From: Deltaproteobacteria bacterium | GTDB lineage: Bacteria > JAMCPX01 | Reading direction: 5' to 3' | DNA length: 58,820 nucleotides | NCBI GenBank assembly: GCA_023382265.1 | Contig: JAMCPX010000035.1 | Coordinates: forward strand, 1 to 58,820 | Part shown: in pieces, positions 1-58,820 of the stretch | How positions within the stretch are numbered: position 1 is the stretch's first letter | How the letters are laid out: each line of letters opens with the position of its first letter | Notes under the pieces: generated by a model | What the model was told of the DNA's origin: nothing | What the model saw: only the letters and a program-made list of their open reading frames with translations | Database searches by the model: none | Made by a program: the position numbers and the translations under genes

Positions 1-90
1 TAACAGTATATCTGCCGCGGATTTTTGCACTGAAGAATACCGCTCATATTTTTCGGCTATTTGTGAAAAATCGATATTTGTTTTATCCAT
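1..90 (-). CDS. BioC-like SAM methyltransferase, 5' end only
   Basis: Only the first 30 codons lie in the window; the gene continues past the left edge. The visible N-terminus (MDKTNIDFSQIAEKYERYSS) resembles the opening of malonyl-ACP O-methyltransferase BioC and related class I SAM methyltransferases, in which a short basic/acidic lead precedes an FxxxAxxYdxxA helix. The start is ATG, preceded about 8 nt upstream by GAGGG, a good Shine-Dalgarno sequence. No SAM-binding motif is visible in the fragment, so biotin synthesis is only a suggestion; any small methyltransferase of this fold would fit. Confidence 0.45.
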   Translation of the reverse strand, partial: MDKTNIDFSQIAEKYERYSSVQKSAADILL

Positions 91-208
91 GTCTTTACCC
101 TCATTTTAGGAAAATCACAGGGCTGCCCCTGCTGCTTCCATAAATTTGCACGTTTTTTTAAACGGAATTTTGCCAGGACCATAGGGTGTAGTCTACTTTA
201 TGGTTGTG

Positions 209-1444
209 TCATTCCTCTTGCGAAAGTTCATACCCGCTGAAAAACTTTTTATAAATAATTATATAAGTGCCCTGAAGCATAGCTGCTATATAAAACGGCA
301 AAACAAGTTGTCCCGATTGAAAAAAATAGCCCGTTATGGTTGGTCCAACAGCCTGTGGCAATTGCATAGAAACCGCATTAAGGCTTGTAGCAAGGCCTCT
401 ACGTTCGTTTCTCACCAATCCTATAGTCAATGCCTGCCGCGCACCGGTTGTACTTCTGTTAAATGCCGACCTTAAAAGATAAACAAGCGAGGCAAGCCAG
501 TAAAACGGTATAACGGGCAAAAGCAAAAGCATTATCAAACCAAATGTCCTTTGAAATATTACAGATTTTACAATCCCTATATGTTCGGTCAATCTTCCTG
601 TAAATAGGGCTGCTATGCCTGTAACAAAAAATGTTACAGCCATTACCGGAGCTATAAAATCAGGGCCTACGTGAAACTTTATAGCAAACCAATATGCCAT
701 TAAAGGACCCGTCATGCCTATCGCTGCTCCATTAAAAACATTGGCAAATACTAATTTAAATAATTCATGATTTTCTTTTTTAGAGATATTACGGCTTTCC
801 TTATGTTCACTGTCTTTCCCGCCTTTTCTATTACCTCTATAGGACTCTTCTGTAGATAGTATCAAAGCAAGATCTATAATAGCCAGTATACCTACGATAG
901 CAAACAACGGGCGATAAGACATTGCACCGATAAACCATTTATCCCACAGTGATGGCAAAATAGCGAGTAGAGCACCAAGGCCTGTTCCGAAAAAGCCGAG
1001 CGCCGTGTTTATGCTGTAAATAAATCCGCGTTTTAAAGGTTTGATGCTTTCTGCAAGCCATGCCTGCTCTGCCGGAGAGAATGGGCCTGCCGCTCCATTT
1101 GCTCCGCGACCAAATCCCCCTAACACGGCGCTCATTCCTAACAGCCAGGGCTGTGCCGTTGCTATGGCTATGATACAACCGGTTATTAGTATAAACTGGT
1201 ATACAAGTAAGAATGGTTTTCTTCTTAAGCGATCGCTGCTTACCCCGATAATAAGACTTAAAAATGCGCCGAATAACCCTGCCGAGCTGAGGACAATACC
1301 TATAGAACTGCCCTTCCAGTGCATTGCATGAAGATAGAGCGTGAAATCAACAACGAGTATACCCTGTCCAACGCTGCGGATCATGCGTGTGGCAAGCAGC
1401 CTGGCTGTTGCAGGATGCAGTTCTTTAATATCTTTAACAAACAT
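209..1444 (-). CDS. MFS transporter
   Basis: This is a major facilitator superfamily permease of about 411 residues, the usual length for the 12-helix fold. The MFS signature loop between helices 2 and 3 reads GVSSDRLRRKPFLL, and a charged cytoplasmic loop rich in Lys/Glu (about residues 205-225) splits the two six-helix halves. Substrate cannot be told; drug or metabolite efflux is typical. A longer reading frame begins at a TTG nine codons upstream, but the ATG at 1444 is preferred because a sigma70-like promoter sits so that transcription would begin at that ATG. There is no Shine-Dalgarno sequence, so the mRNA is probably leaderless. Confidence 0.85.
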   Translation of the reverse strand: MFVKDIKELHPATARLLATRMIRSVGQGILVVDFTLYLHAMHWKGSSIGIVLSSAGLFGAFLSLIIGVSSDRLRRKPFLLVYQFILITGCIIAIATAQPWLLGMSAVLGGFGRGANGAAGPFSPAEQAWLAESIKPLKRGFIYSINTALGFFGTGLGALLAILPSLWDKWFIGAMSYRPLFAIVGILAIIDLALILSTEESYRGNRKGGKDSEHKESRNISKKENHELFKLVFANVFNGAAIGMTGPLMAYWFAIKFHVGPDFIAPVMAVTFFVTGIAALFTGRLTEHIGIVKSVIFQRTFGLIMLLLLPVIPFYWLASLVYLLRSAFNRSTTGARQALTIGLVRNERRGLATSLNAVSMQLPQAVGPTITGYFFQSGQLVLPFYIAAMLQGTYIIIYKKFFSGYELSQEE

Positions 1445-1450
1445 GGTGGT

Positions 1451-1479
1451 ATTTAAGATACACAATCTCAAATTGTCAA
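1451..1479 (-). promoter_or_regulatory. sigma70-type promoter of the MFS gene, leaderless arrangement
   Basis: Reading the minus strand, a perfect -35 TTGACA is followed after 17 nt by TTAAAT (4/6 match to TATAAT), then six nt and the ATG. The expected start of transcription falls on or next to the ATG. The first T of TTGACA lies 35 nt before the start codon, the same distance seen at trpB and the TPR gene at 50771. Confidence 0.6.
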
Positions 1480-1594
1480 GACACTAATATACTATGGTTT
1501 CTCGAATGTTTATCCGAAGTCAAAAATTAACAGGATATCGTCAATATTGACACTTTCCGAATACCATGAAGCATGTCAATGACACCTTATTTTA

Positions 1595-2250
1595 TTATTT
1601 TTTCTCAAATCTGTAAAAGCCTTCCCACGTATCTTTGTTTAATACCCTGCATCTGTATATCATGGTTTTCACAAAAGGATAAGCGTTGCCCGCCTTAGCA
1701 AATACACTTGCAGCATCATAAAATCTACCTTCTACATATACTGACAGTGCTTCTTCATAAATGGCTTTAAATTCATCAGCATTGCTTATGCCGTCAGGCA
1801 GTAATGTATATACATAATATCGGCGTATCCACACCTGATGGGATAACGCGATCCAGCTTAAACAAGATGTCCCTTGATGATAGCCGGATGTATGTGAATT
1901 CTGATACCAGTAGATTTGTTCCATAATATTTGTTCAAGCCTTGATGCAATATTTACATTATCTCCTATGGCTGTGTAATCAAACGGCATTTCAGAACCCA
2001 TGTTACCTACAACAGCTTCACCGCTATTAATACCTATTCCAATGGATACAGAAGGCAGATTCAAAGTACTTAGTTTTTTATTAACGTCTTTTAAGATCGT
2101 TTGCATTTCAATACTGTACAGAACGGCTTTCTCGGCATGATCAGGCATTGACAATGGTGTCCCGAATAAAGCCATTATATCATCACCTATATATTTATCA
2201 AGTATGCCTGAATGATTTAAAATAACCCCTGTCATAGCAGTCATGTATTC
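1595..2250 (-). pseudogene. class III adenylate/guanylate cyclase, truncated and twice frameshifted
   Basis: The minus strand carries remains of a cyclase catalytic domain in three frames. The first segment has KYIGDDIMALFGTP (second metal-binding Asp) and AIGDNVNIASRLE. Near 1860 the frame changes to one reading KLDRVIPSGVDTPILCIY, and near 1805 it changes again to ALSVYVEGRFYDAASVF and a terminal WEGFYRF motif, the usual C-terminus of this family. The N-terminal half with the first metal Asp and all sensory domains is missing; homology starts at about YEYMTAMTG. The gene cannot make an active enzyme. A CRP-type palindrome stands about 280 bp away at 2526. Confidence 0.85.
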
Positions 2251-2441
2251 ATAAGGATGTCCCGATTATCGGGGAACTGTTGTAACGAATTTTTAAGCAG
2301 CCCGATGGATTGCTTAAATTTGTGCTCTTGCTGTAATATGATTGCTCTGGAAAGTACAACCTGCACACTTTGTTCTGCAACGAGGACTTTTGGCATTAAT
2401 ACAGCAACGCTGAATACCAATAAGACCAGTTTTTTACACAT
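2241..2441 (-). pseudogene. secreted TPR protein stub fused to the cyclase remnant
   Basis: An ATG with GGAG about 7 nt upstream opens a 66-residue frame: a signal peptide (MCKKLVLLVFSVAVLMPKVLVA) and one TPR-like helix pair ending in FPDNRDIL. It stops at a TGA that overlaps the ATG of the cyclase remnant. A protein with a single TPR is unlikely to be functional. The frame ends near a palindrome (2261-2273), at the point where cyclase homology begins, so this looks like the 5' end of one gene joined by deletion to the 3' part of another. A small functional secreted peptide cannot be excluded. Confidence 0.6.
2261..2273. repeat. palindrome at the TPR/cyclase junction
   Basis: CCCGAT-T-ATCGGG is a perfect 6-bp inverted repeat inside the end of the TPR stub, right where homology changes from TPR to cyclase. 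It may be the footprint of the rearrangement, or chance, since FPDNRD is also acceptable TPR coding sequence. Confidence 0.4.
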
Positions 2442-2797
2442 TAATTTCTCCGGCAAATTAAATAAATCATATAATAAATTATATATTGTTAAACTTAATA
2501 TTACAATAAAACTTTAGTCGATGTCTGTGATAACAATCACATCCGTACAAGCTCATATATCAATTTTTTTTAATTGAAATTCCATATTTACTTTTTTGAG
2601 TTCATCAATACACCTTTTCCGGATTCACATCCGCGATCATGGTCTGGGATAAGTTTTCACGGGAATGATACTTTTAGCTTCACCTGTAAGACGAGACGGC
2701 TCAATCATTCATTAAGAGACAACTACAATGAAATGCATTTAATACTACACTACTGATGATTTTATGATTATCTTATTCTTAAACGCAGGAGGTTATT
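2442..2797. other. intergenic region upstream of clpB
   Basis: This 356-bp stretch separates the divergent TPR stub and clpB. It holds a perfect CRP-type palindrome (2526-2541) and one copy of the AAATGCATTT motif (2731-2740). An AGGAGG Shine-Dalgarno at 2787-2792 precedes clpB. I found no CIRCE element and no convincing sigma32 promoter for the chaperone. Confidence 0.6.
2526..2541. promoter_or_regulatory. CRP/FNR-family operator
   Basis: TGTGA-taacaa-TCACA is a perfect match to the classical CRP consensus TGTGA-N6-TCACA. It lies 85 bp upstream of the minus-strand TPR stub and about 260 bp upstream of clpB, so it more likely served the stub/cyclase side. That a CRP regulator binds here is inference. 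Confidence 0.55.
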
Positions 2798-5419
2798 ATG
2801 ATTGATATAAATAAATTTACTCAAAAAGCTCAGGAGGCATTGCTGGAGGCACAATCGATAGCATCAAGATATAATCATCAGCAGGTAGATACAGAGCATT
2901 TATTACTTGCAATGCTCGAGCAGGAAGACGGGCTTATCTATCATCTCCTAGAAAAGATAGACAAAAACCCTTCAATCATCAAGGAGAGACTCGAGGCTGT
3001 ACTTGCGGACATGCCGAAGATAATGGGGACATCAGGCAGTGTTGATCAGCTTTATATTACAGCAAGGCTCAATGCAACACTATATAAGGCATTAAAAGAA
3101 TCACAGGTAATGAAGGATGAATATGTAAGTATTGAGCATATCTTTCTTGCCATGATGAGTGAAGGCCAATCAAGCAGGGTATGGAAGATCCTGCTCGAAC
3201 AGGGCATAACAAGAGATGCCGTTATGAAAGCCCTTGTTGCAATAAGGGGGAGCCAGAGAGTAACGTCACCCACACCTGAAGTAACTTATGAGGCATTGGA
3301 AAAATACGGCCGTGATCTTACAAAATCGGCGTCACAGGGTAATCTTGATCCGGTTATTGGCAGGGACGATGAAATAAGAAGGACCATACAAATACTTTCC
3401 AGACGGACAAAAAATAATCCTGTTCTTATAGGGGAGCCTGGGGTTGGCAAAACAGCCATTGTTGAAGGCATCTCCCAGAGGATAATAAATGGTGACATTC
3501 CCGAGAGCCTTAAAAACAAAAGACTTATCGCACTCGATATGGGGGCACTTGTTGCGGGTGCTAAGTATAGAGGCGAGTTTGAAGAAAGGCTCAAGGCTGT
3601 TTTGAAGGAGATACAGGAATCAAAAGGCGAGGTACTTTTGTTTATAGATGAACTTCACACGGTTGTTGGGGCCGGTGCTGTAGAAGGTGCCATGGATGCG
3701 AGCAATCTTTTAAAACCAATGCTCGCAAGAGGGGAATTACACTGCATAGGCGCAACAACCATCAGCGAATATAAGAAATATATTGAAAAAGATACTGCAC
3801 TTGAAAGGAGATTCCAGCCCGTCATTGTTGACCAGCCGTCTGTAGAGGATACGATCTCAATTCTGAGAGGACTTAAAGAACGATACGAACTTCATCATGG
3901 TGTAAGGATAAAGGATTCTGCGCTCGTAGCTGCTGCAGTTTTAAGTAACAGATACATATCGGATAGATTTTTACCCGATAAAGCAATAGACCTTGTTGAT
4001 GAAGCTGCTGCAAAACTGCGCACCGAAATCGAAAGTATGCCGATGGAGCTTGATGAAATTACAAGAAAGATTTTGCAGCTTGAGATTGAAAAGCAGGCAT
4101 TAAAAAAGGAAACGGACAGTGCATCAAGAGATAGACTTGAAAAACTTGATAAAGAGCTTTCAGGACTTAAGGAAAAATCAGACGTGCTGAAAACAAAATG
4201 GCAAACAGAAAAGGCACTCATTTCTGATGTTAGAAAAATCAGGGAGGGCATAGAAAAAACAAAGCTTGATATCGACAAGTCGGAACGCTCCTATGATTTA
4301 AATAAGGTAGCAGAGTTAAAATACGGTAAATTAATAGAACTTGAAAACGCATACAAAGAGCTGGGCAAAAAGCTTGAAAAAGGCGGTAATAGATTACTCA
4401 AGGAAGAGGTTGATGAAGAGGATATTGCACAGGTTGTGAGCAGATGGACAGGTATACCTGTCTCAAAACTCATTGAAGGCGAGACACAAAAACTTTCACA
4501 CCTTGAAGACATACTTCACAAAAGGGTGATTGGTCAGGATGAGGCTGTTAATGCTGTTGCAGATGCTATTGTAAGGGCAAGGTCGGGAATCAAAGATCCT
4601 AATAAGCCGATCGGCAGTTTTATATTTCTTGGACCTACAGGTGTTGGTAAAACAGAACTTGCAAGGGCGCTTGCCGAAGCTATCTTCGACGACGAAAATA
4701 ATATAATCAGATTTGATATGTCTGAATATATGGAGAAACATACTGTTGCAAGGTTGATAGGCGCACCTCCAGGTTATGTGGGCTATGAAGAAGGCGGACA
4801 ACTCACAGAGGCGGTCCGCAGGAAACCTTTTAGCGTGATCCTTTTTGATGAGATAGAAAAGGCGCACCATGATATATTTAATGTGCTCCTTCAAATACTC
4901 GATGATGGAAGGCTTACGGATGGACAGGGTAGAACTGTTAATTTCAAAAACACTATTATAATTATGACATCTAATATCGGCAGTACCCTGATCCTTGAAT
5001 ATTCGGGTGAAGACGAAAAAGGTTATGAAAGGATGAAGCAACAGGTATTGGGCGAATTGAAAAACAGCTTCAGACCTGAGTTCTTAAACAGGGTCGATGA
5101 GGTTGTTGTATTTCATGCACTTACAAAATTGGAACTTGGTAAGATCGTTGATATACAGATTCAAAGGCTCGATCAAAGATTAAAAGACAAGGGTATATCT
5201 ATCAAATTAATGAATGTGGTAAGAAATTACATTGCGGAGACAGGATACGATCCTGTTTACGGTGCAAGACCGCTGAAAAGACTTATTCAAAAAGAGATCG
5301 AAACACCGATTGCAAGATTGATCGTGTCGGGCAGTCTGCCTTCCGGGAAAGATGTTGATGTGGATTTTGAAAACAAAGGCATAGTGTTTAAACCAAAAAA
5401 TGCAGTTGAAAAAAAATGA
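2798..5419 (+). CDS. clpB: ATP-dependent disaggregase ClpB
   Basis: ClpB is the hexameric AAA+ chaperone that pulls polypeptides out of aggregates together with DnaK/DnaJ/GrpE. At 873 residues it has the family's full length. In order: Clp N-domain repeats (1-145), first AAA+ module with Walker A GEPGVGKT near 212 and Walker [10 protein letters not shown] near 280, the long middle coiled coil (about 400-520) that separates ClpB from ClpA/ClpC, second AAA+ module with GPTGVGKT near 611 and [10 protein letters not shown] near 680, and a small C-terminal domain with [10 protein letters not shown]. Start is ATG with a strong AGGAGG. It stands alone, with no dnaK or grpE nearby. Confidence 0.97.
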
Positions 5420-5485
5420 AGTCTGTGAAGTGAGCAAAATGATGCGTTTATCGTGTCATTCCCACGAAACCTGCCGTCGTAAAAT

Positions 5486-5503
5486 CCGTTTTGCTGAAAA
5501 CGG
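5486..5503 (+). repeat. short hairpin downstream of clpB
   Basis: CCGTTTT-gctg-AAAACGG forms a perfect 7-bp stem about 65 nt after the clpB stop. No T-run follows, so it is a poor intrinsic terminator. The surrounding text (a GTCATTCCCACGAAA-type sequence) resembles decayed palindromic intergenic repeats. The rest of 5420-5644 holds nothing else I can name. Confidence 0.3.
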
Positions 5504-5644
5504 GTAACCGGGAGCAGGCATATTGCAGGGATTACAAATTTGGTCGCCCAGGAAAGGGCGGATCACCGAATCGCCACTGCAAGGAAAAGACAAACATAAT
5601 TATAAATCTTGAAATTTAAAAGAGTTTAATGTAGTTATTAAGAC

Positions 5645-6463
5645 ATGAAAGGATTAATCCAAAGAATACATTTAAAAACAACATGGAAGGCTGCGGTATA
5701 TTTTACCGCAGTTTTGAACGAACAAACAGATTTTACTATTGCATTTTTCGGATTAACTATTCTAGCAACCCTTTCAGGACTGTCAGGATGTACGCCTGCT
5801 ATTAATATTCAATCGTCATTTCGACAGGCAAACAATGCTTACGAAAGACTCTCAACATTATATCCGAATAATATCGATACACAGGGCTATAGAGTGTATA
5901 TGGCAAAGGCAGAATCATCAAAGGCTAATGGCGATTATGAATCCGCAAATAAATTCGCAATAGAGGCAAAAATTCAGGCTGACCGGTCCTATGATATAAG
6001 GCTTAAACTAAAGCAGGCCGCGAAAAGCAAAGTAGAACTTGCCAGAATAAAACTCGATAGGCTGCTTGTGCCAAGCAATTATTCTATAGAACAATTCTTT
6101 AAAGCATCGGATGCATACCGTAATGGTAATTATAGAAAAGCAATAACGCTCGCAAACGATGCTTCAATTAAACTTGATATCGATGCTCAAACGGCTTTCT
6201 CAAATACAATAACATTGTATGTCCCCGATAATCTCAAAGCACGTTTTAGCAATTATATCCCCGTCTTTTCATTCATCGGAAATGATTTCAAGCTTCACAA
6301 ATTATTAGAACGGGTTAAAGGACCTGTGCGCGTAGAATTTATAGAACAGTTTTTTATAAACAAAAACTTTTCTTATTTCCATATAAAGAGTACGAAACTT
6401 CATCTTGATGGATGGGTTTATCCGCAATTTGTAATAATAGGAAACATAAAGGAGGTAAAATAA
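5645..6463 (+). CDS. predicted lipoprotein, DUF4398-like
   Basis: This is a 272-residue protein of unknown function. A hydrophobic stretch ends in LSGLSGC, a lipobox with Cys49, unusually far from the first ATG; an internal TTG near codon 24 would give a normal 25-residue signal peptide, so the true start is uncertain. Residues 50-170 are helical and rich in Ala/Lys (YERLSTLYP, AKAESSKANGDYESANKFA), like the DUF4398 lipoproteins often seen near OmpA or Pal. The last 100 residues are unique. It is followed after 1 nt by the small membrane protein. There is no Shine-Dalgarno; TTGAAA lies 36 nt before the ATG. Confidence 0.7.
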   Translation: MKGLIQRIHLKTTWKAAVYFTAVLNEQTDFTIAFFGLTILATLSGLSGCTPAINIQSSFRQANNAYERLSTLYPNNIDTQGYRVYMAKAESSKANGDYESANKFAIEAKIQADRSYDIRLKLKQAAKSKVELARIKLDRLLVPSNYSIEQFFKASDAYRNGNYRKAITLANDASIKLDIDAQTAFSNTITLYVPDNLKARFSNYIPVFSFIGNDFKLHKLLERVKGPVRVEFIEQFFINKNFSYFHIKSTKLHLDGWVYPQFVIIGNIKEVK

Positions 6464-6464
6464 A

Positions 6465-6701
6465 ATGCTTAAAAAAAATGCATTAGGATTATCAATAGGA
6501 TTGGTAATTGGATTGTTTATTTTCTTACTAACAAACTACATAGTTTTACATCATGGCGGCTCTACACTAATAAAACTCAACCAGATTTATTGGGGCTACA
6601 CGATCACCTTTGGTGGTTCTTTGCTCGGATTGATCTATGGATTTGTTACAGGCTATATTGCCGGATGGTTGATAGCATGGTTTTATAATTTCTTTGCTTA
6701 A
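6465..6701 (+). CDS. small two-helix membrane protein, holin-like family
   Basis: This 78-residue protein has two membrane helices (about 8-27 and 45-72) joined by a polar loop, with the conserved GYTITFGGSLLGLIYGF segment and an AWFYNFFA end. It belongs to a small family that databases label bacteriophage holin by resemblance, but no endolysin, spanin or phage gene is near, so lysis is not supported. An AGGAGGT Shine-Dalgarno lies within the end of the upstream lipoprotein gene (gap 1 nt), so the two are co-transcribed and probably co-translated. A structural or envelope role beside the lipoprotein is a guess. Confidence 0.75.
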   Translation: MLKKNALGLSIGLVIGLFIFLLTNYIVLHHGGSTLIKLNQIYWGYTITFGGSLLGLIYGFVTGYIAGWLIAWFYNFFA

Positions 6702-6704
6702 GAG

Positions 6705-6719
6705 CAGTATAATATACTG
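6705..6719. promoter_or_regulatory. perfect palindrome containing a TATAAT
   Basis: CAGTATA-A-TATACTG is a perfect 7+1+7 inverted repeat between the small membrane protein and the giant TPR gene. It contains TATAAT, so a repressor binding here would cover a -10 box. No matching -35 box is evident. Confidence 0.4.
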
Positions 6720-6743
6720 AAATTATAGACTGGAATTCAAAGG

Positions 6744-9700
6744 GTGGATAACCTTACCTATTATCTTGAGATTTTAAAATTAGAGCCTGGAAATATCCCT
6801 GCATTAAAGGGGCTCGCAGAGGTTTATAAAAACAACAAAGACTGGGAGAACCTCATAGATACATACAAGAAGCTATTTTCTTTATCAGAGGGTAATGAAG
6901 AGCGTATAAAACATCTATCAGAAGTTGCAAACATATACAGAAACCAATTAAATCAGGATGATCAGGCTATTGAGTTTTATTTTGATTTGCTTGAACTAAA
7001 ACCAGATGATCAAACTGCTATAGACGCACTTATAGACCTGCTCAAAAACCGCAATATGCTGCCTGAACTTAATATACTGCTCGAGGGTAAATCTTATCTG
7101 AAACGAGAGCCTTCTGAAATAAACTCTTTAAACGAAGAAATAATCAGTAACTATTTGAGTCTTGGCATGCATGAACAGGCACTTTCTAAGCTCGAGTCTT
7201 CAGCAGAGCCATCTTTAGAGATTGTCAATTCAATATATAACCTGCTCAAAGAGAAAGGATTTTTTGCTGAAATAATAGAGGAAAAAGAGTTTTTTATAAA
7301 AAATTTACGAAACAACGAACAGCTCAAAGGGCTTTATCTTACACTTGCCGATATGTACGAAAGGCTTATACAAGATCCCTATGAGTCTGCGTATAACTAT
7401 GAGATGGCTTTAACTGTCGATTCTGAAAACCACACAGAGATATTTAATCATCTGAAACAGCTCTACAGCAATTTGAACGAACCAATTCTTATGATCCCAA
7501 TACTATTAAAGCTGAGAGAAAATATAGAACCCGAAAACAGGTATGAACTTGATAAAACCATCGGTTTGTCTTACTTGTCCATTGGAGAACGCGCGTCTGC
7601 CATACCTTATTTAAGGGGGATATTGGAAGTAAGCCCTGATAACAAAGAATTGCTTTATGCAATACTTGAGACTTATATAACACTCAATTCTAATGATGAT
7701 GCAAATGAGATCATCCTCAAATTGATTAAAGTAGAAGACGATAGTTCTAAGAAGATTCCCCTTTACAATAAAGCTATAGATGCATTAAGAGAAAAACATA
7801 ATTACGTTGAAGCAGCACAACTCATTAAAGAACTTATAGAGCTTACAGATGATCCATCTTATTTTTCATTGCTTGAAAATACCTATACAGAAAACAATGA
7901 CTACAACAGCCTCGTCACATTTTTTCTTGATAGATTAAGAGGTAAAGAAGATGATGCAGAATCGGCAAAGGTATGGGCTAACCTCGGCAATGCTTATCTC
8001 AAAGGCTTTTCACATTATGAATACGCAGCAGATAGTTATAGCAGGGCACTTTCACTTGATTCCGAAAATCAGGGGTACATAGAATCACTTTTAAATATTT
8101 ACGCCCTTACAGAGAACCGGAATGAGTATGAACAGCTTTTATTAAAGCTAAAATCATTAACAACAGATACAGAAAAGAAACTCGATATAGATTACAAACT
8201 TGGAGAGCTCTACTTAAGCATCCGTGACTATGACAGAGCAACAGATATATACAACAGCATACTTGAAAGGGTTCATAACGATAGTACATCCATACTTGCT
8301 CTTGAAAGGATATACAGAGAAATAGACGATCCCAAAAGTCTTGCGACAGCACTTGAGAAAAAACTCGATATAACCGATGACAGGTTAAGTACCATGACAG
8401 AACTTGGGTCTATTCTATTCGATAAGGCGATCGATACAAACAAGTCAAAAGATGTACTATGGCAGGCACTTGAGCTATCACCAGATTCAATTGATATAAT
8501 CCATACTCTAAAGAGAATCTATGATTCTACGGATGATTACATCGGTTACGAAAGATTATACACCCTGCTTATAGAAAGAGCGGATAACCCGAAGACAAAA
8601 GCAGATTTACTCGTAAAACTTGGTGAAATCGAATTTGAAAAACTTGCAAAGACGGATTCAGCCATAGTAGCCTTTGACCAGGCTGTACAGATAGAACCGG
8701 ATAATCATAAAGCCAATTACACACTTGCCAAACTGTATTTTAATACCGGCAGTCTAGATATAGCAGAGCCTTACTTCAGGTTTTCTATCACGAACGATAT
8801 CATACCTGAAAACGAGCGATCCGAATTTACATACGAATACGCAATGGTACTTGATAAGATCGGTAAATATCCAAACGCACTCGAAGCTTATAAAAAGGCT
8901 TATGAGCTTAATAGTACTGATAGAAGATATGCAGAGGCTTATGCTTATGCAGCTTATGCAAATCATGACTATGTTACAGCAATATCCGCGTTAGAATCGC
9001 TGCTTAAGCTGCCGAGACAAGAAGAAAATCCCAGCGAAATCTATAAAAAACTTTTACACTCTTATGAAGCAATCAATGAATTCAGATCCGCATCAATATA
9101 TCTGATGAAACTCATAGAAAAAGAACCGATGAATATTGATTATTTGAAATTGCTTGAGTCTCTTGCATTAAAAGGCGAGGACTATTCCCTCCTTGCATCA
9201 ACACTTAGGAAAGAGGCAGAGCTTAGCAATAACAGCGAGGAGAAAACAGCCTTTATTATAAAAAGCGCCGGTATCTTTGATGAAAAATTAAACCAACCGG
9301 AGCAGGCTATAAAATCCCTCGAAGGACTCGTTAAAACGGAATTGAAAAATCTTGATATATATACAAGGCTGTCTTCTTTATATATAAAAACCAATAACAC
9401 AAAGGAGCTTACTTCTACTATTCAAAAAATACTCGGTTTCGAGCTTAAAGATGAACAAAGAATTAAATACATGCTTGAGCTCGCAAAAATATGGAAGGAC
9501 GATAAACAAAAAGCGATTGCAATTTACATTGATATTCTTTCTTCATACCCGCAAAATAATGAGGCGTATACATCATTATCTAATCTTTATGAAGATTTAA
9601 AAGATTTTAATTCATTATCTAATCTTTATGAGCAAAGGCTATCTATCATACAATTACCTGACGAAGCAATACGGTTAAACAAGAAACTTGCAAGCATAAA

Positions 9701-12179
9701 GTCAAAAGAGCTGAGGAACTTTGATTCAGCCATAAACATGTATCAGGATATCTTAAAAATAAAGCCTTCTGAAACCGATATATACCCTGACATTGAGACA
9801 CTCCTTATAAAAAAAGGTGATCATGCATCACTTGATAAATTCTATGATATTGCAATAAATAATATTTCACAAAATGATACAAGATTTGATTATCTTGTAA
9901 AGCAGGCAGAACTCAGGCTGAATACCTTAAATGATCCGACCGCAGCAATACAGTCTTATGAATCGGCTTATGAGCTTAACAAAACGAAAACCGATATAAT
10001 CGTTAAACTTGCAAGAATAACTGCAAGCCGGAATCTATCAGACAAAGCAATAAGGTATTATAAAGAATCAATCAAATTAAAAGAGCTAACGGATGAATTG
10101 AAGGCTGAGCTTTATTATGAATATGGAAACTTAATTAAAGATAAAGGGAATAATAAGGATGCCCATTCAGCCTTTAAAGAAGCATACAATATCTTATCAT
10201 CAAATATAGACTATAGAATTTCTTACGGCGAATCAGCCTGTTTGATGGGGTTTTACAAAGATGCCTATGACACACTAAAAAATGTCGTATATGCACATGA
10301 GGAAGAGCTAAATAAAGAACAATTGCATAAACTGTATAAAACGCTTTCAAACGCATCACATAAACTCGGCAACATACAGCAGGCTGTAGAATATTTACTT
10401 CGCGCAGTTGACATCGATGATAATGATACAGAAAGCCTTGTGAAACTTGAAGAATTAACAGCAGTACTCGGCAATTTTGAGCTCGAGATAGAGGTACTGA
10501 ATAAACTGTCAAAAATTATCACCAACGTTACAGACAGGGCGCAGATCCTAATAAAGATCGCAAAGATAAAGCACGACAGGCTATTTGATCTCAATGGTGC
10601 TGTACCCTTGCTGAGGGATGCGATGACTGTACTACCCGGTAATATTCAGATCCTCGGTGAGCTTATACAGATTTACCGGGAGATGTCCGATGTTGATAAC
10701 GAGATAGAAATGCTTGAAAAACTCCTTAAAATAGAAACCTCAACCGATGACTCCATAAAGACATGCATGAGACTTGGAGAAATTTATATTGAATTCAAGG
10801 ACGACCTTAATACAGCAAAAAAATATTATCTTGAAGCTTTAAAAAAAGCACCATCTTCCATTACTGTTTTAAAAGGGCTTGGCAAGATATATGAATTACA
10901 GGGCAATTTTTCCGGACTCGCAGAATTGTATCAGAAATTTGTAAAAATCCTGTTACCTAAAGAACCAAAAAATATGCTTCCTTTATTGAAAGAGCTTGGT
11001 GAGTTATACTCAAACAAACTCAATAACATGGAGTTTGCTTTACAGCAGTACCAGACAATCGTGGATATAGAGCCTGCCGATGTAAATGCACACCTATCCA
11101 TTGCCTCAATCCTTTCCAAAAATAAGGCACAACTATCCGATGCGGTAAGAGAATATGCAGTGGTACTAAAATATGCACCGGCAAATATTGATGCAATAAG
11201 ATTTATATCAAAATTTTATGAGCAAAAAAAAGATTTTGACAGGGTATTCCTGTATTACAGTATCCTAAAATTATTCGGTGATGAAAAAGATCTCGAACGA
11301 ATATTTGTGGATGCGAATAAAAATAAACAACCAAAACAGCCTAAAATTCCAATATCGGACGATCTGTTTCATACACACCTTCTCAACATAAAGACCAGGG
11401 GTCCTTTAAAAGATATATTAAATGTATTTCCGGATTCTGCCGATAACTTATTTAAGCCTGATCTGAAGTCTTATGGGGCAGGTAAACAGCAAAGGATAAC
11501 ACAAAAAACATCTTCATGGCAGGAATATGCCGATATGCTTAAAATACTCGGTATAAGTGATATTGATATTTATCATACATCAAGCGGCTCATTTAGGATA
11601 GTAATAGAAAACACAAATCCGCCTTCCCTTATTGTCAACACTGCATATTTAAACAAGCTGTCCCAGCAGGAAAAACTGTTTATACTGATTGAATACCTGA
11701 CCTACATAAAATCAGGCTTTACTCTGCCCTTAAAGCTCGGTAAAGAACGTTTTAATAATTTTATCAATATAATCATAAAAATCATAAATCCATCTATAAG
11801 CCTTCCGCAGGAATCCAATCCTTCTTTTCAAACACTGCTTGAAACTGTGAGTTCCGCACTGTCCAGGAAACAAAAAACAGCCCTTGAAGAGCCTGTAAGA
11901 AAATACCTTAAGATCATGAACCATTACGCGGAGGACTGGTTCAACGGCATAGAGATGACAGGCGTAAGAACTGCTGCTTTTATGATCGGAGATATTGAGC
12001 CTGTATTCTCGGCGATGGTCAAATGGCATGTAGGCGATTTAACCTTGCTTTCTAACAAAGAAAAAAGAAAGGAGACATTTTCATCGTCTGAACTGATGCA
12101 GGATTTTTTACAATTTTACCTTTCGGATAGCCACTTTGTTCTGAGAACCAGACTCGGCATGTCCATACTATCTGTATAG
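6744..12179 (+). CDS. giant TPR protein, 1811 residues
   Basis: This is a soluble scaffold-type protein made almost wholly of tetratricopeptide repeats. About residues 1-1530 are consecutive 34-residue helix pairs with the A..Y...L..dP.n pattern, many in the variant found in long delta-proteobacterial and myxobacterial TPR proteins. About residues 1540-1811 form a separate domain (ILIEYLTYIKSG, VRTAAFMIGDIEPVFSAM, FYLSDSHFVLRTRLGMSI) that I recognise as the C-terminal cap of such proteins. No signal peptide or membrane helix is seen. The start is a GTG with a poor Shine-Dalgarno sequence; a palindrome with TATAAT lies 25 bp upstream. Partners are unknown; a large protein-interaction platform is the likely role. 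Confidence 0.85.
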   Translation: MDNLTYYLEILKLEPGNIPALKGLAEVYKNNKDWENLIDTYKKLFSLSEGNEERIKHLSEVANIYRNQLNQDDQAIEFYFDLLELKPDDQTAIDALIDLLKNRNMLPELNILLEGKSYLKREPSEINSLNEEIISNYLSLGMHEQALSKLESSAEPSLEIVNSIYNLLKEKGFFAEIIEEKEFFIKNLRNNEQLKGLYLTLADMYERLIQDPYESAYNYEMALTVDSENHTEIFNHLKQLYSNLNEPILMIPILLKLRENIEPENRYELDKTIGLSYLSIGERASAIPYLRGILEVSPDNKELLYAILETYITLNSNDDANEIILKLIKVEDDSSKKIPLYNKAIDALREKHNYVEAAQLIKELIELTDDPSYFSLLENTYTENNDYNSLVTFFLDRLRGKEDDAESAKVWANLGNAYLKGFSHYEYAADSYSRALSLDSENQGYIESLLNIYALTENRNEYEQLLLKLKSLTTDTEKKLDIDYKLGELYLSIRDYDRATDIYNSILERVHNDSTSILALERIYREIDDPKSLATALEKKLDITDDRLSTMTELGSILFDKAIDTNKSKDVLWQALELSPDSIDIIHTLKRIYDSTDDYIGYERLYTLLIERADNPKTKADLLVKLGEIEFEKLAKTDSAIVAFDQAVQIEPDNHKANYTLAKLYFNTGSLDIAEPYFRFSITNDIIPENERSEFTYEYAMVLDKIGKYPNALEAYKKAYELNSTDRRYAEAYAYAAYANHDYVTAISALESLLKLPRQEENPSEIYKKLLHSYEAINEFRSASIYLMKLIEKEPMNIDYLKLLESLALKGEDYSLLASTLRKEAELSNNSEEKTAFIIKSAGIFDEKLNQPEQAIKSLEGLVKTELKNLDIYTRLSSLYIKTNNTKELTSTIQKILGFELKDEQRIKYMLELAKIWKDDKQKAIAIYIDILSSYPQNNEAYTSLSNLYEDLKDFNSLSNLYEQRLSIIQLPDEAIRLNKKLASIKSKELRNFDSAINMYQDILKIKPSETDIYPDIETLLIKKGDHASLDKFYDIAINNISQNDTRFDYLVKQAELRLNTLNDPTAAIQSYESAYELNKTKTDIIVKLARITASRNLSDKAIRYYKESIKLKELTDELKAELYYEYGNLIKDKGNNKDAHSAFKEAYNILSSNIDYRISYGESACLMGFYKDAYDTLKNVVYAHEEELNKEQLHKLYKTLSNASHKLGNIQQAVEYLLRAVDIDDNDTESLVKLEELTAVLGNFELEIEVLNKLSKIITNVTDRAQILIKIAKIKHDRLFDLNGAVPLLRDAMTVLPGNIQILGELIQIYREMSDVDNEIEMLEKLLKIETSTDDSIKTCMRLGEIYIEFKDDLNTAKKYYLEALKKAPSSITVLKGLGKIYELQGNFSGLAELYQKFVKILLPKEPKNMLPLLKELGELYSNKLNNMEFALQQYQTIVDIEPADVNAHLSIASILSKNKAQLSDAVREYAVVLKYAPANIDAIRFISKFYEQKKDFDRVFLYYSILKLFGDEKDLERIFVDANKNKQPKQPKIPISDDLFHTHLLNIKTRGPLKDILNVFPDSADNLFKPDLKSYGAGKQQRITQKTSSWQEYADMLKILGISDIDIYHTSSGSFRIVIENTNPPSLIVNTAYLNKLSQQEKLFILIEYLTYIKSGFTLPLKLGKERFNNFINIIIKIINPSISLPQESNPSFQTLLETVSSALSRKQKTALEEPVRKYLKIMNHYAEDWFNGIEMTGVRTAAFMIGDIEPVFSAMVKWHVGDLTLLSNKEKRKETFSSSELMQDFLQFYLSDSHFVLRTRLGMSILSV

Positions 12180-12195
12180 ATAGGCACACTATTGC

Positions 12196-12225
12196 TTGAA
12201 TACTCCTATCTTTTCTATGTAGAAT
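12196..12225 (+). promoter_or_regulatory. promoter of the radical SAM gene
   Basis: TTGAAT (4/6) and TAGAAT (5/6) are spaced 18 nt apart, and the -10 box ends 8 nt before the ATG at 12234. Transcription would start at or just before the start codon. A 17-bp perfect palindrome, AATCATTTTAAATGATT, covers the end of the -10 box and the start codon itself (12223-12239). Confidence 0.5.
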
Positions 12226-12233
12226 CATTTTAA

Positions 12234-13877
12234 ATGATTAAAGAAACAGGTTTTATAAAAAAGGAATGGGGAGCCAGACTTCCTGTTTTGTTAGTGTACC
12301 CGGATACATACAGAACGGGCATGAGTAACCTCGCTGTTCATACCATCTATGAACTGCTGAATAAAATTGACAATATAACCTGCGAAAGATGCTTCTGGAG
12401 AAAAGGAGATAAAAATCCCCTATCAATTGAAAGCAAAAGACGAGTAAGCGATTTTTCTATTATTGCTTTCTCCGTATCGTTTGAAAGCGATTACATAAAC
12501 CTCGTTGATTTTATAAAGGCGTCAAGAATTGAGTTATACTCATCCGATAGAAGGCACGGCCCCTTGGTTATTGCAGGCGGCGCTGCAATAACACTTAATC
12601 CTGAGCCTGTTTCTGAATTTATTGATGCCTGCATTATTGGCGAGGCAGAAGGGCTTTTAGATAGTGTTGCTGAGATCGTATATCACGATATGAAAAATAG
12701 CCTTGACAGAATAGACATTCTCCATGAGCTTGATGAGCTTGAAGGTGTTTACATACCATCTTTTTATAACGTTACACGCGATACAAATGGTAATATTATT
12801 GGAATTAACCACAAATACAAAACAGAGAAAATGGTTAAAAGGCATTTTTCTCCGCCATCCGAATTCTTATCGTCTACAGTGATCTACACAAATGATACTA
12901 CATTCTCAAACATGCATCTAATAGAAGTATCAAAGGGGTGCGGTTATAGATGCAGATTTTGTATATCAGGATACGCCTACCTGCCCCCGAGACACAAGGA
13001 TATAAATATACTGAAAAATAACCTTAAGTCACTGCCTGTGCATGTAAAACGGGTCGGCATTATCAGCCCGATGGTTACAGAATATCCGGATCTGCATGAA
13101 TTGCTTGCATACATACATAAACTTGGTCTCAGGGCATCCATGTCATCTATGCGGGCAGACGCTGTTAATGGACAGGACATGAATAGTGTAGAGTTACAGT
13201 ACGATCAAATGTCTGTTGCAATAGCACCCGAAGCCGGTAATTATAGATTACGCAAAATCATAAACAAATCACTCACCGATGAGCAGATTATTAAGGCTGT
13301 GGAATTGCTGGACAAAGCCGGTATAAAGATATTAAAGCTTTACTTCCTGATAGGGATACCTTCCGAAACAGATCAAGATATTTTTGATATAATAAACTTG
13401 GTATTGCTATTAAAAAGTAAATTGAGATACGGTAAAATTAGTGTGAGTATAAACCCGCTCATACCAAAGCCGCATACCCCGTTTCAGTGGCTGCCTGTCA
13501 TAAACGGAACCGTTTTAAGGCATCGCTTGGATATTATAAAGTCGGGCTTCAAGGGTAAAGGTATAAGAATTGAATGGGAAAAGCATTATATGCTGCAGGC
13601 AATTCTATCAAGAGGCGGCAGGGAATTATCAAAATTCCTTATCCATTTATCAGAACATGATACCTCCGTATCAATGACTATAAAAGATACGGCCATTGAT
13701 CTCGATTATTACCTTTACAGGAAAAGGGATATACACGAGATATTTCCATGGGACTTTATTGATTATGGTTTCACGAAAGGTTTTCTGTATAAAGAATATG
13801 AACTCGGTATGAAGGGCATTCTCACACCAAAGTGCAAGCCCGATGTTTGTAAGCTTTGCGGGATATGTAATACATGA
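12234..13877 (+). CDS. B12-binding-domain radical SAM protein
   Basis: This is a 547-residue radical SAM enzyme. The N-terminal 160 residues form a cobalamin-binding-like Rossmann domain (LLVYPDTYRTGMSNL, VIAGGAAITLNPEP, IIGEAEG), related to the B12-binding half of the TIGR03960-type uncharacterised proteins. The 4Fe-4S motif CGYRCRFC follows near residues 235-242, then the SAM barrel (IAPEAGNYRLRKIINK, IPSETDQD). The extreme C-terminus has CKPDVCKLCGIC, a possible second cluster or zinc site. The reaction is unknown. It overlaps the next gene by ATGA, so it is translationally coupled to the MidA-type methyltransferase. Confidence 0.85.
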   Translation: MIKETGFIKKEWGARLPVLLVYPDTYRTGMSNLAVHTIYELLNKIDNITCERCFWRKGDKNPLSIESKRRVSDFSIIAFSVSFESDYINLVDFIKASRIELYSSDRRHGPLVIAGGAAITLNPEPVSEFIDACIIGEAEGLLDSVAEIVYHDMKNSLDRIDILHELDELEGVYIPSFYNVTRDTNGNIIGINHKYKTEKMVKRHFSPPSEFLSSTVIYTNDTTFSNMHLIEVSKGCGYRCRFCISGYAYLPPRHKDINILKNNLKSLPVHVKRVGIISPMVTEYPDLHELLAYIHKLGLRASMSSMRADAVNGQDMNSVELQYDQMSVAIAPEAGNYRLRKIINKSLTDEQIIKAVELLDKAGIKILKLYFLIGIPSETDQDIFDIINLVLLLKSKLRYGKISVSINPLIPKPHTPFQWLPVINGTVLRHRLDIIKSGFKGKGIRIEWEKHYMLQAILSRGGRELSKFLIHLSEHDTSVSMTIKDTAIDLDYYLYRKRDIHEIFPWDFIDYGFTKGFLYKEYELGMKGILTPKCKPDVCKLCGICNT

Positions 13878-15037
13878 ATGAACTTGAGAGACTTATAAAA
13901 GATTATATAAATAAAAATGGTCCAATCACATTTGAGCAATATATGGAAGAAGCTCTCTATCATCCATCTTTGGGCTATTACACGTCGGGCAAACAAAGAG
14001 TCGGGCCCGAAGGTGATTTTTATACGGCACCCTATGCATCCTCTGTTATGAGTATGATTATCGCAAAACAGATAGCACAGTTTTTTGAGCTGCTTGGCAA
14101 ACCCGATCCGTTCTATGTCGTAGAATTCGGTGCAGGTACAGGCAGGATGGCGGACGATATAATCGAATCATTGATAACGTGGCATAAGGACGTATATGAG
14201 AGGGTGAATTACATCATTGTAGAGACGGGCTCCAATTTTGACATAGAGCATAAAGAAAAAATCAAAGTATTTAAAACACCATCCGTTATAAAGCCTTTTA
14301 CGGGCTGCATAATATCTAATGAGCTGTTTGACGCATTACCCGTTCATATTATAGTTATGAAAGACAGACTTTATGAGGTTTACGTTGATGTGAAGGATGA
14401 CCAATTTGTAGAAGTGCTTGAGCCTGCATCGGATGCAACCTTAGCCCATATTGACAATCTTGGAATAGAGCTTACTCAAGACGTCCGTACAGAAATCAAT
14501 TTAAGAGCCGGCAAAATGCTTGAAACAATGGCTTCAATACTTATGCATGGATACGTTCTTACAATTGACTACGGGTACAACACACTCGATTATTATAGCC
14601 CTGATAGGACTAATGGAACATTGATGTGTTACTATAAGCATCAAGCGGATGATAACCCTTATGAGTTATCGGGAGAAAAAGATTTAACATCACATGTTGA
14701 TTTTACGAACCTTGCAAAAAAAGGGCTTGAATTATCTTTAGAACCGATTGGTTACGTAAGACAGATGGACTTCATTTATGCTCTCGGATATGAAAAATTG
14801 CTGAAAAATTTAAAGGAAGTAATAAATGATCCTGTTGATTACTTCAGACTTACATCAGCATCAAAATTTTTAATCATGCCTGGAACAATGGGAGAAATAT
14901 TTAAAGTCATGCTTCAATATAAAGGCGGTAAAGGGCTGCCCGTCCCATCAGGCTTTACTTATAAAAACATGGTTACACTATTGTTTAAGCAGCATCAGCC
15001 TCCTCTCCGCAAGGAAGGCGGGCATGGTCCGACATGA
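13874..15037 (+). CDS. MidA/NDUFAF7-family SAM methyltransferase
   Basis: This 387-residue protein is of the DUF185 family, whose eukaryotic member NDUFAF7 methylates an arginine in a complex I subunit. Diagnostic features are the N-terminal GPITFEQYMEEALYHPSLGYY, the phosphate-binding GDFYTAPYASSV, the SAM-binding VVEFGAGTGRMADD near residue 80, ISNELFDALPVH, and VLTIDYGY. The start overlaps the upstream stop as ATGA. The last dozen codons (QPPLRKEGGHGPT) look unlike the family and read through a pyrimidine/purine-rich stretch like the cctcccctcggtaaggggag text at 15974, so the true tail may have been replaced by a repeat. The bacterial substrate is not known. Confidence 0.88.
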   Translation: MNELERLIKDYINKNGPITFEQYMEEALYHPSLGYYTSGKQRVGPEGDFYTAPYASSVMSMIIAKQIAQFFELLGKPDPFYVVEFGAGTGRMADDIIESLITWHKDVYERVNYIIVETGSNFDIEHKEKIKVFKTPSVIKPFTGCIISNELFDALPVHIIVMKDRLYEVYVDVKDDQFVEVLEPASDATLAHIDNLGIELTQDVRTEINLRAGKMLETMASILMHGYVLTIDYGYNTLDYYSPDRTNGTLMCYYKHQADDNPYELSGEKDLTSHVDFTNLAKKGLELSLEPIGYVRQMDFIYALGYEKLLKNLKEVINDPVDYFRLTSASKFLIMPGTMGEIFKVMLQYKGGKGLPVPSGFTYKNMVTLLFKQHQPPLRKEGGHGPT

Positions 15038-15086
15038 CAAATCTATAACAACGAAAACACGGATTGAGATTCTTTATAAAATAAAA

Positions 15087-15109
15087 AATGGCGGAGAAAC
15101 CCCGCCATT
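15087..15109 (-). terminator. intrinsic terminator
   Basis: AATGGCGG and CCGCCATT form an 8-bp stem around a 7-nt loop. On the minus strand it is followed by TTTTATTTT, a good U-tract, so it best serves the lipoprotein pseudogene at 15139-15933. It may weakly stop the plus-strand methyltransferase transcript too. Confidence 0.75.
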
Positions 15110-15138
15110 AAACATTTATATCTTCTGTTCCTTAGTCC

Positions 15139-15933
15139 TCATTGCCCAGTGTCAAGCCACATATAATACGGGGCTGATAAACCAGTGTTAGCTCCTGTTA
15201 TGGTGCGGAAAGGTGCAATATCACCGTTTATTGTGCTTGCATTGTTATAGACAGTTATGGAGTTGTTATTTTGGTTAGATATATAGAGCCTATCAGAAGA
15301 TGAATCATACCATATACCGGACGATCTGCTTAATCCAGTGGAAGCGCCTAAAATATTTCTATCCGGGAAAATATTTCCGTTTGCAACACTTGCATTATTA
15401 TAGACACTGATATTACCACCATTGGCTACATACAAATGTTCAGGCGTAAGTGATGCGCTTGTATTAAATGACCATGCGTAATCCTGTGCAAGGCTATTGC
15501 CCTTGGCATCCTGCACACCTGTTGTAAGTGTTACTGTGTAAAGAGCAAATGAGTCAAGTGTATTTGATGGATCAAAATATACTGTTTGTGAGCCTGAATT
15601 GTAAGATATTGTTCCTGTAATCTGGGTACCATGTGTCGATACAATAAAGGTCGTTGCGCTGATACTTGCAGGATTCATTGCCATTGTAAAGGTTGCTCTT
15701 ATTACAATATCCAATGCTGTATTATTATTTCCTGGCGTAGGGCTTACCCATGATACCGAAGGCAGTGTCGGACCTGCCGGACCGGTTGTTCCCGTTGGTC
15801 CCGTTCCACCTGTCTCTCATGCCGGACCTGCTGCACCGTTGACTCCGTTCTTGCCGTTTGATCCGCTGCATCCTGCTATTGTAAACAGGACGGCCATGCT
15901 TAACACTAATATTTTAGTTTTTATATTGTTCAT
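15139..15933 (-). pseudogene. collagen-like Ig/propeller lipoprotein with one in-frame stop
   Basis: The start is ATG with AGGAGG. A signal peptide ends in the lipobox IAGC, then Gly-X-Y triplets (GKNGVNGAAGPA) run into a TGA at 15817-15819 and resume in the same frame (ETGGTGPTGTTGPAGPT). The triplet phase shows that the stop replaces a glycine, consistent with GGA to TGA. After it come a Big_5/SbsA-type Ig domain (MNPASISATTFIV, VQDAKGNSLAQDY) and NHL-like repeats (LYVANGGNISVYNNAS, SDRLYISNQNNNSITVYNNAS). It would be an outer-membrane or surface lipoprotein of 264 residues. One base change kills it, so the loss is recent or is a sequence error. Confidence 0.8.
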
Positions 15934-16073
15934 TGTTTCCTCCTTTTTGTTTTGCAAATTATCCCCTCCACTACCCTCCCCTCGGTAAGGGGAGACTGAT
16001 GGAATTTAACATAACTATCCATATAACATGCGATAAGTCACAGATTGGGAATTTTTGTCATATACTATTTGTT

Positions 16074-16514
16074 TCACTTACAATCGCCAACGCGTTCACC
16101 GGTATAGCGATCAATGACCTTTCTTGTAGTACCATGTTCATGAAAAACAGTGGTCATGGTGCCATTATAGCTTGTGCCGTTGTGATAGGTAAAATCCCCT
16201 GTACTTGTTGCAGGGTGCTTGCCTGTACAAACCATCTTCCAAGTTACATGACTGCCGGAGATCTTGCGGTCTGTCATCTTACAATCTTTGTTCTGCTGGG
16301 GCGTAGTAGGCATTGCCTTGTCTGGATTTGTGATATTCTTTTTATCAAAGCAGGTTGTTATGGTGGTAGGTCTCATCTGAAAAGGCATACCCGGCATGCT
16401 CATGGATGTCGTGATCTTCCACAAGCCCTGCTTCATATTTGCCGGACCGGCCATTGCTATCGCAGAAAGCAGTACCACGAAAATGCCGGTAGTGATTATA
16501 GTTTTTTTATTCAT
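16074..16514 (-). CDS. DUF3617-family periplasmic protein
   Basis: This is a 146-residue secreted protein. A signal peptide (MNKKTIITTGIFVVLLSAIAM) ends at AMA/G, and the mature part opens with the family hallmark GLWKITTSMSMPGMPFQM, followed by conserved cysteines (TCFDKK, DCKMTDRK, MVCTG, GDCK) that likely form disulphides. DUF3617 proteins are common in proteobacteria and have no assigned role. The start is ATG with AGGAG. It sits among the lipoprotein genes and their relics but is itself intact. Confidence 0.85.
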   Translation of the reverse strand: MNKKTIITTGIFVVLLSAIAMAGPANMKQGLWKITTSMSMPGMPFQMRPTTITTCFDKKNITNPDKAMPTTPQQNKDCKMTDRKISGSHVTWKMVCTGKHPATSTGDFTYHNGTSYNGTMTTVFHEHGTTRKVIDRYTGERVGDCK

Positions 16515-16604
16515 TATATTCTCCTTTTTATTTATTTTTTTTTAAGGGGAAGAGCAGATCCATAGGTCTGCCCCTGCTGCTTATTACAGTTCTTCGGTAT
16601 GCCC

Positions 16605-16835
16605 TCAGTGTATCGCATAGAGATGTCCGTCGTCTGATCCTCGTAAACTGTTCCGTCGGCTCCGATTGCAGGGGATGACTCAATGATGCCTCCTGTCGGA
16701 TAATCCCATTTGACTGTGCCATCAGGTTTGATTGCATAGAGATTTCCATTCGAGTCCTCCATTATGACTGAGGGCATAAATATAACCCTGACTGCCATAG
16801 CCGCTATCAGAGGGTACGTAGATGTTACCGACGTG
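16605..16835 (-). pseudogene. relic of a PQQ-like beta-propeller lipoprotein
   Basis: Pieces of propeller blades are readable in three frames: VGNIYVPSDSGYGSQGYIYALS, then NGNLYAIKPDGTVKWDYP and IIESSPAIGADGTVY, then GSDDGHLYAIH and a stop at 16605. At least two frameshifts separate them and there is no start. The blades match those of the intact gene at 17029-18819 and the ending LYAIH matches the broken copy at 57552. This is the 3' end of a third member of the family. Confidence 0.8.
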
Positions 16836-16945
16836 TTCCGCGGTCCCGATAATACTTCCGGGACGGTCCTTTCTGCATCTGTAGATACGGATGATATATG
16901 TCTGCATGATGTCCCCGCTTTCCAATAACTGCCGGCTATGAAGGC

Positions 16946-16972
16946 GGCAGGTGCGAGAACCCCGCACCTGCC
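16946..16972 (-). terminator. strong perfect hairpin after the propeller lipoprotein
   Basis: GGCAGGTGCG and CGCACCTGCC pair perfectly over 10 bp around a 7-nt loop, 57 nt past the stop of the 17029-18819 gene. No T-run follows, so it is either a factor-assisted terminator/3' stabiliser or a repeat element. Its loop (gggttct/agaaccc) resembles that of the terminator at 15087. Confidence 0.5.
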
Positions 16973-17028
16973 TTGTAACGTCCCACCTTCTATTTCTTGC
17001 CGCTTGCTTCCGGCCCGACTCTTTCTTC

Positions 17029-18819
17029 TCAGTGTACCACATTCAAGACGCCTAGATAGTCGCCGATGTATATACTTCCGTCCGCACCGATTGCCGGTGA
17101 ACTGTAGAGTCTATGGCCGGAGCCTGCGTAGTATGTCCATTTTACGTTTCCTGCCGGTGAAATTGCATAAAGTTCGCCAGTCTGCGAACCAACATAGATG
17201 GTACCATCCGCTCCGATCGCCGGTGAGGAATAGACTGAGCCTGTTAGCACCCTCCATTTTTCTGTCCCATCGGGGTTAAACGCGTAAAGATAATCATCTA
17301 AGGAGCTCACATAGATCGTGCCGTCCGGGCCGATTGCCGGTGAGGTAGCTATGCTGCCTCCTGTTGCTGCGACCCATTTACGCCATCCTGCCGCCAGTGA
17401 GAATGCATAAAGATTGCCATTCCCTGAACCTACGTAGATGGTGCCATCCGATCCGATTGCCGGACTGGAATCTATGGTTCCTTCAAATATTAAGGCTTGC
17501 CAATCGACAGCTCCGTCCGGGTAGAATGCATAAAGGTAACTACTTACTGTTGGTGCTGCACCTGTTGTACCGACATAAATGGTGCCATTCGCACCGATTG
17601 CGGCCCCGGAGTCTATTTGACCTGTCGAATAGCTCCATACTCGTTGTCCCTGTGGGCTAATGGCATAAAAATTACCATCATAAGAGCCAGCGTAGATCGT
17701 GCCGTCCGCACCGATCGCCGGGGTGGCCTTTATGCTCCCCCCTGTTGTGAAGCTCCAATCAACGGCGCCGGTAGTTGCGTTGAGGGAATAGAGATGATCA
17801 TCCGCCGAGCCAAGATAGATGGTTCCGTTCGAGACAATGGTTGGCGCCGCCCATATCCCTCCTCCCCCTGTCGTAAAACTCCATTCGAGAGCTTGATCGG
17901 TCGGGTTGATGGCATAAAGAGCGCCGTTTGTATAATTTGTCGAGCCTGCGTAGACGGTTCCATCCGCACCAATGACCGGTGATGCCAGTAGCTGGTATCC
18001 AGAAAGGCTTGGGTCTGTATATGTCCATTTTACTGTTCCTGTTATAGAGCTTGTATTGATATTACTCAGTCCGGTCCCCTGTAGATCCCTGTGGAATGTG
18101 GGCCATGGCGAGGCGCTGGCTATGTTCATGTAGCTGCTACCCTGTGCCTCTTTACCATTGCCGTCGGTCACTGTTACAATTACCTTGTAATAGCCAGGTA
18201 TGCCGGGCGAATACCACACAGTATCATTTCCCCAGCCCGTTGACGTTATGTACGCTCCTATAGTCCATTCAAAGCTCAGTAAATCGCCGTCAGGGTCGTC
18301 CGCATCGCACTCAAGGCTTGATGCAGCATACACCGGCTGGGGGCCGATGGCGATACTGTTGATGACCGGCGAGGTATTGCCCTGCGTGCCCAGGGCAATC
18401 GTACCCATCGCGTATCTGCCGCTGGCATCGCTGACCTCGATCGTGGCCGTGCCGGATGCGGAGTAGCTTGATGGTGCCGTGATGGTTGCCGTCGGATCGT
18501 TGACGCTGCCCGGGGACACGACCCACGGGCTTGTTGTCGTCCACGTGTAAGTCAGCGCAAGCCCCTGCGCGCTCTGTGCCACAACCGCCGCCGTGAAGCT
18601 TGTGCCGGGCGTCGCGGGCATGCCATAAACCGACAGACTCTGTATGATAGGCATGGTAGGCCCAGTGAGGCCCTGAGGACCCGCAGGACCCGTTTGCCCG
18701 TTCGAGCCGTTTGTACCTGCCGGACCTGTTGCGCCGTTCTTACCGCTTGTGCTGCTGCATCCTGCCATTACCGCCGATGCAAAGACAAGCACCAAAATCA
18801 ACTTACCTATTGTTTTCAT
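17029..18819 (-). CDS. collagen-like, eight-bladed PQQ-type propeller lipoprotein
   Basis: This surface or periplasmic lipoprotein has 596 residues. The ATG at 18819 has AGGAGG; a longer frame upstream lacks these signals. The signal peptide ends in the lipobox VMAGC. Next come Gly-X-Y triplets (GKNGATGPAGTNGSNG), two Ig/PKD-like domains (about 60-240), and eight blades of the type SSPAIGADGTIYVGS...LYAI.PDG..KW. The blades also make near-tandem DNA repeats of about 120 bp. No PQQ-enzyme active site is seen, so a binding or structural role is more likely. The region is plainly richer in GC than its neighbours, notably around 18400-18700, which suggests acquisition. Nearby relics at 16605 and 57552 are paralogues. 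Confidence 0.85.
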   Translation of the reverse strand: MKTIGKLILVLVFASAVMAGCSSTSGKNGATGPAGTNGSNGQTGPAGPQGLTGPTMPIIQSLSVYGMPATPGTSFTAAVVAQSAQGLALTYTWTTTSPWVVSPGSVNDPTATITAPSSYSASGTATIEVSDASGRYAMGTIALGTQGNTSPVINSIAIGPQPVYAASSLECDADDPDGDLLSFEWTIGAYITSTGWGNDTVWYSPGIPGYYKVIVTVTDGNGKEAQGSSYMNIASASPWPTFHRDLQGTGLSNINTSSITGTVKWTYTDPSLSGYQLLASPVIGADGTVYAGSTNYTNGALYAINPTDQALEWSFTTGGGGIWAAPTIVSNGTIYLGSADDHLYSLNATTGAVDWSFTTGGSIKATPAIGADGTIYAGSYDGNFYAISPQGQRVWSYSTGQIDSGAAIGANGTIYVGTTGAAPTVSSYLYAFYPDGAVDWQALIFEGTIDSSPAIGSDGTIYVGSGNGNLYAFSLAAGWRKWVAATGGSIATSPAIGPDGTIYVSSLDDYLYAFNPDGTEKWRVLTGSVYSSPAIGADGTIYVGSQTGELYAISPAGNVKWTYYAGSGHRLYSSPAIGADGSIYIGDYLGVLNVVH

Positions 18820-18917
18820 GTTTGTACCCTCCTTTTTGTTTTGACCTGTCTGTAGCACACAAGAAGTCACAAAACGGTCACACATCGAGGATTGTTGTAC
18901 GGTCAGACTTTCTTATT

Positions 18918-18940
18918 TTACAAATGCATTTTTCGGGTAA
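18918..18940 (-). repeat. AAATGCATTT element, copy at 18.9 kb
   Basis: On the minus strand this reads TTTACCCGAAAAATGCATTT. It lies between the stop of the large regulator (18987) and the lipoprotein start (18819). It matches the copies at 47169, 56139 and 56740 over about 20 nt. Confidence 0.5.
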
Positions 18941-18986
18941 AGGAAAACCGCACACGCATTCCCGGACTAATCTTGCTTTCCTGACA

Positions 18987-21900
18987 TTACCCGGGAGAGC
19001 TTTTGATCAGCGCGTATATGGATTCTGTCTTTGGTGAAGGCGATATACCCAGTATGGTTTGAAGCGTATTCTTACACCTGTTGTACACTGCCAGAGATTC
19101 ACCGGCTCTACCCATTGATTGATAGCATAACATGAGAGATTGATAGAACTCTTCTGACAGATTATCCGCTTCTAATCCCTTTTGGTAGCACTCTAAAGCC
19201 TCTCTCCATTTGCCCTTCTGTTCCAGATAGTGTCCCAGCCTGCTTATGGAACGGATGAATTTACTTTTGATACGCTCTCGTATGGATGTAGTCCACCATT
19301 GGTTCGCATCATTGGGTAAAAATCTGCCTTTATACATGTCAACAGCTTGCTCTGTTAGTTTAGCAGCCGCTTCTATATTACTGCTCCACAAAGGATCGGC
19401 TCTATCAAGAATTTGCTCAAAAGCCCATACATCAACCCAGCAGTATTGAGGGTCAAGAGATAATCTGCCCTCTTTAACTTGTAGGCACTTCTCATTACCG
19501 ATCAGCAACCTCAACCTCTGTAACGTTGTTGAGAAGACACTGTGTGATTTATCTCCCTCTGCCTCAGGCCATAGTGCATCGCTGATCACCTCTTCCCTGA
19601 CATCTATACCTCCGGATGCAACCAATACCTTAAGCATATTTACAGGTGTCTTCTGAACCTTGCCTGAGAAACCCAATGGTTGCTCATCCTTCAATAATGC
19701 AAAACTACCAAGAGTACGTATCTTAAGTTCCCATGGCCAATTTTCGATATCAACAATATTACCGGTACTGCCGATATTATTTTTCAAAACAAGTCCGCGT
19801 CTTTTAATAAGCATCTGTACATACGGTACTTCTATTCCTGCTTGAAGCGCCTTTATGCATAACTGGAGCATAATATCAGGCATCCATCGCCAGTGATTTA
19901 TATAGCCCTGTGCTTTCCCGATCTTCATACCATTGCGTAACTGTTCAAAACCCTCGAGTTCATTGCCGCAGTCAAATTTAATCTGTGCATCAAGCAAACA
20001 GCAGTAGAACTCCAGTATTACCGATCGCATCTCTGCACTTATATGTCTGGCATGTGTCAGGTTTTTGCGGGCATTTTCGTAATCTTCCAATGATACCTGT
20101 ATCTGAGCCAGCCCAAGTCTGTTTATAGCCTCCGGGAACGGTGCGCCAGCTTGAATCGCGGCTCGCAGTGCCTCTTCTCCATATTTCATAGACACCGGCA
20201 GATTCCTCTTCAGATGGCTATGATAGCTTTTCAGGTAATAATAGTGTGAGACGTCCAGAGTGTGGCTGCTGTCCATGGAGTTAAACATGCTGTTCAGATA
20301 TTTTTCTGCTGCGGACAGCTCTCCGGTCGTAAGCGCATAATAGGCACCCTGGGCAAAAAACATGTGATCCCATAAATGCACACCGTACCTGTTCGACATC
20401 TCCAGGCCTTCATCTATTGCAGAAGTTGTTTTAGGTGATACGGTAAACCACAGATAGATACATTTAATAACCTGCCCTAAAATCGACTCTAATGGTGTTA
20501 TTGCACCATGGTTGCTTATACCACGCCTTATAGTATCATGATCGATTATTGGCTTATTGATAACCGGTTTGTGCATATCAAAAAGTACATCCATTTTTGC
20601 TATATCGCCTATCCACGAATAGTACAACAAAAGGTAATTCGTGAGCATTGCTCTTGTGCGTTCATCAGTGTGTTTGCCGTTTTGGGATTGCACAATAGCC
20701 TCGGCGCGTTTTACCCATGGCGATATGTTTTTTTGCTGTGGCTTCCGGTAAATCATAGATAAAAGCATAACGGAGATGAAGTGTGCCTCGATCTGTCCGG
20801 AAGGGAAAGGCACACGTGAGAGTAACCCTTTTATAATCTCAATCCAACGGTCAAGTGGCTCAAAGTTATCCCATTCTATGCAGTACGTCCTTGCAATACC
20901 TGCCCAGGACAGAAATAATCCATTACTGCTGTTTTGATCTTGCTGCTCTTGGAATAAGGCAAACGCTTTTTCCAGCGTTTTACGGCTTTCGGTCAGTGAG
21001 AACGGTAAGACAGCTACCCCATACCAGTACAGCAGCCAAGGTGCGGCATCAAGGACTGCAGCTGGCAGCTGCTTTAGCCATTGCATGAGGATCTGGTTTC
21101 TTCCCTGTGTTATTAAAGGCTGCGCATTGTTAAGGATAAGCTGAGTAAAAGCATGCCAATCTTTGGATGCTTGAAACAGTTTTGCTGCTTCTTCAATCTC
21201 TCCTGCTTCTTCCAATAGCTCAGCCGCTTTCTCCCGTATTTCTCTCAGCTCTGTTTCTTTGAATACTTTGTTTGCCTGCGCCAGGAGAAACTTACGGAAG
21301 AGCGAATGATAATGGTATGTAGATTCAAGAGATGATATCTTCACGGTAAAATAATTGTTAAGATGTAGACTTGCAAGCAAGTCTTCCGGATGGTCCATCC
21401 CGGTCAGTCTTTGAGCCATATCAAAGGTTATCTTTGGCAAAAATGATGTTTTCAGTAAGAAGTCCTGAACGTTTTTATCTATTCTGTTAAAGATCTCATC
21501 TGCAAAATAGTTAAAGAACCTGTCCTCTAAGATTTCATTCTGTATAAGATGTACGTCTTCCTTTCTATACTTTTCCATTAACAATACGAGACCTGCTGCC
21601 CACCCTTGCACTTTATCATGGAATTGTTTTGCATCCTTAATACTGATATTCTTAAGTCCTCTCTTTTGAAGGAATAGCATGGTTTCACTCATGGTAAATC
21701 TAATATCCTGATCCGTAATAAAGCCTATTCTATCACCGGTGCGAAGATGGGAGAATGCCGCATGGGGTTCGCCTTTACTTATAAATATAAAATTTATACA
21801 GTGAGGAACACAATCGGATATCATCGATACCCCCATACTTATGACCTTATGTAGCATAGAGTCAGGAGGCACATCCTGATAATTATCAAATACAATAACA

Positions 21901-22328
21901 AACTTCTTTGGCTTGGCTAAGCTGCTTAAGAGCTCCTGAAAGAACAGCTTTGTAAATGCAGGAATATCCTGGAGATGTTCCGGGGTAGGGAGCGGAAACG
22001 ATTGTACATCTCTTTTCGTTGTTATGTTTTGTGCGCGGGGTGGGTATACAATGTCTTTTGCTGCCATACCCATGTAATAGAAAAATGTTGATAACTCATT
22101 GTCCCCTTCGTCCAGATGGTAGTAGATATAGGGTATCTTGCGGCTTTTCAGATAGTTTACAACAAATGTAGTCTTACCAGACCCTGGTATGCCGGATATC
22201 CAGACAATAGGCTTTTTACGGAGTTTATCCAGTAAATGGAACAACCCTTTTCTTTGAATTACACCGACTACCTCAGGCTTACTTATTTTATAGATATTAT
22301 GCACTATCTCGTAAGGTTTAGATTTCAT
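18987..22328 (-). CDS. MalT-like STAND ATPase regulator with C-terminal OmpR-type DNA-binding and BTAD domains
   Basis: This large single-protein transcription regulator has about 1113 residues. The N-terminal STAND NTPase has Walker A GIPGSGKTT (about 46-54) and a Walker B-like FVIVFDNYQD. A helical arm and TPR-like repeats (about 400-830) follow, as in MalT. The C-terminus has a winged helix (IRTLGSFALLKDEQPLGF, DVREEVISDALWPEAEGD) and a bacterial transcriptional activator domain (WWTTSIRERIKSKFIR to TILGISPSPKTESIYALI). Such proteins usually bind an inducer and oligomerise with ATP. The frame can begin at a TTG four codons earlier; neither start has a Shine-Dalgarno. It reads toward the propeller lipoprotein gene on the same strand, so it is a candidate controller of that gene. 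Confidence 0.88.
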   Translation of the reverse strand: MKSKPYEIVHNIYKISKPEVVGVIQRKGLFHLLDKLRKKPIVWISGIPGSGKTTFVVNYLKSRKIPYIYYHLDEGDNELSTFFYYMGMAAKDIVYPPRAQNITTKRDVQSFPLPTPEHLQDIPAFTKLFFQELLSSLAKPKKFVIVFDNYQDVPPDSMLHKVISMGVSMISDCVPHCINFIFISKGEPHAAFSHLRTGDRIGFITDQDIRFTMSETMLFLQKRGLKNISIKDAKQFHDKVQGWAAGLVLLMEKYRKEDVHLIQNEILEDRFFNYFADEIFNRIDKNVQDFLLKTSFLPKITFDMAQRLTGMDHPEDLLASLHLNNYFTVKISSLESTYHYHSLFRKFLLAQANKVFKETELREIREKAAELLEEAGEIEEAAKLFQASKDWHAFTQLILNNAQPLITQGRNQILMQWLKQLPAAVLDAAPWLLYWYGVAVLPFSLTESRKTLEKAFALFQEQQDQNSSNGLFLSWAGIARTYCIEWDNFEPLDRWIEIIKGLLSRVPFPSGQIEAHFISVMLLSMIYRKPQQKNISPWVKRAEAIVQSQNGKHTDERTRAMLTNYLLLYYSWIGDIAKMDVLFDMHKPVINKPIIDHDTIRRGISNHGAITPLESILGQVIKCIYLWFTVSPKTTSAIDEGLEMSNRYGVHLWDHMFFAQGAYYALTTGELSAAEKYLNSMFNSMDSSHTLDVSHYYYLKSYHSHLKRNLPVSMKYGEEALRAAIQAGAPFPEAINRLGLAQIQVSLEDYENARKNLTHARHISAEMRSVILEFYCCLLDAQIKFDCGNELEGFEQLRNGMKIGKAQGYINHWRWMPDIMLQLCIKALQAGIEVPYVQMLIKRRGLVLKNNIGSTGNIVDIENWPWELKIRTLGSFALLKDEQPLGFSGKVQKTPVNMLKVLVASGGIDVREEVISDALWPEAEGDKSHSVFSTTLQRLRLLIGNEKCLQVKEGRLSLDPQYCWVDVWAFEQILDRADPLWSSNIEAAAKLTEQAVDMYKGRFLPNDANQWWTTSIRERIKSKFIRSISRLGHYLEQKGKWREALECYQKGLEADNLSEEFYQSLMLCYQSMGRAGESLAVYNRCKNTLQTILGISPSPKTESIYALIKSSPG

Positions 22329-22380
22329 AATTGCATTCAATAAAAGATAATATAATTAAGTAGTTATACTATATTGTATA

Positions 22381-22409
22381 TTAATATTAAAAATGCTTAA
22401 ATGTGTCAA
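22381..22409 (-). promoter_or_regulatory. candidate promoter of the STAND-BTAD regulator
   Basis: On the minus strand TTGACA is followed after 17 nt by TATTAA (4/6). It lies 52-81 nt before the ATG at 22328, giving a leader of about 45 nt. It is divergent from the tRNA promoter 25 bp away. Confidence 0.45.
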
Positions 22410-22433
22410 GTGGAAAAAATAATTATTATTAAC

Positions 22434-22463
22434 TTGACAGCCTTATCGTCGATTATGTATAAT
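22434..22463 (+). promoter_or_regulatory. consensus sigma70 promoter of the tRNA pair
   Basis: TTGACA and TATAAT are both perfect matches, 18 nt apart, and the -10 box ends 12 nt before the tRNA-Val 5' end. This is the strongest promoter in the window and serves as an internal check that this organism uses ordinary sigma70 boxes. Confidence 0.85.
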
Positions 22464-22475
22464 TTAAAGTCTTGA

Positions 22476-22548
22476 AGGCGGATAGCTCAGTTGGTAGAGC
22501 GCCACTCTTACACGGTGGATGTCGCAGGTTCGAGCCCTGTTCCGCCTA
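22476..22548 (+). tRNA. tRNA-Val (anticodon TAC)
   Basis: The 7-bp acceptor stem AGGCGGA/TCCGCCT, D arm GCTC...GAGC, anticodon stem CCACT/GGTGG with loop CTTACAC, and T arm GCAGG-TTCGAGC-CCTGT all fold. Anticodon TAC reads GTA and, by wobble, other valine codons. CCA is not encoded. Confidence 0.95.
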
Positions 22549-22556
22549 CGTTTTTT

Positions 22557-22634
22557 GGGGTCGTAGTTCAGTTTGGTTAGAACGTCCGCCTGTCACGCGG
22601 AAGGTCGCGGGTTCGAGCCCCGTCGACCCCGCCA
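22557..22634 (+). tRNA. tRNA-Asp (anticodon GTC)
   Basis: Acceptor stem GGGGTCG/CGACCCC, D arm GTTC...GAAC, anticodon stem TCCGC/GCGGA with loop CTGTCAC, and T arm GCGGG-TTCGAGC-CCCGT fold cleanly. CCA is encoded. It lies 8 nt after tRNA-Val and is surely co-transcribed with it. Confidence 0.95.
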
Positions 22635-22851
22635 TTTGATGGCTTATTCTTTTAATTCAAATAAAAAAACTGCTTTATAAGAATATATGGGATCCATCAG
22701 CGATTGAACCCCGGCGCAGGATAAACCACGATGTTTAACGAGTAAAGCAGAGAGTTACACCTTCTGTAACAAATCAATTATCTCAAAAAGATAAAACTGC
22801 GGCGGCATCATTCCTGATCGTATTGACTTTCATTGGTTAAAATAGTTAACC

Positions 22852-23553
22852 ATGTATATGGTAAATAGTAAAAAAATACTTATTATTGAGGATGATAAAG
22901 ATATTTCTAATCTCATTTCTCATTTTGTTTCTAAGGAAGGGTATACGCCGATTTTAGCACATGATGGGGAAGAGGGCTTATGGCAAATAAAGGCAAAGTC
23001 TCCGGATATCATAATACTTGATCTTATGCTGCCTCGCAAAGATGGGTATGAGGTTATAAGACAGATAAAAAAAGAAAAAAACATGCCGGAAATTCCCATA
23101 ATTATACTTACGGCAAAATCAGAGGAAATCGATAAAATAGTAGGACTTGAACTTGGAGCTGATGACTATATTACAAAACCTTTTAGTCCGAGAGAGCTTA
23201 TCGCAAGAATAAAAGCTGTTATGAGAAGAACGGATCCTGAAGCTATAGTAAATACTGCTAAAAAATTAGCCTATGGTAAATTGGAGATAGATGATAACAA
23301 ATACGAAGTAAGGTACGATGAAAAGCTAATAAGTCTAACGTCAAAAGAATACAATCTTCTTAAGTATCTATTACAGCACAAGGGTTTTGTAATATCAAGG
23401 GATGATCTTTTACAAAATGTATGGGGATATAATTATGTAGGTACTACCAGAACGGTTGATGTGCACATATCAAGATTAAGAAAAAAAATACCGTATTTGG
23501 ATAAAAATATTCAACACATTAAAGATATAGGGTACAAATTTTTAGATGAATAA
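22852..23553 (+). CDS. PhoB/OmpR-family response regulator
   Basis: This 233-residue two-component regulator has a receiver domain with the acidic pocket EDD (13-15), phospho-acceptor Asp57 in DLMLPRKDG and the conserved Lys in TKPFSPREL. A C-terminal winged helix (LTSKEYNLLKYLLQH, VWGYNYVGTTRTVDVHISRLRKKI) follows. The frame has ATGs at 22852 and 22858; neither has a Shine-Dalgarno, and a TTGACT box stands exactly 35 nt before the second, so MVNSKK may be the true N-terminus. It overlaps the histidine kinase by 8 nt. Phosphate control is possible, but no pst genes are here to support it. Confidence 0.93.
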   Translation: MYMVNSKKILIIEDDKDISNLISHFVSKEGYTPILAHDGEEGLWQIKAKSPDIIILDLMLPRKDGYEVIRQIKKEKNMPEIPIIILTAKSEEIDKIVGLELGADDYITKPFSPRELIARIKAVMRRTDPEAIVNTAKKLAYGKLEIDDNKYEVRYDEKLISLTSKEYNLLKYLLQHKGFVISRDDLLQNVWGYNYVGTTRTVDVHISRLRKKIPYLDKNIQHIKDIGYKFLDE

Positions 23554-24868
23554 AAAAGCCTTTATTACATTCTCTGCGGCATTCTTTACAATAGCGTTTA
23601 TTGTATTTATTTTAACAAAAAGACTCGGTATAGATATAGACATTTTTATTGTGTTTGTTTTTTCATTGCTGGCCGCTTTTATATCAAGCAAGATTTACGC
23701 AAGCACAATCAAATCACTCTTAAAACATATAGTGTTGGTTTCTCAAAAAGAGTTACAGATATATAACCTTGTGTACCCTTCATCTCCAGGGATGGATGAC
23801 GTAAAATCAGTTATACTGCAGCTCATGCAAAAGGCAAAAGAACAAATCCAGAATTTTTATAAAGATATGAATGTTATAAAAAATATGATTGATAAAGTTG
23901 ATATAGGTATACTCGTAGTTAACAGACACGGTAAGGTTATGTACGCCAACAGGTGCATAAAAGATATAGGTGCCCTCGGTTCTGATACAACGGACATATA
24001 TTTTTTTGACATGATAAGGAGCTATGAGGTTTCCAATCTTTTTAATGAAGTACTTTCCGATTTAAAAACAAGGCAATCCGAGATATCAATCTTTGCGCCG
24101 CATGAAATGAATTTCCAGTTTACAATAAGCAATATAGATTATTGCGGCTCCGAGCAGTGTTTCTTATTCACATTAAAAGAAATAACAAAATTGAAACAGA
24201 TAGAACAAATAAGACAGGATTTCATAACCAATGCATCTCATGAATTAAAAACACCGCTGACATCCATAATAGGTTATCTCGAAGCACTCAAAGATGATTA
24301 TAATAAGCAATTCATTGACATAGCTCATAAAAATGCAAGGAGGATGCAGAGGATCGTGGATGATATGCTTATACTATCAAAAGCAGACAGAGGTCCTTCT
24401 GATCTCAATATGAAGCATATAGGCCTTTCAGAAATCATAAATGAGGTTAAATCACTTTTGAACAAAGAATTAGAGAATAGACATCAAATGTTAAGCATTA
24501 ATGTACATGATAATGCAGACGTTGTTTACGCTGATAAAGAAGCCATGTTTCATATATTCTTAAATCTTATAGACAATGCAGTAAAATATAGCAGAGAAAA
24601 TGATCGGATCGATGTTGAAGTAGAAGGTAACGATAAAGGTGTAGAGGTAATTGTAAAAGATACAGGTATAGGCATACCGTCAAATGAGCTTGATAGGATT
24701 TTTGAGAGGTTTTATACGGTTGATAAGACAAGATCACGGGAGCTTGGCGGTACCGGGCTCGGATTATCGATTGTTAAGCATTTTGTTCTTGCACATAATG
24801 GACGGATATGGGTAGAGAGTACGTTAAACAAAGGCAGTGCTTTTCATTTTACAATACCAAGAAAATAA
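23546..24868 (+). CDS. PhoR-like sensor histidine kinase
   Basis: This 440-residue membrane kinase is the partner of the overlapping regulator. Two N-terminal membrane helices (about 5-50) enclose almost no periplasmic loop, a PAS-like domain spans about 115-210, the phospho-acceptor is His232 in NASHELKTPLTS, and the ATP-binding domain shows N, G1 and G2 boxes (FLNLIDNAVKYS, VKDTGIGIP, GGTGLGLSIVKHF). The short loop means the signal is sensed in the membrane, through the PAS domain, or through a partner protein, as in PhoR. Confidence 0.93.
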   Translation: MNKKAFITFSAAFFTIAFIVFILTKRLGIDIDIFIVFVFSLLAAFISSKIYASTIKSLLKHIVLVSQKELQIYNLVYPSSPGMDDVKSVILQLMQKAKEQIQNFYKDMNVIKNMIDKVDIGILVVNRHGKVMYANRCIKDIGALGSDTTDIYFFDMIRSYEVSNLFNEVLSDLKTRQSEISIFAPHEMNFQFTISNIDYCGSEQCFLFTLKEITKLKQIEQIRQDFITNASHELKTPLTSIIGYLEALKDDYNKQFIDIAHKNARRMQRIVDDMLILSKADRGPSDLNMKHIGLSEIINEVKSLLNKELENRHQMLSINVHDNADVVYADKEAMFHIFLNLIDNAVKYSRENDRIDVEVEGNDKGVEVIVKDTGIGIPSNELDRIFERFYTVDKTRSRELGGTGLGLSIVKHFVLAHNGRIWVESTLNKGSAFHFTIPRK

Positions 24869-24928
24869 TCTGATAATAAACCAGGATTAAATGTATAAAC
24901 CTTTATACGGTTTGAAAACCTGATAGAT

Positions 24929-26074
24929 ATGAAAGTCTTAGACAAATACATTACAAGAGAACTAATACCGCCATTTCTAATAAGCTTGATTTTAACAAGT
25001 GCCTTAATGCTTATCGGAAGAATGGTCAGATTCTTCGACCTTATAGTTTCAAAAGGTGTTGCTGTTAAAAACGTTGCACTCATATTTGTCTATATGTCAC
25101 CGTTCATCCTTGCACTTGCAATACCGATATCTATTCTTGTATCTGTTGTAATAGTTTTTAGCAGACTGTCCGCAGACAGCGAGATAATTGCAATGAAATC
25201 CATAGGCATAAAACTTCTAACACTATCAAAGATGCCTATAATACTCGGACTTATTGGTTACATACTTGCGGATGTTATATCATTCTACATGCTTCCAAAA
25301 GCCAATATTGCACTTAAGAATGAATTTTTCAATATAGTCATACAAAAAACAACTGTAGGTATAAATGAAAAGGCATTTAACAACTTTACTAAAAACATAA
25401 CATTTTATGTAGATAATCTTTCAAAGCACAAAGATATAATGAAGCAGGTATTTATTTACGATGAAAGAGAATCTAATATGCCCAATACGATAGTAGCAGA
25501 TACCGGCAGTTTCATTGTAAACAAGCGAGATAAAGATATTACTCTTGTATTGCATGACGGTGTTATCCAGCAACTAAGTAAAAACATGAAAATCATCAGG
25601 ATTGTGCATTTTAAAGACTATTATATTACTTTCTCAACAGATCAGATAATTTCTTCTATCAATATAGGTAACAACTCTTCCTTTGAACTGACAATCGTAC
25701 AATTGATTAAAAAATATTTAAGTTTAGAGAAGGCTAAAGAGCATACGACTTCTATTTTAATAGATTTAACAGAACGGCTGGCAATACCATTTACAGCCAT
25801 TATTTTTTCCATAATGGCCATTCCGTTAGGTATAAAATCCCCGAGATCCGGAAAGGCTTACGGAATTATAATAGCAATCGGGGTTGTGTTAACGTATTAC
25901 ATAACATTAAGCGGTGCAGAAACAATCTCCAAATTACACATTCTCAGCCCATTCTTTGTTATATTTTCGGTTGACTTAGTTTACTTTGTAATTGCCGTAC
26001 TTCTTTTATTTATGGTTTCTCAGGAAAAAGATACGGAATATCTTAAAACCATTATTAAGAGGCTATTGCCGTGA
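24929..26074 (+). CDS. lptF: LPS export ABC transporter permease LptF
   Basis: LptF is one of the two inner-membrane permeases that, with the LptB ATPase, lift lipopolysaccharide from the inner membrane to the LptC-A-D bridge. This 381-residue YjgP/YjgQ protein opens with KVLDKYITRELIPPF, has three N-terminal helices, a periplasmic beta-jellyroll (about 130-260) and three C-terminal helices with the family motif AIPFTAIIFSIMAIPLGIKS. It overlaps lptG by one base, giving a coupled pair in the usual order. No lptB, lptA or lptC is present in the window. Confidence 0.92.
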   Translation: MKVLDKYITRELIPPFLISLILTSALMLIGRMVRFFDLIVSKGVAVKNVALIFVYMSPFILALAIPISILVSVVIVFSRLSADSEIIAMKSIGIKLLTLSKMPIILGLIGYILADVISFYMLPKANIALKNEFFNIVIQKTTVGINEKAFNNFTKNITFYVDNLSKHKDIMKQVFIYDERESNMPNTIVADTGSFIVNKRDKDITLVLHDGVIQQLSKNMKIIRIVHFKDYYITFSTDQIISSINIGNNSSFELTIVQLIKKYLSLEKAKEHTTSILIDLTERLAIPFTAIIFSIMAIPLGIKSPRSGKAYGIIIAIGVVLTYYITLSGAETISKLHILSPFFVIFSVDLVYFVIAVLLLFMVSQEKDTEYLKTIIKRLLP

Positions 26075-27159
26075 TGAAGATATTAAACAGATATATATTA
26101 AAAGAGTTTATGATCGTTTACACGATTTCGCTGATTGCCCTCTCAGGCCTTTTTCTTATAGTTAATATTTTTGAGAATTTGAAATTTATCCTTTCATACC
26201 ACCCATCCTTTTACGAAGTTTTTATGCTTTATTTCACTCAAATCCCAGGCATTTTATATCAGACTATCCCCATGGCGGCTCTACTTACAACAGTTATCGT
26301 ATTTGCCGTAATGTCTAAGAATAATGAGATAGGTTCACTCCTTTCTACCGGCATAAACCCTTTAACAATTGTAAAGCCTATAATCTACACTGTAATTGTT
26401 ATCTCAATAATAAACCTTGTAATAGGCGAATCAATTGTACCAAGGACAAATATTGATAATGGTTTGATTGATGCAAACATACATAATTCTAATGCAAGTA
26501 TTAACCAAAAAATCAAATTAAATAACATATGGCTTAAATCAAATAACAAAATCTACAAAATAGGGTTATTCATACCCTGGCTTGATACGATTAAAGATGT
26601 AACAGTTTATGATTTCTCTAACGATTACAAAACCTTAATATCAAGAACGGACATAGAAATCGCGAGATGGGAACAGGATCACTGGGAGGCAGCCAATGTT
26701 AATATTAGAGATTTTAAAACCAATAATCAGGTTGTTTATAGTTTCATAACGTCAACTTCATTTCAGTTTCCATACACGATCAAGGATTTTAAACATACCG
26801 AAAAAACACCGGATGAGATGAACTATTTTGAGCTTATGTCATACACACAAAAACTAAAAAAAGAAGGCTACTCTTATGCACCTTATGATGTTTCACTAAA
26901 TTTTAAGCTTTCTTACCCGTTCTCATCTCTTTTTGTAATATTAATCGTATTACCATTTTCCTTAAAGAAAAGAAAAACGGCGGGTTTTATCCTTGCTATC
27001 GGAATCGCACTAACAATAGGTTTCAGCTATTGGATTATTTTGGCACTATCTTTATCAATGGGTAATTCGGGCATTTTAAATCCTGTTTTAGCCACATGGC
27101 TACCCAATGCTATCACACTTGGTATATCTACAATTACATATACATTTACTAAATGGTAA
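26074..27159 (+). CDS. lptG: LPS export ABC transporter permease LptG
   Basis: This is the second permease of the LPS exporter, 361 residues. It begins KILNRYILKEFMIVY, has the GIPGILYQTIPMAALL-like membrane segment (TQIPGILYQTIPMAAL) and a C-terminal SYPFSSLFVILIVLPFSL block. The start chosen is the ATG that overlaps the lptF stop (TGATG); a GTG one codon earlier is also possible. It ends 10 bp from the convergent lipid-kinase gene, with no clear terminator between them. Confidence 0.92.
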   Translation: MKILNRYILKEFMIVYTISLIALSGLFLIVNIFENLKFILSYHPSFYEVFMLYFTQIPGILYQTIPMAALLTTVIVFAVMSKNNEIGSLLSTGINPLTIVKPIIYTVIVISIINLVIGESIVPRTNIDNGLIDANIHNSNASINQKIKLNNIWLKSNNKIYKIGLFIPWLDTIKDVTVYDFSNDYKTLISRTDIEIARWEQDHWEAANVNIRDFKTNNQVVYSFITSTSFQFPYTIKDFKHTEKTPDEMNYFELMSYTQKLKKEGYSYAPYDVSLNFKLSYPFSSLFVILIVLPFSLKKRKTAGFILAIGIALTIGFSYWIILALSLSMGNSGILNPVLATWLPNAITLGISTITYTFTKW

Positions 27160-27169
27160 AATATGAATT

Positions 27170-28099
27170 TTAACCCTGTATATATTTTAATACAGGCCCT
27201 GGAGTAACAAGTATGTTCGTATCTTCATACATATCTCCATCCACTGTGTATTTTAGAGGTACATGAGACCTGATTTCAGTAACACTTGCAAGTGTATCTA
27301 CTATGTTTGGAAAATTAGGCGGGCTGCCCACATACAATCTTCTTAATCTTTTTATCAACTCAAAAGCATTAGCTCTACCGGCTAATACATGAATCTTATC
27401 GGGTAACTCATTAGCCCTGTATATAGCCCTAAAATTAAGTCCTATATTTTTTATGCTTGAACTAACCACAACAGAATATTCGTCAAAACTCAATTTCACG
27501 TTATCTATAATTACTTCTGCATTTATCGGTTTAAAAAGTTTTTCTACGTACTCGGTTTTTAGTATAGCCGATGCGATACCCTTGTATATGATTTGCAATG
27601 CCTTTATCGGTCCTGGATTACCGCCTTCATAATATATATCCATGAGATTTGCGACAAAGCCTGTACCAAACATAAAACCATACCTACCATTAACATTTAA
27701 TACCTTATTCTCTCTTGTTTGAAACGGCATTCCTTTTTTATAATTATTAACAATCTTTTTTGTTATACCAATGACAGAACCTCTTATACCATTCAATGCA
27801 TTTGATATTGTATTCATGGTCCCTCCTCGCAAATGTGCGATAAGAGGCAGGCTTGTATCATTATATACCTTGATCATACTGGTAACGATCTGATGATTTG
27901 TACCATCTCCCCCATTTACGCCGACAACCTCGTACCTGTCTTTTTTTATCTCCTCTGCTACCTCTGTCAACTCTTCCAGCGATGACGGGATAAAAACTTT
28001 ACCATACCTATCAACGGCATCAATAAGATAATCAAGCAATTTCGGGTTTCTCTTATTTTTTTTGGATTTTGGGTTATGTATAATACCAATAGCTCTCAT
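27170..28099 (-). CDS. diacylglycerol kinase-family lipid kinase
   Basis: This is a roughly 309-residue member of the DAGK/sphingosine-kinase-like fold that phosphorylates a lipid hydroxyl with ATP. The nucleotide loop VNGGDGTNHQIV and the second glycine motif HLRGGTMNTISNAL are clear, as is the C-terminal beta-sandwich with VDGDMYED near the end. The ATG at 28099 has ACGGAG upstream; the frame extends 18 codons further but without support. The GGTMNT variant of the usual GTxNDFA motif is found in related but unassigned families, so the lipid substrate is unknown. Confidence 0.8.
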   Translation of the reverse strand: MRAIGIIHNPKSKKNKRNPKLLDYLIDAVDRYGKVFIPSSLEELTEVAEEIKKDRYEVVGVNGGDGTNHQIVTSMIKVYNDTSLPLIAHLRGGTMNTISNALNGIRGSVIGITKKIVNNYKKGMPFQTRENKVLNVNGRYGFMFGTGFVANLMDIYYEGGNPGPIKALQIIYKGIASAILKTEYVEKLFKPINAEVIIDNVKLSFDEYSVVVSSSIKNIGLNFRAIYRANELPDKIHVLAGRANAFELIKRLRRLYVGSPPNFPNIVDTLASVTEIRSHVPLKYTVDGDMYEDTNILVTPGPVLKYIQG

Positions 28100-28158
28100 A
28101 ATTACTCCGTAAAATAAATTTATTTGATTCTTGTATATATAATTGATACACACATTAT

Positions 28159-28857
28159 ATGAAAATAATCAAGCTATTAAAAGAAAGATTGGACAGAAAA
28201 ACTATTGTGAAAACATTAATACTTATAAGCATATTCTCATTAGCAACAATAGCAGTTTACAGCACACCGTTAAAAGAGTACGCCAACCCTCAAAAATTCA
28301 AAGCACTTGTATTCTCACTGAAAAATCAATGGGGTTATTGGACACCGTTGATCTTTATATTGGCTTTCGCAATAAAGTCGGTTATCCCATTCCCATCGTC
28401 CATTTTTCCGCTTGTCGGAGGGCTTGTTTTTGGACCATTATATGGTGCCGTATATTCAATAATAGGATCCGTAATTAGTGCAGCTATTGCATATCAGCTA
28501 TCAAGAAGACTCGGCAGGGACTTTGTATTGAAAGTGCTTGGGACAAAAGCAAAAACACTCGATCGCTTGACAAATGTCCATGGGCTTGAGGTTGTATTGT
28601 TTTTTAGAATCGTGCCGTCCCTTCCTTTTGATGTGTTCAATCTCGGTGCCGGTTTATCAAGTATCACATTCTCCGATTTTGTTATCGGAACAGTCATTGG
28701 AATGATACCATGGTCTTTTGCATTAAGCTATCTGGGAGATCATTTAATGAATTTTAAGGTAAATTTTGTTTCTCTGCTTTCCTTATTCCTGATCATTGCA
28801 ATAATTACACTGCCGATTCTTATAAAGAAGTTTTCACACAATTCAAAGAAAAGCTAA
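28159..28857 (+). CDS. VTT-domain (TVP38/TMEM64, DedA-like) membrane protein
   Basis: This 232-residue inner-membrane protein has an N-terminal helix, the re-entrant motif region (SVIPFPSSIFPLVGGLVFGPLYG) and the second conserved block RIVPSLPFDVFNLGAGLSSI, followed by IGTVIGMIPWSFALSYLGDH. VTT proteins act as lipid scramblases or flippases in several organisms. No Shine-Dalgarno precedes the ATG; a perfect TATAAT 15 nt upstream would give a leader of about 9 nt, and a TTGATT lies 35 nt upstream. Confidence 0.85.
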   Translation: MKIIKLLKERLDRKTIVKTLILISIFSLATIAVYSTPLKEYANPQKFKALVFSLKNQWGYWTPLIFILAFAIKSVIPFPSSIFPLVGGLVFGPLYGAVYSIIGSVISAAIAYQLSRRLGRDFVLKVLGTKAKTLDRLTNVHGLEVVLFFRIVPSLPFDVFNLGAGLSSITFSDFVIGTVIGMIPWSFALSYLGDHLMNFKVNFVSLLSLFLIIAIITLPILIKKFSHNSKKS

Positions 28858-28971
28858 TCCGGAAAATTCACACCCATATTTTTTTTAACATATTTTTCCG
28901 GTTAACAAAAACTTGTTTATGCTATTTTGTAATCATACAAATCAAAAAAAGACATAAAAAACTAATGTAAT

Positions 28972-29431
28972 ATGAAAGATATAGAGATTACTAAACATAA
29001 GTTAAGATCCGCCGATATGAAGCTTACAGAGGATTGAGATACTTAAAATACTTGAGAATAATCGTAACCATCCAACCGCAATTGATATTTATAAAAGCCT
29101 TAAAACAAATCAGCCTGAGGTGTCCTTTACAACCGTTTATAATACGCTTGAACTGCTTACAAAGATTGGAGAAATAAATAAATTGATATTGGATTTCGAG
29201 CGTGCTCATTATAATCCGGATGTTAGACAGCACTATCACGCTATTTGTACCGGATGTGGTATCATATCCGATATAGAGCAATCTTTCGATTTATCAATAG
29301 ATAAAATCAAGGTTCATAAGTTCTCGCAACTTACAGAGTTCCATATAGATTTTTTTGGAATATACGAGAAATGTGCAGATCTTTCAAAAAAAGAAAAGCA
29401 GGTTAAGAAACCTGCTTTTTACAGTGCTTAG
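28972..29431 (+). pseudogene. Fur/PerR-family metalloregulator, frameshifted
   Basis: The first frame reads MKDIEITKHKLRSADMKLTED and stops at 29035. The next frame continues QRIEILKILENNRNHPTAIDIY, then SFTTVYNTLELL, HYHAICTGCGI and FFGIYEKC. The family normally has LTPQR at the junction; here CTT-ACA runs straight into AG-AGG, as if four bases were lost. Of the two structural zinc CxxC pairs, the first (CTGC) is intact but the second reads YEKC, so one cysteine is gone. The last 13 codons read through a terminator hairpin. Together these argue for an inactive gene. Confidence 0.85.
29394..29420 (+). terminator. bidirectional intrinsic terminator
   Basis: AAGCAGGTT-aaga-AACCTGCTT gives a 9-bp stem flanked by A- and T-runs on both strands. 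It lies inside the final codons of the Fur relic and between it and the convergent cytochrome gene, so it can end both transcripts. Confidence 0.85.
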
Positions 29432-29441
29432 AGAATATTCT

Positions 29442-29720
29442 TTATTTACTTTTTTGTGATACTGAAACCAAGTAGTTGGTTATCTCTTTTGCCTCTTTGT
29501 CATTTATCCATTTTGGATTCATCTTTTGCATTTTTGCAACGCTTTGTTCCCAGCCTGCACGATCCTTTTTCATGTGAAGCGGCATTTCGTAGCTATGACA
29601 TTTTGAGCACTTTGTTTTAAAAATTTGCTCCACACCTGCTGATTTCCCTGCACCCATTGCAGGTAGAGATACCAAAGCTACTGCTGCTAACAGCGTTACC
29701 AACGATATTATCTTTTTCAT
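29442..29720 (-). CDS. small secreted monoheme cytochrome c
   Basis: This protein has 92 residues. The ATG at 29720 has GGAGGT upstream; the longer frame overlapping pnp is unsupported. A signal peptide (KKIISLVTLLAAVALVSLPA) is followed by a single heme site CSKCH and a short helical remainder with MQKMNPKWINDKEA; one of its Met residues is the likely sixth ligand. The size and WINDKEAKEITNYL tail match the small periplasmic cytochromes that shuttle electrons in anaerobic or sulphur-cycling bacteria. It follows pnp by 31 bp on the same strand and may be read from that operon. Confidence 0.85.
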   Translation of the reverse strand: MKKIISLVTLLAAVALVSLPAMGAGKSAGVEQIFKTKCSKCHSYEMPLHMKKDRAGWEQSVAKMQKMNPKWINDKEAKEITNYLVSVSQKSK

Positions 29721-29751
29721 GTTTTCACCTCCATTCCATAATATAACTAAG

Positions 29752-31854
29752 TTACTCCTGCTCACTTTCATTCGTTGTATTTTTTAAAGCCTCTTTCCTT
29801 GATAGCCTTATTTTTCCTTCTCTATCTATATCTATAACTTTTACTGTAATCTCATCACCTTCCCTTGCAATATCTTCAACCCTTTTTACCTTATGATCCG
29901 CAAGCTGTGATATATGAACAAGCCCTTCAACTCCCGGAAACAGTTCAACAAATGCACCGAAATCCACTACCTTCTTTACCTTGCCTACATACGTTTGGCC
30001 TATTTCAGCATCGGTTGTTAATCCTTTTACCATCTTTAATGCTTCCGCCATCATAGCTGTATCGTTTGAAGCTATACGTACCTTGCCGCTGTCATCTACA
30101 TCTATCTTCACTTTTGTTTTTTCTATGATAGCTTTTATGTTCTTACCTCCAGGCCCGATAAGATCCTTTATCCTTGCGTTCCTTATGTTCATATGAACAA
30201 TTCTTGGGGCATATTCTGAGATATCTGCCCGCGGTATGGATATGGTTTGCATCATAATATCCAATATATGCAGCCTTGCCGTTCTCGCCTTTTTAAGAGC
30301 ATCCTGCATGATCGATTCTGTAACGCCCTTTATCTTTATATCCATCTGTATTGAGGTAACACCCTCTTTTGTCCCGGCAACTTTAAAATCCATATCACCA
30401 AGATGATCCTCATCCCCGAGTATATCAGTAAGAATAAAATAATTGTCGCTTTCTTTGATAAGTCCCATTGCAACGCCTGCAACAGGGGATTTAATAGGGA
30501 CCCCACCGTCCATGAGGGAAAGTGTTGCACCGCATACAGTTGCCATTGAAGAAGAACCATTACTTTCAAGTATATCCGATACGATTCTGATAGTATAGGG
30601 AAAATCATCCTCAAACGGAATAATCGGAGCTATTGCTCTTTCCGCAAGTGCCCCGTGCCCGATCTCCCTTCTACCGGGACCTCTCAATTGTTTAACTTCA
30701 CCTACTGAGAATGGCGGGAAATTATAATGAAGCATAAATCGCTTTTTATTTTCACCTCCGATCTCGTCTATAAATTGCACATCATCAAATGTACCGATCG
30801 TTGTAACAACAAGTGCCTGCGTTTCGCCTCTTGTAAAAAGAGCCGAACCGTGTGTCCTTGGCAATACGCTGACTTCACATGTTATGGGTCTTACTTCATC
30901 TAATTTTCTACCATCGATACGTTTTTGACCGTTTACTATCATGTCTCTAGCTATTGTTGACTGCAGCTTTTCAATGGCCATCTCTACTTCTACCGGTTCA
31001 TACTTACCATCGGTTGCAAACTCTTCATCTGCTTTTTTAAAAAGTTCCCTCTGTTTCGCCTGTCTTTCCTGTTTTACCTTCGTTGTTAAACTATCTTTCA
31101 ATACATCCGTATATCTCTCTTGAACAATTTTATACAACTCATCGCTTATGCTGTTATCAATGTAGGTACGTTTTGTTAAATTCAATTCTTTTGCAATTGA
31201 CTCCTGCAGGTCTATCATGGGCTGCATCATTTTATGGCCAAAAAATATCGCTTTTAAAACATCCTCTTCCGGTACAATACGAGCCCCCCCTTCCACCATA
31301 ACAACTGCATCTCTGCTTCCTGCTACAATTATATCAAGATCGCTGTTTAAGAGTTGTGCCGGGGTCGGATTTATAATTAGTTCACCGTTGATTCTTCCCA
31401 CCTCTACCGCTGCGATTGGTCCCGCAAAAGGTATATCGGAGAACATAAGCGCAGACGATGCACCCGTTATAGCTATTATATCCGGATCATTTTCCTGATC
31501 TGCCGATATAACCGATGCTATGATCTGTGTTTCGTAATTAAAACCCTTTGGAATAAGAGGTCTGATAGGTCTATCTATCAATCTTGAAGATAAAATCTCT
31601 TTCTCTGACGGCCTGCCTTCTCTTTTAAAATATCCGCCTGGAATTCTACCGGCGCCATAAAATCTTTCCTGATATTCAACTGTCAAAGGTAAAAAATCCT
31701 GTTTTTCAACCGGCGTATAAGCTGCTACTGCCGTTATCAGGACCACCGTATCTGCATAACCTACCACAGCAGAGCCGTGTGCCTGTTTTGCCATTTTTCC
31801 TATTTCTATCGAAAATTCTCTTGATCCGACTTGGACTGTTTTTTTTATTTTCAT
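29752..31854 (-). CDS. pnp: polyribonucleotide nucleotidyltransferase (PNPase)
   Basis: PNPase degrades RNA 3' to 5' by phosphorolysis as a trimer. The 700-residue length is standard. Two RNase PH domains (1-140 and about 320-540, with the catalytic region HLGDMDFKVAGT) flank a helical linker, followed by a KH domain (LIGPGGKNIKAIIE) and an S1 domain (GKVKKVVDFGAFVELFPGVE). The ATG lies 1 bp after the rpsO stop, with AAGGAAG inside the rpsO end, so the two are tightly coupled as in many bacteria. Confidence 0.98.
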   Translation of the reverse strand: MKIKKTVQVGSREFSIEIGKMAKQAHGSAVVGYADTVVLITAVAAYTPVEKQDFLPLTVEYQERFYGAGRIPGGYFKREGRPSEKEILSSRLIDRPIRPLIPKGFNYETQIIASVISADQENDPDIIAITGASSALMFSDIPFAGPIAAVEVGRINGELIINPTPAQLLNSDLDIIVAGSRDAVVMVEGGARIVPEEDVLKAIFFGHKMMQPMIDLQESIAKELNLTKRTYIDNSISDELYKIVQERYTDVLKDSLTTKVKQERQAKQRELFKKADEEFATDGKYEPVEVEMAIEKLQSTIARDMIVNGQKRIDGRKLDEVRPITCEVSVLPRTHGSALFTRGETQALVVTTIGTFDDVQFIDEIGGENKKRFMLHYNFPPFSVGEVKQLRGPGRREIGHGALAERAIAPIIPFEDDFPYTIRIVSDILESNGSSSMATVCGATLSLMDGGVPIKSPVAGVAMGLIKESDNYFILTDILGDEDHLGDMDFKVAGTKEGVTSIQMDIKIKGVTESIMQDALKKARTARLHILDIMMQTISIPRADISEYAPRIVHMNIRNARIKDLIGPGGKNIKAIIEKTKVKIDVDDSGKVRIASNDTAMMAEALKMVKGLTTDAEIGQTYVGKVKKVVDFGAFVELFPGVEGLVHISQLADHKVKRVEDIAREGDEITVKVIDIDREGKIRLSRKEALKNTTNESEQE

Positions 31855-31855
31855 T

Positions 31856-32125
31856 TTACTTCCTTAATCCTAACTTATTTATCACTTCCTTATACCTGTC
31901 CTCTGAATGCCTTTTTAGATAGGTAAGCAAACTACGTCTCTGGCTTACAATCTTCAATAGACCCCTTCTTGAGTGATGATCTTTTTTATGCACCTTGAAG
32001 TGCTCCTCCAAAGAATTTATTCTCCCTGTAAGCAGAGCTATCTGGACCTCCGGCGAACCCGTATCCTGTTCATGCTGTTTATAAGTGTTTATTAACTCTG
32101 CTTTCTTTTCCTTTGTTAACGTCAT
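31856..32125 (-). CDS. rpsO: 30S ribosomal protein S15
   Basis: This is the 89-residue full-length S15, which binds the central domain of 16S rRNA. The conserved core [26 protein letters not shown] and the start [15 protein letters not shown] are present. An AGGAGG-type Shine-Dalgarno precedes the ATG. It is the next-to-last gene of the rimP-pnp operon. Confidence 0.98.
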
Positions 32126-32166
32126 TTTTTCCTCCTGTACTAATTACATTTTTATTATCATTTTTA

Positions 32167-32907
32167 TCAATTTCTTATTTTTTCTTCAAATAATCTACTA
32201 TCTTTTATATTACTTACAAGTCTTTCCATGGGTATTATAAAACTAAAATCATTATTCTTGCTCATTTGTCCTATTGCATTTGCGGTAAAAGCGTTTTCTA
32301 ATTTTAATTCACCTATACTAAGCCGTGTCAAATCAGTAACATGGGCATAACAGCCTACAACATCCCCAATCGATTTAGCAAGTGCTCTAATATAAGTTCC
32401 TGATGAAACACGCGACGTCAACATTACATAAGGCAAGTTGAATTCATCAATAGCTATATTAAATACTTTTACGACTCTCGGTTTGACATCTATTGCTTCG
32501 CCTCTCCTTGCGTATTTGTACAAGGGCATACCTTTAAACTTGACGGCCGAAAACATGGGGGGAAATTGCTCTATTTCACCAATAAAGGATTTTATTGCTT
32601 CACCAAATCTTTCTTTCGATATAAACTTATAATCGCCTTCCTTAATTATTTTACCGGTGCTATCCATTGTATCAGTATCCTGACCTAATTTTATAGTAAA
32701 TCTATATACCTTGTCTTGCTTGATAAAATGATTCGCGAGTTTTGTACTGTTACCGATAAGTATAATGAGTAAACCGGTTGCAATCGGATCGAGTGTGCCT
32801 GTATGACCGATTTTTTTTGTTGATAGAAATCCTTTCAAGAGCCTTATAACATCATAAGAGGTTATGCCTTTGGGTTTATCAACCAATATGAGTCCCGAGC
32901 GTTCCAT
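32167..32907 (-). CDS. truB: tRNA pseudouridine-55 synthase
   Basis: TruB makes the pseudouridine of the T loop in tRNAs. The 246-residue protein opens with LILVDKPKGITSYDVI and has the catalytic-Asp motif GHTGTLDPIATGLL, then the KLGQDTDTMDSTGKI and SSGTYIRALAKSIG blocks. The C-terminal PUA-like extension is short. The start follows the nrnA stop by 1 bp, without a clear Shine-Dalgarno, so translation is probably coupled. Confidence 0.97.
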   Translation of the reverse strand: MERSGLILVDKPKGITSYDVIRLLKGFLSTKKIGHTGTLDPIATGLLIILIGNSTKLANHFIKQDKVYRFTIKLGQDTDTMDSTGKIIKEGDYKFISKERFGEAIKSFIGEIEQFPPMFSAVKFKGMPLYKYARRGEAIDVKPRVVKVFNIAIDEFNLPYVMLTSRVSSGTYIRALAKSIGDVVGCYAHVTDLTRLSIGELKLENAFTANAIGQMSKNNDFSFIIPMERLVSNIKDSRLFEEKIRN

Positions 32908-32908
32908 T

Positions 32909-33874
32909 CTATTTTAACCTGTCCGCAATAGCTGTGAATATGCTGTTTTTTACATCAAATAGTATGCCGTCCATCGTGCATCCTGCTGCATTCTTATGCC
33001 CGCCGCCGCCAAACACCTGTGCTATGGCCGAAACATCAACATCGTTTTTTGAACGCATACTTATCTTATATTTATTATCATCTACTTCTCTGAACATTGC
33101 TGCAACAGCCACGCCGCTTATGGATCTTGGGTAATCTATAAATCCTTCTGCGTCATCCTTTGTCGTACCTGTTGCATGGTACATTTGTCTGGTAAGCTCT
33201 ATAGAGGCGATTTTACCATTAACAGATAATTCAAGTGTTTTTAACACCATCTCAAGCAGTTTTAGCCTGCCGAGCGATTGATTTTCATAAAGTTTATCCG
33301 ATATTTCTGTTATGTTAGCGCCATTTTGTATAAGCTCAGATGCTATTTTTAATGTTTTTGCTGTAGTGTTTCTATACCTGAATGAACCCGTATCGTAAAT
33401 AATGCCGGTTAAAAGAAGAGACGCAATAGTAGTGTCAATTTTTATACCCATTTTACGGAAAAGTGTATAAACGAGTTCTGCTGTTGCAGATGATGCTGGA
33501 TCAACGATATTGAGATCACCAAACCTTGTGTTAGTCCTATGATGATCTACATTTACAATCATTTTTTTATCCTTCGGTGGGAATTTATCTCCAAGCATAT
33601 CAATGCTTCCTGCATCAAGAGATAAAACAACATCAAACTTATTATCAGGGATATCTTTACTTACTTCTGATGCAAAAGGCATAAAATCCATATACTTTGG
33701 CAGACCGTCAAAATTATGCACAAAAACAGTTTTCCCTGCCGAGTTAAGATAATAATAAAAAGCCAAAGCTGAACCAATCGTATCCGGCTCTGGATTTATG
33801 TGTGAAAATATTAAAAACGTTTTTGCATCTTTTATAACTTTACTCAATTCGTTTATAACTTTTTTTTGTATCAT
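32909..33874 (-). CDS. nrnA: DHH-family bifunctional oligoribonuclease/pAp phosphatase (NrnA)
   Basis: NrnA removes di- to penta-ribonucleotides and dephosphorylates pAp. The 321-residue protein shows the DHH metal motifs HINPEPDTIGSALAFYYYL, VLSLDAGSIDML and DHHRTN, and the DHHA1 substrate motif FGGGGHKNAAGCTMDG. It overlaps rbfA by ATGA. Its place between rbfA and truB is typical of many bacterial lineages. Confidence 0.93.
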   Translation of the reverse strand: MIQKKVINELSKVIKDAKTFLIFSHINPEPDTIGSALAFYYYLNSAGKTVFVHNFDGLPKYMDFMPFASEVSKDIPDNKFDVVLSLDAGSIDMLGDKFPPKDKKMIVNVDHHRTNTRFGDLNIVDPASSATAELVYTLFRKMGIKIDTTIASLLLTGIIYDTGSFRYRNTTAKTLKIASELIQNGANITEISDKLYENQSLGRLKLLEMVLKTLELSVNGKIASIELTRQMYHATGTTKDDAEGFIDYPRSISGVAVAAMFREVDDNKYKISMRSKNDVDVSAIAQVFGGGGHKNAAGCTMDGILFDVKNSIFTAIADRLK

Positions 33875-34218
33875 GAATGCTTTATGCCTTTTAAGATATT
33901 ATCTATGTGTTCTCCGTAATCAAGAGATATATCATATTTAAATGAAATTAAAGGAATGGTTTTAACATTCAGATGACACAGGAGTAATTCTTTCCTTATA
34001 AAACCCGATGCGCCGTTAAGTAATTTACCCGTATCCTTCTTTACCTTTTCATCGCCTATAACGGTGTAATATACCGTTGCAGCCTTAAAATCACCGGTAA
34101 CAATAACATCATTTATTGTTATGAATCCTATTCTTGGATCCCTCAGCCTTGTCGTAATAATCCTTATTATTTCCTTTCTTAACACTTCGCCAAATCTTTG
34201 TTTCCTGTTAGGTATCAT
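33871..34218 (-). CDS. rbfA: ribosome-binding factor A
   Basis: RbfA is a KH-fold cold-shock protein needed for 30S maturation and 16S 5'-end processing. The 115-residue sequence has RKQRFGEVLRKEIIRIITTRLRDP in two stretches, ITINDVIVTGDFKAATVYYTV and the C-terminal IPLISFKYDISLDYGEHID. It sits 41 bp after infB and overlaps nrnA. No Shine-Dalgarno is seen. Confidence 0.95.
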   Translation of the reverse strand: MIPNRKQRFGEVLRKEIIRIITTRLRDPRIGFITINDVIVTGDFKAATVYYTVIGDEKVKKDTGKLLNGASGFIRKELLLCHLNVKTIPLISFKYDISLDYGEHIDNILKGIKHS

Positions 34219-34259
34219 AAATTGTTCTATTCAACAAATGTAAAAATGAATAAAGCCGT

Positions 34260-36899
34260 TTAAGACTTGGCTACCTGTTCCAAGCGGTAAACCTCGAGTT
34301 CATCACCCTTTTTTATATCATTAAAATTGGCTATTCCTACGCCGCACTCCATACCTTTATCAACATTTTTAGCATCTTCTTTAAACCTTTTCAGAGAACC
34401 AATCTTACTGTCATAAACAACTACTCCCTCCCTTAATATCCTCGCATTTGCCCCACGTTCTATCTTCCCCTCGGTGACAATGCATCCGGCAACAGTTCCC
34501 ACCTTGCTTACTTTGAATGTGTCAATGATTTTTGCTCTTCCAAGAATTTTCTCTTTAACCACAGGTTCAAGCATACCCACCAATGCCTTTTTCATATCAT
34601 CGATAAGATCATAAATGATGTTGTATGTTTTTATTTCGACATTTTGTAGTGAAGCAATATGGCTTGCCTTGGAATCTGGTCTTACATTAAAACCTATAAT
34701 AATACCATCCGATGCTGATGCAAGCATAACATCACTTTCCGTAATACTGCCTATAGAGGAATGAATTATCTTAATTTTTACATTTTCTCTTGAAAAACCA
34801 TCAATAGCATCCTTTATTGCACCAAGAGAACCAATGGAATCACATTTGAGTATTATTTTTAATTCCTTTATACTTCCTTCCTCTATCTTCTTATAAATAT
34901 CCTCAAGCGTAATCTTAATTTTCTTAGCAGGTTGTATAACCTGATGCTGCTGTTTTCGATACTCTACAATCTTTTTTGCGGTATCCTCATCATCGACGCT
35001 AAAAATAGTTTCACCGACCTCCGGAAATGAATCGAATCCTATGATCTCTACAGGCGTTGATGGAGCAGCATAAGCCATTATGTTCCCCTTTTCATCAAGC
35101 AATGCCCTTACTTTGTTGTAGTTATTCCCGTATACAACATAATTGCCCTTCTTAATGGTCCCTTCCCTGATAATGGCTGAGACAATCACACCAAGCCCTT
35201 TATCCATACGAGTTTCTATAATAATACCTTTTGCATTCTTATCCGGATTGGCTTTCAGTTCCATGATTTCTGCCTGTAAAAGTATAAGCTCTAAAAGTTC
35301 ATTAATCCCTTTCTTGTTTTTTGCAGAGATCATTGCGAAAAGGGTATTACCTCCCCATTGTTCAGGAACAAGTCCTTTATCGGATAACTGCTGCATAACT
35401 TTCTGAGGCTGGGCTTCAGGTTTATCTATCTTATTTATCGCAACAATTATAGGAACGGATGCTGCATTAGCATGATCTATTGCCTCAAGTGTCTGAGGCA
35501 TAGCACCATCATCCGCAGCTACAACAAGTATGACGAGGTCAGTTACTTTTGCTCCTCTTGCCCGCATTGCCGTAAAAGCCTCATGTCCCGGTGTATCAAG
35601 AAATGTTACCTGCTTATTATCAATCGTTACTTTATACGCACCTATGCTCTGAGTTATTCCACCAGCCTCACCGCCTGCTACGTTTGTTGATCTTATCGCG
35701 TCCAGCAAGGTTGTTTTCCCATGATCAACATGCCCCATAACAGTTACAACGGGTGGCCTCGGTTTCGATTTTTCCGGAGCATCGGTTTCGTTTTTGAATA
35801 CATCTTCAGGAGAAATCTCCTGCTTAATACTGACATCAAAGCCCATATCCTTAACGATCAGCGATGCTGTATCGGCATCTATAATATCATTTATGTTTGC
35901 CATTATTCCGAGTGTTATAAGTCGTTTTATAATTTCTGTGGCTTTTATGCCCATTAATTGGGATAGATTTGATACCGTAATACTTCTCTCTATGTTTATC
36001 GCTTTAGGCTGCTTTAAAATCTCTTTCGCCTTTTTTATCGTGTGTTGCTGCTGCATTTTTTTGCTTTGTGAATCTCTTCTCTTCGACTGCCCTTTTTGTC
36101 CGTATTCTTTGACAGGGATTACTTCCGGCAAAGGTTCTGGCGTTAATTCAACAGGCTCATCAAGTAGCTTAATCTCTTCTGCTATATCAGGCTCCGATCT
36201 GGAAAGAAGTTTTCTTTTTATGAAGATGCCTCCCTTCTCCGATTTTATTTTACCCTTGATTGTTTTGTAGCCATCATTAATCCCAGCTTCCGTACCTTCA
36301 TTTCTACCGGTAACAGACGTGTCTTGGTTTAAACCTGATTGAGTTTGTAGCGTAACATCATTATCCCGGGGCAGGACTGAAATCGTTGAGTCGTCTTTGA
36401 TCTCTACCATTTTATCTTCAGTTACTGCCGATTCGCTAACAGCCGTTTTAGGCTGGATCTCATCATGATCCACATGATGTTCTATCGTAACTTCATGTTT
36501 CACATTTTCCGGCACTTCTTCTCTATTACTAGAGGATACCTCTTCCTGACCATGTTGTTTAACAGCGGTAAGACTTTCAAAGGTCATACTTCCCTGTATT
36601 GCCGGCTCAGCATCTATTTTTCTTTCAGTAACGGCCGTTTCTTCCGTAGCGGCCTCTTTCTTTTTTCTAAGTATGGTTTTTGGTTTTTGAGGAGTTACAT
36701 TAGCCGTGTTTTGAGCACTCACCGCTGCCGATATAGTGCCGGGTTTCTTATGTGTTGATTTTTTTAATTTCTCCTCATCCTCCTCATTCACTGAACTGTT
36801 ATGTGATTTTAAAGACACTCCAAGTTCTTTTAACTTATTTATAACATCCGATGATGTCAAACCCATTTCCTTTGCTATTTCATGAACTCTTTTTTTCAT
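34260..36899 (-). CDS. infB: translation initiation factor IF-2
   Basis: IF-2 is the GTPase that brings initiator tRNA to the 30S subunit. The 879-residue protein has an N-terminal IF2_N helix domain ([18 protein letters not shown]), a long charged linker (about 50-290), a second IF2_N, and the G domain with [16 protein letters not shown] and NKID, then domains II-IV. The ATG at 36899 is preceded by GAGG; the frame runs back to a TTG that is not preferred. It follows nusA by 23 bp. Confidence 0.97.
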
Positions 36900-36922
36900 C
36901 TTTCCTCTTTTATACAATCATA

Positions 36923-38212
36923 CTATGAATGACTTTCAGCAGCAACGGTACCATTGTCATTTTTAATATTTTCACCGCGTTTTTTTATCTCTACATCCGC
37001 CATATCTTTTAGTTGTCTTGCATTTTTTTCATCAAATCCGGGCACTTTCATTAAAACTTCCAATGGCGATTCCGAGATCTCTTTAACAGACTTAATCCCA
37101 TAACCGTACAATAGCTCCGCTGTTTTACTGCTTATTGAATTAAATTCTGAAAACGCCTGTTTAGCCTTTTCTTTTATTTCATTAATATTCGTTTCACCTT
37201 TTATGTCTATCTTCCATCCGGTTAGCTTTGCGGCAAGCCTTACATTTACGCCTTTTCTGCCTATAGCTATTGATAATTGATCATCCGGTACAATAATTTC
37301 TATATATCTTTCTGCTTCATCAAAAGAAACCCCGCTTATCTTTGCAGGTGCAAGTGCATTCATTACATATTTTGCATGATCGTGCGTCCATGCGATAATA
37401 TCTATTTTTTCACCTCTCAACTCCTGAACAATATTCTGAACCCTTGCCCCTCTCATCCCTACACATGCACCAACCGCATCAACATCATTATTCTTTGAGA
37501 AAACTGCTATCTTTGCTTTATTCCCCGGCTCCCTTGCAACACCTTTAACTTCAACAACGCCTTCTGCAATTTCAGGAACCTCTAAAATAAACAGCTTCAC
37601 CAGAAATTGATCATGAGTTCTTGAGAAGAATATTTTAGGTCCCTTGTTGGTCATTCTTATTTCCTGCACGTACACCTTAATCTTGTCTCCTACCCTGAAG
37701 TTTTCTTTCGGCAGTTGATCCGCAGGCAACAAGACCCCGTCCGTTTTGCCAAGATCCAATATTATCGCCCTCCCTTCAAACCTCCTGATAGTCCCATAGA
37801 CAACTTCGCCTTTCTTAGATTTAAATTCCTTATAAACAACTTCCTTTTCAGCCTCGTTTATTCTTTGTAATATCACCTGTTTTGCAGCCTGGGCAGATAT
37901 CCTTCCAAACTTGGATGTATCCATCTTTATCCCTACACTATCACCGATCTGAGCATCCGGATCCATTGCAATTGCTTCATCAATGGTCAACTGTATATCC
38001 CTGTTCGTAATATCGCTTACAACCTCTTTGAATTCGTATACCTCTATCTCTCCAAGTTCCGGATTAAACCTTGCTTCTATATCTGTGTTATACTTTATCG
38101 TTTTTTTAGCGGCGCTTATCATAGCAGCTTCCAATGCATTCAATATAATGTCCTTATCTATGCTTTTATCATGTTCAAGCTGTTCAATAATCTTTAAAAG
38201 TTCTGATTGCAT
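36923..38212 (-). CDS. nusA: transcription elongation/termination factor NusA
   Basis: NusA binds RNA polymerase, slows it at hairpins and takes part in termination and antitermination. The 429-residue protein has the N-terminal polymerase-binding domain (1-125), S1 (GEVVYGTIRRFEGRAIILDLG), two KH domains (ACVGMRGARVQNIV, IAIGRKGVNVRLAAKL) and a C-terminal helix-hairpin-helix (ELLYGYGIKSVKEI, LMKVPGFDEKNARQL). It lies 9 bp after rimP. The strong hairpin in the operon leader (38705-38732) makes autoregulation by NusA plausible. Confidence 0.97.
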   Translation of the reverse strand: MQSELLKIIEQLEHDKSIDKDIILNALEAAMISAAKKTIKYNTDIEARFNPELGEIEVYEFKEVVSDITNRDIQLTIDEAIAMDPDAQIGDSVGIKMDTSKFGRISAQAAKQVILQRINEAEKEVVYKEFKSKKGEVVYGTIRRFEGRAIILDLGKTDGVLLPADQLPKENFRVGDKIKVYVQEIRMTNKGPKIFFSRTHDQFLVKLFILEVPEIAEGVVEVKGVAREPGNKAKIAVFSKNNDVDAVGACVGMRGARVQNIVQELRGEKIDIIAWTHDHAKYVMNALAPAKISGVSFDEAERYIEIIVPDDQLSIAIGRKGVNVRLAAKLTGWKIDIKGETNINEIKEKAKQAFSEFNSISSKTAELLYGYGIKSVKEISESPLEVLMKVPGFDEKNARQLKDMADVEIKKRGENIKNDNGTVAAESHS

Positions 38213-38221
38213 AATTCGCTC

Positions 38222-38686
38222 CTATATCTTGAAGGTCAAATTGGCTTTTTTTACAATACCGTAAGGCACTTTTAACTCTATGCCGTTTACATCTACTATA
38301 ATATCACCATTTGTTATTCCCCTAAGGGTGCCTTCTATAACAACCATATCATTAACAGGCTTTCTTGTAATAACCCTTATATCCCTGCCTGCAAATTTAA
38401 TATATTCACTCTCCTTTTTTAGCTCTCTTGTAAGCCCTGGAGACGAAACTTCAAGCGTGTAAGCAAAGTGTATCGGTACGTATACATCTATCAAGCTGCT
38501 AAGTATATTGCTTGCTTTTGCACAATCATCGGCATTAACAATCCCTTTCTTATCAATAAATACACGAAGTACATTCCCAGATTTTTCTCTCTGGTATTCT
38601 ACATCTATCACCTCATAACCTGCTTTTATAAGGTTTTCAGAGGCAATTTTAAAAACATCTTCTGCTATATTTTTATATTTATCCAT
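38222..38686 (-). CDS. rimP: ribosome maturation factor RimP
   Basis: RimP assists assembly of the 30S subunit. The 154-residue protein carries the family motifs GYEVIDVEYQREKSGNVLRVFID and DDCAKASNILSSLID in separate stretches, and the signature LEVSSPGLTRELKK. It is the first gene of the rimP-nusA-infB-rbfA-nrnA-truB-rpsO-pnp operon. The ATG has no clear Shine-Dalgarno and is only 18 nt from the leader hairpin. Confidence 0.95.
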   Translation of the reverse strand: MDKYKNIAEDVFKIASENLIKAGYEVIDVEYQREKSGNVLRVFIDKKGIVNADDCAKASNILSSLIDVYVPIHFAYTLEVSSPGLTRELKKESEYIKFAGRDIRVITRKPVNDMVVIEGTLRGITNGDIIVDVNGIELKVPYGIVKKANLTFKI

Positions 38687-38704
38687 TTTATTTATGCGAT
38701 AAAC

Positions 38705-38732
38705 AAAAAAGTGGGAATAATCCCACTTTTTT
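38705..38732 (-). terminator. perfect terminator hairpin in the rimP-nusA leader
   Basis: AAAAAAGTGGGA-ataa-TCCCACTTTTTT is a perfect 12-bp stem with a U-tract on either strand. It lies 18-46 nt before the rimP ATG and no gene to its left is on the plus strand, so it is not simply the end of a neighbour. Unless the promoter lies in the 18 nt after it, every rimP-operon transcript must pass through it, which makes it a candidate attenuator. Confidence 0.7.
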
Positions 38733-38964
38733 TTATTTCTAACATCTTATCCTTACTTTTTCAAGTATTTTTACAATTTCTGTTACATCAACTTTATATC
38801 CTATATCTACAACTATTTAATAAAGCTCAAAAATTATGTAAATACAACTATTTTTTTATATATCATGCCTTTATTCAAAAGTATATACTTTTTAGAATCT
38901 TAATGAACTATCCTGCGGCAAACAACAGGTGGTTTTCGAGTTAAGATTCGGGAGTCTTGATAAG

Positions 38965-38982
38965 AAGATGTCTTGACATCTT
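38965..38982. promoter_or_regulatory. operator-like palindrome over the wzm -35 box
   Basis: AAGATGTC-TT-GACATCTT is a perfect 8+2+8 inverted repeat whose centre includes TTGACA, the -35 box of wzm. A repressor here would block the promoter. The binding protein is unknown. Confidence 0.55.
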
Positions 38983-39001
38983 TATTAATAAAAATAATCA
39001 T
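38973..39001 (+). promoter_or_regulatory. promoter of wzm-wzt, leaderless arrangement
   Basis: TTGACA (perfect) and AATCAT (4/6) are spaced 17 nt apart. The -10 box ends 7 nt before the ATG at 39009 and there is no Shine-Dalgarno, so transcription probably starts at the start codon. Confidence 0.5.
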
Positions 39002-39008
39002 TAATCAT

Positions 39009-39794
39009 ATGAAAAGAATTGCCGAGCATTTTAAAGACCTTTACAGATACAGGGCACTCATAAGTGCACTTGTGATAAGGGGCTTAAAAGCAAGATACAG
39101 GGGCTCTGTACTTGGCTTTTTCTGGACATTCATAAACCCATTTTTATTAATGCTGGTTTATGTGTTTGTTTTCAAGGTATTAATGAAAAACGGGATGAAG
39201 AATTATTCCGTATTCCTTTTTGCAGGGCTTTTACCATGGACATGGTTTTCTACAGCACTTACAGACGGCGTTAATTCTATTGTAAGCGGTTCTAATCTCA
39301 TAACTAAAGTGCTTTTCCCACCCCAGGTATTACCCACGGTATCCGTGCTCGTAAACATGATGAACTATATTTTCAGCCTACCGCTTTTATTTTTATTCAT
39401 TTTTATTTTAAGAATGAACATCGGTATTTCCATAATAGCCGTCATCCCCGTCATCATTATACAGTTGATATTAACAGAGGGGCTTGTGCTCATAATTGCA
39501 GCTATAAACGTTTATTTCCGGGATCTCCAGCAGATCGTGAGTAATTTCTTATTGCTCGGATTTTTTGTAACACCCATAATCTATCAGCTTACACAGGTCC
39601 CTTCAAGGTATTTATTCATTTTATACACAAACCCTATGACCTTGTTGGTTCGTTCTTATCAATGGATTTTCTATTACGACACCTCCCCTAACTGGCTACA
39701 TCTGTCTTATTTACTGGCTGCCTCCTTTATCGTGCTTTTTACAGGCGTGTACATATTTGAAAAGCTCAAAGAGGCATTCCCGGAGTTTATATGA
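39009..39794 (+). CDS. polysaccharide ABC exporter permease (Wzm-like)
   Basis: This 261-residue ABC-2 membrane subunit exports O-antigen, teichoic acid-like or other undecaprenyl-linked polysaccharide with the Wzt-like ATPase that follows (ATGA overlap). It has six membrane helices and the family signatures LKARYRGSVLGFFWTFINPF, PWTWFSTAL and FRDLQQIVSNFLLLGFFVTP. The ATG at 39009 is chosen over a TTG at 38973 because the TTG is itself part of the TTGACA box. No glycosyltransferases are in the window, so the glycan is unknown. Confidence 0.92.
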   Translation: MKRIAEHFKDLYRYRALISALVIRGLKARYRGSVLGFFWTFINPFLLMLVYVFVFKVLMKNGMKNYSVFLFAGLLPWTWFSTALTDGVNSIVSGSNLITKVLFPPQVLPTVSVLVNMMNYIFSLPLLFLFIFILRMNIGISIIAVIPVIIIQLILTEGLVLIIAAINVYFRDLQQIVSNFLLLGFFVTPIIYQLTQVPSRYLFILYTNPMTLLVRSYQWIFYYDTSPNWLHLSYLLAASFIVLFTGVYIFEKLKEAFPEFI

Positions 39795-40540
39795 ACGATG
39801 CGGTTGTATTGGAGCATGTAGAAAAGCATTTCAAAAAGTATGCCTTAAAAAGAAATTACTCGAGTTTCAAGGAGCGTCTTGTACATTTTAACTGGTTTGA
39901 GAAAAACCCGAACAGAGAATATCTTGAGGTCCTTGAGGATATAAATCTATCTATAAAAAAGGGGTCAACATTTGGTCTGGTCGGCAGTAATGGCTCCGGT
40001 AAGAGTACAATTCTTAAACTTATAGCAGGGATATACAAACCGGATAGGGGTAAAGTGCTGGTAAACGGCAGGGTTTCCACCCTGATAGAGGTTGGTGCAG
40101 GCTTCCATCCAGAGTTTACTGGAAGGGAAAACATCTTTATAAACGGCATTATACTCGGTCTTCCAAAAAAAGAGATTAAAAAAAGATTTGATCAGATCGT
40201 TTCATTCGCAGAGCTCGAGGATTTTATAGACGCACCTGTCAGAACATACTCAACAGGCATGTATATGCGATTGGGATTTTCAGTAGCTGTAAATGTGGAT
40301 CCCGATATACTCTTAATAGACGAGGTACTGGCTGTAGGTGACGAGTCATTCCAGAAAAAATGTATTGATAAGATCACGGATTTTCGTAATAGAGGCAAAA
40401 CAATGATCATAGTCTCACACAGTATGGGTATGATTCAACAACTGTGTGATGACGCGGTATGGGTGCACAGCAGAGGCATATTCAAAGGCAGAACGGTTGA
40501 TGAAACGGTACACGCATACCAGTCCGACCGGAAAACATAA
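39791..40540 (+). CDS. polysaccharide ABC exporter ATPase (Wzt-like)
   Basis: This 249-residue nucleotide-binding subunit drives the Wzm-like permease. Walker A is GSNGSGKS (65-72), the signature is YSTGMYMRLGFSVA, Walker B is ILLIDEVLAVGDESF, and the switch His is in VSHSMG. It ends soon after the ATPase domain, so it lacks the C-terminal carbohydrate-binding domain of the longer Wzt proteins; this is the short type (KpsT/TagH-like), which does not select a modified glycan end. Confidence 0.93.
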   Translation: MNDAVVLEHVEKHFKKYALKRNYSSFKERLVHFNWFEKNPNREYLEVLEDINLSIKKGSTFGLVGSNGSGKSTILKLIAGIYKPDRGKVLVNGRVSTLIEVGAGFHPEFTGRENIFINGIILGLPKKEIKKRFDQIVSFAELEDFIDAPVRTYSTGMYMRLGFSVAVNVDPDILLIDEVLAVGDESFQKKCIDKITDFRNRGKTMIIVSHSMGMIQQLCDDAVWVHSRGIFKGRTVDETVHAYQSDRKT

Positions 40541-40559
40541 CGCTTTCCCGCACTGATAG

Positions 40560-40585
40560 ATACTGTTTACAGTATTGTTTTTTTT
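40560..40585 (+). terminator. terminator of wzm-wzt
   Basis: ATACTG-ttta-CAGTAT is followed by TG and a run of eight T. It lies 20 nt after the wzt-like stop, in the convergent gap with the aldolase gene. Confidence 0.65.
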
Positions 40586-40615
40586 GGCAAACAAACCACT
40601 TTGCTATGATCATAT

Positions 40616-41305
40616 TCAATTGCCATTTAAAACAGCCTTTTTCCTTTCAATCTCATTATCCTGCTCCGATTTAAGCAATTGAAATAATAAATCTGATATC
40701 TGCCCGGGTAATGTGGAGAGCTTTCTACCTGTTGCAATGGCATAATGGTAAACATGGGTTACCTTCTCGAGGAGTTCTGCATTCCTAAATGCCTTTTCTA
40801 TGGTTGTCCCAAGGCTAAGTGCACCATGGTTTTGCAGGATATAACAATTACACCTGTTTTTTAGTTTCGCTTTGATATTATCAACAAGCTCCTGACTGCC
40901 CGACATCCCGTATGGAATTATATCAATGCGATCTCCAATATTCATCACAACCTCATCAAACAACGCAGGTATTGGTTCATCAATTAACGCAAATACACTT
41001 GCGAAGGTTTGATGCGTATGAATAACGGCATTCACGTCTGGCCTGTTTTTATAAACCGATAAATGGGCATTCGTTTCAATAGAATGTCTATACTGCCCCT
41101 CGACAAGGGATGAATCGAAATCCACAACACATATATCATCCGGATTAAGACTCATATATTCTCTGCTTGACGGCGTTATTGCAATAAGTTTTTCCCCCTC
41201 TATCAACATAGAGACATTACCACCAGTACCAATATTATAGCCTTTTTTAAAGATAAGTTGGCTGTATTTCAACACATCGTTTTTGTATTTATCATATTTA
41301 CCCAT
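40616..41305 (-). CDS. class II aldolase/adducin-family protein
   Basis: This 229-residue zinc-dependent aldolase is of the AraD/FucA family, which cleaves or epimerises sugar phosphates, or (MtnB) dehydrates a methionine-salvage intermediate. The motifs are GYNIGTGGNVSML, the zinc ligands in IHTHQTFASV and YHYAIA, and NHGALSLGTTIEKAF. The 22-bp gap to the upstream acylase gene suggests one transcript. No kinase or isomerase is near to fix the substrate. Confidence 0.85.
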   Translation of the reverse strand: MGKYDKYKNDVLKYSQLIFKKGYNIGTGGNVSMLIEGEKLIAITPSSREYMSLNPDDICVVDFDSSLVEGQYRHSIETNAHLSVYKNRPDVNAVIHTHQTFASVFALIDEPIPALFDEVVMNIGDRIDIIPYGMSGSQELVDNIKAKLKNRCNCYILQNHGALSLGTTIEKAFRNAELLEKVTHVYHYAIATGRKLSTLPGQISDLLFQLLKSEQDNEIERKKAVLNGN

Positions 41306-41327
41306 AATATTTACCCATTAACCGGTT

Positions 41328-44300
41328 TTATGGTTCAAAGATCACCCTTGATTCTGCATTCGCAATTATGTCCTTCGGGTAAAACCACTGGGGGTGCACC
41401 TGATTGTTTATCCACAGATTTACCTGATCCCCGTAATGCTTTGGCGGATTATTAGGATCAGGTCCCATGCCCGATTCTCCGCCAGGAAGGACATTATATC
41501 CGATAATATCGCCTGGCTTCATCTCAACGGAGAACCTGATCGCTGGTCCGCTGCCATACGTATAATTTGTGTAAAAATTTGTTGATTGGTTATTGCCCAT
41601 CTCAAACCCGAACGTCCCGGGATCAACAGAGAACATGCTACCTGGTCTTGGATAGCCTTTCCCGTTATTTGGAAGGTTTAAGTTCTGGTATAGATTGTGT
41701 GCCGCAAGGTTAAGAAGATCAGAGAAGGTCAGAGTGTGCAGCTTGCCCCACTCCCATTGAGACATGTCAGTCGTTCCAAAGCTCGTTGGTGTGCTATTTC
41801 CAGAGTTGGGTGAAATAGAAAGATCGGTTATACCCTCCAAAAGGCTTTTTATCATGATCTGATCGGGGTTTCCTACAGTAAATGTAAAACCTGTGCCCGA
41901 CGCTGTAAGTGCATCAAACAGTGTACTCTGCCTTTCCGATGGCGAGTACGTTGCACACTGCGTTGGATGCTCAAGCATTGTCAATAATGTGTTGATGATG
42001 ATATCGTCGTTAACTGCCCTGTCCTGCCCTATTGCCCGCATCTTGTCATAAAAGATATTGTAAAACAGCCTTTGCACGAATGCTTCAAATATGGACGTCG
42101 CAATGCTGTTGTTTATGTCCTGCGTTGTTGCCGACTGGGATAATCCTGTGGGTGTGTCATACGGGTGTGTACCGGTTGTCCATTCGCTAAGATAATTCAT
42201 TGCGGTTGCTATTTGCGGATTCGATGTAACGGTAGGTGTGCTTGCCATATCACTATATGCCTTTTGCAAGAACGGCAGTATCCGTAATGCATAAGTATCC
42301 GTATGATCAGCCTGTATAGTATTCTGTACATAAGCAAGATCTATGACCGGCTTACCTGCTTCTATATCTTTATCTATCTCCTGTGCCCTGAACCCGGGAT
42401 CAAAGAACCCTCCAAGATAATATGGATTATCAAGCGGTTCGTTATTGTAAGTAACGCCGGCAGGATCTTCATTTGCCGTTGCAATATAGCCCTGTGCGGG
42501 GTTTTCCGTGAACGGTACTGCTGATGTCGGTACCATGCTGCCTATCCAGTAAAAATTAGAATCCGTGCCTGGCAGCATAATGTAAGGCGGATAAGTGAAA
42601 TCACTGAACTGTAATCCGCTCGGCAGGGCGTTTGTTGTATAGCTGAATGTATACGGGCCCCTTATCGGGATTGCACTCTGATCCGTCAAGTATATATTGC
42701 CGTATATATCGGCATAAACAAAGTTCTGCCCGCCTACCTTAAAATAGCTTTGAGCTGTTATAAACTGGGCAAGGTTTTGCGCCTGGTCAATATCATAGAA
42801 TGCCTGAATCTCGTTTGACTGCATCATCATGCCTGTCCATGTAAATGCAATGGCTGATGTTGATCCAGGTGCGTAGCTGCCCGTATATATTGGCATTGTG
42901 CCGTGTCCCGGTATCGTAACATAATACATATCATATGTGCCTGTTGTTACTTTTCCGCCATTTAACGGGCCCCCAAAATTGAATGTTACAGCCACGGTTT
43001 GTATTGGATAGGAGATGCCGTTATACACGACCGAATCAGGATTGCCCGTTTTAACAGTTTCCTGATAAACATCTATAACATCGGACGGAAATACTGTATC
43101 ACCCCATGCGATATAGTCATTGTGTCCTATTATTACACCCGGTGCCATAGGGAATACAACGCCAATGGTATTGATGTTCCCATTACCCATGGCCTCTGTA
43201 TTGACATGGACTTCGTAAAAGATCGGCGGATTATAAAGCGGCAGGTGCGTGTCATTTGCAAGAATTGCATAGCCATCCTTTGTCAGACCCGGACTGATTA
43301 CCCAGTTGTTACTGCCGATCTGACCTGCGCTGCGGTGCTTGTATAAAAAGCCAAAAGGACCGTTTTGTAATGATTCATAAAACGACTCTGCACCCTGTAA
43401 AGCATTCTGGTTTACCTGCAAAGGCTGGAAAGCCGCGTTGTTTTGTATACCCGATGTAGACATCGTATTGAGTGTGTTATACGACAAATAAGAGAATGTC
43501 GTAGAGGTTGCATATGAAAACGGATTTGGCAACGGCACTGCGGGTGCCTTTGCAGCGGGCTCTGAACGGGCAAAATCGTATGCAATGCCTGAAAAATGGC
43601 TCTCGCCTTGATCGGATGAAGTGGATGTGAATGTAGTAACAGCAGCGTTTAAGTAATGCGTTGCATGGATCTTTGTGCCCTCATTTTCCTCCGTAAGACT
43701 GTAGGACTCAAACTTACCAAATGCTATGATATCCTGCGGGGTGAACGGCTTTATGTCGGAAATGGTTATACCCAGAAGCGCACTTGAATATTCTGCAGGC
43801 AGGACATTTGCATTTGGATTTGCCTGAACTTGTTGAGCAAGCTGGCTCAGGTAGAAATTTATTCCATTGCAAAATGATTGAAGTATACCCTTCAGATCCC
43901 GAGGTGTCTGGGCATAAACAATCTGTGCGATTGTATAATAGCCCATCATTCTCGAATGTATGTCCTCGTTTAATGCTTGCTCGCCAAAATATTCCGTTAA
44001 CGTACCGTCCGCTATATGTCTGAACATGTCCATCTCAAACAGCCTGTCCGATGCCTCTGCATAGCCCTGGGCAAACGCGACATCAGTCATGGTTCTGCCG
44101 TATATGTGCGGTATGCCATAAGTATCCCTTATAATCTCAACAGGGTATTGTAAATCACCCGGTGCCACATTAATGGTTTGATTTACTGTTAGTGCTGTAA
44201 ATGGGTCGTTAGGCCCTATCGATACACCTCCACCGTTAAGACCTGTTGTAGCGCTGCTTACACCCTTTGAGCAATTATTTACAAGCAATAATCCGGCAAT

Positions 44301-44360
44301 CGAGAGAACCAATAGAATTAGCTTTACATTTTTGTATAAATCCTTTTTTGCACAATACAT
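41328..44360 (-). CDS. penicillin acylase-family (Ntn hydrolase) lipoprotein
   Basis: This 1010-residue N-terminal-nucleophile amidohydrolase precursor begins with a signal peptide ending in the lipobox LLVNNC, so it is an outer-membrane or periplasmic lipoprotein. The alpha-chain region carries VEIIRDTYGIPHIYGRTMTDV and FAQGYAEASDRLFEMDMFRH; the autocleavage site and nucleophile are in GSNNW, Ser350. GHNDYIAWGDTVFPSDVIDVY follows. Relatives deacylate penicillins, homoserine lactones or cyclic lipopeptides; quorum quenching is possible but unproved. At over 1000 residues it is longer than the usual 750-850. The ATG has AGGAG. Confidence 0.9.
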   Translation of the reverse strand: MYCAKKDLYKNVKLILLVLSIAGLLLVNNCSKGVSSATTGLNGGGVSIGPNDPFTALTVNQTINVAPGDLQYPVEIIRDTYGIPHIYGRTMTDVAFAQGYAEASDRLFEMDMFRHIADGTLTEYFGEQALNEDIHSRMMGYYTIAQIVYAQTPRDLKGILQSFCNGINFYLSQLAQQVQANPNANVLPAEYSSALLGITISDIKPFTPQDIIAFGKFESYSLTEENEGTKIHATHYLNAAVTTFTSTSSDQGESHFSGIAYDFARSEPAAKAPAVPLPNPFSYATSTTFSYLSYNTLNTMSTSGIQNNAAFQPLQVNQNALQGAESFYESLQNGPFGFLYKHRSAGQIGSNNWVISPGLTKDGYAILANDTHLPLYNPPIFYEVHVNTEAMGNGNINTIGVVFPMAPGVIIGHNDYIAWGDTVFPSDVIDVYQETVKTGNPDSVVYNGISYPIQTVAVTFNFGGPLNGGKVTTGTYDMYYVTIPGHGTMPIYTGSYAPGSTSAIAFTWTGMMMQSNEIQAFYDIDQAQNLAQFITAQSYFKVGGQNFVYADIYGNIYLTDQSAIPIRGPYTFSYTTNALPSGLQFSDFTYPPYIMLPGTDSNFYWIGSMVPTSAVPFTENPAQGYIATANEDPAGVTYNNEPLDNPYYLGGFFDPGFRAQEIDKDIEAGKPVIDLAYVQNTIQADHTDTYALRILPFLQKAYSDMASTPTVTSNPQIATAMNYLSEWTTGTHPYDTPTGLSQSATTQDINNSIATSIFEAFVQRLFYNIFYDKMRAIGQDRAVNDDIIINTLLTMLEHPTQCATYSPSERQSTLFDALTASGTGFTFTVGNPDQIMIKSLLEGITDLSISPNSGNSTPTSFGTTDMSQWEWGKLHTLTFSDLLNLAAHNLYQNLNLPNNGKGYPRPGSMFSVDPGTFGFEMGNNQSTNFYTNYTYGSGPAIRFSVEMKPGDIIGYNVLPGGESGMGPDPNNPPKHYGDQVNLWINNQVHPQWFYPKDIIANAESRVIFEP

Positions 44361-44545
44361 TTATTTTTCTCCTTTTTATCAGCTTTGATAAAGCCCTAAT
44401 TAGAATTCCGGCTAAACAGTCAATGGTATAGATATAAGTTACAATAATTATAAAGTGCAGGCAAGTTTTTTTAAAAGCTATTCTAAACAATACTCCTGTC
44501 AACTAAATTGAAAAGGTAATTTTGTAACATGTTATTCCCTCCAAG

Positions 44546-44600
44546 TATCGGGGTACGGTGTAAATTCCGACTGGAATCCGGAAAATCCTTGCAGTACGCG
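44546..44600 (+). ncRNA. decayed FMN-riboswitch-like fragment
   Basis: TCGGGGTACGGTGTAAATTC closely resembles the first part of the FMN (RFN) aptamer, TCGGGGCAGGGTGAAATTCC. It is followed by CCGACTGG and AATCCGGAAAAT, which resemble the aptamer's later conserved segments without the middle helices. No riboflavin gene lies downstream on this strand; the next plus-strand gene is 6 kb away. It is probably an orphan deletion remnant. A cobalamin-riboswitch origin is an alternative. Confidence 0.3.
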
Positions 44601-44666
44601 ATTTGGGGAATCGCCCTGTTTTGAGCGATCAAGGCACCAATAACAAAAATAGTTTATCAGCACAAA

Positions 44667-44676
44667 AAATGCATTT
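44667..44676 (+). repeat. AAATGCATTT element, copy at 44.7 kb
   Basis: The plus strand reads CACAAAAAATGCATTTAATA, 7 bp past the end of the TatT-like gene. It matches the core and the A-rich left side of the other copies, with CAC in place of CCC. The 44361-44682 gap otherwise holds the riboswitch-like fragment and the acylase gene's upstream region. Confidence 0.45.
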
Positions 44677-44682
44677 AATAAA

Positions 44683-45447
44683 TCAGAATTGCGTTTTGCT
44701 GGTTATAGAATACAGAAGCTTTTGTGCATAAGGTTTATCTGTCATAACCCATCCTGCACGATACGACGGGTTTTTGGAATTCAACACCTCTTCAAGAACC
44801 TTTTTTGCATCATTGTATTTACCCTGGCTTATATAAACCTTTGCCATTGTTGTCAAAGGCATTGTATAATTGGGGTCTATTTTTAAAGCCTTTTTTGCAT
44901 ATTCAATTGATTTAGAACTGCTTCCCCCAAACGCCCATGGCAGTTCATAATATAATTCAGAATACGCCTCTAAAACGAAAGTCGATTCCGGGTTTAATCT
45001 ATATGCCTTGCTAAGGTATAACAAAAACTTGGGCAGTATATCAAGTGCTTCTATAAAATTTTTATTGCGTGCTATTTTACCTATATTCCCGGCATACCAG
45101 AAATACCCCTCAGAACCATTCGGGTTGATTGCGATTGCCTTTTTTGCAGCAGCAGCCCCTTTTTCATAATCCTTTATTGCATCCGTATGTGTCAGATTTG
45201 CGAAGTCTCCCATTATAAGGTATGTCATAGCTGTTTTATAATAGGCGGTATACAATACATGGGATGAACTGCTCTCCTTTGTAATCCGATTATACATATC
45301 AATTGATTTCTGCAAGTTTGTTATATCCTTATCATAATTATCAAATAGTGCATTTGCCTGTTTAATTGTATCATGTCTGATTGCCTTGTGAGAGGCATTT
45401 ACAGGAGATGCAAAAAATACGGCCAATAATATAAACCTGTACAACAT
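44683..45447 (-). CDS. TatT-like periplasmic TPR protein
   Basis: This 254-residue secreted protein has a signal peptide (MLYRFILLAVFFASPVNA) and about four TPRs. The blocks GYFWYAGNIGKIARNKNF, PKFLLYLSKAYRLNPES and YYELPWAFGGSSSKSIEYAK match the TatT (TRAP-transporter-associated TPR) family, whose members form trimers beside a solute-binding protein. No TRAP genes are here, so the role is uncertain. An AAAGG lies 8 nt before the ATG and the gene follows ogt by 10 bp. Confidence 0.75.
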   Translation of the reverse strand: MLYRFILLAVFFASPVNASHKAIRHDTIKQANALFDNYDKDITNLQKSIDMYNRITKESSSSHVLYTAYYKTAMTYLIMGDFANLTHTDAIKDYEKGAAAAKKAIAINPNGSEGYFWYAGNIGKIARNKNFIEALDILPKFLLYLSKAYRLNPESTFVLEAYSELYYELPWAFGGSSSKSIEYAKKALKIDPNYTMPLTTMAKVYISQGKYNDAKKVLEEVLNSKNPSYRAGWVMTDKPYAQKLLYSITSKTQF

Positions 45448-45457
45448 TAACCTTTAC

Positions 45458-45919
45458 TCAATCCCTTTTTTCAATACGCAGCAGTTTTTTTTTAATGTTA
45501 ACCCCGGGACCGTAGCCGCCAATAGAGCCATCCGTCCTTATAACCCTGTGACACGGAATGATTATAGGTACAGGATTTTTACCGAGTGCATTACCAACAG
45601 CCCTAACGGCATTCTTGTTCTTTATCGCAGACGCAAGCTGTGAATAGGTGATCAGATCACCGTACCCGACTTTCTTAACCGCATTTAATACACGTTTTGT
45701 AAAATCGGGCAAAATACGAATATCCACAGGCACGGAGAATGTTTTAAGCTTTCCCTGCTCATAGAGTTCAAGTTCTTTTACCGTTTTTTTTAAAATAGGG
45801 TTTGATGAAGTAACCGGCTTAACCTTCTTCTTTAAGAAAGAGATTCTCCGGATCCCTTTGTCAGAGGCGGTGATTCCGACATATCCTATAACAGTCATTC
45901 TAATAATTGCTGTGTTCAT
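45458..45919 (-). CDS. ogt: methylated-DNA-[protein]-cysteine S-methyltransferase
   Basis: This DNA repair protein removes the methyl group from O6-methylguanine onto its own cysteine. The active site is IIIPCHRVIRTDGSIGGYGPG, readable as the standard PCHRV block, preceded by the helix-turn-helix segment TYSQLASAIKNKNAVRAVGN. The length is about 153 residues from the ATG at 45919; the longer frame reaches into endoQ and is not needed. It lies 7 bp after endoQ, so two base-damage repair genes share a transcript. Confidence 0.93.
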   Translation of the reverse strand: MNTAIIRMTVIGYVGITASDKGIRRISFLKKKVKPVTSSNPILKKTVKELELYEQGKLKTFSVPVDIRILPDFTKRVLNAVKKVGYGDLITYSQLASAIKNKNAVRAVGNALGKNPVPIIIPCHRVIRTDGSIGGYGPGVNIKKKLLRIEKRD

Positions 45920-45926
45920 ATATAAT

Positions 45927-47165
45927 TTAAAATAATCTGTTCTGAGGTGGTTCTCTATCCCCGCTAACAATGCCGATACTGCCATAAACACCGTCATACC
46001 CTGGCGTCAGATTAACATTGCCATTTCTTACATGCATAATACCTGCTGCGATTTCTTCAGGCAGCAGTTTTTTAAGTTCATTCACAGGAAGATCCAGCAG
46101 GATGTCCATTTCACTTACTCCTTTATCAATAGCCGTATCGTATATCTTTTCTATCTTTTTAGTATTTACTCCAACAGACAATATAAATGACATGATCTCT
46201 TTTAATGGAATAGTGTGCCTAAACGGTATCGCATCCTGCGGAATAAAACCTTCGTTACGAGTTGCGAGCCTTAACACCCTGTTCATCACGCCGATGGTTA
46301 AAGGTTTATGACAAACAGGACATATACCATCATACCGTACCGTCTGCTCAGGCGAAAGACTGATATTACAAGCCCTGTGACCGTCAAAGTGATACTTACC
46401 CTCTTCAGGATAGAATTCTATCGTAAAAAGAAACCTCTTTTTATCCTTGCTTTTTACGGCATCGGTAACAGCATCATAATCCATTTCACATTCAAATACG
46501 TTTGCCTCCCTTCCAAGTTTATCGGGTGAATGAGCATCCGAGTTAGAAACGAGCGTGATCCCGTCAAGGGATTTAACACGCCAGTTCATCGGAGGATCAG
46601 ACGATAAACCCGTTTCTATTGCATAGATATTTTTTGTCTGTTCGTCGAAACATTCCTCGATGGAATCAAATCCCGAGTTTGAGCCAAATACAGAATACCA
46701 TGGTGTCCATGCGTGTGCGGGAATGATCATGCATCTGTCGGAAATGTCCATAGTAAGTTTTACAAGATCCTTTGCATTAAAACCAAATATGGGTCTGCCA
46801 TCATAATCGAGTCTGCCAAAGCTTAAAAGTGCATGATTTATTTTTTCAACGACATTAAAAGACGGGGCAAGAATTATGTTATGAACGCGTCTCGTTTTAC
46901 CCTTATACGTATAGATATTACTTATCTCTGTAGAAAGAATGAAGTTAATACCATCACTTGCTGCGTTTGGTTCAAGAATACCATTACCGGGTTCCACCAA
47001 TTTATTTTTAAGTTCTTTCAAGTATGCCGGATGCGTAAAATCACCGGTCCCTACAAGGTTAATGCCTTTTCTTTTTGCCCAGTAAGCGATGTTATTAACA
47101 TCCATGCTCTTACTCGTCGCCCTGCTGTATTTTGAATGAACATGCAGATCAGCTATGATCTTCAT
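45927..47165 (-). CDS. PHP-domain endonuclease Q (EndoQ-like)
   Basis: EndoQ nicks DNA 5' to deaminated bases (hypoxanthine, uracil, xanthine) and is known from archaea and some bacteria. This protein of about 412 residues has the PHP metal motifs ADLHVHSKYS, GTGDFTHP, IIPAHAWTPW and SNSDAHSPDKLG, then the zinc-binding segment GHRACNISLSPEQTV and CPVCHKPLTIGVMNRV, and a C-terminal domain with helix-hairpin-helix-like text. Two consecutive ATGs begin the frame (47168 and 47165); a weak GGG favours the second. It leads an operon with ogt and the TPR gene. Confidence 0.88.
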   Translation of the reverse strand: MKIIADLHVHSKYSRATSKSMDVNNIAYWAKRKGINLVGTGDFTHPAYLKELKNKLVEPGNGILEPNAASDGINFILSTEISNIYTYKGKTRRVHNIILAPSFNVVEKINHALLSFGRLDYDGRPIFGFNAKDLVKLTMDISDRCMIIPAHAWTPWYSVFGSNSGFDSIEECFDEQTKNIYAIETGLSSDPPMNWRVKSLDGITLVSNSDAHSPDKLGREANVFECEMDYDAVTDAVKSKDKKRFLFTIEFYPEEGKYHFDGHRACNISLSPEQTVRYDGICPVCHKPLTIGVMNRVLRLATRNEGFIPQDAIPFRHTIPLKEIMSFILSVGVNTKKIEKIYDTAIDKGVSEMDILLDLPVNELKKLLPEEIAAGIMHVRNGNVNLTPGYDGVYGSIGIVSGDREPPQNRLF

Positions 47166-47168
47166 CAT

Positions 47169-47193
47169 TAACCCAAACAATGCATTTGAAAAA
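47169..47193 (+). repeat. AAATGCATTT element, copy at 47.2 kb
   Basis: The plus strand reads TAACCCAAACAATGCATTTG, immediately upstream of the endoQ start, so on the minus strand it forms the gene's 5' leader. It shares about 18 of 20 positions with the copy at 56139. Confidence 0.5.
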
Positions 47194-47298
47194 AGATGGA
47201 ATACTGTGAGGTGAGCGTGGGGCATAAATCCAAAGGATGGGCCATCCATCCAACAAGGTCTACAACGAATATTTGCCTATAGAATAAAATAAGCTGTC

Positions 47299-47405
47299 TG
47301 CATATAAACCCCGTCAAAAAAGCAGAAAAAATTAGACATAATTTTATAATGAATTCATAACCTATTAAACAAACTATATAGAGTAGAGTTTCTAACGGGG
47401 TAAAC
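47299..47405 (-). repeat. MITE-like repeat, copy A
   Basis: This 107-bp block is about 94% identical (six differences by eye) to 56507-56613 in opposite orientation. Each copy starts with GTTTACCCCGTTAGAAAC and ends with a near inverted version, GACGGGGTTTATATGCA here. The short terminal inverted repeats, small size and lack of a transposase fit a miniature inverted-repeat element. Nothing else is recognisable in 47194-47536 apart from AT-rich sequence. Confidence 0.75.
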
Positions 47406-47536
47406 ATACATAGGACATTATAATGATATATAATAAAAATTCAAGTATATTTTATGAGCTGTCAAATAAAAATTAAAGGTGCACACCCAAAGAAAATAGA
47501 ATCGTCTCGTTAACTGTACAAACCCTCTTATTTTTC

Positions 47537-47557
47537 ATACGCATTTTTTTGGGTTAA
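47537..47557 (-). repeat. degenerate AAATGCATTT element at the amrS stop
   Basis: On the minus strand it reads TTAACCCAAAAAAATGCGTA, and its TTAA includes the amrS stop codon. The core is altered to AAATGCGTAT. The copy at 56740 begins at a stop codon in the same way. Confidence 0.4.
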
Positions 47558-48546
47558 TGATTGACTATTTTTATTTCTTCACCGCACCTGTCGCATTTTG
47601 TACCTTTAAGCCCTTTTATCTTTAACGAATAACCGATGCGCTCAATAAGAATGTTCCCGCATTTAGGGCAAAAAGTTGTATCCGTCTTTGAATCAACGAC
47701 ATTACCCATATACACATAGTTCAATTTCTTTTTTGCATATTTATAAGCGAATTCAAGTGTTTCATTAGGTGTTGGCGGTGCATCGAGTTTGTAAGAAGGA
47801 AAGTATCTTGAAAAATGAAGTATCGTGTCTTTACCGAGTGATGCAACATAATCAACAAGTGCTTTGATTTTTTCTTCGTCGGTATTGTATCCGGTTACAA
47901 GCAGGTTTGTTAATTCAACATGAACACCGCTTTTTATCGCATACTCAATTGTGTTCTTTACGGGCTCAAGTTTGCCTTTGCACACCAATTTATAAAAATC
48001 ATCTTCTATTGCCTTCAAATCTATATTCATAGCGTCAATATACGGTATCAATTCTTCAAGCGGCTCTATATTTACAAATCCGTTTGTTATAAGAACATTC
48101 TTCATGTCCTTTTCACGAAAATATCTCGCAGTATCATAAACAAATTCAAACCATATAAACGGCTCATTATATGTATATGCAATCCCGATTGAATCCATCT
48201 TTTTCGCGTATTCGTACAATTGCTCTTTTGTCGTTTCATGAGTCGACACATTGCCTTCAACGAGCTCCCAATTCTGGCAGAACATACAATTAAAGCTGCA
48301 TCCAAGTGCTCCAACAGATAAGATGGATGAACCTGGATAGAAATGATACAAAGGTTTCTTTTCAATTGGATCAAGATGTATAGAACTCACCGTATTATAC
48401 GTTGTTGCATAAAGCACACCGCGTTCATTGATCCTTATACCGCATACGCCTCTATGCCCTTCTCCAATCAGACAATCATACGGGCATAACTCACATCTCA
48501 CCTTTTTATTTTCTTTTTTTACATAGTATCGTGCCTCTATCTTCAT
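47554..48546 (-). CDS. amrS: AmmeMemoRadiSam-system radical SAM enzyme
   Basis: This 330-residue radical SAM protein belongs to the PflA-like AmrS family, named for frequent co-occurrence with Memo and AMMECR1 proteins; its reaction is not established. The N-terminal cysteines CELCPYDCLIGEGHRGVCGI bind a cluster or zinc, the SAM cluster motif is CSFNCMFC, and a C-terminal zinc ribbon pairs CPKC with CDRC. The ATG has GGAG. It follows trpA by 37 bp. Neither Memo nor AMMECR1 is in the window. Confidence 0.88.
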   Translation of the reverse strand: MKIEARYYVKKENKKVRCELCPYDCLIGEGHRGVCGIRINERGVLYATTYNTVSSIHLDPIEKKPLYHFYPGSSILSVGALGCSFNCMFCQNWELVEGNVSTHETTKEQLYEYAKKMDSIGIAYTYNEPFIWFEFVYDTARYFREKDMKNVLITNGFVNIEPLEELIPYIDAMNIDLKAIEDDFYKLVCKGKLEPVKNTIEYAIKSGVHVELTNLLVTGYNTDEEKIKALVDYVASLGKDTILHFSRYFPSYKLDAPPTPNETLEFAYKYAKKKLNYVYMGNVVDSKTDTTFCPKCGNILIERIGYSLKIKGLKGTKCDRCGEEIKIVNH

Positions 48547-48583
48547 TGTTTACTCCATCAATTAATGCTTTAAAGCTTAACCC

Positions 48584-49378
48584 CTATTTTTCACTTATTG
48601 CAATTTTTAATTCATGGGCAAGAGCTTTAAGTTGTTCTCTTGCATCTTTGGATTTCTCAATAAATTTTATGAATGCGCTGCCTACAACAATGCCATCTGC
48701 AATACTCGATACCATCGCCGCCTGCTGCGGGGTTGAGATGCCAAAACCAACCACTACCGGCTTTTTCGTATGCCTCTTAATCCACTTAATACTGTCAAAC
48801 ACCTTGCTGTCGATCTTTTTTGCTGATCCGGTTACACCTGTCGTGGATATATAGTAGAGAAAACCGCGCGTATGTTTTGACAGCTCCAAAAGCCTTTCTC
48901 TGTCCGATGTTGGGGCTGCAAGCAGGATCATATCAATGCCAGCTTGTTCAGCGTATTTCTTCACATTGTCGATCTCTTCAAGCGGCAGGTCCGGCAGGAT
49001 AACACCATCCACACCGTTGTACGCGGCATCCTTAAAAAATCTGGTGACCCCGTATTTAAGCACTGGGTTTATATAACCCATAAGTATGACAGGTATGCCG
49101 GATATTTTTCGCATGTTTCCAACAAGGGTAAGTATCTTTGTGATATTTGTTTTTGATTGCAGCGCACGCTGTGCCGCCTTTTGTATCGTCGGTCCGTCTG
49201 CAATGGGATCCGAAAACGGCATACCGAGCTCTATAATATCAGCCCCGCCGCTTATAAGTGCTTCAACGTAAACTTGCGTCTTCTCTATGCCCGGATCGCC
49301 TGCCATAATGTATGCGATGAATGCCTTTTCACCGCGTTCAGCCAATGTATCAAAGGTATTTTTAATGCGATCGGTCAT
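48584..49378 (-). CDS. trpA: tryptophan synthase alpha chain
   Basis: TrpA cleaves indole-3-glycerol phosphate and passes indole to TrpB. The 264-residue TIM barrel has the catalytic Glu in IIELGMPFSDPIADGP, the loop GYINPVLKYG, and the phosphate-binding GFGISTPQQA. The ATG at 49378 is 1 bp after the trpB stop, so the pair is coupled. No other trp genes are in the window. Confidence 0.96.
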   Translation of the reverse strand: MTDRIKNTFDTLAERGEKAFIAYIMAGDPGIEKTQVYVEALISGGADIIELGMPFSDPIADGPTIQKAAQRALQSKTNITKILTLVGNMRKISGIPVILMGYINPVLKYGVTRFFKDAAYNGVDGVILPDLPLEEIDNVKKYAEQAGIDMILLAAPTSDRERLLELSKHTRGFLYYISTTGVTGSAKKIDSKVFDSIKWIKRHTKKPVVVGFGISTPQQAAMVSSIADGIVVGSAFIKFIEKSKDAREQLKALAHELKIAISEK

Positions 49379-49379
49379 A

Positions 49380-50612
49380 TTATTTTTTAAACTTTCCGTT
49401 ATCATTTTCGAACTCAATATTTTCCCTTATAATACCCATATCCTTATCGCCTCTGCCTGATATATTTATTATAACAACAGCTCTTTTCGGCAACCTTTTT
49501 ACGTACTTTCTTGCAAATGCAATTGCATGCGCGCTTTCAAGCGCCGGTATAATACCTTCCTTTTTTGACAGGTAGACCGCTGCAGAAAGCACCTCATCAT
49601 CGTTTGCAGTATAAACCTTGAGCCTTCCTGTATCTTTCAGATAGCTGAGTTCTGGTCCGACACCGGGATAATCAAGCCCCGCTGATATGGAGTATGGATT
49701 TACGATCTGCCCGTCTTGATCCATAAGGATCTTTGTCATAGTACCGTGCAAAACACCCCTTTCACCGACAGTTAAGGAAGCCCCGTGTTTCCCTGATTTT
49801 ATACCAAGGCCTCCGGCTTCAACACCAATAAGTTCAACCTTATCATTTTTTATGAACGGATAAAACAGGCCCATTGAATTACTGCCGCCGCCTATACATG
49901 CAATCAGTGAATCTGGAAGCCTGCCCTCAAACCGCATAATCTGTTTCTTAGTCTCAGTCCCTATAACAGACTGAAAGTACCTGACCATCTCCGGATAAGG
50001 ATGCGGCCCGGCTACAGAACCTATTACATAGTGCGTAGTTTCAACATTTGTAACCCAGTCACGTATTGCCTCATTCATAGCGTCTTTCAGCGTCATGGAT
50101 CCCGAATAAACAGGAACTACCTTTGTACCAAGCAGTCTCATCCTGTCAACGTTGAGTGCCTGACGTTTGACATCAAGGTCACCCATGTAAACTTCACATG
50201 AAAGTCCAAACAATGCTGCAGCAGTGGCGGTTGCAACGCCATGCTGGCCTGCACCTGTTTCTGCTATGATGCGTTTCTTACCGAGACTTTTTGCCAGAAG
50301 CACCTGACCCACTGTATTGTTTATTTTGTGAGCGCCGGTATGGGCAAGGTCTTCCCTTTTCAGATATACCTTTGCACCCCCGAGATCTGCACTCATCCTT
50401 TCTGCAAAATAAAGCGGCGTCGGCCTGCCTACGTAATGTTCAAGATAATACTTAAGTTCTTTCTGGAACGAAGTTGTACGAACAATACGCCTGTACCGGT
50501 CCTCAAGCTCACGCAATGCATGAATAAGCGTCTCAGGAACAAACCTGCCGCCGTACTCGCCAAAATAGCCGTGATGATCGGGAAGTTTATGTTTTTTTGT
50601 CGCCATTTCCAT
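49380..50612 (-). CDS. trpB: tryptophan synthase beta chain
   Basis: TrpB condenses indole with serine using PLP. The 410-residue protein has [15 protein letters not shown], the PLP lysine in [11 protein letters not shown]-type sequence ([14 protein letters not shown]), [17 protein letters not shown] and the phosphate loop IGGGSNSMG, and is the classical TrpB1 type that pairs with TrpA. The frame runs back 36 codons, but the ATG at 50612 is chosen: TTGACA-N17-TATAGA ends six nt before it and no Shine-Dalgarno exists. An in-frame ATG two codons on is an alternative. There is no room for a trp leader peptide or attenuator. Confidence 0.95.
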
Positions 50613-50618
50613 AATGGT

Positions 50619-50647
50619 TCTATACTTATTATAAATTTGTATGTCAA
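50619..50647 (-). promoter_or_regulatory. trpBA promoter, leaderless arrangement
   Basis: On the minus strand TTGACA (perfect), 17 nt, TATAGA (4/6), six nt, then ATG. The -35 box begins 35 nt before the start codon. It is divergent from the promoter at 50736. Confidence 0.65.
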
Positions 50648-50735
50648 AGGAAAACAGGCATGATATCCTGCGATTGTAATAACTCGAGAAAAGCATTACA
50701 AAAAAATAATGTGACAACATAAAATTGTTGTATTC

Positions 50736-50765
50736 TTGACACTATGCCATGCTTATGGTTTTAAT
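50736..50765 (+). promoter_or_regulatory. promoter of the TPR-roadblock-acc cluster, leaderless arrangement
   Basis: TTGACA (perfect), 18 nt, TTTAAT (5/6), five nt, then ATG at 50771. The -35 box again begins 35 nt before the start codon and there is no Shine-Dalgarno. Confidence 0.65.
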
Positions 50766-50770
50766 AGATT

Positions 50771-52279
50771 ATGGCTGATAAAGAGCAATTACAACAAAAT
50801 AAAAAAGAAGAAAAGTTCATAATGTCGCCCGAGATAGAGAAATACATTTTAATCCTTAAAAAGGAGCCGAGGTCGCCGGTTTTTGCAGCACTTGCAGAAG
50901 CTTACAGAAAAGGCGGCATGCTTGATGAGGCAATATCTGTTGCAAACGAAGGATTAAAAAATAATCCCGGATACATCAGCGGCAGGGTCGCACTCGGCAA
51001 GGCATATTTTGATAAAGGCGAGCTTGATAAAGCACTTGAACAATTAAAGCTTGTTGTAAAGTCAAACTCTGATAACATAATTTCTCATAAGGTGATCGCA
51101 GATATTTATATCAAAAAATCTGATACCGTTTCCGCTACGCAGGAATTAAAAACGGTGCTCTTTCTGTCCCCCGATGATAAAGAAGCAAAGGCATTGTTAA
51201 ATGACCTCTCCGGAACCGGAGCAAGGATAGAAGAAAAAAAACAGGAACACGTTAAAGAACAAATACCAGAGCAGAAACAAACCGAGCAGGCCATCACTAA
51301 ATCGATAGAAGAAACAGATAAAGCACCTGCTGCTGAATCCGTTAAGGAAGAGGAAAGGAAGACAGAAGATATAGCAGCAAAACCAACGGATGTAGAATCC
51401 ATACCGGCGACTGAACCTGAGCATAAAGAGGAGATATCAAAAGATCCTGACAAAGCAATAGAAGATAAACAGGTCACCGCACAAGAGCCTTTACAGGAAG
51501 ATATATCGAATAATGAAGAAACAGCCGGGCAAGACACCGTCCATTTTACCAAAGACTTATCTCAAATAACAGAAGAAAAAACTGAGCCGGAGATTCGTGA
51601 AGCAAAAGAGCATACAGAGACGGATGAAACGGGTAACGCCGATTTACAATCCCTTGAAAAGGAACTCGAATCTGCATTTTCAATGCCGTCACCCGGTGAA
51701 GCAGAGGTAATTAAAGAGGTAGAAAAACCACGGGAACCTAAACCAGAACAAATTCAGGAACCTGTTGAACAGATAAACACAGAGCACGCAATTGAACCGC
51801 CCGATAAATCAATACAAGAACCTATAACCAGAAAAGATACAGCTATAAAAGCAATAGAATCTCAACCGCAACATGATATAGAAAATATTTTATTACGGCA
51901 CGAAATTTCTCCGGAAGAGCCAAAGGTCGAAGCTCAAAAAGAAATTAAACCTCAAGCAGATGAATCAGAGGAAGAAATTCATACAGTCACAATGGCGGAT
52001 CTTTATGTAAAGCAAGGACATTTTGATAAAGCGTATCAAATATATAAAAATATTCTTTTAAAAAACCCTGATAGCCCTGGGATCCGTGCAAAGCTTGTAA
52101 GGGTGAAAAAGTTAATTGATGCGAAAGAACAGGATCAATCGAACAAACAAAGACTGGATGTTTTAAAAAAACAAGAACAGGAAGAGCACCCATCTAACGA
52201 TGCAGGATCTCCGGACATGATCAGCGATAATATGAAAAGACTCAATGCATGGCTTGATAAAATAAAGAGAGGAAGTTGA
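50771..52279 (+). CDS. cytoplasmic TPR protein with acidic linker
   Basis: This 502-residue protein has no signal peptide. Residues 15-150 hold three to four TPRs (AALAEAYRKGGMLDEAISVA, VALGKAYFDKGELDKALEQL). Residues 155-400 are a low-complexity Glu/Lys/Thr/Pro linker, certainly disordered. Residues 405-455 are one more TPR (TMADLYVKQGHFDKAYQIYK), and the end is LNAWLDKIKRG, an arrangement recalling FimV-like polar scaffolds and a delta-type family. It is followed after 1 nt by a roadblock protein, so the two probably interact. Confidence 0.82.
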   Translation: MADKEQLQQNKKEEKFIMSPEIEKYILILKKEPRSPVFAALAEAYRKGGMLDEAISVANEGLKNNPGYISGRVALGKAYFDKGELDKALEQLKLVVKSNSDNIISHKVIADIYIKKSDTVSATQELKTVLFLSPDDKEAKALLNDLSGTGARIEEKKQEHVKEQIPEQKQTEQAITKSIEETDKAPAAESVKEEERKTEDIAAKPTDVESIPATEPEHKEEISKDPDKAIEDKQVTAQEPLQEDISNNEETAGQDTVHFTKDLSQITEEKTEPEIREAKEHTETDETGNADLQSLEKELESAFSMPSPGEAEVIKEVEKPREPKPEQIQEPVEQINTEHAIEPPDKSIQEPITRKDTAIKAIESQPQHDIENILLRHEISPEEPKVEAQKEIKPQADESEEEIHTVTMADLYVKQGHFDKAYQIYKNILLKNPDSPGIRAKLVRVKKLIDAKEQDQSNKQRLDVLKKQEQEEHPSNDAGSPDMISDNMKRLNAWLDKIKRGS

Positions 52280-52280
52280 T

Positions 52281-52640
52281 ATGTCGTTCTCGGATTTAAT
52301 AAAAAATATAGTTGATAATGTTAACGGATGTTCGGGTGGAATGATTATTGGTATAGACGGTATTGCGGTAGAACAGTACATGGTAGAGGATGAGATAATC
52401 GATCTGCAAAATATAGGCGTAGAGTATACCTCACTAGTTAAAGATATTTCAGATGCATCACGCGACCTTGGACTAAGTAACCCGGAGCAATTAACAATAG
52501 AATATGATGATACCATATTTATATTGCGTAGCATTAATAAAGAATATTTCATAATCCTTTCCCTCAAGAAATCCAGTAACATCGGAAAAGCACGATTTCT
52601 CTTAAGAAAAAACATATCGGCATTGGCACAACAATTTTAG
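52281..52640 (+). CDS. roadblock/LC7-domain protein (MglB-like)
   Basis: This 119-residue protein has the roadblock fold, with the hallmark GGMIIGIDGIAVEQY strand-turn-strand and the C-terminal YFIILSLKKSSNIGKARFLL. In Myxococcus the roadblock protein MglB is the GAP of the polarity GTPase MglA. No MglA-like GTPase is next to it; its neighbour is the TPR protein, with GAGAGGAAG as Shine-Dalgarno at the end of that gene. A polarity or GTPase-regulating module is the natural reading, but the partner is unproved. Confidence 0.85.
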   Translation: MSFSDLIKNIVDNVNGCSGGMIIGIDGIAVEQYMVEDEIIDLQNIGVEYTSLVKDISDASRDLGLSNPEQLTIEYDDTIFILRSINKEYFIILSLKKSSNIGKARFLLRKNISALAQQF

Positions 52641-52641
52641 A

Positions 52642-53715
52642 ATGAACTATCGTCAAAAAAAGCTAATAAGTCTTATTAATAGATCACAACTAAATACGGC
52701 TGTTCTTACTTCAAGGGCAAATAAACATTACTTTACCGGTTACGAGTATGAAGAAGGCTATATCGTAATCAACGAGAATGAGATAAAACTGTTTGTTGAT
52801 CCCAGATTTACTATTTATGCAAAACAGGAGATCGGCGGGTTGGACGTTGTTGAATCAAAAGAGCCTTTTATAGAACTCATTGGATATTTGAAAAGTTTTA
52901 AACGTATCGGCTTTGACGGCTCGGGTATCCGGTACAATACTTTTATGAAGTTAACTTCAGAATTAAATAAAAACCCTATAAGCTTCATTGAGGATTCTTT
53001 GCTTAAGATGCGATCAATAAAAGATGCAGAGGAGATTGACTTTATAAGACAGGGTGCTGATGCCTCAGGTATCGCAATAAATAAATTAATCGGAAGTATT
53101 AACACCGGGATGACAGAAAAAGAGATTGCTTTTATGTTGAACCTTGAACTTATAAAAGCAGGCGCCGATGATATTTCATTTGATACAATAGTTGCATTTG
53201 ATGAGAAAACGGCTTATGCTCATGCTTTACCATCTAACGCTATAATCATCGGAGGAAAGCACACAATGTTATGCGATTTTGGTGCGGTTGTTAAAGGCTA
53301 TCATACCGATGAGACACACACATTTTTTATTGGTGATGCAGGTAGCGATTTGAAAAAGGTCTACAACATTGTACTCGATGCCCATGATAGGGCAATAGAT
53401 GCTATAAAGACAGGAATTAGGGCATCATCACTTGATCATCGTGTACGAGAGCTATTTGATAAGCATGGCTATGGAAAGTATTTTGGACATGCACTCGGAC
53501 ATGGTGTGGGACTTGATATACATGAATCTCCGTCCATAAGTAATAAGTCAAAGGATGTTTTAAAGAACGGCATGGTTTTTACAATCGAGCCTGGCATTTA
53601 CATACCAGGCTGGGGCGGCATAAGAATAGAAAGCATTATACTCTTAACGGATAGAGGTAAAGAGATATTAACCATACGGGATAGGCTTAATCCTGTTATA
53701 AAACTGGAGGTATAG
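52642..53715 (+). CDS. M24 aminopeptidase, Xaa-Pro dipeptidase type
   Basis: This 357-residue dinuclear-metal peptidase removes residues before proline. The creatinase N-domain (1-125) is followed by the pita-bread domain with metal ligands in CDFGAVVKGYHTDETHTF (two Asp), GHALGHGVGLDIHE (His), FTIEPGIYIPG (Glu) and GGIRIESIIL (Glu). It precedes accB with a 1-nt overlap, an arrangement (pepP/pepQ-accB-accC, often with efp between) common in bacteria; efp is absent here. Confidence 0.93.
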   Translation: MNYRQKKLISLINRSQLNTAVLTSRANKHYFTGYEYEEGYIVINENEIKLFVDPRFTIYAKQEIGGLDVVESKEPFIELIGYLKSFKRIGFDGSGIRYNTFMKLTSELNKNPISFIEDSLLKMRSIKDAEEIDFIRQGADASGIAINKLIGSINTGMTEKEIAFMLNLELIKAGADDISFDTIVAFDEKTAYAHALPSNAIIIGGKHTMLCDFGAVVKGYHTDETHTFFIGDAGSDLKKVYNIVLDAHDRAIDAIKTGIRASSLDHRVRELFDKHGYGKYFGHALGHGVGLDIHESPSISNKSKDVLKNGMVFTIEPGIYIPGWGGIRIESIILLTDRGKEILTIRDRLNPVIKLEV

Positions 53716-54161
53716 TGGATACAAATAGTATAAAAGAATTATTAGCAATCATAGAAGAGAAAAAAGATATTATAGAGATAGAATACAGTAAAGGTGATGA
53801 GAAGATCAGAATAACAAGACAATTGGTAAAGGCTGCAGGGCCTTCCACAGAAAGGTTCCAGAAGAAGGGCTTGGCGGAAGAGCAAACGATGCTTCAAAAA
53901 ACAGAACAGGATGTGCATAGTCTAACCATCAATTCTCCATTCGTTGGTACATTCTATTCTGCCCCATCTCCAAGCGACAAACCATTTGTTGAAATAGGGG
54001 ATATCGTTAAAAAAGGCCAGACCATAGGCATTGTTGAGGCAATGAAACTCATGAATGAAATAGAGGCCGATGCAGATGGAAAAATCGTACAGGTATTAAA
54101 AAAGGATGGCGAAGCTGTAGAATTTGGCGAACCAATATTTATTATCGAGCCTCAAGGTTAG
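53715..54161 (+). CDS. accB: acetyl-CoA carboxylase biotin carboxyl carrier protein
   Basis: The 148-residue BCCP carries biotin on the Lys of VEAMKLMNEIEAD. The N-terminal helix (DTNSIKELLAIIEEKKDIIE), a flexible linker, and the biotinyl domain with FVGTFYSAPSPSDKPFVEIG are typical. The start is GTG, overlapping the upstream TAG as TAGTG and backed by GGAGG seven nt before it. Confidence 0.96.
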   Translation: MDTNSIKELLAIIEEKKDIIEIEYSKGDEKIRITRQLVKAAGPSTERFQKKGLAEEQTMLQKTEQDVHSLTINSPFVGTFYSAPSPSDKPFVEIGDIVKKGQTIGIVEAMKLMNEIEADADGKIVQVLKKDGEAVEFGEPIFIIEPQG

Positions 54162-54166
54162 ATAGC

Positions 54167-55501
54167 ATGTTTTCCAAAGTACTTGTGGCAAACAGATCCG
54201 AGGTCGCTGTCAGAATTATACGCTCATTAAAAGAGATGGGTATAAAATCCGTTGCTGTGTATTCTACCGTTGACAGAGATGCACTTCATACGAGACTTGC
54301 GGATGAAAAAGTTTGTATAGGTTCTGCACAGAGCAGATACAGTTATCTTAATGCGTCTGCTATAATAAGCGCTGCACAGTTAAAAGGTGCTGACGCAATA
54401 CATCCTGGATATGGTTTTCTTTCGGAGGATCCTGGTTTTGCAGAAGTCTGTGAACAGGTTGGAATAAAGTTTATAGGACCAAAGGCACAGGACATAGAAC
54501 TCATGGGTAACAAGCTCAAGGCTAGGGAGTACGTCAATAGACTTGGCATCCAGGTGCTTCCTGGTACATTTGAAGAAATCGAGGACGAACAGCACGCCAT
54601 AAAGATTGCAAAAGAAATAGGATTCCCTTTGATCATAAAGGCATCCGCAGGCGGCGGAGGCAGAGGCATGAAGATAGTCTATGAAGAGGCACAGATGCCC
54701 AATATTATTAAGATCGCAAAAGCAGAGGCAAAGGGTGCATTCGGCAATGAATCTCTTTATATCGAGAGATATTTTGAAAACGCAAGGCACATAGAGGTTC
54801 AGATTATGGGCGATGGGAATGGTAATGTAATAGCTCTTGGAGAGAGGGAGTGTTCAATTCAACGCAGGCATCAAAAGTTTATAGAAGAATCACCTTCAAT
54901 AGCTGTTAATGATAAATTAAGGGACAGGATGATGGATGTCGCCGTCAAAATCACAAAACGCATAAATTACAAAGGTGCCGGTACAGTAGAATTTCTTCTC
55001 GATGATAAAAATAGATTCTATTTTATGGAGATGAATACAAGGCTTCAGGTCGAGCATCCTGTGACAGAACTCGTCACAGGTACAGATATCGTTGTCATGC
55101 AGATAAGGATGGCCGCGGGAGAAAAACTTAGCGTATCTCAAAAAGATATAAGAATTAACGGCCACGCAATAGAATGCAGAATCAATGCTGAGGACCCCGA
55201 AACATTTATTCCAAGCGCGGGTAGGATTACACAGTATATTCCCCCCGGCGGCCCTGGTGTTAGAATTGATGGTGCAGGCTTTGCAGGAGCAGAGATACCT
55301 TCATACTATGATTCGCTTATTGCCAAATTAATCGTATGGGATCATGACAGGCCCTCAGCAATAAAAAAGATGTTAAGGGCACTCGATGAATTCATTATAG
55401 AAGGGGTTAAAACAAATATACTTCTGCACAAAAAGATAATTTCAAGCAAGGAATTCCTGATAGACCATATTACGACAAGGTTTGTAGAGAAATTCATTTG
55501 A
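54167..55501 (+). CDS. accC: acetyl-CoA carboxylase biotin carboxylase
   Basis: AccC carboxylates the biotin on AccB, with ATP and bicarbonate, in the first step of fatty-acid synthesis. The 444-residue ATP-grasp protein has KVLVANRSEVAVRIIRS, the glycine-rich loop KASAGGGGRGMKIV, the catalytic ECSIQRRHQK, and MEMNTRLQVEHPVTEL. It lies 5 bp after accB with AAGG before the ATG. Confidence 0.97.
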   Translation: MFSKVLVANRSEVAVRIIRSLKEMGIKSVAVYSTVDRDALHTRLADEKVCIGSAQSRYSYLNASAIISAAQLKGADAIHPGYGFLSEDPGFAEVCEQVGIKFIGPKAQDIELMGNKLKAREYVNRLGIQVLPGTFEEIEDEQHAIKIAKEIGFPLIIKASAGGGGRGMKIVYEEAQMPNIIKIAKAEAKGAFGNESLYIERYFENARHIEVQIMGDGNGNVIALGERECSIQRRHQKFIEESPSIAVNDKLRDRMMDVAVKITKRINYKGAGTVEFLLDDKNRFYFMEMNTRLQVEHPVTELVTGTDIVVMQIRMAAGEKLSVSQKDIRINGHAIECRINAEDPETFIPSAGRITQYIPPGGPGVRIDGAGFAGAEIPSYYDSLIAKLIVWDHDRPSAIKKMLRALDEFIIEGVKTNILLHKKIISSKEFLIDHITTRFVEKFI

Positions 55502-55502
55502 T

Positions 55503-56159
55503 ATGAATTGTGTAAGATACCTTGGGTTCTTAACCCTACCACCAGACGTAAATATGGCAATAGATATCATGTTATTAAATGCGGCTATTGAACATTATGG
55601 AAACGCATATTTAAGATTTTTCCTTTTTGACAGGAAGTGTATATCCATAGGAAGAAACCAGATGTACGGCTCATTACCTCCAGATATGCAGAATAATGGA
55701 CTCGAGACGGTAAAAAGGCCAACAGGCGGGGGAAGTGTTGTCCATGATAAGGATCTTTGTTATGGTCTCGTTTTACCGGAAAGCTATCTCGGCGATCATA
55801 AGTCGCTTATAGACAGCTATAATATGATAACAGAAGGATTCAGGAAAGGTTTTAGCATATCAGGTATCGATACAGATTATGGAAGCGATAAAGCCGTTGA
55901 TTATAAAAAAGAAGCCGTGTGTTTCGCCCGATCACTTCCATATGAATTAACACTGAAAGGACAGAAAATAATAGGGAGTGCACAGAGACGCACAAAAGGT
56001 GTATTGTTACAACAGGGTTCAATAATGTTTAATAAGATTAATTATGAAAGATTAATAACTGCATTACTTGAGGGGCTTAAAACATCACTTGGCATAACTT
56101 ATGTAAATGACCCTGCAACAGAAGAAGAACTTAAAGCATTACCCCAAAAATGCATTTGA
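55503..56159 (+). CDS. lipoate-protein ligase A-like protein, possibly truncated at the 3' end
   Basis: This 218-residue member of the biotin/lipoate ligase fold has SIGRNQ, the signature RPTGGGSVVHDKDLCY, the CFARSLPYELTLKGQKIIGS block, and QRRTKGVLLQQGSI. Such proteins attach lipoate or octanoate to E2 and GcvH proteins. The start follows the accC stop by 1 bp. The C-terminus TEEELKALPQKCI ends inside a copy of the AAATGCATTT element, where relatives go on for a dozen or more residues (AEEL...KY type), so the element seems to have replaced the true end. Activity is probably little affected. Confidence 0.85.
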   Translation: MNCVRYLGFLTLPPDVNMAIDIMLLNAAIEHYGNAYLRFFLFDRKCISIGRNQMYGSLPPDMQNNGLETVKRPTGGGSVVHDKDLCYGLVLPESYLGDHKSLIDSYNMITEGFRKGFSISGIDTDYGSDKAVDYKKEAVCFARSLPYELTLKGQKIIGSAQRRTKGVLLQQGSIMFNKINYERLITALLEGLKTSLGITYVNDPATEEELKALPQKCI

Positions 56160-56161
56160 AA
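56139..56161 (+). repeat. AAATGCATTT element at the end of the lipoate ligase gene
   Basis: TTACCCCAAAAATGCATTTG lies across the last five codons and stop of the ligase gene. It matches the 47169 copy at about 18 of 20 positions. Confidence 0.5.
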
Positions 56162-56506
56162 ATTTGGTTTGTCATCCATTATTGTTCATGGTCTGTATAT
56201 CCAGACCCTCCCGGATCTGCTGTGTATCATGCAGGCTTTAAAAACAGCAAGGGCTTGGATATAAATAGACATGCCAAGTACCTATCACTCACTTTTCGTA
56301 TAAATGGTATATCTTGTATACATATGAATTTTACCCTGTGATCGCTTTTGTGATCAGAATTAAGCCAAAATGGTAAAAACTGGTAGTAAGCCATAACAAC
56401 ACCTAACAGACCGCTGATCCGCTTGAATAAAAGGTTTGCACGGAATTAACCTTACTTATCAAGACCTTACAGAATGTGCCTTAAACGATGTTTATGTCCT
56501 TTGTAA
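56160..56506. other. gene-free region after the lipoate ligase
   Basis: No coding frame with recognisable content is present. A weak TGATC...GATCA stem-loop lies near 56339-56357. The region joins two repeat types: the AAATGCATTT element on its left and the MITE-like copy B on its right. Confidence 0.5.
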
Positions 56507-56613
56507 GTTTACCCCGTTAGAAACTCTACTCTATATAGTTTGTTTAATGGGTTCTGAATTCATTATAAAATTATGGCTAAATTTTTCTGCTTTTCTAACG
56601 GGGTTTATATGCA
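56507..56613 (+). repeat. MITE-like repeat, copy B
   Basis: This is the second 107-bp copy. Its ends CCCCGTTAGAAA and TTTCTAACGGGG are perfect 12-bp inverted repeats; copy A has a decayed right end (TTTTGACGGGG). An open frame through both copies shares the peptide FTPLETLLYIVCL, but four of the five codons that differ change the amino acid, so it is not selected as protein. Confidence 0.8.
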
Positions 56614-56739
56614 TGCACTTTTCTTATCTCTTTTATTAATATTCCTTGTAGCCCATGTTAGACGCATCACTATCACCCTATAAAATCTACTATTTTTCGG
56701 GGACCCAGATTTTCACTCACTTCACAGCCTCCTCTATAT

Positions 56740-56764
56740 TTTTAAATGCATTTTTTGGGCTAAA
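56740..56764 (-). repeat. AAATGCATTT element at the stop of the outer-membrane gene
   Basis: On the minus strand it reads TTTAGCCCAAAAAATGCATT, and its TAG is the stop codon of the 56760-57524 gene. The core AAATGCATTT is at 56744-56753. The interval 56614-56739 between it and the MITE shows nothing recognisable. Confidence 0.5.
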
Positions 56765-57524
56765 AATAGTAATGTGTTCCTATAACTGGGAATACACGGT
56801 CTACAATAAATCCAAAGCCGGTGTAAGTCTGATCAGGCGGCGAGGTGGCTGGTGAAAGCAAAGATTCATGCACATTCACACCTGCATATTCAATTCCAGG
56901 CACCATCAGATCAATATTGAATCCTAAATGCTTTACACTCTCAAATGGGAAGAATTCACACCCAAGACCAACTGGAATAGCAATACCAGACATGCTTGTA
57001 TCGTACTCACTCGTGCCAACCCCGGATGTGGTGTAGCCTGTTTTACCAATCCCATAAGACAGAACCAACTCTGCACTGCCGTATACCTTTACCTTCTCGG
57101 TATGATACACATTGTAAAAAATCTTTGCCCCAATTGCGATGTCGGTTATAGAGATATTTGCTGTATCTGCAGGATCAGGCTTTAAGGTGTAGGTCTGTGT
57201 GCCTATGCCAAATACCGGCTCAATGTCTACGGATTGGTTTATAGACATCTTGATACCGACTGTTGGTACAACGATACCGGTGGGCAGTGATTCCAGAAAT
57301 GGAAATGTGAATGTGTTGGAGGTCGTTGGCATGCCGGTATTTGGGTTTGGGTAAAACGATAGACTATTGGATTGAGAATAGCTCAGCATAATAGGTGCGG
57401 TAAACATACCAGGGAGATTAAATCCTACCCCTGTGAGATGCTCTCCATCGGACTGTGCAAAAGCCATGCTACGGATAACAAGGATACAACCTACTGTTAC
57501 AATGGTACTGATAAATCTTTTCAT
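56760..57524 (-). CDS. predicted outer-membrane beta-barrel protein
   Basis: This 254-residue protein has a signal peptide (MKRFISTIVTVGCILVIRSM to AFA) and then alternating polar/hydrophobic beta strands (GIVVPTVGIKMSINQSVDIE, GFGFIVDRVFPVIGTHYYF), ending in Phe, the usual BamA-recognised C-terminal signal. There are no cysteines in the mature part. The strand count suits an 8-12 strand barrel. AGGAGG precedes the ATG. Family and cargo are unknown. Confidence 0.72.
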   Translation of the reverse strand: MKRFISTIVTVGCILVIRSMAFAQSDGEHLTGVGFNLPGMFTAPIMLSYSQSNSLSFYPNPNTGMPTTSNTFTFPFLESLPTGIVVPTVGIKMSINQSVDIEPVFGIGTQTYTLKPDPADTANISITDIAIGAKIFYNVYHTEKVKVYGSAELVLSYGIGKTGYTTSGVGTSEYDTSMSGIAIPVGLGCEFFPFESVKHLGFNIDLMVPGIEYAGVNVHESLLSPATSPPDQTYTGFGFIVDRVFPVIGTHYYF

Positions 57525-57551
57525 AAACCCTCCTTTTTTATTTTAAGAGAA

Positions 57552-58289
57552 TCAATGTATTGCATATAAATTCCCGTCATTTTAGCCTACATAGATCGTG
57601 CCGTCAGAACCGATGACAGGAGAGGATATAATCCCACATCCTGTGGCAAATGTCCATTTAAGTGTGCCGTTTGGATTGATTGCATAGAGGGTATTGCCAT
57701 AATCACAAGAAACTATTAGGCTCATATCGTTGCCCAAAAATCCTGTCCCAATATAGATTGTGCCATCCGCTCCTATGGCTGGTGATGAAATGATCGGACC
57801 ACTTGTTGTAAAACTCCACTTTAAACCTCCTATTGTTGTGCTTGTATTTACAGCACTTAATCCCGTGTTCTGCATATTTCCTCTGTATTTTGGCCATGGG
57901 GCATTATATGCAAGGGTTATTGAACCTGATAGTCCTTGTGTATTCAATGCAATTGTACCTGTTGTGAATAAATCAGGATGACCTGTGTAAGATACGGTTA
58001 CTGTTGCTGTCCCAGTTGCTGAATATGCTAAAGCTGCAAGAATTGTTGCTGTTTGCGTGTTCCCTCCATTTGTTATTGCCCAACCATTTGATACTGTCCA
58101 TGTATATGTAAGCCCTGTATTTAATCCACCCATCATTATTACACTTACTTTTATTGTCCCCAGTGGTGCAGGCACTCCAGAGGCTGTTAGATGGTCTATT
58201 ACTATGGGTTGGATTACGGCATTTTGCTTGCTGCTGCACCCTGATATAACTGATAGTCCTGCAATTACAATTAATATGCTCCTTTTCAT
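57552..58289 (-). pseudogene. short PQQ-like propeller lipoprotein with a premature stop
   Basis: The start is ATG; the signal peptide ends in the lipobox VISGC, without the collagen-like stretch of its paralogue. An Ig-like domain (LTYTWTVSNGWAITNGG, YSATGTATVTVSYTG) and about two propeller blades (ISSPAIGADGTIYIGTG, NTLYAINPNGTLKWTF, ISSPVIGSDGTIYVG) follow. A TAA at 57582 ends the frame, but the same frame continues NDGNLYAIH to a TGA at 57552, matching the end of the 16605 relic. A single change (TCA to TAA would restore GSNDG) removes the final strand. With so few blades it cannot close a propeller alone, so the gene is both shortened and broken; the 235-residue product may still be made. 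Confidence 0.7.
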
Positions 58290-58300
58290 AGCTTATTTTA

Positions 58301-58319
58301 ATACACACCTGTTGTGTAT
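58301..58319. promoter_or_regulatory. operator-like palindrome upstream of the lipoprotein
   Basis: ATACACA-cctgt-TGTGTAT is a perfect 7+5+7 inverted repeat 12-30 bp upstream of the start codon at 58289, in promoter position. The regulator is unknown. Confidence 0.4.
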
Positions 58320-58377
58320 ATGAGATTTATACATGAGTTGTTCTTCGTATTGCTTTCCATGCTGATTCTTTACTTGT

Positions 58378-58820
58378 TTACTTGAATGGTGTCGGGAGTG
58401 ATGCCGTAAATTTCCATTTCCCCAATGAACCGTCAGGATTAATGGATGCATATTCTACGGAGTTGCCACTCCCATAACCTGCTATTGCATATAGATACCC
58501 GTTGTATGCCACCACCCCATCAGCATTCCTTGATTTGTTTAATGAGGTCGTTTGTATCCAATTACCAATACTACCGTCTGCGTTTATTCGAGCATATTGA
58601 ACCATTGTGGTAGGAACTGTCTCATGATAAGATTGCCATGGTTTATCTCCACCAACAAGATACACATATCCATTATAATATGTCCCTCCCCAATTAGTAA
58701 GAGCAATAGATGTTGAATACGTTATTCGTTCTCCAAAAGACCCATCTGGATTAATAGGAACCCTATAATAAGTAGTATTTGTGAAGCTTGCGATAGCGTA
58801 TAACCAATTATTGTAAACAA
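58378..58820 (-). CDS. kelch-like repeat protein, C-terminal part only
   Basis: The frame is open to the right edge, so the N-terminus is missing. The visible 147 residues are repeats of the form YNGYVYLVGG, YARINADGSIGNWIQT, YNGYLYAIAGYGSG and YASINPDGSLGKWKFT, about 50 residues each, which resemble kelch/galactose-oxidase-type propeller blades. It is likely a secreted or surface protein. It lies next to the other propeller genes on the same strand, with 88 bp between. Confidence 0.7.
   Translation of the reverse strand, partial: VYNNWLYAIASFTNTTYYRVPINPDGSFGERITYSTSIALTNWGGTYYNGYVYLVGGDKPWQSYHETVPTTMVQYARINADGSIGNWIQTTSLNKSRNADGVVAYNGYLYAIAGYGSGNSVEYASINPDGSLGKWKFTASLPTPFK

Follow-up and report, generated by a model that had tools for sequence, protein, structure and literature searches.

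The rimP-nusA-infB-rbfA operon in a 58,820-nucleotide stretch of DNA from a Deltaproteobacteria bacterium (contig JAMCPX010000035.1 of assembly GCA_023382265.1; the whole stretch is called the window here) is preceded by a short terminator hairpin, which most likely acts as a NusA-responsive attenuator of the rimP-leader kind that works without an antiterminator; its promoter, its termination and its dependence on NusA are predicted. The hairpin, its strand, its conservation, its gene context and its specificity for nusA operons are established here. The element itself is ordinary in kind, and what is added to its description is that it goes with nusA rather than with rimP.

Structure and genomic setting of the hairpin

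On the plus strand the hairpin reads AAAAAAGTGGGA-ATAA-TCCCACTTTTTT, which makes 12 pairs around a 4-nt loop; on the minus strand, from which rimP is read, it is AAAAAAGTGGGATTATTCCCACTTTTTT followed by GTTTATCG. The surrounding 71 nt folded at -18.7 kcal/mol (z -5.0) on the minus strand and at -15.5 kcal/mol (z -4.8) on the plus strand, and none of 200 shuffles folded as well on either strand. The perfect 12-bp stem with a U-tract that an earlier note on this DNA had placed just before rimP-nusA is thus confirmed, as are the two downstream genes, by Pfam (Table 1). Since six of the 12 pairs are A-U pairs contributed by an A-run and a T-run, the core of the hairpin is a 6-bp stem with four G-C pairs. 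T-runs flank the window hairpin on both sides, and this copy could act in either direction; in the relatives described below the long T-run is that of the rimP strand.

Table 1. Coordinates of the leader elements and operon genes in the window.
Feature	Position	Strand	Basis or remark
Terminator hairpin in the rimP-nusA leader (12 bp, loop of 4)	38705..38732	-	core GUGGGA/UCCCAC at 38711-38726
U-tract UUUUUU G UUU, single purine at position 7 (A in 8 relatives)	38701..38710	-	
Putative -35, TTGAAA, invariant in 9/9	38759..38764	-	inferred from alignment and geometry
Putative extended -10: TG at 38743-38744, hexamer TAGAAA at 38736-38741, 17-nt spacer	38736..38744	-	inferred
rimP, first gene	38222..38686	-	ORF; Pfam RimP_N 6e-21, DUF150_C 2.2e-10
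nusA (NusA_N, S1, KH, HHH_5), second gene	36923..38212	-	ORF; Pfam
Putative infB (IF-2), third gene	34260..36917	-	ORF; named from reading the sequence
Putative rbfA, fourth gene	33871..34218	-	ORF; named from reading the sequence

The window contains a single copy of the core GTGGGANNNNTCCCAC, against 0.00 expected, and GTGGGANNNNTCCCACTTTTTT, the core together with its six T, lies at a single place in the 2.63-Mb genome, where it is read on both strands. A simple terminator scan gave 6 terminator-like sites between 36000 and 42000 against 4.2 expected, so terminator-like sites as a class are not enriched there. Minimum free energy folding of 38660-38800 returned the hairpin with weak neighbours and no competing helix. 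The Rfam scan assigned no family to the hairpin at gathering thresholds, and the 13 matches found near it at E<=5 were weak small RNA matches only, RF01770 not being among them.

The neighbour of rimP on the plus strand is divergent and encodes an ABC-2 transporter subunit, as identified by Pfam, and the ORF list holds no minus-strand ORF of at least 60 codons between 38687 and 39855. The minus-strand interval from the hairpin to the rimP ATG (38687-38704) contains no visible ribosome-binding site in the window; in eight relatives it holds a purine-rich stretch. On the plus strand, 5' of the transporter gene, positions 38880-38999 carry two structures, the inverted repeat GAATCTTAA/TTAAGATTC and another hairpin with T-rich sequence after it. 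This structured stretch folded with a z of -3.4, two of 200 shuffles being equally good, and belonged to no Rfam family at gathering; the slightly longer stretch 38860-39000 had no match in eight other genomes (five of the family and three outside it) and is therefore not linked to the rimP hairpin. Elsewhere in the window, the minus strand at 41328-44360 holds an ORF of 1010 codons that by eye resembles penicillin-acylase-type enzymes and has a lipoprotein-like start.

Conservation in the family and a predicted short transcript

Eight relatives from the same family were collected by a genome scan and a relative search, seven of them being present in both sets; duplicate copies of relatives, and L028, whose sequence lacks the start codon, were left out of the counts. 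The hairpin stands before rimP in all eight, as it does in the window, so that position and sequence are kept in nine of nine family members, a comparison that the earlier note had proposed. Invariant in the nine leaders are GTGGG...CCCAC, six T directly after it, one purine and then TTT; as this purine the window has G and the eight relatives have A. Eight of the leaders have a loop of 4 nt and L008 has one of 6 nt, and the rimP ATG follows the hairpin end after 18 nt on the minus strand of the window and after 22-46 nt in the relatives. A pattern search of six family genomes returned one site each, always at rimP. Among three genomes outside the family the same search found a site 44 nt before the rimP domain in G009, a site elsewhere in G011 and none in G010. 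When the loci of the eight relatives were passed through cmscan, only a tRNA was reported. Because the stem pairs hardly vary within the family, their covariation is slight, and it was dropped as a proof of structure, 66 of 500 shuffles doing as well.

The nine family leaders also have CTTGAAAA in common upstream of the hairpin, with a TG further on. By position and spacing, the shared TTGAAA and this TG would form a -35 element and an extended -10 element (Table 1). The TG is at the -10 place in all nine; the -10 hexamers are poor, and a simple promoter consensus scan did not list the pair. In the window (3 nt) and in L032 the predicted transcription start falls 2-3 nt before GTGGG, in the other family leaders 14-16 nt before it, which puts the end of the six T 24-39 nt past the predicted start across the family and 25 nt past it in the window. 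With the promoter-like element just upstream of the hairpin there would be little room for a competing structure or an antiterminator.

As the earlier note pointed out, a start downstream of 38705 would leave the hairpin outside the mRNA. The conserved promoter-like element upstream speaks against such a start, but the start predicted for this leader in the window, at about 38729, lies inside the A-run with which the stem begins on its 5' side, so that only part of the 12-bp stem would be transcribed. A length of 25 nt would also be very short for a terminated RNA, which makes this a weak point for an attenuator in the window copy.

The hairpin at the head of nusA operons

Domain searches of 193 genomes matched NusA_N in 183 and RimP_N in 147. 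A first sample of 40 rimP leaders from other families held 27 with a terminator-like hairpin on the rimP strand and 23 with one that has GGG and CCC arms; the corresponding numbers were 5 and 4 on the opposite strand and 0-3 and 0-1 in ten shuffled sets. A uniform leader test, in which a G[TC]GGG...CCC[AG]C stem with a T-tract had to lie within 250 nt, found the motif terminator in 42/87 rimP-nusA leaders outside the family and in 5/87 on the opposite strand. The 87 are the leaders fetched from about 132 genomes for which separation of rimP from nusA had not been demonstrated, with adjacency taken from domain-match coordinates or from a RimP model built here, and the leader counts are not independent because some families contributed more than one genome. 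By the same test the motif was absent from 45 of these 87 leaders and from 19 of 30 leaders of nusA genes without rimP in front (bare nusA); the hairpin is not universal in either class.

A strict pattern, GTGGGYN{3,9}RCCCACTTTT, gave 46 strand-wise matches in the 193 genomes, which reduce to 39 distinct sites in 37 genomes when the two strand readings of one palindrome are merged; the reversed-pattern control gave 5. Twenty-nine of the 39 sites lie before rimP (28 by coordinates and that of G169 by the RimP model built here), five lie before nusA with no rimP in between (G138, G140, G168, G020 and G127), and five lie elsewhere. Eight belong to the family of the window, whose own copy falls outside the strict pattern because it has GGGA...TCCC. 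Each of the five sites elsewhere overlaps, on at least one strand, a stop-to-stop frame of 90 codons or more, the frames at L184, L185 and L188 being long (415, 520 and 571). A common target for these five was considered and rejected, no shared gene being seen when their frames alone were read.

Bare-nusA leaders were collected as 32 nusA loci from genomes that lack a RimP_N match or carry rimP on another contig. Two of them, L073 and L096, were removed when the RimP model built here found rimP in front of nusA, leaving 30. Besides G022 and G191, these come from 28 of the 46 genomes that gave no RimP_N match, namely those with a nusA position among the matches listed, genomes absent from the listing having been identified by subtraction. 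The motif terminator lies within 250 nt before nusA in 11 of the 30, against 3 of 30 on the opposite strand, and a looser letter pattern raised the count to 12. At L071 and L094, two bare-nusA leaders of family f5, the hairpin is a variant, GGGGTGGC...GCCGCCTT, that has a T-tract but falls outside the motif test. At seven loci without rimP before nusA (L074, L076, L081, L082, L084, L086 and L097) a frame of 450 codons or more on the same strand ends 4-147 nt before the nusA domain, most of these frames being cut by the edge of the sequence compared.

The reverse arrangement, rimP apart from nusA, was found in four genomes, a small class, and none of the four rimP genes carries the motif. In G022 and G191 the two genes are on different contigs, the rimP of G022 being a partial frame; in G048 no NusA match occurs in the ~9.5 kb after rimP, and in G077 none occurs in the 3.9 kb from rimP to the contig end. 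G014 and G064, ambiguous because their contigs end before nusA could be seen, were set aside, with the motif in 0/2. In G022 and G191 the motif is absent before nusA as well as before rimP, and these two genomes therefore do not discriminate between NusA and RimP.

Two lineages offer closer comparisons. In the class of G138 (eight genomes), G138 and G193 have the hairpin before nusA with nothing of the size of rimP between, G194, G195 and G196, which form one genus of the family of G138, have it before rimP-nusA, and three genomes gave no match; within that one family, then, one genus has the hairpin at rimP-nusA and two have it at bare nusA. Of the 40 genomes in the phylum of G168, the strict pattern matched 15 and was absent from 25, with 16 distinct sites and 3 from the reversed-pattern control. 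Fourteen of the 16 lie before nusA with no rimP match between (G168 and G020 are counted here as well as among the 39 strict sites), one lies before rimP-nusA in a second operon of G231, and one, in G202, lies elsewhere. RimP_N was absent from G020 and G168, the two of the 40 phylum genomes that were tested for it. G231 has two nusA operons, one bare and one with rimP (L207 and L213), each with a hairpin; contamination is possible in this genome.

The hairpin keeps to the head of the nusA operon with or without rimP. This bears on whether the same attenuator might answer to RimP, or to a signal from ribosome assembly, instead of NusA. Such an effector is unlikely. It would suit the first place of rimP after the hairpin in the window's family and at the 29 strict sites, and RimP feedback is mentioned as a possibility in the rimP-leader paper (PMC2965389). 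However, the hairpin also stands before nusA without rimP, at five of the strict sites, in 11 of the 30 bare-nusA leaders and at 14 of the 16 sites in the phylum of G168, and the separate rimP genes, few as they are and with one of them partial, lack it. Together these two observations favour NusA over RimP as the controlling protein, and the RimP effector is ranked below the NusA-responsive attenuator.

Letters of the stem and the U-tract

The stem was compared across 54 motif leaders outside the family. At its second position the 5' arm has U in 49 leaders and C in 5, and opposite it A is found in 38, G in 15 and C in 1; the position pairs in 53 of the 54, which 0 of 2000 shuffles reach. The outer pair at -2 forms in 48 of 54 leaders, above all 2000 shuffles, and the results are less clear for the pair at -1 (51/54; 49 of 2000 shuffles) and for the innermost pair (39/54; 15 of 2000), in all cases with shuffles that ignore relatedness among the leaders. 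The leaders had been chosen by GNGGG...CCCNC followed by TTT, which builds in that core; the kept U with its changing partner is not built in. Wobble pairing favours a kept U with a changing partner, and the pattern hints that the 5' arm may be read by letter. The inner motif letter in the 54 leaders is most commonly C (29) and then T (18).

A single purine interrupts the T-tract in 9/9 family leaders and in 44/78 motif leaders in all. Such an interruption occurs in 3 of 51 control hairpins and, once a stricter T-run is required, in 3 of 27, a comparison that is weak because the controls include chance hairpins and are not known terminators. In B. subtilis, attenuation that is stimulated by NusA and needs no antiterminator goes with a suboptimal hairpin or an interrupted U-tract. 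In PMC8060035, suboptimal hairpins and U-tracts are linked to help from NusA, and distal interruptions of the U-tract to NusG. A literature search for an RNA motif of NusA returned one unrelated paper.

A plain terminator needs pairing, not a fixed sequence. The hairpin might nevertheless be an ordinary constitutive terminator that guards against upstream or antisense transcription and exerts no feedback, on both strands where the window is concerned. The window copy would fit this, having T-runs on both sides and folding well on both strands, and so would L008, in which a co-directional upstream frame ends 378 nt before the ATG. In eight of the nine family members, however, the longest upstream frame is divergent (only frames were read, in L008 as in the others), the promoter-like element is conserved between the upstream frame and the hairpin, and the letters of the stem, beyond its pairing, are common to several families, all of which makes a constitutive terminator improbable. 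A non-terminating role as a 5' stem-loop, in mRNA protection or in ribosome placement, would agree with a hairpin close to the predicted 5' end and 18-46 nt from the ATG, above all in the window with its start 3 nt before GTGGG; it is very improbable, since a stabilising stem would not need the U-tract that directly follows the stem in 9/9. As for a DNA palindrome bound by a repressor, suggested by an inverted repeat beside a promoter-like element, it has hardly any likelihood, given that the GGG-to-CCC distance is not constant (6 or 8 nt among family members and 3-14 nt over all 63 motif leaders) and that the long T-tract of the relatives is on one strand.

Comparison with known leaders

The closest known system is rimP-leader, which the passages of Naville and Gautheret (2010; PMC2965389) that deal with it rank as the most widespread of the predicted attenuators and describe as a GGGc...gCCC hairpin with a T-stretch located 4-130 nt before the first gene of the rimP-nusA-infB operon and having no antiterminator in its general form. 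There NusA is given as the best candidate effector, while the element is named after rimP and the answering protein is left open. The window hairpin shares with it the short G-rich 5' arm, the C-rich 3' arm, the T-stretch, the distance and the coding strand, and the GGG arm, CCC arm and T-stretch recur in 9/9 family members. It also has no visible antiterminator, in that no competing helix appears in the minimum free energy fold and a predicted 2-16 nt precede GTGGG. Two differences stand out. The published element is described at rimP-nusA-infB operons, whereas here the hairpin is found also before nusA with no rimP in front; the portions of main text searched do not describe that arrangement. 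The inner letters also differ from GGGc...gCCC, being GGGa..uCCC in the window, GGGu..aCCC in seven relatives and GGGu..gCCC in L009. Because the inner c and g are printed in lower case, they are taken as preferred and not as defining, and the family hairpin is regarded as a variant of rimP-leader.

Within the parts of the literature searched, no element of this kind is reported from the lineage of the window. NusA-stimulated termination in a leader of B. subtilis was reportedly first described by Mondal in 2016. In that organism NusA is autoregulated by NusA-stimulated termination in its own leader, according to the part of PMC12288461 that treats it; the same kind of intrinsic terminator lies ahead of nusA there and here, control by NusA level being reported from experiment in B. 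subtilis and proposed from comparative evidence in the present case. The leader of the S. agalactiae gbs0413-gbs0418 (rimP-nusA) operon, in the relevant section of PMC4448216, ends by intrinsic termination 31 nt after the start as judged by RNA-seq, which falls inside the 24-39 nt predicted here, though the lineage is distant and the present range is a prediction only.

The Rfam family RF01770 (rimP), described in the pertinent lines of PMC5955585 as gammaproteobacterial, is a leader of the same operon, but its covariance model does not match the window hairpin. The 102-position model reached its cut-off in none of 60 genomes while the E. coli control was positive, and one weak match, in G057, is on another contig than its rimP. 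Other layers of control at this operon appear in the accessible parts of further papers: cleavage by RNase III near rimP-metY in E. coli (PMC5371410), a proposed link to CiaR in pneumococcus (PMC6560143) and, for a fusion carrying the rimP leader of E. coli, lower expression when Rho is mutated (PMC7815308).

A candidate NusA feedback loop

NusA is a general termination factor. In the mechanism that we favour, RNA polymerase would start at a point between 2 and about 16 nt ahead of the GUGGG stem, make the hairpin and its purine-interrupted U-tract, and then either stop at the U-tract, releasing an RNA of roughly 25-40 nt, or read on into rimP. NusA bound to the polymerase would raise the rate of stopping, so that plentiful NusA would, without any antiterminator, reduce transcription of the operon that encodes it. 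Attenuation in the leader of the nusA operon, as the earlier note had read the hairpin, gains support from the position in the leader on the coding strand, the conservation in 9/9, the published NusA-responsive cases and the hairpin before bare nusA.

A further step is plausible, if slightly more open to doubt than to acceptance. GUGGG(C/U)...(G/A)CCCAC may be an ancient, sequence-specific NusA-response element that belongs to nusA and not to rimP and precedes the first gene of the nusA operon, whichever that is, its letters, chiefly those of the 5' arm, being read by NusA or by NusA-bound polymerase within some 25-40 nt of the start. That distant families have stem letters in common raises the question of what reads them. 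A hairpin that lets NusA limit its own supply would be a very simple feedback loop, and the genomes with bare nusA or with a separate rimP make the choice between NusA and RimP as its controlling protein directly testable.
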